Assembly: GCA_902596745.1 (NCBI GenBank)
Contig: CACJUZ010000009.1
Span: 1 to 33,117 of the forward strand
Length of the DNA stretch: 33,117 bases
Reading direction: 5' to 3'
Origin: an uncultured Pelagibacteraceae bacterium
GTDB taxonomy: Bacteria; Pseudomonadota; Alphaproteobacteria; Pelagibacterales; Pelagibacteraceae
This document shows, one piece after another, positions 1 through 33,117 of this stretch; position 1 is the first letter of the stretch; each line of letters starts with the position of its first letter. The notes beneath the pieces are model-generated. The model was not told where the DNA came from and did not search any database. It saw only the letters and a program-made list of their open reading frames with translations. A program made the translations under genes and the position numbers.

Positions 1-2
1 CA

Positions 3-686
3 GTAAAAATATTTACTTTATATCCAGAGACTTTCCCCGGCCCTTTAGCTGGAGGAATTTACGGTAAGGCTATGAGAAATGGCTTGTGGAGTCTAAAAAC
101 TGTAAATATTAGAGACTACGCTGATGATAAACACAAAACTGTTGACGACACTGTATTTGGTGGCGGAAGCGGAATGTTAATGAAGCCTGATATAGTAGCG
201 AATTCTTTAGATAAAAATATTTCTAAGGGAGAAAAAATTTTTTATTTGTCTCCAAAAGGTAAAAAATTTAATCAAAGTTTTGCTAATTCTTTAAGTAAAC
301 AAAATGGCATTAATTTAATTTGTGGTCATTTTGAAGGAGTAGATGATCGTTTATTATCCACGAGAAATATTGAGGAAATAAGCATAGGAGATTATGTTTT
401 ATCAGGCGGTGAAACCGCTGCATTTGTAATATTAGATGCTGTTTTAAGACTTATACCAGGAGTGTTAGGAAACAAAGACTCCATAAAAGATGAAACTTTT
501 GAAAATAGTCTTTTGGAGTACCCTCAATTTACAAAACCCAAAATTTGGGAAGGCAAAAGTGTTCCAGATGTACTATTTTCAGGTGATCATGCGAAAATTA
601 AAAGCTGGCGTTTATCTCAATCTGAGGATATAACACGTCGCCAGAGACCTGATCTTTGGGAAAAATATTTAAAAGATAAAAAATAA
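3..686 (+). CDS. trmD: tRNA (guanine37-N1)-methyltransferase TrmD, 5' end cut by the window
   Basis: TrmD methylates G37 next to the anticodon of several tRNAs, using S-adenosylmethionine, and prevents +1 frameshifting. The reading frame is open from base 3 and reads [15 protein letters not shown], the family's N-terminus, so only a few residues lie outside the window. The ATG at 72 is internal. Visible family motifs are [27 protein letters not shown] and the knot-loop SAM site [10 protein letters not shown] (391-420), followed by the conserved [14 protein letters not shown] stretch. The C-terminal RRQRPDLW is the tRNA-contacting end. The stop codon overlaps the rplS start by one base (TAATG), so the two are probably translationally coupled, as in the widespread rpsP-rimM-trmD-rplS operon. 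Apart from the missing first residues it appears intact. Confidence 0.96.
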
Positions 687-1216
687 TGAAAAATATAGAA
701 GACATAAATAGAGAATCTGTAAAAAAAATACTTTCTTCAAAAAAGATAGCTGATTTTTCTCCTGGAGATACAATTAAGGTAGGTGTAAAAATTATCGAAG
801 GCAAAAGAGAGAGAATTCAATATTTTGAAGGTGTTTGTATAGCTAAGAAAAATAGAGACATAAATTCTTCATTTACAGTTAGAAAAATATCTTTTGGAGA
901 AGGTGTAGAAAGAACCTTTGCACTTTATAGTCCAAATGTAAGTTCTATAAAAATTGTCAGATCTGGAAAAGTAAGAAGAGCAAAATTATATTATTTAAGA
1001 GACAGAAAAGGAAAATCAGCAAGGATAGCTGAAAAAATAAAAAAAAAGATTGGTATCGACATTGCGCCAGAGCCTAAACAAGTTGTTGAGAATGTAGCGT
1101 CGGATGATAAAATCAAAAAAGAAACATCAATTGACGAAAAAAAAACTGAAGTATCAAAAGTTAAAAAACAGACTTCTGATAAAAAATTGGAAGCCGAGAA
1201 TAAACCAAAAAAATAA
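686..1216 (+). CDS. rplS: 50S ribosomal protein L19 with a long charged C-terminal tail
   Basis: L19 lies at the 30S-50S interface of the ribosome. The core, residues 1 to about 118, is canonical: [20 protein letters not shown], then [28 protein letters not shown] and [20 protein letters not shown]. The usual family length is about 115-130 residues, while this protein has 176. The extra C-terminal 55 or so residues are Lys/Glu-rich, low in hydrophobic residues and probably disordered. The start ATG overlaps the trmD stop codon. leuC follows after 9 bases, so the ribosomal gene is read into the leucine genes. Identity is certain; the role of the tail is unknown. Confidence 0.97.
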
Positions 1217-1225
1217 TATTCTCAT

Positions 1226-2626
1226 ATGTCAAAAACACTCTACGATAAAATTTGGGATGACCACCTTGTCCACGAAGACAACGATGGAACGGCTTTACTT
1301 TATGTTGATAGACATCTTGTTCATGAGGTCACTAGTCCTCAAGCTTTTGAAGGATTAAGAATTCAAGGCAGACAAGTTAGAAAACCAAAACTTACTTTAG
1401 CTGTTCCAGATCACAATGTTCCAACTACTGATAGATCGAAAGGTATATCTGATAAGCAATCTAAAATTCAAGTTGATACTTTAAGAGATAATTGTAAAGA
1501 ATTTGGAATAAATTTATTTGATGTGAATGATAAGCGACAAGGGATAGTTCATATTATTGGACCTGAGCAAGGTTTTACACAACCAGGGACAGTAATTGTA
1601 TGTGGAGATAGCCACACAGCTACACACGGAGCTTTCGGATCTCTTGCATTTGGAATAGGCACTTCTGAAGTAGAGCACGTATTAGCTACTCAAACTTTAA
1701 TTCAAAAAAAATCTAAAAATTTTAGAGTAAATGTGAACGGAAGGTTACCGACTGGAGTTACGTCAAAGGATGTTATCTTAAAAATAATCGGAACAATCGG
1801 AACTGCAGGCGGAACAGGTTATGTAATTGAATTTGCTGGAGAAGTAATAAGAAATTTAAGCGTAGAGCAACGTATGACTATATGCAATATGACTATAGAA
1901 GCTGGCGCCAGAGCAGGATTGATAGCCCCAGATGATAAAACTATAGAGTATTTTAAAGATAGACCGATGTCTCCAAAAGGCGAGAATTGGACGAAAGCAG
2001 TTGCACATTGGAAAAAACTTTTTTCTGATAGCGATGCAAAGTTTGATAAAGAAGTAAACATTGATGCAAAAGATATTGAACCATTAGTTACATGGGGAAC
2101 ATCACCGCAAGACGTCTCTCCAATTACTGGAGAGGTACCAGATCCAGAAAAAGAAAAAGATAAAGACAGAAGAACAGCTATGTACAGATCACTAGAATAC
2201 ATGGGTTTAAAACCTAAAATGAAAATCTCTGACATTAAAGTAGACAAGATCTTCATCGGAAGTTGTACAAATGGAAGAATAGAAGATTTAAGGCTAGCTG
2301 CAAAACTATTAAAAGGAAAAAAAATAGCAAGCGATGTAAGTGCAATGGTTGTTCCAGGATCGGGATTAGTTAAAAAACAAGCCGAGGAAGAAGGTATTGA
2401 TAAAGTTTTTAAAAATGCAGGATTTGAATGGAGAGAACCAGGATGCTCTATGTGTTTAGGAATGAATGAAGATCAGCTTTCATCAAAAGAAAGATGTGCA
2501 TCAACTTCAAATAGAAATTTTGAAGGTAGACAAGGAAGAGGCGGCAGAACTCATCTTGTAAGCCCAGGAATGGCTGTGGCCGCAGCAATAAAGGGCTATT
2601 TAGCTGACGTAAGAGAAATTAATTAA
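1226..2626 (+). CDS. leuC: 3-isopropylmalate dehydratase large subunit
   Basis: With LeuD this aconitase-family enzyme isomerises 2-isopropylmalate to 3-isopropylmalate in leucine synthesis, in the cytoplasm. At 466 residues it is full length. The start reads [14 protein letters not shown], as in the family. The [4Fe-4S] ligands are visible as Cys347 in IGSCTNGR and Cys407/Cys410 in [10 protein letters not shown], the same numbering as in the E. coli enzyme. [14 protein letters not shown] is the conserved substrate and cluster loop. The gene starts 9 bases after rplS and its stop codon is immediately followed by the leuD ATG, so the two subunits should be made together. No leader peptide or attenuator for leucine control is visible in the 9-base gap. 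Confidence 0.98.
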
Positions 2627-3223
2627 ATGGAAAAATTTATTAAATTAAAAAGTATACCTGCACATATTCCTTTAATGAATATAGATACGGACATGATAAT
2701 TCCTAAGCAGTTTTTAAAAACTATTAAAAGAACTGGTTTAGGAAAAAGTCTATTCTATGAAATGAGATATGATGAAAGTGGCAAATTAATTGAAAAATTT
2801 ATATTAAATAATGATCCATATTCAAAATCAAAAATTCTATTAGCAGGAAAAAATTTTGGCTGTGGTTCTTCAAGAGAACACGCTCCATGGGCCTTACTCG
2901 ACTTTGGTATAAGATGTGTAATAAGCCCAAGTTTTGCTGATATCTTTTATAATAACTGTTTTAACAATGGTATCCTTCCTATAATTATTGACGATAAATC
3001 AATTCAAGAATTATCTGAATATTCTAAAAGAAAAGAAGAGATCGAAGTTGATTTAAATGAGCAAGAAATTCTTTATGGTAATAAAAAATTGACATTTGAT
3101 ATAGAACCTGCAAAGAAAAAAAGACTTTTAGAAGGTTTAGATAATATAGGTCTCTCACTTAAAAAAATACCTAATATAGAAAAATTTGAAAATTCTATGA
3201 ATGAAACCAAACCTTGGATTTAA
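2627..3223 (+). CDS. leuD: 3-isopropylmalate dehydratase small subunit
   Basis: LeuD is the swivelling small subunit that closes the LeuC active site; together they catalyse the second step of leucine synthesis. The 198-residue length is normal. Recognisable features are the N-terminal NIDTDMIIPKQFLKTI motif, the catalytic loop KNFGCGSSREHAPWAL, and the following ISPSFADIFYNNCFNNGILP segment. The ATG directly follows the leuC TAA with no spacer, and leuB starts 3 bases after its stop. The residues expected in the Gly-Ser-Ser-Arg-Glu-His loop are all present, so it should be active. Confidence 0.98.
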   Translation: MEKFIKLKSIPAHIPLMNIDTDMIIPKQFLKTIKRTGLGKSLFYEMRYDESGKLIEKFILNNDPYSKSKILLAGKNFGCGSSREHAPWALLDFGIRCVISPSFADIFYNNCFNNGILPIIIDDKSIQELSEYSKRKEEIEVDLNEQEILYGNKKLTFDIEPAKKKRLLEGLDNIGLSLKKIPNIEKFENSMNETKPWI

Positions 3224-3226
3224 ATA

Positions 3227-4333
3227 ATGGCAATATCTAACACTAGAAAATTACTATTATTACCTGGAGATGGCATTGGACCCGAGGTAGTAAGAGAAGT
3301 AAAGAAAATAATTGAATGGTTAAATAAGAATAAATCTTTAGACTTTAAAATTGAAGAAGAACTAATCGGTGGTGCATCGATAGATGCACACAAAATTCCA
3401 ATTACAGATGAAGTTTTTTATAAATCTTTAGAGTGTGATGCAGTTATACTAGGAGCATGTGGAGGACCAAAGTGGGATAAATTAGAATTCTCAAAAAAAC
3501 CTGAGAGAGCTCTTTTAAAATTGAGGAAAGAGTTAAAACTATTTGCAAATTTAAGACCAGCAATTTGCTTTGAACAACTGGTTGAATCTTCTACTCTAAA
3601 ACCTGAAATAGTTTCAGGATTAGATATTATGATTGTAAGAGAACTTACAGGTGGAATTTATTTTGGGGAACCACGGGGTATAGAGCCAATTAAGAACAAT
3701 GAGCGCAAAGGAATTAATACACACACGTATACTAGTACTGAAATCAAAAGAATAGCTAAAGTAGCTTTTGACCTTGCTAAAAAAAGAAAAAATAAAGTCA
3801 CGTCATGTGAAAAATCTAATGTTATGGAGGCAGGAGTTCTATGGCGAGAGGAAGTTCAAGATTTAAAAGACAAAGAATACAAAAGTGTTGAATTAGAACA
3901 CATGTTAGCAGACAATTGTGCTATGCAATTGTTAAGAAACCCAAAACAATTTGATGTAATTTTAGCTGATAATTTATTTGGAGATATGCTTTCAGACGAA
4001 GCGGCAATGTTAACCGGTTCACTAGGTCTCCTCCCTTCAGCTTCTTTAGGTGCAAAAGATAAAAATGGTAAATTAAGATCACTTTATGAACCTGTTCATG
4101 GCTCAGCTCCTGATATAGCTGGAAAAAACTTAGCAAATCCAATTGCAACAATTTTAAGTTTATCTATGGCTTTAAGATATTCTCTGAATTTAGATAAAGA
4201 AGCTGATATGTTAGATCAGGCTGTTCAAAAAGTTTTAAATGATGGTCTTAGAACAAAGGATATTGTATCTAAAGGCAAGAAAGAAGTCACCACCTCTCAG
4301 ATGGGTGATGCAATTATATCAAATTTAAATTAG
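3227..4333 (+). CDS. leuB: 3-isopropylmalate dehydrogenase
   Basis: LeuB oxidises and decarboxylates 3-isopropylmalate to 2-oxoisocaproate with NAD+, the third step of leucine synthesis. It has 368 residues. The nucleotide-binding start [13 protein letters not shown], the substrate stretch [13 protein letters not shown], catalytic Tyr145 in [10 protein letters not shown] and Lys196 in CEKSNVM, and the metal-site signature [19 protein letters not shown] are all present. [15 protein letters not shown] near the C-terminus is the family's cofactor loop. The gap to leuD is 3 bases and to asd 10 bases. The isocitrate dehydrogenase alternative is rejected because the motifs are those of LeuB. Confidence 0.98.
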
Positions 4334-4343
4334 TATTAATAAA

Positions 4344-5342
4344 ATGAAATTTGCAATAATTGGCGCTACGGGAAACGTAGGAAGAAAAACGATAGATATA
4401 TTAGAAAAATCTAAATTAGACATAGATGAATTGTTTCTGGTAGCTTCAAGAAATAGTTCTGGGAAAAAAATTAAATTTAAAGGTAATGACCTAACTGTGG
4501 TTGCTTTGGAAAATTTTAATTTTGAAAAAGCAGATATAACTTTCTTTGCTGCTGGATCTTCTATTGCAGAAAAATACGTAAAAAACGCCTCTGAAAAAAC
4601 TATAATAATTGATAACTCAAAGTTTTTTAGGATGGATAAAGATGTCCCTTTAATTGTGCCAGAGGTCAATTCTGAGGATATTAAAGGACACAATAATATT
4701 ATAGCTAATCCAAATTGTTCTACTATTCAAATGGTTTTAGCACTTAAACCATTACATGAAAACTTCAATATTAAAAGAATAATTGTTTCAACTTATCAAG
4801 CTGTTTCTGGCGCCGGTAAAGATGCAATGGATGAACTTTTGAGTCAGACTAAGGATTTTCTTGATAAAAAAAAAATTAAATCGAAAAATTTTACAAAACA
4901 AATAGCTTTTAATTTAATTCCTCACATAGATGTGTTTGTAGACGATGGATATACAAAAGAGGAATGGAAAATGGAAAATGAAACAAAAAAAATATTAAGC
5001 AAAGATATAAAAGTGTCCGCAACTTGTGTAAGAGTTCCAGTTATTACTTCGCACTCCGAGTCGGTACATGTAGAATTTGATAAAGATTATAAAATTGAGG
5101 AAGTAAAAAAATTATTAAGCGAAGCACCAGGTTGTAAATTAATCGATGAACATATTGACGGTGGATATATTACCCCACTGGAGGCTCAAGATGATTTTAA
5201 AACTTACATATCAAGAGTAAGAAAAGATCGTACCAATAAAAAAGCAATAAACATGTGGATAGTTTCTGACAATCTTTTAAAAGGAGCGGCACTAAATTCA
5301 GTGCAAATTGCCGAAACATTAGTTAAGAATGGTATTAAATAA
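4344..5342 (+). CDS. asd: aspartate-semialdehyde dehydrogenase
   Basis: Asd reduces aspartyl phosphate to aspartate semialdehyde with NADPH, feeding lysine/diaminopimelate, threonine and methionine synthesis. The 332-residue protein begins with the Rossmann motif IGATGNVGRKTIDIL. The catalytic Cys125 lies in NPNCSTIQMV, and the acid/base region is RVPVITSHSESVHVEF. QAVSGAGKDAMDEL is another family stretch. The gene directly follows leuB, an arrangement seen in many alphaproteobacteria, and precedes sdhC by 6 bases. It appears intact and belongs to the usual bacterial Asd group. Confidence 0.97.
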   Translation: MKFAIIGATGNVGRKTIDILEKSKLDIDELFLVASRNSSGKKIKFKGNDLTVVALENFNFEKADITFFAAGSSIAEKYVKNASEKTIIIDNSKFFRMDKDVPLIVPEVNSEDIKGHNNIIANPNCSTIQMVLALKPLHENFNIKRIIVSTYQAVSGAGKDAMDELLSQTKDFLDKKKIKSKNFTKQIAFNLIPHIDVFVDDGYTKEEWKMENETKKILSKDIKVSATCVRVPVITSHSESVHVEFDKDYKIEEVKKLLSEAPGCKLIDEHIDGGYITPLEAQDDFKTYISRVRKDRTNKKAINMWIVSDNLLKGAALNSVQIAETLVKNGIK

Positions 5343-5348
5343 TTTATT

Positions 5349-5726
5349 ATGGAATACGAAAAAAATCCCCTAACACCACATTTACAAATTTATAAATGGC
5401 AAATTTCATCTCTATTATCTATCGCACATAGAATAACAGGTGTAATCAACGCTATTGCTATAAGTTTTATATGTATATGGTTTTTACTTGTAATTTATAA
5501 AGAACAATTTTTATTTGAAAATATTCTGAATAGTTTTTTTGGAAAATTTATATCTATCTCATTGTGCTGGACATTTAGTTTTCATGTCCTAAATGAAATT
5601 AGACACTTAGTTTGGGATGCTGGTTATGGTTTTGACCAAAAAATCTCAAAATTAACAGGATATGTAACTTTAGTTTTGTCTTTTTTTCTCGCAATTATTA
5701 TCTATTTAATAGGTGTCAATCTTTGA
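5349..5726 (+). CDS. sdhC: succinate dehydrogenase cytochrome b556 subunit SdhC
   Basis: SdhC is one of two membrane anchors of complex II, which hold heme b and the ubiquinone site in the inner membrane. The 125-residue protein has the family start NPLTPHLQIYKW, three hydrophobic helices (about 20-50, 63-88 and 102-124) and the signature SIAHRITGVI. Ser24 and Arg28 correspond to E. coli quinone-site residues Ser27 and Arg31. His79 in FHVLNEIRHLVWD corresponds to E. coli heme ligand His84, and His86 is the second His of that motif. The Gly usual before IRH is Glu here. The stop codon lies 2 bases before the likely sdhD ATG. Confidence 0.95.
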   Translation: MEYEKNPLTPHLQIYKWQISSLLSIAHRITGVINAIAISFICIWFLLVIYKEQFLFENILNSFFGKFISISLCWTFSFHVLNEIRHLVWDAGYGFDQKISKLTGYVTLVLSFFLAIIIYLIGVNL

Positions 5727-5728
5727 AA

Positions 5729-6052
5729 ATGAATAAATCAACAAAAAAATGGTTATTTATTAAGTTTAGCTCACTATTTTTAATACCCTTTATGACATGG
5801 TTTATTATAAACTTAGTTTCAATTTTTAATAATGATTATGACAGTCTAGTGACGTTTTTAAGCGAGCAGCCTTCAAAAATTCTATTTTCAATTTTTGTAT
5901 TTCTGTCGTTTTTTTTCTATTCTTTAACGATTAGTGAGATTTTTGAGGATTATATGAGTAATGAAAAAATCAAAAATGTCGCAAATAAGTTTGTATATAT
6001 TTTTGCTATACTATTGTCTTTTGGAACTATAATAACCATTTATAATCTATAA
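5729..6052 (+). CDS. sdhD: succinate dehydrogenase membrane anchor SdhD lacking the heme-ligand histidine
   Basis: SdhD is the second membrane anchor of complex II. It is identified by its place between sdhC and sdhA, its size (107 residues from the ATG at 5729), three hydrophobic helices and the conserved FEDY segment (Asp74-Tyr75, matching the quinone-site Asp-Tyr of E. coli SdhD). A TTG at 5723 in the same frame overlaps the sdhC stop and would add two residues; I prefer the ATG. By eye, the position of E. coli heme ligand His71, twelve residues before the Tyr, is Phe63 here. The whole protein has no His and no Cys. The sequence is divergent, but the context makes the call firm. Confidence 0.88.
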
Positions 6053-6053
6053 T

Positions 6054-7829
6054 ATGAAAAGTTATAAAATAATTGATCACGAATATGATGTCGTAGTTCT
6101 TGGAGCCGGTGGATCCGGCTTGAGAGCTGCTGTAGGTTTATCAGAGGCAGGTTTAAAAACTGCTTGTATTTCAAAAGTATTTCCAACTAGAAGCCACACA
6201 TCAGCAGCGCAAGGTGGAATTTCAGCAGCACTTGGTAATATGGGAGAAGATGATTGGAGATGGCACATGTATGATACAGTTAAAGGTTCCGATTGGCTAG
6301 GGGATCAAGACGCAATCGAATACCTATGCAAAGAAGCTCCCTTAGCTGTTAAGGAGCTGGATAAGTATGGCGTGCCATTTAGCAGAACCGAAGATGGAAA
6401 AATATATCAAAGACCATTTGGAGGAATGACTAAAAATTATGGAAACGGTACGGTCCAAAGAACTTGTGCAGCAGCAGATAGGACCGGACATGCAATTCTT
6501 CATACATTATACGGTCAAGCATTAAAACATAATACAGAATTTTTTATTGAATATTTTGCACTAGACTTAATTATGAAAAAAGGTGAATGCAAAGGATTAA
6601 TTGCTTGGAACTTAAACGATGGTACTATTCATAGATTCAAGTCACATATAACTATAATTGCAACTGGAGGCTATGGAAAAATTTACTATTCGGCTACTTC
6701 TGCTCATACGTGCACAGGTGATGGAAATGGTATGGTTTTAAGAGCTGGACTTCCACTACAAGACATGGAGTTTGTTCAGTTTCATCCAACAGGAATTTAC
6801 GGTGTTGGATGTCTTATATCGGAGGGAGTTAGAGGTGAAGGAGGTTTCCTTTTAAACTCTAAAGGTGAGAGATTTATGGAAAGATACGCTCCTAGTGCGA
6901 AAGATCTTGCCTCAAGAGATGTAGTAAGTAGATCTATAGCTATTGAGATAAACGAAGGAAGAGGAGTTGGAAAAGAAAAAGATCATGTTCATCTTCATTT
7001 AGATCATTTAGATCCAAAAGTAATTGACGAAAGATTACCAGGAATAGCTGAGTCTGCAAAAACATTTTCTGGAGTTGATGTAACAAAAGAACCAATACCT
7101 GTGGTTCCTACTGTACATTATAATATGGGTGGCATTCCTACAAATTATAAAGCAGAAGTTTTAACTTTAAACGGATCTGAGAAAACAGTACCCGGTCTAA
7201 TGGCCATAGGCGAAGCAGCATGTGTTTCGGTCCATGGAGCTAACAGATTAGGATCAAATTCATTAATAGATTTAGTTGTATTTGGAAAAGCAGCTGCTAA
7301 AAGAGCCGCTGAACTAGTAAAGCCTAATACACCACACGAAGATACTCCTCAAAGTGAAACAGATAAATGTTTGGATAGATTTGATAAAATTAGAAATTCA
7401 AAGGGTGAAACAAGCACCTCTCAACTTAGGTTATCTATGCAAAAAACAATGCAAAGTAAATGCGCTGTATTTAGAACAGAAAAGACTTTGAAGGAGGGTG
7501 TAAATGAAATTAGGAAACCATTTGAAGGCTTAGATGATATTTCTGTAAAAGACAAATCTTTATTGTTTAACACAGATCTTGTAGAGTCCTTAGAATTTGA
7601 TAATCTTATAAGACAAGCAATGACAACAATGGATTCGGCATATCATAGAAAAGAGAGTAGAGGAGCACACGCACGAGAAGATTTCTCAAAAAGAGATGAC
7701 AAAAAATTTATGAAACACACTTTAGCTTGGCAGGACGGTAAAGAAGTAAAAGTTAAATACAGAGATGTGCATGCAAGAACTCTTACGAATGATGTTCAGT
7801 ACTTCCCACCAAAAGAGAGAGTATACTAA
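6054..7829 (+). CDS. sdhA: succinate dehydrogenase flavoprotein subunit
   Basis: SdhA carries covalently bound FAD and oxidises succinate to fumarate on the cytoplasmic face of the inner membrane, passing electrons to SdhB. The 591-residue length is normal. The FAD-binding start [17 protein letters not shown] is followed by [11 protein letters not shown], where His48 is the expected flavin attachment site. Active-site stretches [35 protein letters not shown] and the C-terminal flavin loop [17 protein letters not shown] are all present. It starts one base after the sdhD stop codon and overlaps the sdhB start by one base. Key residues appear intact. Confidence 0.98.
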
Positions 7830-8605
7830 TGGCTGAGTTTTCTCTTCCAGATAACTCAAAAATAGTAAAGGGAAAATATTACAAAGACAAAACCGGCTCA
7901 CAAAATATCAAAAAGGTTCATGTCTACAGATGGAACCCTGACGATGAAAAAAATCCAAGAATTGATACATTTGAGGTTGACATGGATAATTGTGGTCCAA
8001 AAGTTTTAGATATTCTTTTTAAGATCAAAAACGAGATAGACTCATCTTTAACTTTTAGAAGATCATGTGCCCATGGAGTTTGTGGTTCGTGTGCTATGAA
8101 TGTGGATGGCGTTAATACTTTATCATGCATTAAATCTCATAAAGATATAAAAGGTGAATTAAATATTTATCCTTTACCGCATTTAAAAGTAATCAAAGAT
8201 TTGATCGGAGACTTAAGTAATTTATATAGACAGTACGAGTCAATACAACCATGGTTAAAAACTTCAAAAACTAATACTGAACAACAAGAGATAATTCAAT
8301 CTCAAAAAGATAGATCTAAACTCGATGGATACTATGAGTGTATATTATGCGCTTGTTGCTCAACTTCTTGCCCAAGCTACTGGTGGAACGGAGATAAATA
8401 TTTAGGACCGGCTGTTCTACTTCAAGCTTATAGATGGATAAGTGATAGCAGAGATGAAGAAAAAAAAGAAAGATTGAAAAAAGTTGCTGATGAATTGAAA
8501 CTTTATAGATGCCACACCATAATGAACTGTACAAATTCATGTCCCAAAGGGCTTAATCCAGCTAAGGCTATTGGATCTATAAAAAAAATGCTTGCAACAA
8601 GCTAA
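7829..8605 (+). CDS. sdhB: succinate dehydrogenase iron-sulfur subunit
   Basis: SdhB relays electrons from FAD to ubiquinone through three iron-sulfur clusters. The 258-residue protein shows the [2Fe-2S] ligands Cys80, Cys85, Cys88 and Cys100 ([13 protein letters not shown]). By comparison with E. coli, Cys171/174/177 plus Cys238 hold the [4Fe-4S] cluster and Cys181/228/234 the [3Fe-4S] cluster ([11 protein letters not shown] and [14 protein letters not shown]). All cluster ligands are present, so electron transfer to the quinone site should be normal even though SdhD is unusual. The start overlaps the sdhA stop by one base. mmsA begins 21 bases downstream, across two short alternative hairpins. 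Confidence 0.98.
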
Positions 8606-8611
8606 AAGCTT
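8590..8611 (+). repeat. two overlapping, mutually exclusive short inverted repeats at the sdhB stop
   Basis: GCTTG (8590-8594), loop CAA, CAAGC (8598-8602) form a perfect 5-base-pair hairpin. AAGCT (8599-8603), loop AAA, AGCTT (8607-8611) form a second. They share bases 8599-8602, so only one can form at a time. There is no T-run good enough to call a terminator; ATTTATTC follows. Chance is possible in AT-rich DNA. Confidence 0.3.
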
Positions 8612-8626
8612 ATTTATTCAAAGTCT

Positions 8627-10120
8627 ATGAAAACAATTGAACATTTTGTCAATGGTGAGAAATTTTCAGGCTCTTCGAAAAGATTGTCTTCGATTTTTAA
8701 CCCAGCCACAGGAGAACAAACAGCTAAAGTAAAACTTGGTAGCGCAGAAGATTTAAATTATTCAGTAGAAAAGGCTAAGAAAGCTTTTTTAAATTGGTCT
8801 AGCACGCCTCCACTACAAAGAGCAAGAGTGTTATTCAAATTTAAAGAATTAATTGAAAAAAATAATGACGAATTAATTAAAATAATTGTTTCAGAACACG
8901 GTAAAGTTTATGAAGATGCAAAAGGTTCCTTAACTAGAGGACTAGAAGTTGTCGAATATGCATGTGGAATACCTCAAATGTTAAAAGGAGAATTTACAGA
9001 GAATGTCGGTAAAAATGTAGACAGTTGGTCACTTAGACAACCTCTTGGAATTTGTGCAGGAATAACACCTTTTAACTTTCCCGCAATGGTGCCGATGTGG
9101 ATGTTTCCAATGGCAATCGCATGCGGCAACACTTTCATTTTAAAACCCTCAGAAAAAGATCCCTCTTGCTCAATAAGACTTGCAGAATTATTTAGAGAGG
9201 CTGGTTTGCCTGAAGGTGTTTTTAATGTTGTTAATGGAGATAAAGAGGTAGTAGATGCAATTATTCAAAGTAAAGATATCTCCGCAGTAAGTTTTGTCGG
9301 CTCAACTCCTATAGCAAAGTATATTTATGAAAATTGTGCCAAGTATGAAAAAAGAGTCCAAGCTTTAGGAGGAGCAAAGAACCATTGTGTTGTAATGCCA
9401 GATTGTAACTTAGATCAAGCAGTAAACGGTTTAATGGGAGCAGCTTATGGATCTGCTGGAGAAAGATGCATGGCTCAGTCGGTTGCTGTCGCTGTTGGCA
9501 ATATTGGTGATCAACTTGTAAAAAGTCTTAAAGTAAAAGTTGAAAACTTAAAGGTTGGTCCTGGAATGGATAAAAGTTCAGAAATGGGCCCTTTAGTTAC
9601 CAAAGAACACTTAGAAAAAGTTAAAAGTTACGTGAATATTGGTGTAAAAGAGGGAGCGGAGCTTGTTGTGGATGGTAGAGATTTGAAATTACAAGGTTAT
9701 GAAAAAGGTTTTTATATGGGAGGATGTTTGTTTGATAAAGTAAAAAAAAATATGAGAATTTATAAAGAAGAAATTTTTGGTCCAGTTCTTTCAGTAGTAA
9801 GAGCTAAAAACTTTGATGAAGCCCTTACTTTGGTAAACGATCATGAATTTGGAAATGGAGTAAGTATATTTACTAGAGATGGAGATGTCGGAAGATCCTT
9901 TTCAAGTAAAGCAAAAATAGGAATGGTTGGAATTAACATACCAATTCCAGTACCAATGGCCTTTCACAGCTTTGGTGGTTGGAAAAGATCCTTATTTGGT
10001 GATCAACATATGCACGGCCCAGAAGGTGTAAGATTTTATACTAAATTAAAAACAGTTACATCACGTTGGCCTGATGGGTTAAAGTCTGACCCAGAGTTTG
10101 TAATGCCGACAATGAAATAA
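8627..10120 (+). CDS. mmsA: methylmalonate-semialdehyde dehydrogenase (CoA-acylating)
   Basis: This aldehyde dehydrogenase family member oxidises methylmalonate or malonate semialdehyde with NAD+ and CoA, giving propionyl-CoA or acetyl-CoA. It acts in valine, beta-alanine and related degradation. The 497-residue protein shows the start HFVNGEKFSG, the cofactor stretches TPFNFPAMVPMWMFP and LKPSEKDPS, and catalytic Cys281 in GSAGERCMAQSVAV. LGGAKNHCVVMPD replaces the ELGGK motif of hydrolytic aldehyde dehydrogenases, which marks the CoA-acylating MmsA subgroup. It lies 21 bases after sdhB and 2 bases before mdh, so it is probably expressed with TCA genes. No other valine-degradation gene is in the window; the in vivo substrate is inference. 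Confidence 0.93.
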   Translation: MKTIEHFVNGEKFSGSSKRLSSIFNPATGEQTAKVKLGSAEDLNYSVEKAKKAFLNWSSTPPLQRARVLFKFKELIEKNNDELIKIIVSEHGKVYEDAKGSLTRGLEVVEYACGIPQMLKGEFTENVGKNVDSWSLRQPLGICAGITPFNFPAMVPMWMFPMAIACGNTFILKPSEKDPSCSIRLAELFREAGLPEGVFNVVNGDKEVVDAIIQSKDISAVSFVGSTPIAKYIYENCAKYEKRVQALGGAKNHCVVMPDCNLDQAVNGLMGAAYGSAGERCMAQSVAVAVGNIGDQLVKSLKVKVENLKVGPGMDKSSEMGPLVTKEHLEKVKSYVNIGVKEGAELVVDGRDLKLQGYEKGFYMGGCLFDKVKKNMRIYKEEIFGPVLSVVRAKNFDEALTLVNDHEFGNGVSIFTRDGDVGRSFSSKAKIGMVGINIPIPVPMAFHSFGGWKRSLFGDQHMHGPEGVRFYTKLKTVTSRWPDGLKSDPEFVMPTMK

Positions 10121-10122
10121 AA

Positions 10123-11079
10123 ATGAAAAAAAAAATTACTTTAATAGGTGCTGGTCAAATTGGAGGAACACTTGCTCATTTAATTGCACTAAAAGGTTTG
10201 GCAGATGTAGTTCTATTTGACGTTGCCGAAGGATTAGCTAAAGGTAAAGCATTAGATATTGCTCAATCATCGCCAATTGAGGAATTTAATATTAACTTAA
10301 GAGGCACAAATAATTATAAAGATACTGAAAACTCCGATGTTATAATAATTACTGCTGGTGTTCCTAGAAAACCGGGTATGTCCAGAGATGATTTATTAGG
10401 TATAAATTTGAAAATTATTAAAGAGGTTGCTCAAGGAATCAAAGATACTTCTCCAAATGCTTTTGTAATTTGTATTACAAACCCTTTGGATATAATAGTT
10501 ATGGCATTACAAAAATATTCTGGTTTACCAAAAAATAAGGTAGTTGGTATGGCCGGCATACTAGACTCTTCAAGATTTATTTATTTTTTGTCACAAAAAT
10601 TAAATGTTGAAGTAAGAAATATTAAATCTTTTGTCCTAGGTGGTCATGGAGATACTATGGTAGCAATGTTAAATTATACTAAGATTAATGGAGAACCTAT
10701 TGAAAATATTATAAAGTCAGGCAAATTATCTTCAGAAGAATTAAATAAAATAATTGAAAGAACACAAAAAGGTGGAGCAGAAATAGTTAAATACCTTGAG
10801 AAAGGCTCAGCATTTTATGCACCGGCCTCTGCAGGTGTAGAGATGGCTGAAAGCTACATTAAAGACTTAAAAAAAGAATTACCGTGCGCAGCTTATTTAA
10901 ATGGGGAGTATGGTGTAAAAGATATTTATGCTGGCGTTCCAGTTATTATAGGAAAAAATGGTGTTGAAAAAGTAATTGAAATTAAATTATTACAAGAAGA
11001 AGAAAAAAAATTTGAAAAATCTATTAAAGCTGTACAAGATTTATTTAATGCTGCCAAAAAAATTGACTCGTCATTATAA
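10123..11079 (+). CDS. mdh: malate dehydrogenase (NAD-dependent)
   Basis: Mdh interconverts malate and oxaloacetate with NAD+ in the TCA cycle. The 318-residue protein is of the lactate dehydrogenase-like type common in alphaproteobacteria. It has the NAD motif IGAGQIGGTLAHL, Asp33 at the end of the second strand (LFD, favouring NAD), the substrate loop GVPRKPGMSRDDLLG with Arg82 and Arg88, Asp148/Arg151 in GILDSSRF, and catalytic His175 in GGHGDTMV. Arg82 at the specificity position supports malate rather than lactate as substrate. In many relatives mdh directly precedes sucC; here three envelope-type genes intervene. Confidence 0.97.
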   Translation: MKKKITLIGAGQIGGTLAHLIALKGLADVVLFDVAEGLAKGKALDIAQSSPIEEFNINLRGTNNYKDTENSDVIIITAGVPRKPGMSRDDLLGINLKIIKEVAQGIKDTSPNAFVICITNPLDIIVMALQKYSGLPKNKVVGMAGILDSSRFIYFLSQKLNVEVRNIKSFVLGGHGDTMVAMLNYTKINGEPIENIIKSGKLSSEELNKIIERTQKGGAEIVKYLEKGSAFYAPASAGVEMAESYIKDLKKELPCAAYLNGEYGVKDIYAGVPVIIGKNGVEKVIEIKLLQEEEKKFEKSIKAVQDLFNAAKKIDSSL

Positions 11080-11111
11080 AAAGTATTTATATATTTAAAG
11101 GAAAGTTAAAT

Positions 11112-12662
11112 ATGCAAATTTCCAATAAATTTTTTTCACTAAATATATATTTAGTGTTAATTGTATTCTCATTCTCAATTAATTTCTACTTTGCTAGTTA
11201 TGGTGTAGAACCCATGGACTCTTTCGTACTATTTAATGGAGGTTTTAAAGTTTTAAATGGATTAATCCCATTCAAAGACTATTGGCTTGTAACGGGCCCA
11301 TTAATGGATTATTTAAATGCTCTTTTTTTTGGAATATTCGAAGTAAGCTGGAGAAGTTATATTATACACTCTTCATTAGCAAACTCTCTAATATCAATTT
11401 TAATTTATAAATTATTCATAAATTTGGGATTGAATAAAGTAATAAGCCTAGCTTATACTTTAATGTTTTCTTTGTTAATGTACCCAAGCGTTGGGGTACC
11501 ATTCGTAGATCATCATTCTACAATTTTTGTTTTAACATCATTTTGCTTATTTATTTTAGGAGTAAAAAATCGTGAAAATAAATATTTTTTCTTCATTCCT
11601 ATTTCACTTGTCATTGGTTTTTTATGTAAACAAACTCCAACGACATATAGTGTTTTTACAATATTTTTTCTTGGTTGCATTTATCTTTTTTTTCTTGATG
11701 AAAGAAAAAAATTTATATTAACTATATTTTACGGTTCTTTCTCTGCTTTTTTATTATTGATATTTTTTTTCTTTTTTACAAAAATTCCAATATCTAATTT
11801 TCTAACCCAATACATTTATTTTGCCAGCTCAATTGGTGATTATCGATTATCAACTTGGAATTTTGACCTCTTCGGAACTATTCATGAGTTTAAATTTATA
11901 CTTTTACCACTTATTTTTTCTTTTTATTTGAACTTTATTTATTACAAACTTAACAAAAAAAACGACTTTTTAATTTTATTAACTTTAAACTTTTTTGCAA
12001 TCCTACTGATGTTTCATCAATTATTAACAATGAATGAGAATTATATTTTTTTTGTTATTCCTATTCTAACTGCATTTATTCATATTTATAATGACAAAGT
12101 AATTACAAAAAAAATCTTTTTATATTTAATAATTGGTCTATGCTTATTCTCTGTAACAAAATATCATCTAAGATATAACGAACATCGAAAATTTCACAGG
12201 TTAGAAAAAGTTGATTTGAGCAAAGCAATAGATGCTCAAGTAATTCATCAAAGTTTGAAGGGATTAAAATGGATCACTAGTACGTACCCAACAAAACCTG
12301 ATAAAGAAATTGAAATAATTTCTCAATCAATAAATATTTTAAAAAAAGAAAAAGATAAATTCTCAGTTATTACTGACTATCTATTTTTACCTGTAGTTCT
12401 AGGTATTAATGATCATTCTCCAAATCAATGGTACCATCCAGGAGTCAGTTATCCACTTAAAGACAGTAAGTATTATAGAGACTATAAAACTTTTTTTGTT
12501 GGAAAACTAAAGAGAGAAAACATATCTAAAGTATTGATAGTTGGAAAGGGTTTGGAAAATCTACTTTCATTGACTTTTGAAGAAAATTGTTTTTCTAAAT
12601 TACAAATAGGTGAAATAACGTATAGACTCATTATAAAAGATAAATGTGAGGAATTTAGATGA
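11112..12662 (+). CDS. multi-pass membrane protein, GT-C glycosyltransferase-like
   Basis: A 516-residue protein with roughly ten hydrophobic segments between residues 10 and 350 and a soluble C-terminal portion of about 160 residues. After the first helix comes GVEPMDSFVLFNGG, with acidic residues Glu33 and Asp36, and then LNGLIPFKDYWLVTGPLMDYL (50-68 region). This Asp near the first loop plus the G-x-PF-x-D-x-W...GP pattern is typical of GT-C-fold enzymes that use polyprenyl-phosphate sugars. Its donor and acceptor cannot be told. AAAGGAAAG lies just upstream of the ATG as a plausible ribosome-binding site. The stop codon overlaps the next gene's start by 4 bases. A 20-base palindrome covers codons 9-15. 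The DNA looks more AT-rich than mdh before it. Confidence 0.6.
   Translation: MQISNKFFSLNIYLVLIVFSFSINFYFASYGVEPMDSFVLFNGGFKVLNGLIPFKDYWLVTGPLMDYLNALFFGIFEVSWRSYIIHSSLANSLISILIYKLFINLGLNKVISLAYTLMFSLLMYPSVGVPFVDHHSTIFVLTSFCLFILGVKNRENKYFFFIPISLVIGFLCKQTPTTYSVFTIFFLGCIYLFFLDERKKFILTIFYGSFSAFLLLIFFFFFTKIPISNFLTQYIYFASSIGDYRLSTWNFDLFGTIHEFKFILLPLIFSFYLNFIYYKLNKKNDFLILLTLNFFAILLMFHQLLTMNENYIFFVIPILTAFIHIYNDKVITKKIFLYLIIGLCLFSVTKYHLRYNEHRKFHRLEKVDLSKAIDAQVIHQSLKGLKWITSTYPTKPDKEIEIISQSINILKKEKDKFSVITDYLFLPVVLGINDHSPNQWYHPGVSYPLKDSKYYRDYKTFFVGKLKRENISKVLIVGKGLENLLSLTFEENCFSKLQIGEITYRLIIKDKCEEFR
11137..11156. repeat. perfect 20-base palindrome in the 5' coding end of the GT-C-like gene
   Basis: CACTAAATATATATTTAGTG reads the same on both strands. 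As RNA it could form an 8-base-pair stem with an AUAU loop, 25 bases after the start codon and 58 bases after the mdh stop codon. No U-run follows on either strand, so it is not a standard intrinsic terminator. Confidence 0.6.
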
Positions 12663-13372
12663 AAATGTTTGAAATAATGGCTGTAAAATTTTTCAATTTT
12701 ATAGATAAATTTATTCATCAAATAAGAATCTTAAAAATTTTAAAAAAAAAAGTCAAATTTATAGAAATTTATATTGATGTTGGGGCACATAAAGGTACTT
12801 ACACAGATTTAATTATTAATAATTTTAAGGTAAAAAAAGCTTTAATGTTTGAACCACAAGATAATATTTTTAATTTTCTTAAAAAAAAATATGAGAATAA
12901 TAAAAATATTATTATTTTTAATAAAGCTTTATCTGAAAAAAAAGAGCATTTAAATTTCAACTTTAATAAGCATGATTTAACATCTTCTTTATCAAATTTA
13001 GATCCTGATAATAACTATCTTAAATTAAAAGCTAAATTATTTGGAACTGATACTAAAGGGATGATCGAAAAAAAATCGACTATTGAAACATCAACTCTTT
13101 TTTCAACTATGGAAGATTTAAACTTAGAACATGTAGATCTTTTAAAAATAGATACCGAAGGACATGAATTTCAAGTTATAAAAGGCATTAAAGATAAGAT
13201 AAAAAAAATAAGATTTATTTTGGTGGAGTTTCACAATGATGAAATTTATATTTCTTACAATCCAAAAGAATTACACAATTATTTGCAAACAAATAATTTT
13301 AAATTGATAAATAGTTTTAAATTTCCATTTACAACTTGGGAAGATAGACTTTATATGAATTTAAAAAAATAA
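12659..13372 (+). CDS. FkbM-family SAM-dependent methyltransferase
   Basis: A 237-residue FkbM-type methyltransferase, a family that often O-methylates sugars or other hydroxyl groups in surface glycans and natural products. SAM-binding motif I is YIDVGAHKGTYTD (about 38-50), followed by the acidic FEPQ (64-67). The family signature LLKIDTEGHEFQVIKG spans about 161-176. The first 35 or so residues are basic and hydrophobic and may associate with the membrane. The ATG overlaps the preceding membrane protein's stop by 4 bases (ATGA), suggesting translational coupling and a shared role in modifying an envelope glycan. The DNA is very AT-rich. The acceptor is unknown. The gene converges on the next one with only 3 bases between stops. 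Confidence 0.85.
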   Translation: MKMFEIMAVKFFNFIDKFIHQIRILKILKKKVKFIEIYIDVGAHKGTYTDLIINNFKVKKALMFEPQDNIFNFLKKKYENNKNIIIFNKALSEKKEHLNFNFNKHDLTSSLSNLDPDNNYLKLKAKLFGTDTKGMIEKKSTIETSTLFSTMEDLNLEHVDLLKIDTEGHEFQVIKGIKDKIKKIRFILVEFHNDEIYISYNPKELHNYLQTNNFKLINSFKFPFTTWEDRLYMNLKK

Positions 13373-13375
13373 AAC

Positions 13376-15055
13376 TTAGTCCTTTTTTTTATAAACTTTA
13401 TTAATTAATATACCTGCTCTTTTAACTGAAAAAACTTCGTAATAATTTTTTGGTATAAAATACTTTTTTTGATATTTAGGGTTTTTTTCGTAGTGAAAAT
13501 TAGTAAAAATATATTGTTGATCTGAATGAGTTGTGCCCTGAAATAAAAACTGGTTTTCATTAAAATCCAATATTTTTCGACTATAACTTAATGGTGTAAA
13601 ACTGGCTGTTCTTATTGAAACAGTTTTGAAATTATTTTTTTTGCTATCCTCAACAATAAACTCAATGGCCTCATGATTTGCCAAACCCCAGTAATCTATT
13701 TCAAAGTTTTTATTAGCAATTTTTTTAATAAATGGATTAAAATAAATATGTTGATAAGGATGAAATCTTATTAAATTATGTAAATTAAGTATAATTAATA
13801 ATAAAATACATACTAAAATAATTTTAAAATTTATAAACTTTTTAATTTTAAAATAAAAATATTCTAAACCTAAAGCCATAATATAAATTATGGAAGGATA
13901 AATAAAATATAAATGTCTCCAGCCACCGTATAATGTCGAATTGAGAAAAATTATAGACACAACCGGGGAGATAAGAAAAAACATCATAAAAAAGTCTTTT
14001 TTTTGATTATCGTTTTTCCATAATTTATTATTTTGATTTTGATCAAGAGAGGTTAAATTTTTAAAAAAGATTTTAAAAATATAAGTTAAACCCATTAAAA
14101 AAGAAATAATATAAAATGTAGGTGAAGTAACGAATATCCAAACAATTGAATAATGCCATGGTAAATTATTAGCATTTATGTATTCCCCCAAATAAAATAC
14201 TTTTAAGTTCCAGTCATAGTTTGAGAAAGTCAGGAATGCTTCTATAAAATTTCCCACAGGATCTGCCCACAAGAATGGCCATAATGCGTACAAAAAAACA
14301 AAATAAGAAATGATACAAATTAAAATCTTTGAGTAATTTTTTTTTATCTCTTTTCGATTTTCTATAACTTCCCAAAATACAAATATTATGTAAACCAAAA
14401 TTAATAAAATTCCCATAACTCTTATTTGTGTTGCGATAGCTGCAAATAATGAAAAAAATAATAAATGATTTAAAGAAAAATTTTTAAAAGATGAAAAAAA
14501 ATGTGAAATTGAAAAAATACAGAAAGACATGAAAATTATATCTTTGCAATTATAAAATGACTCAGCAAATATACGTGGTGAAGTAAAATATAAAAATACT
14601 AAAAAAAGTGAAAAGAAATTGTTGTTAAATCTCTCATTTACTAATTTAAAAAAATAAATTCCTGAAATAAAAAATGTTAGAAACGTCAAAAGATGTTTAA
14701 GTTGAAAAGCTTCTTTACTCGTCTCTATTCCAATAACTTGTTCTATTATTGCTGTCAGCAAATCAAAAAAAGGACCATATGCTTGATAATATCCAGCCAG
14801 AAAATCTTGGGACCATTCCATTTCATCTAATAGATTTTTTAAATAAATATGATAATTAGAAGAAGGTATGATATCCTTGGATAAAATATAGAGCCAATAA
14901 TATCCTGTTGTTCTATGAAAAGGCTCATCAATAGAAAGACCAAAATTCTTAAAAATTACAAGACCTACTAAAAAAAAAGATAGAAAAAATAAGATTATTA
15001 AATTTCTTGAAAATCTAGACTCATTTTTTTTTAAAAATATCTTTAAAAGAGACAT
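13376..15055 (-). CDS. GT39-like (PMT/ArnT-type) membrane glycosyltransferase
   Basis: A 559-residue multi-pass membrane protein with about ten hydrophobic helices and a soluble C-terminal segment of about 120 residues. After the first helix it reads FGLSIDEPFHRTTGYYW; Asp43-Glu44 with His47 fits the catalytic first-loop acid pair of GT39/PMT-type GT-C enzymes. PRIFAESFYNCKD near residue 160 resembles the second conserved loop. YGGWRHLYFIYP and FHPYQHIYFNPF followed by DYWGLANHEA are other recognisable family stretches. It should transfer a sugar from a polyprenyl-phosphate carrier on the periplasmic side, but the substrates are unknown. It is the only - strand gene between 1 and 29687, convergent with the methyltransferase gene and divergent from sucC. 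Confidence 0.68.
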   Translation of the reverse strand: MSLLKIFLKKNESRFSRNLIILFFLSFFLVGLVIFKNFGLSIDEPFHRTTGYYWLYILSKDIIPSSNYHIYLKNLLDEMEWSQDFLAGYYQAYGPFFDLLTAIIEQVIGIETSKEAFQLKHLLTFLTFFISGIYFFKLVNERFNNNFFSLFLVFLYFTSPRIFAESFYNCKDIIFMSFCIFSISHFFSSFKNFSLNHLLFFSLFAAIATQIRVMGILLILVYIIFVFWEVIENRKEIKKNYSKILICIISYFVFLYALWPFLWADPVGNFIEAFLTFSNYDWNLKVFYLGEYINANNLPWHYSIVWIFVTSPTFYIISFLMGLTYIFKIFFKNLTSLDQNQNNKLWKNDNQKKDFFMMFFLISPVVSIIFLNSTLYGGWRHLYFIYPSIIYIMALGLEYFYFKIKKFINFKIILVCILLLIILNLHNLIRFHPYQHIYFNPFIKKIANKNFEIDYWGLANHEAIEFIVEDSKKNNFKTVSIRTASFTPLSYSRKILDFNENQFLFQGTTHSDQQYIFTNFHYEKNPKYQKKYFIPKNYYEVFSVKRAGILINKVYKKKD

Positions 15056-15122
15056 ATTTGATTGCAGATAATATAATTATTTAATAGAAAATTATACTAA
15101 ATTATATATAAGACAAATAATT
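15056..15122. promoter_or_regulatory. divergent intergenic region, probable promoter zone of sucC and the GT39-like gene
   Basis: These 67 bases are the only divergent gap in the window, so a promoter for the sucCDAB-lpdA run (+) and one for the GT39-like gene (-) should lie here or just inside the genes. On the + strand TATAAT (15072-15077) and TATACT (15093-15098) are possible -10 boxes. On the - strand the complement of ATTATA at 15091-15096 reads TATAAT. No convincing -35 box is placed at 16-18 bases, and such matches are common in AT-rich DNA. Confidence 0.4.
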
Positions 15123-16283
15123 ATGAATATTCATGAGTATCAAGCTAAAGAAATTTTAAAAAAATATGGAGCCCCAGTTTCAAATGGAGTAGTAATCAAT
15201 TCTCTATCTGAAATTAAATCAAAAATAAATTCCTTGAAAGGACAAACTTTTGTTTTAAAAGCACAAATCCATGCTGGAGGCCGAGGAAAAGCTGGAGGAG
15301 TAAAACTTATAAAAAATTTAAAAGAATTAAATGCTGAAGCGAAAACTATGTTAGGCAAAACTCTTGTTACCCATCAAACAACTAAAGAGGGTAAAAAGGT
15401 TGAAAAACTTTACATAGAGGAGGCTTCAGAAATTTTAAAAGAATATTATTTATCTTGTTTGGTTGATAGGGCTACCTCAAAAATTGCATTTATAAGTTGT
15501 ACTCAAGGAGGTGTAGATATTGAAAATGTAGCAGCTAAAAATCCTGAAAAAATAATAACAACAAGAACAAACTTAAATAACGGTATAGACGAAGCAACAA
15601 TTGAAAAAGTATTAAAACCTTTTAATCTTAATTCTGAACAAAAAAAAGATGGAAAAAAATTAATTAATGCTCTTTATAAAGTATTAATAGAAAAAGATGC
15701 TAGTCTGATTGAGATAAATCCATTAATAATTACAAAAAACCAAAAGATTTTATGCCTCGATGCAAAAATGAACTTTGATGATAATGCTCTATATCGTCAG
15801 CCTGAAATTTTAAAACTTAGAGATTTTAATGAGGAGGAACCAGCTGAAATTGAAGCTAGTAAATATGACTTAGCATATATAAAATTGAGTGGGTCCATTG
15901 GATGTATGGTAAATGGCGCAGGTTTAGCGATGGCAACTATGGATATTATTAAATTGTATGGCCAAGAACCAGCAAATTTTTTAGATGTCGGAGGCGGAGC
16001 CTCTAAAGAGAAAGTTTCTGCAGCATTTAAATTAATTCTCTCTGATAAAAATGTTAAAGGTATTTTGATTAACATTTTCGGAGGCATTATGAGATGTGAT
16101 GTCCTTGCTCAAGGAGTGGTTGATGCTGCTAAAGAGACAAAAATTAATGTTCCTCTTGTAGTAAGGTTAGCTGGCACAAATTTTAAAGAGGGTAAATTAA
16201 TACTTGATAAATCAGGTTTAGACATACTTTCAGCAGAAGATCTAAATGATGCAGCAAAAAAAATTGTTAAGGCTATAAAATAA
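15123..16283 (+). CDS. sucC: succinyl-CoA synthetase (ADP-forming) beta subunit
   Basis: SucC with SucD converts succinyl-CoA to succinate, making ATP or GTP, in the TCA cycle. The 386-residue protein starts [16 protein letters not shown] as in the family. The ATP-grasp region includes [15 protein letters not shown]. Further features are [23 protein letters not shown] with metal-site residues, and [12 protein letters not shown] followed by [13 protein letters not shown] in the C-terminal domain that contacts SucD. The sucD ATG follows the stop codon directly. The gene is the first of the run to priA and probably has its own promoter in the divergent gap upstream. Confidence 0.98.
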
Positions 16284-17159
16284 ATGTCAATTTTGGTAAA
16301 CAAAAATACAAAAGTTATTTGCCAGGGATTTACAGGTACTCATGGTACATTTCATTCAGAGCAATCTTTAAAATATGGTACCAAGTTAGTTGGGGGAGTC
16401 ACTCCAAAAAAAGGTGGACAAAAACATTTAGGACTGCCTGTATTTAATTCAGTTTCTGATGCAAAAGAAGCGACAAGCGCTGATGCAACAATGATATATG
16501 TGCCTCCTAAATTTGCAGCTGATGCAATAATAGAAGCAATAGATTCTCAAATTACTCTAATAGTATGCATCACCGAAGGTATACCAATTATAGATATGTT
16601 AAAAGTCAAGTCAGCCTTAAAAAAAAGTAAAAGTAGATTAATTGGACCTAACTGCCCAGGAATTATAACGCCCGAAGAATGTAAAATAGGTATTATGCCG
16701 GGAAATATTCATAAAAAGGGATCTGTGGGAATAGTTTCTCGATCAGGAACATTAACTTATGAGGCAGTGGCCCAAACTAGTGCTAATGGTATGGGCCAGT
16801 CAACATGTATTGGAATTGGGGGAGACCCAGTTAATGGTACTAACTTTATTGATTGCCTAGAATTATTTTTAAAAGACGAAGAAACTAAGTCTATTGTGAT
16901 GATTGGAGAAATAGGTGGAACCGCAGAGGAAGAAGCCTCAGAATTTATTAAAAAATCAAAAATTAAAAAACCAATGGTTGGTTTTGTTGCAGGTTTAACA
17001 GCACCACCTGGCAAAAGAATGGGTCACGCAGGCGCCATTATATCTGGTGGAAAAGGTGGAGCCAATGATAAGATTGAATTAATGAAGTCTGCTGGAATTA
17101 CTATTTCTAAATCTCCTGCAGATATAGGTAAGACACTTTCTGAAAAACTAAAGGCTTGA
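16284..17159 (+). CDS. sucD: succinyl-CoA synthetase alpha subunit
   Basis: SucD binds CoA and carries the phosphorylated histidine of succinyl-CoA synthetase. The 291-residue protein has the N-terminal CoA-binding Rossmann motif [15 protein letters not shown], the [16 protein letters not shown] signature, and the power-helix stretch [16 protein letters not shown]. His248 in [14 protein letters not shown] is the phosphorylated residue. It begins directly at the sucC stop codon and ends 32 bases before sucA. All family motifs are intact. Confidence 0.98.
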
Positions 17160-17174
17160 TTTTATATAATTTGT

Positions 17175-17196
17175 GATATTATTAATTAATAATGTC
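17175..17196 (+). repeat. palindrome covering the sucA start codon
   Basis: ATTATTAATTAATAAT (17178-17193) is a perfect 16-base palindrome. Bases 17175-17176 also pair with 17195-17196, and T17177 can wobble-pair with G17194. In mRNA this gives a 9-base-pair stem with an AAUU loop that would include the sucA AUG (17192-17194). No clear Shine-Dalgarno sequence is visible upstream. It consists mainly of A-U pairs, so it is weak and may be chance. Confidence 0.35.
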
Positions 17197-20083
17197 GATT
17201 GATAAGAATAATCAAAAGTATAAAAAAACTTCATTCTTAACCGGAGTAAATAGTGATTACATAGAAGAGTATTATTCTTTGTATCTTCAAAATTCAAAAC
17301 TATTAACTAATGATTGGATTGAATTTTTTGATGGTTTGAAAGAAGATTCTAAAAATATTATCCAAAACATACAAGGACCAAGTTGGAATCCTAAAAAAGT
17401 AAAACAATTAAATTTTTATAAAGAAACTAAAACTAATTTAAAAGAGGAGGAAATTTCAGATTTCACTTCTTCAAAACAAGCCTCAACAGACTCAGTAAGA
17501 GCAATTATGTTAATAAGGGCTTATAGAATAAGAGGACATTTGATCGCAAATTTAGATCCCTTAAATTTACACATTAAAGACGAACATCCAGAATTGAAAC
17601 CAGAAACTTACGGCTTTAAAAAAAGTGATTATAACAGAAAAATATTTTTAGATGGGGTACTTGGACTTCAATACGGAAATTTAAATGAAATTTTACAAAT
17701 TTTAAAAAAAACGTATTGTTCTACAATTGGATATGAGTTTATGCACATGAGTGACCCAGAAGAAAAAGCTTGGGTGCGTAATAGAATAGAAGGACCTGAA
17801 AAAAAAATTACTTTCACAGATAATGGAAAAAAAGCAATTTTAAATAAGATTATCGAGGCCGAAGGCTTTGAAAAATATTTACAAGTTAAATTTGTTGGAA
17901 CAAAAAGATTTGGATTAGATGGAGGTGAGTCCTTAATACCCGCCTTAGAACAGATTATAAAAAGAGGAGGAAATTTAGGTGTTAAAGAAATAAAAATTGG
18001 TATGCCCCACAGAGGAAGACTTAATGTCTTAGCAAACGTAATGGGAAAACCATACAAGGCAATTTTTAGTGAATTTTTTGGTAAAGGTATTTCTGCTAAA
18101 GAAGATTTTGAGGGTGATGTTAAATATCATCTTGGAGCATCGTCAAATCGAGAGTTTGATGGAAACATTGTTCATATCAGTTTAACAGACAACCCATCTC
18201 ATTTAGAGGCTGTAAATCCCGTTGTTTTAGGTCAAGTGAGAGCAAAACAATTTTTTCATAAAGATCCAAGTAGAAAGTCTGTTGTTCCAGTTTTAATTCA
18301 CGGTGATGCGGCATTTGCTGGACAAGGTGTTGTAGCTGAATGTTTTGCAATGTCGGGCTTACCAGGCCACAACATTGGTGGAACTATTCATGTAATTGTT
18401 AATAATCAAATTGGCTTTACAACTGCACCAAGATTTGCAAGATCATCTCCTTATCCATCAGATGTCGCTAAGCTATCTCAAGCTCCAATATTTCATGTAA
18501 ACGGTGACGATCCTGAAGCTGTTGTTCATTGCGCAAAAATAGCCACAGAGTACAGACAAAAATTTAATAGAGATGTTGTTATAGATATGGTTTGTTATAG
18601 AAGATTCGGCCATAACGAAGGCGATGAACCATCTTTTACTCAGCCTATAATGTATAAAAAGATAAGATCTCATCCTACAACGTTAAGTCTTTATAGTAAA
18701 AAAATATCAGCAGATGGGTTATTAAACATAAGTCAAATAGAAATTAAAAAGCAAGAATTTAAAAAATTTTTAGAAAATGAATTTAATGCTTCAAAAAATT
18801 ATAAATCTGAACTTAAATGGTTCGATGGAGTATGGTCAAGATTTAAACCAGGTCTGGGAAAAGATAAAAGAGGTGTTAGTGGAGTAGATAAAAAAATAAT
18901 AATCGAGACAGGAAAAAAAATATCTAAAATCCCAAAAAATTTTAGCGTCCATAAAACTTTAAGAAAAATACTTGAACAAAAAGAAAAAATGTTTACTGAA
19001 AATGCGCCAATTGACTGGTCAACTGCTGAGTCTTTAGCCTTTGGCACACTTTTAATTGATGGTTTTTCTGTTAGGTTATCAGGCCAAGATTCAGCTAGGG
19101 GTACATTTAGCCAAAGACACTCTGTTTTAAGAAATCAAGAAAATCACGATAGATATATACCTTTAAATAATTTAAAGAATAACCAGAAAAAATTTGAAAT
19201 AATTGATAGCCTATTATCCGAATTAGCAGTTTTAGGTTTTGAATTTGGTTATTCACTGTCTGAACCGGAAACTCTCGTTTTATGGGAAGCACAATTTGGA
19301 GATTTCGCTAATGGAGCACAAGTAATCATAGATCAGTTTATTACTTCTGGAGAGTCAAAATGGGGAAGAGCAAGTGGTTTGGTTATGTTGTTACCTCACG
19401 GATACGAGGGCCAAGGTCCAGAGCATTCTTCTGCTAGGCTTGAAAGATTTTTACAAATGTGTGCTGGAGAAAATATTCAAATAGTTAATTGCACAACTCC
19501 AGCTAATTATTTTCACGCATTAAGAAGACAAATGCATAGAGCTTTTAGAAAGCCATTGATAGTAATGACACCCAAGTCTCTTCTTAGAAATAAAAGATGT
19601 GTCTCTTCAATTGATGATTTCTCTAAAAAAAATAGTTTTCATAGGGTTCTCGAAGATCATGCATATGTAAAAGACTCTAAAATAATAAAATTAAAGAAAG
19701 ATATAAATATAGAAAGGGTAGTCATGTGTTCTGGTAAAGTCTACTTTGATTTATTAGAAAGTAGAGAAAAAGCAAAAAATGATAAGTTGGTTTTTATAAG
19801 AATTGAACAACTATATCCATTTCCAGCAAAAACATTGGCAAAAATTTTAAAGAGATACAGAAATGCAGAATTTATTTGGTGTCAAGAAGAACCGAAAAAT
19901 ATGGGTGCATGGAATACTGTAAGAAATTATATTGATAGGACCCTTGAAATAATTGAATTTAAAAAATCTAGAGTTAAATATATTGGAAGAAATGCCTCAT
20001 CCACAACTGCGACTGGAAATTATAATAAACATCTTGCAGAACAAAAAAAAATATTAGAAAAGGTTGTTAGGAAACTAAATTAA
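17192..20083 (+). CDS. sucA: 2-oxoglutarate dehydrogenase E1 component
   Basis: SucA is the thiamine-diphosphate-dependent E1 that decarboxylates 2-oxoglutarate and transfers the succinyl group to the SucB lipoyl domain. The 963-residue length is normal. The N-terminal segment [19 protein letters not shown] is the E1o region that binds the other subunits. Active-site stretches include [18 protein letters not shown] (about 270-287), [12 protein letters not shown], the ThDP-binding [13 protein letters not shown] (from about 371) with VNNQIGFTT, and [32 protein letters not shown] and [15 protein letters not shown] mark the transketolase-like C-terminal half. The stop codon overlaps the sucB start by one base. 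Confidence 0.98.
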
Positions 20084-21450
20084 TGTCTGAAAAAATTGTT
20101 GTACCTACTTTAGGAGAATCGGTTACTGAGGCAACTGTAGCGAAATGGTTAAAAAATAAAGGAGATAAAGTTTCCTCTGATGAGCCATTAGTTGAATTAG
20201 AAACTGACAAAGTAAATGTGGAAGTTCCTTCTCCGTCTAATGGAGTGCTTGAAAGTATTTCTGCAAAAGAAGGTGAGACAGTTAATGTTGGCGCTTTACT
20301 TGGCTCAATATCTAAGTCAAATTCAACGATAACAAGTATAAAGAGCGATTCTTCAGAGAAAAAATATTCTCCACCAAAATTAAAAAAAGATCAAAATAAA
20401 AAGCTAAATATCGCTAGTCAAAATAAAATTAGCAAAAAAAAGGAAGTGGATCCACTTCTCCTTAAAGAAGAAGAAGATTCTTCTCCAAAAATATTTAATG
20501 AGGAACCTTTAGTATTAGAAGAAGAGCCTCTTATTTTAGAAACAACACATGATGAAGAAATTGAAAAATCAAACAAAGATATATTAAATGAAGAATTAAG
20601 AGTCTCACCAGCAGCAAGAAAGATAGTTGCTGAAAAAAAAATTGATCCTCAGTCAGTAAAAGGTACTGGAAAAAATGGCCTTATTTTAAAAGAGGATGTA
20701 ATGAGTTTAATGGGTGTAAAACCTTCTCCGTCTGAAAGAAAAATTGCACACGGTCCTGAGGAAAGAATAAAAATGACAAGACTCAGATTAACTATTGCAA
20801 AAAGACTAAAAGAAGCCCAAGAAAATGCAGCAATGTTAACAACATTTAACGAAGTTAATATGCATGAAGTAATAAAAATGAAAAACAATTATAAAGAAGA
20901 TTTTCAAAAAAAATATTCTGCAAAGTTAGGTTTCATGTCTTTTTTTGTTAAAGCATGCATAATTGGGTTAAAAAATTATCCTGCAGTAAATGCTGAAATA
21001 CAAGGTGATGAAATAGTTTATAAAAATTATTATAATATAAGTATAGCTGTAGGCACTGATAAAGGTTTAGTAGTTCCAGTGGTTAGGAATTCAGATGAGT
21101 TATCCTTTGCTGAAATTGAAAAAAATATAAGTACACTTGGACAAAAAGCTAGGGATGGAAAATTAACGATTGAAGATTTACAAGGCGGGACTTTTACAAT
21201 AACTAACGGTGGAATTTATGGATCAATGTTATCTACCCCTATACTAAATCCACCACAATCAGCAGTTTTAGGTATGCACAATATTATTGAAAGACCTGTT
21301 GTTGAAAACGGCGAAATAAAAATAAGACCAATTATGTATTTAGCGTTATCCTATGACCATAGGATAATTGATGGAAAGGAAGCTGTTTCATTTTTAAGAA
21401 TTGTGAAGGACTCCTTAGAGCAACCTAAACGACTTTTTTTAAATCTTTAA
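20083..21450 (+). CDS. sucB: 2-oxoglutarate dehydrogenase E2, dihydrolipoyl succinyltransferase
   Basis: SucB forms the core of the 2-oxoglutarate dehydrogenase complex and passes the succinyl group to CoA. The 455-residue protein has an N-terminal lipoyl domain (1-77, lipoylated Lys43 in [11 protein letters not shown]), an unusually charged linker (about 80-172), an E3/E1-binding domain ([17 protein letters not shown], about 173-210) and the catalytic domain (about 228-455) with the SYDHRIIDG motif (His426, Asp430). The linker changes from Lys-rich (97-120) to Glu-rich (121-170) and contains a near-tandem EEPLVLE / EEPLILE repeat, instead of the Ala/Pro-rich linker of many E2s. It overlaps sucA by one base, and lpdA follows after 3 bases. 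Confidence 0.97.
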
Positions 21451-21453
21451 CTT

Positions 21454-22857
21454 ATGAGTGATAATTTTGATGTAATAGTAATTGGAGGAGGCCCTGGTGG
21501 ATATGTATGTGCCATCAGAGCTGCTCAATTAGGTTTAAAAGCAGCATGTGTGGAGAGCAGGGGCACTCTAGGAGGAACATGTCTTAACATAGGTTGCATC
21601 CCATCCAAAAGCTTATTAAATCTTTCAGAAAATTTTCATAAAGCTAAAAAAGACTTTTCTTCGCAAGGAATAGAAGTTTCAGATATTAAATTAAATGTAG
21701 AGAAAATGATGAATAATAAAAACAAATCTGTACAGATTTTAACCAAAGGTGTTGAGTTCTTATTCAAAAAGAACAAGGTTAGCTATTTAAAAGGAAAAGG
21801 AGTTATTTTTTCACCTTCAAGTGTCGTTGTTTACGATCAAGGAAAAAAAACATCATATAACACCAAAAACATAGTCATAGCAACTGGTTCATCCGCAGTT
21901 TCTCTACCGGGTGTTATGATTGATGAAAAAAATATTATTTCTTCAACAGGAGCTCTCTCTTTAAAATCTGTGCCAAAATCGTTATTAGTTATAGGGGGCG
22001 GCTATATAGGTTTAGAGATGGGCTCTGTTTGGAAAAGACTAGGAGCAGAAGTCACTGTGATTGAAAATCTTCCTTTTATAACTCCTGGAATGGATAGAGA
22101 AATATCAAATGAATTTCAGAAAATATTAACTAAACAAGGAATTAAATTTAAACTTAATTGTAAAGTTTTATCAATTAAAGATTTGGGTTCTGAAGTGAAA
22201 GTCGAGTACCAGAACAATGATGAAAATAAAAAAGAAATAATTTTAGCTGATAAAACCTTAATCGCAGTTGGAAGAAAACCTTACACAGAAGGCCTAAACC
22301 TAAATAAAATTGGTGTTAAAAAAGATGAAAAAGGTCGAATTAAAATTAATAAAAACTTTCAAACTGAGATAAAAAATATATATGCAATCGGAGACGTAAT
22401 TGAAGGCCCAATGTTAGCCCATAAAGCCGAAGAAGAAGGTATAGCAGTAGCAGAATTACTAGCAGGACAATCTGGACATGTAAATTATGACGTTATACCG
22501 GGCGTAATTTATACATCTCCAGAGGTTGCTTATGTGGGTAAATCTGAAGAACAACTTAAAGAAGAAGGTGTATCTTATAAAACAGGAAAATTTCCGTTTT
22601 TGGCAAACTCAAGAGCAAAAGTAAACAATGAGACAGATGGTTTTGTAAAAATTCTAGCAGATAGTAAATCTGATCGTTTGTTAGGAGCACATATTATAGG
22701 ACCTCATTGTGGAGATATGATTGCTGAAATGGCCTTAGCAATGGAATTTGGGGCAAGTGCGGAGGATGTAGCAAGGACCTGTCATGCTCATCCAACTCAT
22801 ACAGAGGCAATAAAAGAGGCTGCTTTAGCTGTTGATAAAAGGCCAATTCATTTTTAA
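21454..22857 (+). CDS. lpdA: dihydrolipoyl dehydrogenase (E3)
   Basis: This flavoprotein reoxidises the dihydrolipoyl groups of SucB (and possibly other 2-oxoacid complexes or the glycine cleavage system) with NAD+. The 467-residue protein has the FAD motif VIVIGGGPGGYVCAIRAAQ, the redox disulfide Cys43/Cys48 in GGTCLNIGCIPSK, the NAD motif VIGGGYIGLEMGSVW, the second FAD motif IYAIGDVIEGPMLAHKAEEEG, and the catalytic His446/Glu451 in HAHPTHTEA. It lies 3 bases after sucB, which argues that it serves the 2-oxoglutarate complex first. priA begins 28 bases later, with no obvious terminator between. Confidence 0.98.
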   Translation: MSDNFDVIVIGGGPGGYVCAIRAAQLGLKAACVESRGTLGGTCLNIGCIPSKSLLNLSENFHKAKKDFSSQGIEVSDIKLNVEKMMNNKNKSVQILTKGVEFLFKKNKVSYLKGKGVIFSPSSVVVYDQGKKTSYNTKNIVIATGSSAVSLPGVMIDEKNIISSTGALSLKSVPKSLLVIGGGYIGLEMGSVWKRLGAEVTVIENLPFITPGMDREISNEFQKILTKQGIKFKLNCKVLSIKDLGSEVKVEYQNNDENKKEIILADKTLIAVGRKPYTEGLNLNKIGVKKDEKGRIKINKNFQTEIKNIYAIGDVIEGPMLAHKAEEEGIAVAELLAGQSGHVNYDVIPGVIYTSPEVAYVGKSEEQLKEEGVSYKTGKFPFLANSRAKVNNETDGFVKILADSKSDRLLGAHIIGPHCGDMIAEMALAMEFGASAEDVARTCHAHPTHTEAIKEAALAVDKRPIHF

Positions 22858-22885
22858 TTCAAAAAAAATAAAATAAAATCTATCC

Positions 22886-24847
22886 ATGAAGGTGCCTGTC
22901 TTATTACCAAAAGTTTTTAATCATCCTTTTACATATATTTGCAATTCAAAAAAAATTAAGAATATCAAACTAGGAGACATAGTACTCGTGCCTTTCGGAA
23001 AAAAAAAGGAAATAGGTGTTGTTTGGGATAAGTTAAAACAAACTGAAAAAAATATTAAACTTAAACAAATAGAAAAAAAGGTTTCTAGCATAGTCTTAAA
23101 TAAAAAAATGATTAAATTTATCAATTGGTTTTCTATTTATAATCTTGTCCCAAAAGGGATGATTTTAAAAATGTGTTTAGGTAATCTTAAGAATTTTGAT
23201 GAGACTAAAAAAAAATATTTAACAAAAAATAAAATTGACGTAAGTGAGTATAAATTAAGTACCGATCAAAGAAACGCTTTAAATAACCTTATAAGTTATG
23301 GAAATAAGTTTAGTGTTTCCGTATTGTTAGGAATAACGGGCTCAGGGAAAACAATCGTTTATTTTGAAAGAATCAAAAGATTGATAGAGGAAAAAAAACA
23401 AGCTTTAATATTAATCCCTGAAATATTTCTTACTACTCAATTTAAAAAAAGGTTTAAATTGTTTTTTGGCTATGAACCAGCAATTTGGCACTCAAAAATT
23501 AGTATTAATAAAAAAAAGGAAATTTGGAAGTCTATTGCTAGAAATAAAATAAAAATAGTTTTAGGTGCAAGATCGTCTTTATTTTTACCTTTTAAAAATT
23601 TAGGATTGATAGTAGTTGATGAGGAACATGACTCCTCTTATAAACAAGAGGAAAATGTAATTTACAACGCTAGAGACATGGCAATATCTCGCGCATCTAT
23701 AGAAAATATTCCAATACACCTAATTACATCGATACCTTCATTAGAGACGTATAATAATATTAAAAATAAGAAATATTTAAAAACGGTGCTGAATAAAAGA
23801 TATGAAAATCATCCTTTACCAAAATCAGAAGTAATCGATTTAAATCTTGAAAGTCTCAATAAAAAATCTATTTCAAACAAAACAATAGAAATAGTCGAAG
23901 AATATCTAAAAAAAAATAATCAAATTCTTTTTTTTTTAAATAGAAGAGGATATGCACCATTTCTCATTTGTAAAAAATGTGGTTACAGACATATCTGTCC
24001 AAATTGTTCAATATATTTAACATATCATAAAATACTCAACAAAATCATTTGCCATCATTGCGGTTACAAAAGTAGCTCCAATAGAAAATGCCTAGACAAA
24101 AAAAACTTTTGTGATTTTTCTTTTTATGGACCTGGAGTTGAGAAAGTATTTGAGGAATTAAAAGGCATTTTTCCAAATAAAGTAATTAAAATATTTTCGA
24201 GTGATTATCTTAATAAAAAAAAACAATCAGAAAATTTGATCAATGAAATAAGTGATGAAAAAATAGATATTTTAGTAGGAACGCAAATGATATCAAAAGG
24301 TTTTAACTTTCCAAAACTAAATTGTATAGTGGTGGTAGATGCAGATTTTACAGGAAAAGGTTATGACTTAAGAACCACTGAAAAAAATATACAACTTTAT
24401 AATCAATTAAGTGGAAGAGCTGGAAGATTTTCAAATGAATCTATTATTTTATATCAAACAATAAATCCTAATAACCAAATTCTAAAAAATATTTTAGAAA
24501 ATAATTCTGAAAATTTTTTGATGAATGAATTAAAGATAAGAAAAGAAAATAATCTCCCTCCATATAAAAGATTAATAGCAATTATAATATCTTCTGTTTC
24601 AAAAGAATATAGTTATCAAGGGGCTTTAGAAATTAAAAAAAAAATTGAAAAACTTAAAAATGTTCAAATTCTTGGACCAGTGGACTCACCTATTTTTAAG
24701 AAGAATAAAAAATATAGGACAAGATTGTTAATACGATCTAATAGTAATACTCTGTGTCAAATATCCTTAGCTAAAGTTTTAGAAAATCTAAAAATATCGA
24801 GCAAAATTAAACTTACAGTTGATGTTGATCCAATAAATTTCACATAA
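22886..24847 (+). CDS. priA: primosomal replication restart helicase PriA, with divergent motifs
   Basis: PriA recognises stalled or repaired replication forks and reloads the replisome through a 3'-5' helicase. The 653-residue protein is shorter than E. coli PriA (732). The N-terminal DNA-binding domain starts VPVLLPKVFNHPFTYI. Walker A is GITGSGKT (149-156), motif II DEEH (245-248), and motif VI QLSGRAGR (507-514). Zinc-binding cysteines are 362, 365, 371, 374, 389, 392, 402 and 409. The last pair is spaced by six residues instead of the usual two. Motif III, normally GSATP, reads TSIPS with one residue missing. The location just before atpH is common in alphaproteobacteria. The call is firm; full helicase activity is less so. 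Confidence 0.94.
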   Translation: MKVPVLLPKVFNHPFTYICNSKKIKNIKLGDIVLVPFGKKKEIGVVWDKLKQTEKNIKLKQIEKKVSSIVLNKKMIKFINWFSIYNLVPKGMILKMCLGNLKNFDETKKKYLTKNKIDVSEYKLSTDQRNALNNLISYGNKFSVSVLLGITGSGKTIVYFERIKRLIEEKKQALILIPEIFLTTQFKKRFKLFFGYEPAIWHSKISINKKKEIWKSIARNKIKIVLGARSSLFLPFKNLGLIVVDEEHDSSYKQEENVIYNARDMAISRASIENIPIHLITSIPSLETYNNIKNKKYLKTVLNKRYENHPLPKSEVIDLNLESLNKKSISNKTIEIVEEYLKKNNQILFFLNRRGYAPFLICKKCGYRHICPNCSIYLTYHKILNKIICHHCGYKSSSNRKCLDKKNFCDFSFYGPGVEKVFEELKGIFPNKVIKIFSSDYLNKKKQSENLINEISDEKIDILVGTQMISKGFNFPKLNCIVVVDADFTGKGYDLRTTEKNIQLYNQLSGRAGRFSNESIILYQTINPNNQILKNILENNSENFLMNELKIRKENNLPPYKRLIAIIISSVSKEYSYQGALEIKKKIEKLKNVQILGPVDSPIFKKNKKYRTRLLIRSNSNTLCQISLAKVLENLKISSKIKLTVDVDPINFT

Positions 24848-24927
24848 TTTAATATATCATCTTGAAGGGTATACTAAGCTATGCTAGGACCACTTATTTC
24901 TAAAGTAATTCTTAAACAGGATTAAAA
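24848..24927 (+). promoter_or_regulatory. priA-atpH intergenic region, likely to hold the ATP synthase promoter
   Basis: This 80-base gap is the longest in the window. TATACT (24870-24875) and TATGCT (24880-24885) are possible -10 boxes and TTGAAG (24862-24867) resembles a -35 box, but none are spaced correctly as a pair. AACAGG (24915-24920) sits about 8 bases before the TTG start of atpH and is the likely ribosome-binding site. A promoter here is an inference from gap length and from the need for strong F1 expression. Confidence 0.35.
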
Positions 24928-25485
24928 TTGAGCGGAGTGAAGACATTTTCAAATGAGACATCGGAGCGTTACGCTTTGGCGTTATTCGAACTTGCAAGTG
25001 AAAACTTACAAGTCGAAGAAATTGATAAGAATGTTTCATTTCTTTTAGATTATTGTAAAAATAATTTAGCTTTTGCAAATTTCTTAAAAAATCCAACTTA
25101 TCAATTAGAAATTCAGAGCAAAATTTTTCTTAAAATTTCAAAAATAATGAAATTAAATACTACTTTAAGTAATTTTATACAACTTATTATTAATAAAAGA
25201 AGGATATATTTTTTAGAAAAAATTTTAAAAAACTTCAACAATTTAAGTTCTAAGAAAAAAGGAAAAATTGATGCAATATTTATTTCCTCAAAAGATTTAT
25301 CTGAGGATGAAAGAAAAAAAATTAATCAAGATATTTCAAAAGCTATAAAGTCAAATATAAATTTTTCTTATAAAACAGATAAAACCCTTATTAGCGGTAT
25401 TAAAATACAAGTTGGTAGCTTATTGATTGATACAACTGTAAGTAATAAACTAAAAAGACTTAAACAATCAATGTTAGAAAGTTGA
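24928..25485 (+). CDS. atpH: ATP synthase F1 delta subunit (TTG start)
   Basis: AtpH is the stalk protein that joins the F1 catalytic head to the peripheral stalk of ATP synthase. The 185-residue protein has the family start [12 protein letters not shown] and the C-terminal signature [22 protein letters not shown]. The only plausible start for a complete N-terminus is TTG at 24928, or GTG at 24937; no ATG lies upstream of the conserved region. TTG is preferred because AACAGG is well spaced from it. atpA starts one base after the stop. The order H-A-G-D-C without the F0 genes is usual in alphaproteobacteria, where F0 is encoded elsewhere. Confidence 0.95.
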
Positions 25486-25486
25486 A

Positions 25487-27015
25487 ATGGAAATGAATCC
25501 CTCAGAAATTACGAAACTTCTTAAAGAACAAATTAAAAACTTTGGAGATAAAGCCGAGGTTTCTGAAGTAGGGAAGGTATTAACAGTAGGTGACGGTATA
25601 GCCCGAGTTTATGGTTTGGATAATGTACAAGCTGGGGAAATGGTAGAATTTAATGATGGTTCAAAAGGAATGGCTTTAAATTTAGAGAGTGATAACGTTG
25701 GTGTAGTTATTTTCGGAGATGATAGACAGATAAAAGAAGGAGACACCGTTAAACGTACTAACTCAATAGTCGATGTTCCTGTAGGAAAAGAATTGCTAGG
25801 TAGAGTTGTTGATGGCTTAGGTATTCCGATAGATGGAAAAGGAAATTTATCACCAAAGTCTCTAAGAAAAAGAGTTGAAGTTAAAGCTCCAGGCATAATA
25901 CCACGTCAATCAGTTAATGAGCCGATGCAAACTGGCCTTAAAGCAATAGATAGTTTAATACCTATTGGAAGAGGTCAAAGAGAACTTATTATTGGTGATA
26001 GACAAACTGGAAAGACAGCAGTCGCAGTAGACACAATTATAAATCAAAAAGCTATAAACGAGTCTAACGATGAGAAGAAAAAGCTTTATTGTGTATATGT
26101 TGCAATTGGTCAAAAAAGATCTACCGTTGCTCAAATCGTTAAAACGTTGGAAGATGCGGGTGCTATGAAATACACGACAGTAGTATCAGCTACGGCCTCT
26201 GACTCGGCTCCTTTACAATTTTTAGCACCATATACAGGATGTACTATTGGGGAATATTTTAGAGATAATGGAATGCATGCTTTAATAATTTATGATGACC
26301 TTTCAAAACAAGCTGTCGCATATCGACAAATGTCATTATTATTAAGAAGACCACCAGGTAGAGAAGCTTACCCAGGAGATGTATTTTATTTACACAGTAG
26401 ACTTTTGGAGAGAGCAGCTAAATTAAATGAAAAAAATGGTGGCGGCTCTTTAACTGCACTTCCAATAATAGAAACTCAAGCAGGGGATGTTTCTGCTTAT
26501 ATCCCTACAAATGTTATTTCAATAACGGATGGTCAAATATTTTTAGAAACTGAGTTATTTAATCAAGGGATAAGACCAGCAGTTAATGTAGGTCTATCTG
26601 TTTCGAGAGTTGGTTCAGCAGCTCAAACAAAAGCAATGAAAAAAGTTGCAGGTTCTATTAAGCTAGAACTTGCTCAATATCGTGAAATGGCTGCTTTTGC
26701 ACAATTTGGATCAGATTTGGATGTTTCTACTCAAAAACTTTTAAATAGAGGTTCCAAATTAACTGAATTACTTAAACAAAATCAGTACTCTCCTCTTACA
26801 GTTGCAGAACAAGTAATATCAATCTTTACTGGTGTGAGCGGTTATCTCGATAATATTGAGTTAAATCAAATTAAAAAATTTGAAAGTGAATTATTAGAAA
26901 AAGTAAGGAACGACTTTCCTGAAATATTAGAAAACATAAATAACTCTGGAAAACTAGAGGATGAAATAAAAAACAAGTTAATTGAAGTTATAGAAGCCCA
27001 AAAAGAAAGAAAATA

Positions 27016-27016
<1 letters not shown>
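25487..27016 (+). CDS. atpA: ATP synthase F1 alpha subunit
   Basis: AtpA forms the non-catalytic nucleotide-binding half of the F1 hexamer. The 509-residue length is normal. The start [17 protein letters not shown] and the beta-barrel segment [20 protein letters not shown] are typical of alphaproteobacteria. Walker A is GDRQTGKT (170-177), and the alpha-subunit signature [17 protein letters not shown] is present with the conserved arginine. A second in-frame ATG lies two codons in (25493); the first is chosen because it sits one base after the atpH stop. The stop codon overlaps the atpG ATG by one base. Confidence 0.99.
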
Positions 27017-29309
<2,293 letters not shown>

Positions 29310-29314
29310 ACCTA

Positions 29315-29698
29315 ATGTCAGAAGAATTTAAAATCGAAATAATAAGTCCTGATAAAAGTGTTTACTCGGGTCAAACAAATAATGCAGTACTACCTTGCTT
29401 TGAAGGACAAGTTACAATATTAAAAGATCATATTCCTTTGATAACTTTTTTAAGACCTGGCCTAATTGAAATTGGAAACAACGAAAAGTATTATGTTGAG
29501 GATGGTACTGTAGAGTTTTCAGAAAACAATCTTTTAATATTATCATCCACTGTTCAGAGCCTACAAAACATAAAAACTGAGAATATAAATAACATGTTAA
29601 AAAATGCTGAAAAAGATCTTTCAGATAATCAATTAACAGATAAACAAAAATATATTTTAGATTACAAAATAGAAGTTTTAAAACAAATTAACCAATAA
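29315..29698 (+). CDS. atpC: ATP synthase F1 epsilon subunit
   Basis: AtpC sits at the base of the rotor, links gamma to the F0 c-ring and can inhibit ATP hydrolysis. The 127-residue protein has the N-terminal beta-sandwich, with ISPDKSVYSGQTNNAVLPC, EGQVTILKDHIPLI and YYVEDGTVEFSENNLLIL, followed by a helical C-terminal part. The length is usual for this group. The last 11 bases overlap the 3' end of rppH on the opposite strand, and no intrinsic terminator with a U-run is visible, so the end of the F1 transcript is unclear. Confidence 0.95.
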   Translation: MSEEFKIEIISPDKSVYSGQTNNAVLPCFEGQVTILKDHIPLITFLRPGLIEIGNNEKYYVEDGTVEFSENNLLILSSTVQSLQNIKTENINNMLKNAEKDLSDNQLTDKQKYILDYKIEVLKQINQ

Positions 29699-30155
29699 AG
29701 CTTTCAAGCTCTAATTTAATTTTTTCATACACTTTTTTTTTAAAATCAACTATAACTTCAGGTAATAATGTATAATCAATCCATTTCCACTCAATAAACT
29801 CAGGATGTTTTGTATTTAAATTGATCTCATTATCATTTCCAATAAACTTTACTATAAACCATTTTTGTTTTTGCCCTCTATATCTTCCTTTCCAAATTCT
29901 CCCTAATAAATTTTTTGGTAACTCGTACTCTGTGCAGTTTTCAATTTCTTTTAAAATTTTTATATTGGTAATGCTTGTTTCTTCAGCAAGTTCTCTTCTC
30001 ATAGCATTTATTGGAGTTTCATTGTTATCTATTCCTCCTTGAGGCATCTGCCATCTATCTATCGGATTATCTTTTCTTTTCCCTACAAAAACCAAGTTAT
30101 TTTGATTAAGAACTATAACACCAACACCTTGCCTCATTGGTAATTTATTGATCAT
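29688..30155 (-). CDS. rppH: RNA pyrophosphohydrolase RppH (Nudix)
   Basis: RppH removes pyrophosphate from the 5' end of mRNA, starting RNase E-dependent decay. In some bacteria it is annotated as a dinucleoside polyphosphate hydrolase. The 155-residue protein has the family start LPMRQGVGVIVLN and the RppH-type WQMPQGGID before the Nudix box (residues 40-62). The box keeps the catalytic acids Glu55, Glu58 and Glu59, but the glycine near its end is Ser61 (EETSI). RYRGQKQKWFIVKF is another RppH hallmark. It is the last gene of the - strand run, 3 bases after ctpA, and converges on atpC with an 11-base overlap. Confidence 0.94.
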   Translation of the reverse strand: MINKLPMRQGVGVIVLNQNNLVFVGKRKDNPIDRWQMPQGGIDNNETPINAMRRELAEETSITNIKILKEIENCTEYELPKNLLGRIWKGRYRGQKQKWFIVKFIGNDNEINLNTKHPEFIEWKWIDYTLLPEVIVDFKKKVYEKIKLELESFIG

Positions 30156-30158
30156 ATT

Positions 30159-31301
30159 TTATGATTGGAAAAGATTGACAGCATATTTTAATTGATTGTC
30201 ATTATCTGTATCAAGCTCAAACTTATTTTGCTCTTCAACAACTATATCTGGTGATACTCCAACTTCCGAAATAGATTTGCCTGAAGGTAAATAATACTTT
30301 GAGATAGTAAGTCTTATACCTCCCCCATTTTTTAGAGGAATTATAGATTGCACCGAACCTTTACCATAAGAGTTTTCTCCAAGAATAATAGCTCTTTTGT
30401 GATCTTTAAGAGCTCCAGCAAATATCTCAGAAGCAGACGCAGAACCGTTATTGATTAAAACTATTACTGGTTTACCTTTCACTCCATCACCCGCTCTAGC
30501 AAAGAATTTTCTGGTCTCACTAATTCTACGACCTTTTGTAGATACTATTTCACCTTCCTCCAAAAAAAAGTCAGTAATACTTACTGCTTGATTTAGTAAT
30601 CCTCCCGGATTGTTTCTTAAATCTATAATATAACCAATTAATTTTTCTTTTTCATATTTTTTTATCATTTTAACAAATTGTTTGTCACTATTTTCATTAA
30701 AAGACTTTAATTTTATATATCCAATATTTTTATCATTACCTAAAATTTTTGACTCTACTGATTTAACTTCAATAATTTGTCTTTGTACTTTAAAAGTTAG
30801 AGACTTTTTTAAGTTCTTTCTTCTTACTGTAAGCTCTATACTAGTGCCGACCGGACCTCTCATAAGTTTTACAGCTTCCATTAATGTTTTTCCTTGTACT
30901 TGTTCACCATTTATTCTTACAATATAGTCTCCAGATTTAATCCCAGCTCTTTCCGCTGGTGTGCCAGAGATGGGTGCTATAACTTTCACAACTCCAGCCT
31001 CCATACCAATTTCTATACCTAATCCGCCAAATTCACCTTTAGACTCAGTTTGCATACTTTTAAAAAGTTCTGGTGACATATATGCTGAGTATGGATCTAA
31101 AGATTGCAGCACGCCATTAATAGCTGAGTCCATTACATCCGCTTGATTTATCTCATCTACATATTCTTGTTTTATTTTTTCTAAAACTTCTCCAAATAAA
31201 TCGATTTTCTCATATAGTTTATCTGAAGCAGTATTAGGAAAAGCTTTTGTGTTTAAAAAAATTGAAAAAATAAAAATTAATTTTAATAAGTTTTTTTTCA
31301 T
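30159..31301 (-). CDS. ctpA: carboxyl-terminal processing peptidase (S41 family)
   Basis: This periplasmic serine protease cleaves C-terminal tails of envelope proteins and, in other bacteria, peptidoglycan hydrolases. The 380-residue precursor begins with a basic-hydrophobic signal peptide (1 to about 20). A PDZ domain covers about 90-160 (GGLGIEIGMEAGVVKV, GTPAERAGIKSGDYIVRING). The protease domain follows with DLRNNPGGLL, and the catalytic Ser289 in NNGSASASEI, Asp300 and Lys314 in YGKGSVQ match the E. coli Prc triad by spacing. Its start overlaps the rsfS stop by 4 bases and rppH follows 3 bases after its stop. The natural substrate is unknown. Confidence 0.95.
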   Translation of the reverse strand: MKKNLLKLIFIFSIFLNTKAFPNTASDKLYEKIDLFGEVLEKIKQEYVDEINQADVMDSAINGVLQSLDPYSAYMSPELFKSMQTESKGEFGGLGIEIGMEAGVVKVIAPISGTPAERAGIKSGDYIVRINGEQVQGKTLMEAVKLMRGPVGTSIELTVRRKNLKKSLTFKVQRQIIEVKSVESKILGNDKNIGYIKLKSFNENSDKQFVKMIKKYEKEKLIGYIIDLRNNPGGLLNQAVSITDFFLEEGEIVSTKGRRISETRKFFARAGDGVKGKPVIVLINNGSASASEIFAGALKDHKRAIILGENSYGKGSVQSIIPLKNGGGIRLTISKYYLPSGKSISEVGVSPDIVVEEQNKFELDTDNDNQLKYAVNLFQS

Positions 31302-31645
31302 ATCATTGCTTTTTCTTTAGGCAAATTCTCTGACCACATTTTTTCAAGATCATAAAAGGATCTTTTTTCAGGATGAAATAAATGAACAATAATATCCATG
31401 GCATCGACAAGTTTCCACTCGCTACTTTCGTAACCTTCTATTCTGCAATTATCTAAGCCAGATTTTTTTAATTCAACAAGAAGATTTTCTGATAAGGATT
31501 GTAAGTGTCTTGAGGAAGTACCAGATGCAACAATCATATAATCTGCAATATAAGATTTTTTTTTAAGATCAATAGTTACGATGTTATTTGCTTTATTTTT
31601 ATTTAAAGAATTCTCTATTAATTTTTTTATTTTATCTACTTCCAT
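31298..31645 (-). CDS. rsfS: ribosomal silencing factor RsfS
   Basis: RsfS binds L14 of the 50S subunit and blocks joining with 30S when nutrients are scarce. The 115-residue protein has the typical ADYMIVASGTSSRHLQSL, EGYESSEWKLVDAMDIIVH and FHPEKRSFYDLEKMW stretches. The gene overlaps nadD by 14 bases and ctpA by 4 bases. The order proA-nadD-rsfS is common in alphaproteobacteria, where rlmH usually comes next; here ctpA follows instead. Confidence 0.95.
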   Translation of the reverse strand: MEVDKIKKLIENSLNKNKANNIVTIDLKKKSYIADYMIVASGTSSRHLQSLSENLLVELKKSGLDNCRIEGYESSEWKLVDAMDIIVHLFHPEKRSFYDLEKMWSENLPKEKAMI

Positions 31646-32195
31646 TAATTATTTTGTTTCTTAATTGTGTCGAAGAAATGTCTATCTTCAACTTATTTAA
31701 AAATTTAATATTTTTAATTTTCAGATATTTCATTATAACAGATTTTTTTGCTTTTGTGTCAAATCCTTTTCTAGAAAAAACTACTAAATCACACATATTT
31801 AATAACTTTTTATAATTTTTCCATTTGTGAAAATTAATTAGATTATCAGAGCCGACTATAAAAAAAACTCTATATTTTTTGTTTTTTTTTAAAAACTTTA
31901 TAAGAGAAATAGAAGTTCTTGACTTTAATTTTTTCTCATAATGCCTAAGTTGAATTTTTTTATATCTGTTAATAATTTTTTTGCACATTTCCTTTCTTGT
32001 AGAAAAAGAGAAAAAAGGTTTTTTTTTATGTGGATTTTTCTTTGTTATTGCCCAAATAACTTTTTTTAATTTATAAACTCTCAAGCTTTGTTTGCTTATA
32101 TATAAATGTCCTTTATGTGGTGGATCAAAACTTCCTCCAAGAACACCTATATTTTCATAATTATTTTTTTCCATATATTTATGGTCGAATAACAT
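31632..32195 (-). CDS. nadD: nicotinate-nucleotide adenylyltransferase
   Basis: NadD joins nicotinate mononucleotide and ATP to make deamido-NAD+, a required step of NAD synthesis. The 187-residue protein has the nucleotidyltransferase motif GGSFDPPHKGH (20-30), FFIVGSDNLINFHKW and the C-terminal SSTQLRNKI. Two starts are possible. The ATG at 32195 overlaps proA by 17 bases and has AAAAGG upstream. The ATG at 32174 begins 4 bases after the proA stop and gives 180 residues, starting MEKNNYENIGVLGG, closer to the family's usual short N-terminus. The protein is very Lys-rich. It overlaps rsfS by 14 bases. Confidence 0.93.
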   Translation of the reverse strand: MLFDHKYMEKNNYENIGVLGGSFDPPHKGHLYISKQSLRVYKLKKVIWAITKKNPHKKKPFFSFSTRKEMCKKIINRYKKIQLRHYEKKLKSRTSISLIKFLKKNKKYRVFFIVGSDNLINFHKWKNYKKLLNMCDLVVFSRKGFDTKAKKSVIMKYLKIKNIKFLNKLKIDISSTQLRNKIINGSR

Positions 32196-33117
32196 TCTTG
32201 CCTTTTACAATATATTTATATGATGTTAATTGATTAAGGCCGACAGGTCCTCTTGGCGGAAGTTTATTTGTAGAAATTCCTATTTCACCACCAAAACCGA
32301 ATTCCCCTCCATCCGCAAACTGAGTTGAAACATTATGCATAGCTATTGAACTATTTACATTTTTCAAAAAAAATGAAGTGTTCTTATTATTATTTGAAAT
32401 TATACAATCAGTATGCATTGTCCCATATTTTAAAATATGGGAAACAGCTTCATTAACATCTTTGACACTCTTAATAGACACTTTAGCATCAAGATATTCT
32501 GTTTTCCAATCTAATTCTTTTGCTAATTTTAAATTATTATTGAACAATTTATTTATTTTTTTGTCAACAACTACCTCACAACCATTTTTCATTAGCGAAT
32601 TAATAATTTGTTTTCCTTTTGTTTTCAAAATTTTCTCATTTATTAAAAGTGTTTCTAAAGCTCCACAAATACTGGTTCTTCTCATTTTTGCATTTAATAT
32701 TACTTTAATTGCGTTATTAAGGCTGCTCTCTTTATCTACATAGATGTGACAAAGACCTTCCAAGTGACCTATCACATGAATGTTTGAATATTTTTGAACT
32801 TTAGAAACCAAACCTTTACCTCCCCTAGGAACTATAACGTCAATGTATCTATTCATTTTAGATAATAAAAAATCTACGATTTTTCTATTTTTATTCTCTA
32901 TAAATTGAAGACAATTATGATCAATTTTATTTTTTTTTAAAGACACCCTAAATAAATCTGAAAGAATTTTATTAGAGTGATAAGCTTCGCTTCCACCTCT
33001 TAGAATTGCGCAGTTACTTGATTTTAGGCATAAAGCAGCCACATCTGCAGTTACATTTGGTCTGCTCTCATATATTATACCGATGACTCCAATAGGTGTT
33101 GTAATACGCTCTATATT
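32179..33117 (-). CDS. proA: gamma-glutamyl phosphate reductase, 5' end beyond the window
   Basis: ProA reduces gamma-glutamyl phosphate to glutamate semialdehyde with NADPH in proline synthesis. The frame is open to the last base of the window (313 codons visible), reading IERITTPIGVIGIIYESRPN at the edge. About the first 100-110 residues therefore lie outside, and the GTG at 33042 is not the start. Visible motifs are ILRGGSEAYHSN, the catalytic-Cys segment RRTSICGALETLL, GTMHTDCII, and the C-terminal FGFGGEIGISTNKLPPRGPVG. A 22-base perfect palindrome lies within the gene. nadD follows on the same strand. Confidence 0.96.
   Translation of the reverse strand, partial: NIERITTPIGVIGIIYESRPNVTADVAALCLKSSNCAILRGGSEAYHSNKILSDLFRVSLKKNKIDHNCLQFIENKNRKIVDFLLSKMNRYIDVIVPRGGKGLVSKVQKYSNIHVIGHLEGLCHIYVDKESSLNNAIKVILNAKMRRTSICGALETLLINEKILKTKGKQIINSLMKNGCEVVVDKKINKLFNNNLKLAKELDWKTEYLDAKVSIKSVKDVNEAVSHILKYGTMHTDCIISNNNKNTSFFLKNVNSSIAMHNVSTQFADGGEFGFGGEIGISTNKLPPRGPVGLNQLTSYKYIVKGKNVIRP
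32421..32442. repeat. perfect 22-base palindrome inside proA
   Basis: The arm TCCCATATTTT (32421-32431) is followed directly by its exact reverse complement (32432-32442). In proA mRNA it could form a 9-base-pair stem, with three G-C pairs near the base, around a UUAA loop. It encodes the VSHILKYG part of ProA in frame, so coding constraint could explain part of it. There is no U-run to make it a terminator. Confidence 0.6.

Follow-up and report, generated by a model that had tools for sequence, protein, structure and literature searches.

Replaced heme-pocket residues point to a likely heme-free type C complex II in a clade of SAR11 bacteria

SAR11 are very common sea bacteria. We analysed a stretch of 33,117 nucleotides (contig CACJUZ010000009.1, called here the window) from an uncultured Pelagibacteraceae bacterium, whose assembly (G000, GCA_902596745.1) has 1.02 Mb in 29 contigs and is 87% complete. 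The ORFs of both membrane anchors of succinate dehydrogenase (complex II), sdhC and sdhD, are intact and are followed by sdhA and sdhB on the same strand:

5349..5726, + strand: sdhC, cytochrome b556-type anchor subunit, 125 aa (ORF; TIGR02970, 2e-31; AlphaFold model)
5729..6052, + strand: sdhD, hydrophobic anchor subunit, 107 aa, ATG start, no His or Cys (ORF; TIGR02968; AlphaFold model)
6054..7829, + strand: sdhA, flavoprotein subunit (ORF; TIGR01816, 1.2e-286)
7829..8605, + strand: sdhB, iron-sulfur subunit with SCPSYWW and RCHTI motifs (ORF, family match)
window, + strand: asd, on the same strand as the sdh genes (ORF list)

From comparison with E. coli SdhB, we take SCPSYWW and RCHTI to be the quinone-side motifs of the window SdhB. 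SdhC and SdhD scored above the family cut-offs of NCBIfam TIGR02970 and TIGR02968, respectively, and SdhD fell slightly below the cut-off of Pfam Sdh_cyt (23.5 vs 25.8 bits). Among the SdhC and SdhD matches in the profile search (E up to 1), there was no FrdC or FrdD model. With SdhA, SdhB and two three-helix anchors of the SdhC and SdhD families, the locus has the composition of a type C SdhCDAB enzyme.

The AlphaFold model of SdhD, for which a 51-row alignment was the input, had a mean pLDDT of 90.4, and its residues 3..107 superposed on residues 11..115 of E. coli SdhD (2wdq_D) with no gap (105 aligned, rmsd 2.0, and Z 12.9, a value near 13 being common for helical bundles). When the same model was searched with Foldseek, the top rows were SDH anchors with probability 1.00 and a weak best E of 0.027, which is likewise common for such bundles. 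In the structural comparison that gave Z 12.9, the match to the fumarate reductase anchor FrdD (1kf6_D) had a lower Z of 9.1. Because the superposition is ungapped, residue n of the window SdhD corresponds to E. coli n+8, and Phe63 to His71. The sequence-profile alignment of SdhD to 1nek_D was ungapped too (E 1e-5), so that Phe63, and not another SdhD side chain, stands at the His71 position, as the original prediction had judged by eye. For SdhC (mean pLDDT 84.8; Z 12.4, rmsd 2.7 and 108 aligned residues on 7jz2_C), the equivalent residues were assigned by sequence, with Arg28 at Arg31 and His79, Glu83 and His86 at His84, Gly88 and His91. The residues of the heme and quinone sites, all on the + strand, are as follows:

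5418..5432, + strand: SdhC Ser24...His27-Arg28 = E. coli Ser27, His30 and Arg31; quinone site and proximal propionate side; kept
5583..5585, + strand: SdhC His79, codon CAT, equivalent to the first heme ligand of E. coli (SdhC His84); retained in the window, replaced by Gln in many relatives
5595..5597, + strand: SdhC Glu83, codon GAA = E. coli Gly88
5604..5606, + strand: SdhC His86 = E. coli His91, distal propionate network (role from an excerpt of PMC3290573); kept
5762..5764, + strand: SdhD Lys12, codon AAG, at the position of E. coli Arg20, which binds the distal propionate, and of Lys73 in Sdh4 of the heme-free yeast enzyme
5915..5917, + strand: SdhD Phe63, codon TTC = E. coli His71, the lost second heme ligand
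5927..5929, + strand: SdhD Thr67, codon ACG, at the position of E. coli Gly75; Sdh4 of the heme-free yeast enzyme has Glu112 there
5948..5953, + strand: SdhD Asp74-Tyr75 = E. coli Asp82-Tyr83, quinone site; kept

Thus, the axial His on the SdhC side is present and that on the SdhD side is absent. SdhC has His at positions 11, 27, 79 and 86, and SdhD has Met at positions 1, 22 and 76. The original prediction had emphasized that SdhD contains neither His nor Cys, which is true of the window protein; the SdhD of L016 and other relatives contains His at other positions, so the complete absence of His is a peculiarity of the window genome, and position 71 is the decisive one. The same prediction had called SdhC His79 and the quinone residues retained, and the residues read as it had stated: the counterparts of SdhC Ser27 and Arg31 and of SdhD Asp82 and Tyr83 (E. 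coli numbering) are all in place. The Pro/Trp and His207 of the SdhB quinone side are retained as well.

To follow these positions through the order, SdhC and SdhD were read from 149 of the 348 genomes (out of 397) that were positive in a Pfam search. The genomes were chosen by listed match strength and then for coverage of all 11 genera with a match, and the proteins were aligned with E. coli. Hereafter, positions 20, 71 and 75 of SdhD and 30, 84, 88 and 91 of SdhC follow E. coli numbering, and each state gives SdhC 84 and SdhC 88, a slash, then SdhD 71 and SdhD 75:

g1 (the window's genus), 43 genomes: HE/FT 36, QE/FT 7
g6, 6 genomes: QE/FT 4, HE/FT 2
g3 (Pelagibacter-like), 56 genomes: QE/FS 41, QE/FT 5, QE/YS 5, QE/FN 1, HE/FT 1, QE/HT 1, SdhD cut (QE) 1, SdhC cut (FS) 1
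g2, g4 and g5, 13 genomes: all HG/HG
g7, 1 genome: HG/HS
g11 (second family, f2), 5 genomes: HG/HG 4, the fifth with SdhD cut
g10 (f2), 21 genomes: YC/HG
g12 (f2), 3 genomes: YS/HG
g13 (f2), 1 genome: ND/HG

The loss of the second heme ligand, first noticed in the window, extends through g1, g3 and g6, where SdhD 71 was not His in 103 of the 104 genomes with a letter. In the same genera, all 104 genomes with an SdhC letter had Glu at SdhC 88, and at SdhC 84 Gln was found in 65 of them and His in the other 39 (owing to the two cut loci, the 104 genomes counted for SdhC are not quite those counted for SdhD). A sequencing or assembly error was ruled out as the source of the change, which is clade-wide over many genomes.

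Named relatives were represented by 80 of 112 confirmed loci, taken from one scan of genome contigs. They overlap with the first set, since 23 pairs share both proteins over the compared parts. For example, g1 includes HIMB058, as SdhC and SdhD of 'Candidatus Pelagibacter ubique HIMB058' (L328; HE/FT) equal those of G034 (L049) over the last 90 residues compared. HIMB114 and two Fonsibacter-titled loci were HG/HG, 'Candidatus Pelagibacter sp.' RIS_SAG_65 was QE/FS and was placed with g3 in the tree, and 'P. ubique' SCGC AAA795-E22 was QE/HT; among the order genomes, G011 was Gln/Phe. Over both sets, there were 155 loci with Glu88 (135 distinct protein pairs), and none of them kept both His residues; SdhC 84 and SdhD 71 were His/Phe in 67, Gln/Phe in 61, Gln/Tyr in 15, Gln/His in 9, His/Asn in 2 and Gln/cut in 1. 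Both His were present in 42 of 42 loci with Gly88 in the same family (HIMB114, Fonsibacter and others). SdhD 20 followed the same division: of the 154 Glu88 loci with a letter at this position, 152 have Lys and 2 have Arg, and all 42 Gly88 loci have Arg.

Several side observations were made within the order. In g3, exceptions were seen at nearly fixed SdhC sites, with His30 replaced by Thr in two loci (L112 and L128) and His91 by Gln in one (L105). In the second family, the reverse loss was observed: SdhC His84 is Tyr in g10 (L041, L094, L126 and others) and g12 (L138, L142, L143), and Asn together with Asp at 88 in g13 (L040), and SdhD His71 is kept in all three genera. Loss of the ligand on the SdhC side may be another, independent way of arriving at a complex II without heme. 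In the sister group of the Glu88 clade (L037, L271, L279, L281-L283 and similar loci), both His and Gly88 are found with Ser at SdhD 75, which was perhaps a first step.

Outside the order, 142 genomes of the class were surveyed, about one per family (three families twice). The SdhD model matched in 115, of which 2 lay inside the order and the other 113 were all read. When 20 of the 27 genomes with no match to this model were searched with Pfam PF01127, two were positive, namely a real Sdh beside SdhA (G458) and a permease-like protein (G488). SdhD 71 was His in 113 of the 114 alphaproteobacterial genomes read outside the order, the exception being Val in G458. Because the position is so nearly invariant there, its loss across the SAR11 clade exceeds chance. 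SdhC 84 was His in 109 of the 113 genomes with a letter, and Tyr in G481, G531, G506 and G458. An acid at SdhC 88 or SdhD 75 was found in four of the four ligand-loss genomes vs 2 of the 109 genomes with both His (Fisher p 2e-6, a value to be read with the last four genomes aligned by eye, G458 very divergent and the pattern already seen before the test); on the first 109 genomes alone, the counts were 2/2 vs 2/107 (p 0.001). The four, from different families, combine SdhC Tyr84 with Glu at SdhD 75 (loci L255, L254, L346 and L347, in the genome order given above), and G506 also has Glu at SdhC 88; the Val at SdhD 71 of G458 was read by eye. Two further genomes, G442 (L227) and G428 (L250), have both His and Asp at SdhC 88; in L227, SdhD 75 is also Asp, SdhD 20 is Lys and SdhC 91 is Gln. 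These two possibly represent an early stage, or heme may be tolerated beside the acid.

The changes were placed on a quick tree of SdhA, SdhC and SdhD, for which the columns of the traits themselves were masked (137 rows, LG+G4, SH-aLRT only). The 86 rows with Glu88 formed one clade with no other row inside (SH-aLRT 99); its sister was a HG/HS group of 10 rows including AG-414-E02, and HIMB114, Fonsibacter and g5 came next. Parsimony gave six changes at SdhC 84 and six at SdhD 71 within the clade vs two and one outside, a modest excess per branch length (p 0.07 and 0.03, respectively), and with a return to His forbidden the SdhC His was lost eight times in the clade. Under a simple model, Phe at SdhD 71 was placed at the root of the clade with 0.99, and His at SdhC 84 with 0.80 when the sister group was included and 0.47 when it was left out; nucleotide-step parsimony at SdhD 71 required 9 steps for a Phe or Tyr root and 10 for His. 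These results do not support a scenario in which Glu88 appeared before either ligand had been lost, the margin in the parsimony count being one step. A reversal may account for His71 in the AAA795-E22 group. Taken over both subunits, heme-near sites showed no significant excess of change (p 0.28), and those of SdhD alone were more changed (p 0.02), but only at p 0.069 vs the nearest sister group. In three contrasts among groups with both His, the average change at heme-near vs remaining sites was 0.20 vs 0.49, 0.29 vs 0.55 and 0.42 vs 0.62; given this lower change where both His are kept, constraint on the heme surroundings may be relaxed in the Glu88 clade.

Roles of these positions are described for two systems. 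In E. coli, according to an excerpt of PMC3290573, SdhD Arg20, SdhC His91 and SdhB His207 bind the distal propionate and SdhC Arg31 and SdhD Gln78 the proximal one, Arg20 and Arg31 being equivalent via a pseudo-twofold axis. In the introduction of the same paper, a heme-free E. coli variant kept significant activity and supported growth on succinate, with a lower rate and less stability. In the heme-free yeast enzyme, according to an excerpt of PMC13066397, Tyr108, Glu112 and Lys73 of Sdh4 substitute for heme contacts: Tyr108 occupies the ligand site, Glu112 stands where a glycine was and takes over from a propionate as the partner of Sdh3 Arg97, and Lys73 is paired to Sdh3 Asp167. Lys73 follows a Trp by four residues and precedes a Pro by eight; the spacing is identical for Lys12 of the window, which gives the two the same position. 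Glu83 lies at the mirror of Glu112 and may contact Lys12.

Taken together, we consider it likely that the sdhCDAB genes of the window encode a normal succinate:quinone oxidoreductase of type C (the E. coli/mitochondrial type) whose anchor no longer binds heme b. Electrons would pass as usual from FAD through three Fe-S clusters to quinone, because the heme is off that path. The pocket would have been remodelled on or near the stem of the clade holding the window's genus and g3, by the replacements SdhD His71 to Phe, SdhC Gly88 to Glu and SdhD Arg20 to Lys. The Glu-Lys pair and filled-in side chains probably take over the cross-linking of SdhC and SdhD by the heme and its propionate, with a putative Glu83-Lys12 bridge (perhaps an Asp90-Lys12 bridge too) in place of the distal propionate; judging from the spacing, a single helical turn would separate position 88 from His84, and likewise from His91. 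SdhC His79 would then be a leftover with no partner in the window genome, having become Gln several times in related lineages.

The original prediction had left three states of the heme side by side: absent, held by one ligand, or held by another residue. Absence appears the favoured one because the propionate side has changed as well (SdhC Gly88 to Glu and SdhD Arg20 to Lys), neither His nor Cys is available in SdhD, and many close relatives carry Gln in place of the SdhC His. Some observations stand against it. Nine of the 155 Glu88 loci have SdhD His71, all with Gln at SdhC 84; g10 and g12 are without the SdhC His yet have gained no acid; and some genomes in which both His are present (g11) share the Lys at SdhD 20. 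In addition, an acid at SdhC 88 is by itself no proof of heme loss, since L227 and L250 carry Asp88 with both His. Loss of heme synthesis was rejected as a cause: of 27 order genomes picked for the test, 26 have both ferrochelatase and cytochrome b, so heme synthesis persists in the order, and neither gene was found in the window's own assembly, a gap most likely due to its incompleteness.

A five-coordinate or weakly bound heme on SdhC His79 alone in the window's genus, lost only where the SdhC His is also gone, would be compatible with the retention of this His in the window and in 39 of 104 clade genomes, and E. coli mutants with a single axial ligand reportedly keep heme. Crystal structures of E. 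coli His71Met and His84Met exist, as seen in PDB entry titles. We regard this arrangement as unlikely, because Glu88 and Lys20 are common to loci with and without the SdhC His, and SdhC 84 has changed about six times within the clade. Another ligand, such as SdhC His27 (E. coli His30, which packs about 3.5 A from the heme according to an excerpt of PMC3290573) or His86 (E. coli His91), is highly improbable: both positions are kept in 151 of 155 Glu88 loci, but they are equally conserved where the His pair is intact, one or the other is replaced in the few g3 loci noted above, and SdhD, with Met at three positions, has neither His nor Cys. It is scarcely credible that the anchor is no longer a quinone reductase or has another role, a reading for which no support was found, as Ser24, Arg28, Asp74, Tyr75 and the SdhB motifs are kept and sdhA and sdhB lie directly downstream.

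Preferring a heme-free type C enzyme in the window, we also lean, with less assurance, toward a broader proposal. The complex II of g1 (HIMB058-type), g6 and g3 would be naturally heme-free bacterial type C, in which the heme was displaced once by the SdhC Glu88-SdhD Lys20 pair, the mirror of yeast across the pseudo-twofold axis. Gain of an acid four residues after a ligand site would be a recurrent route, taken again in the four other alphaproteobacterial genomes and in g13. Among the titles and abstract starts of the open-licence PMC papers listed in our searches, we found no earlier account of SAR11 complex II that deals with its heme or with heme loss, and the literature search gave no spectrum or structure of any SAR11 complex II. 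The purpose of the complex II heme is an old question, the heme being off the electron path and dispensable in E. coli. A very abundant free-living bacterial group apparently without it, together with heme-keeping relatives (HIMB114 and Fonsibacter) and intermediate stages of ligand loss, can serve as a natural experiment, in which it becomes testable which residues replace the heme, what goes with it, and whether the saving of an iron cofactor is of any consequence in iron-poor seawater. Iron saving as the driver of the loss is speculation. The match with yeast further points to a rule at the sequence level, with which genomes encoding a heme-free complex II could be recognized.

Compared with known systems, the window enzyme shares features with several. 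The complexes of Tetrahymena thermophila and Perkinsus marinus are also described as being without heme (in an excerpt of PMC13066397), but they are divergent protist complexes within supercomplexes, likened here by description. E. coli FrdABCD, a type D fumarate reductase, likewise has a two-subunit anchor without heme, whereas the window anchors match SdhC/SdhD models and not the Frd ones. With E. coli SdhCDAB (type C; PDB 1nek, 2wdq), the window shares gene order, fold, quinone-site residues and an ungapped SdhD; unlike its bis-His heme b, the SAR11 clade is without SdhD His71 and often without SdhC His84. The heme-free enzyme of Saccharomyces cerevisiae (PDB 9qdl, 9qdm; excerpt of PMC13066397) has the same type C build, and in both at least one heme-ligand position is replaced, the Sdh4/SdhD ligand being lost and the partner His kept. 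Both have a Lys at the SdhD Arg20 position, a new Glu four residues after a ligand site and a preserved quinone site. The lost ligand is Tyr in yeast and Phe in SAR11, and the yeast Glu is in Sdh4 (SdhD 75), facing Sdh3 Arg97 (read as E. coli SdhC Arg31), whereas the SAR11 Glu is in SdhC (88), the pseudo-twofold mirror of the Glu112 position. In yeast the absence of heme was measured, and in SAR11 we infer it from the replaced pocket residues.
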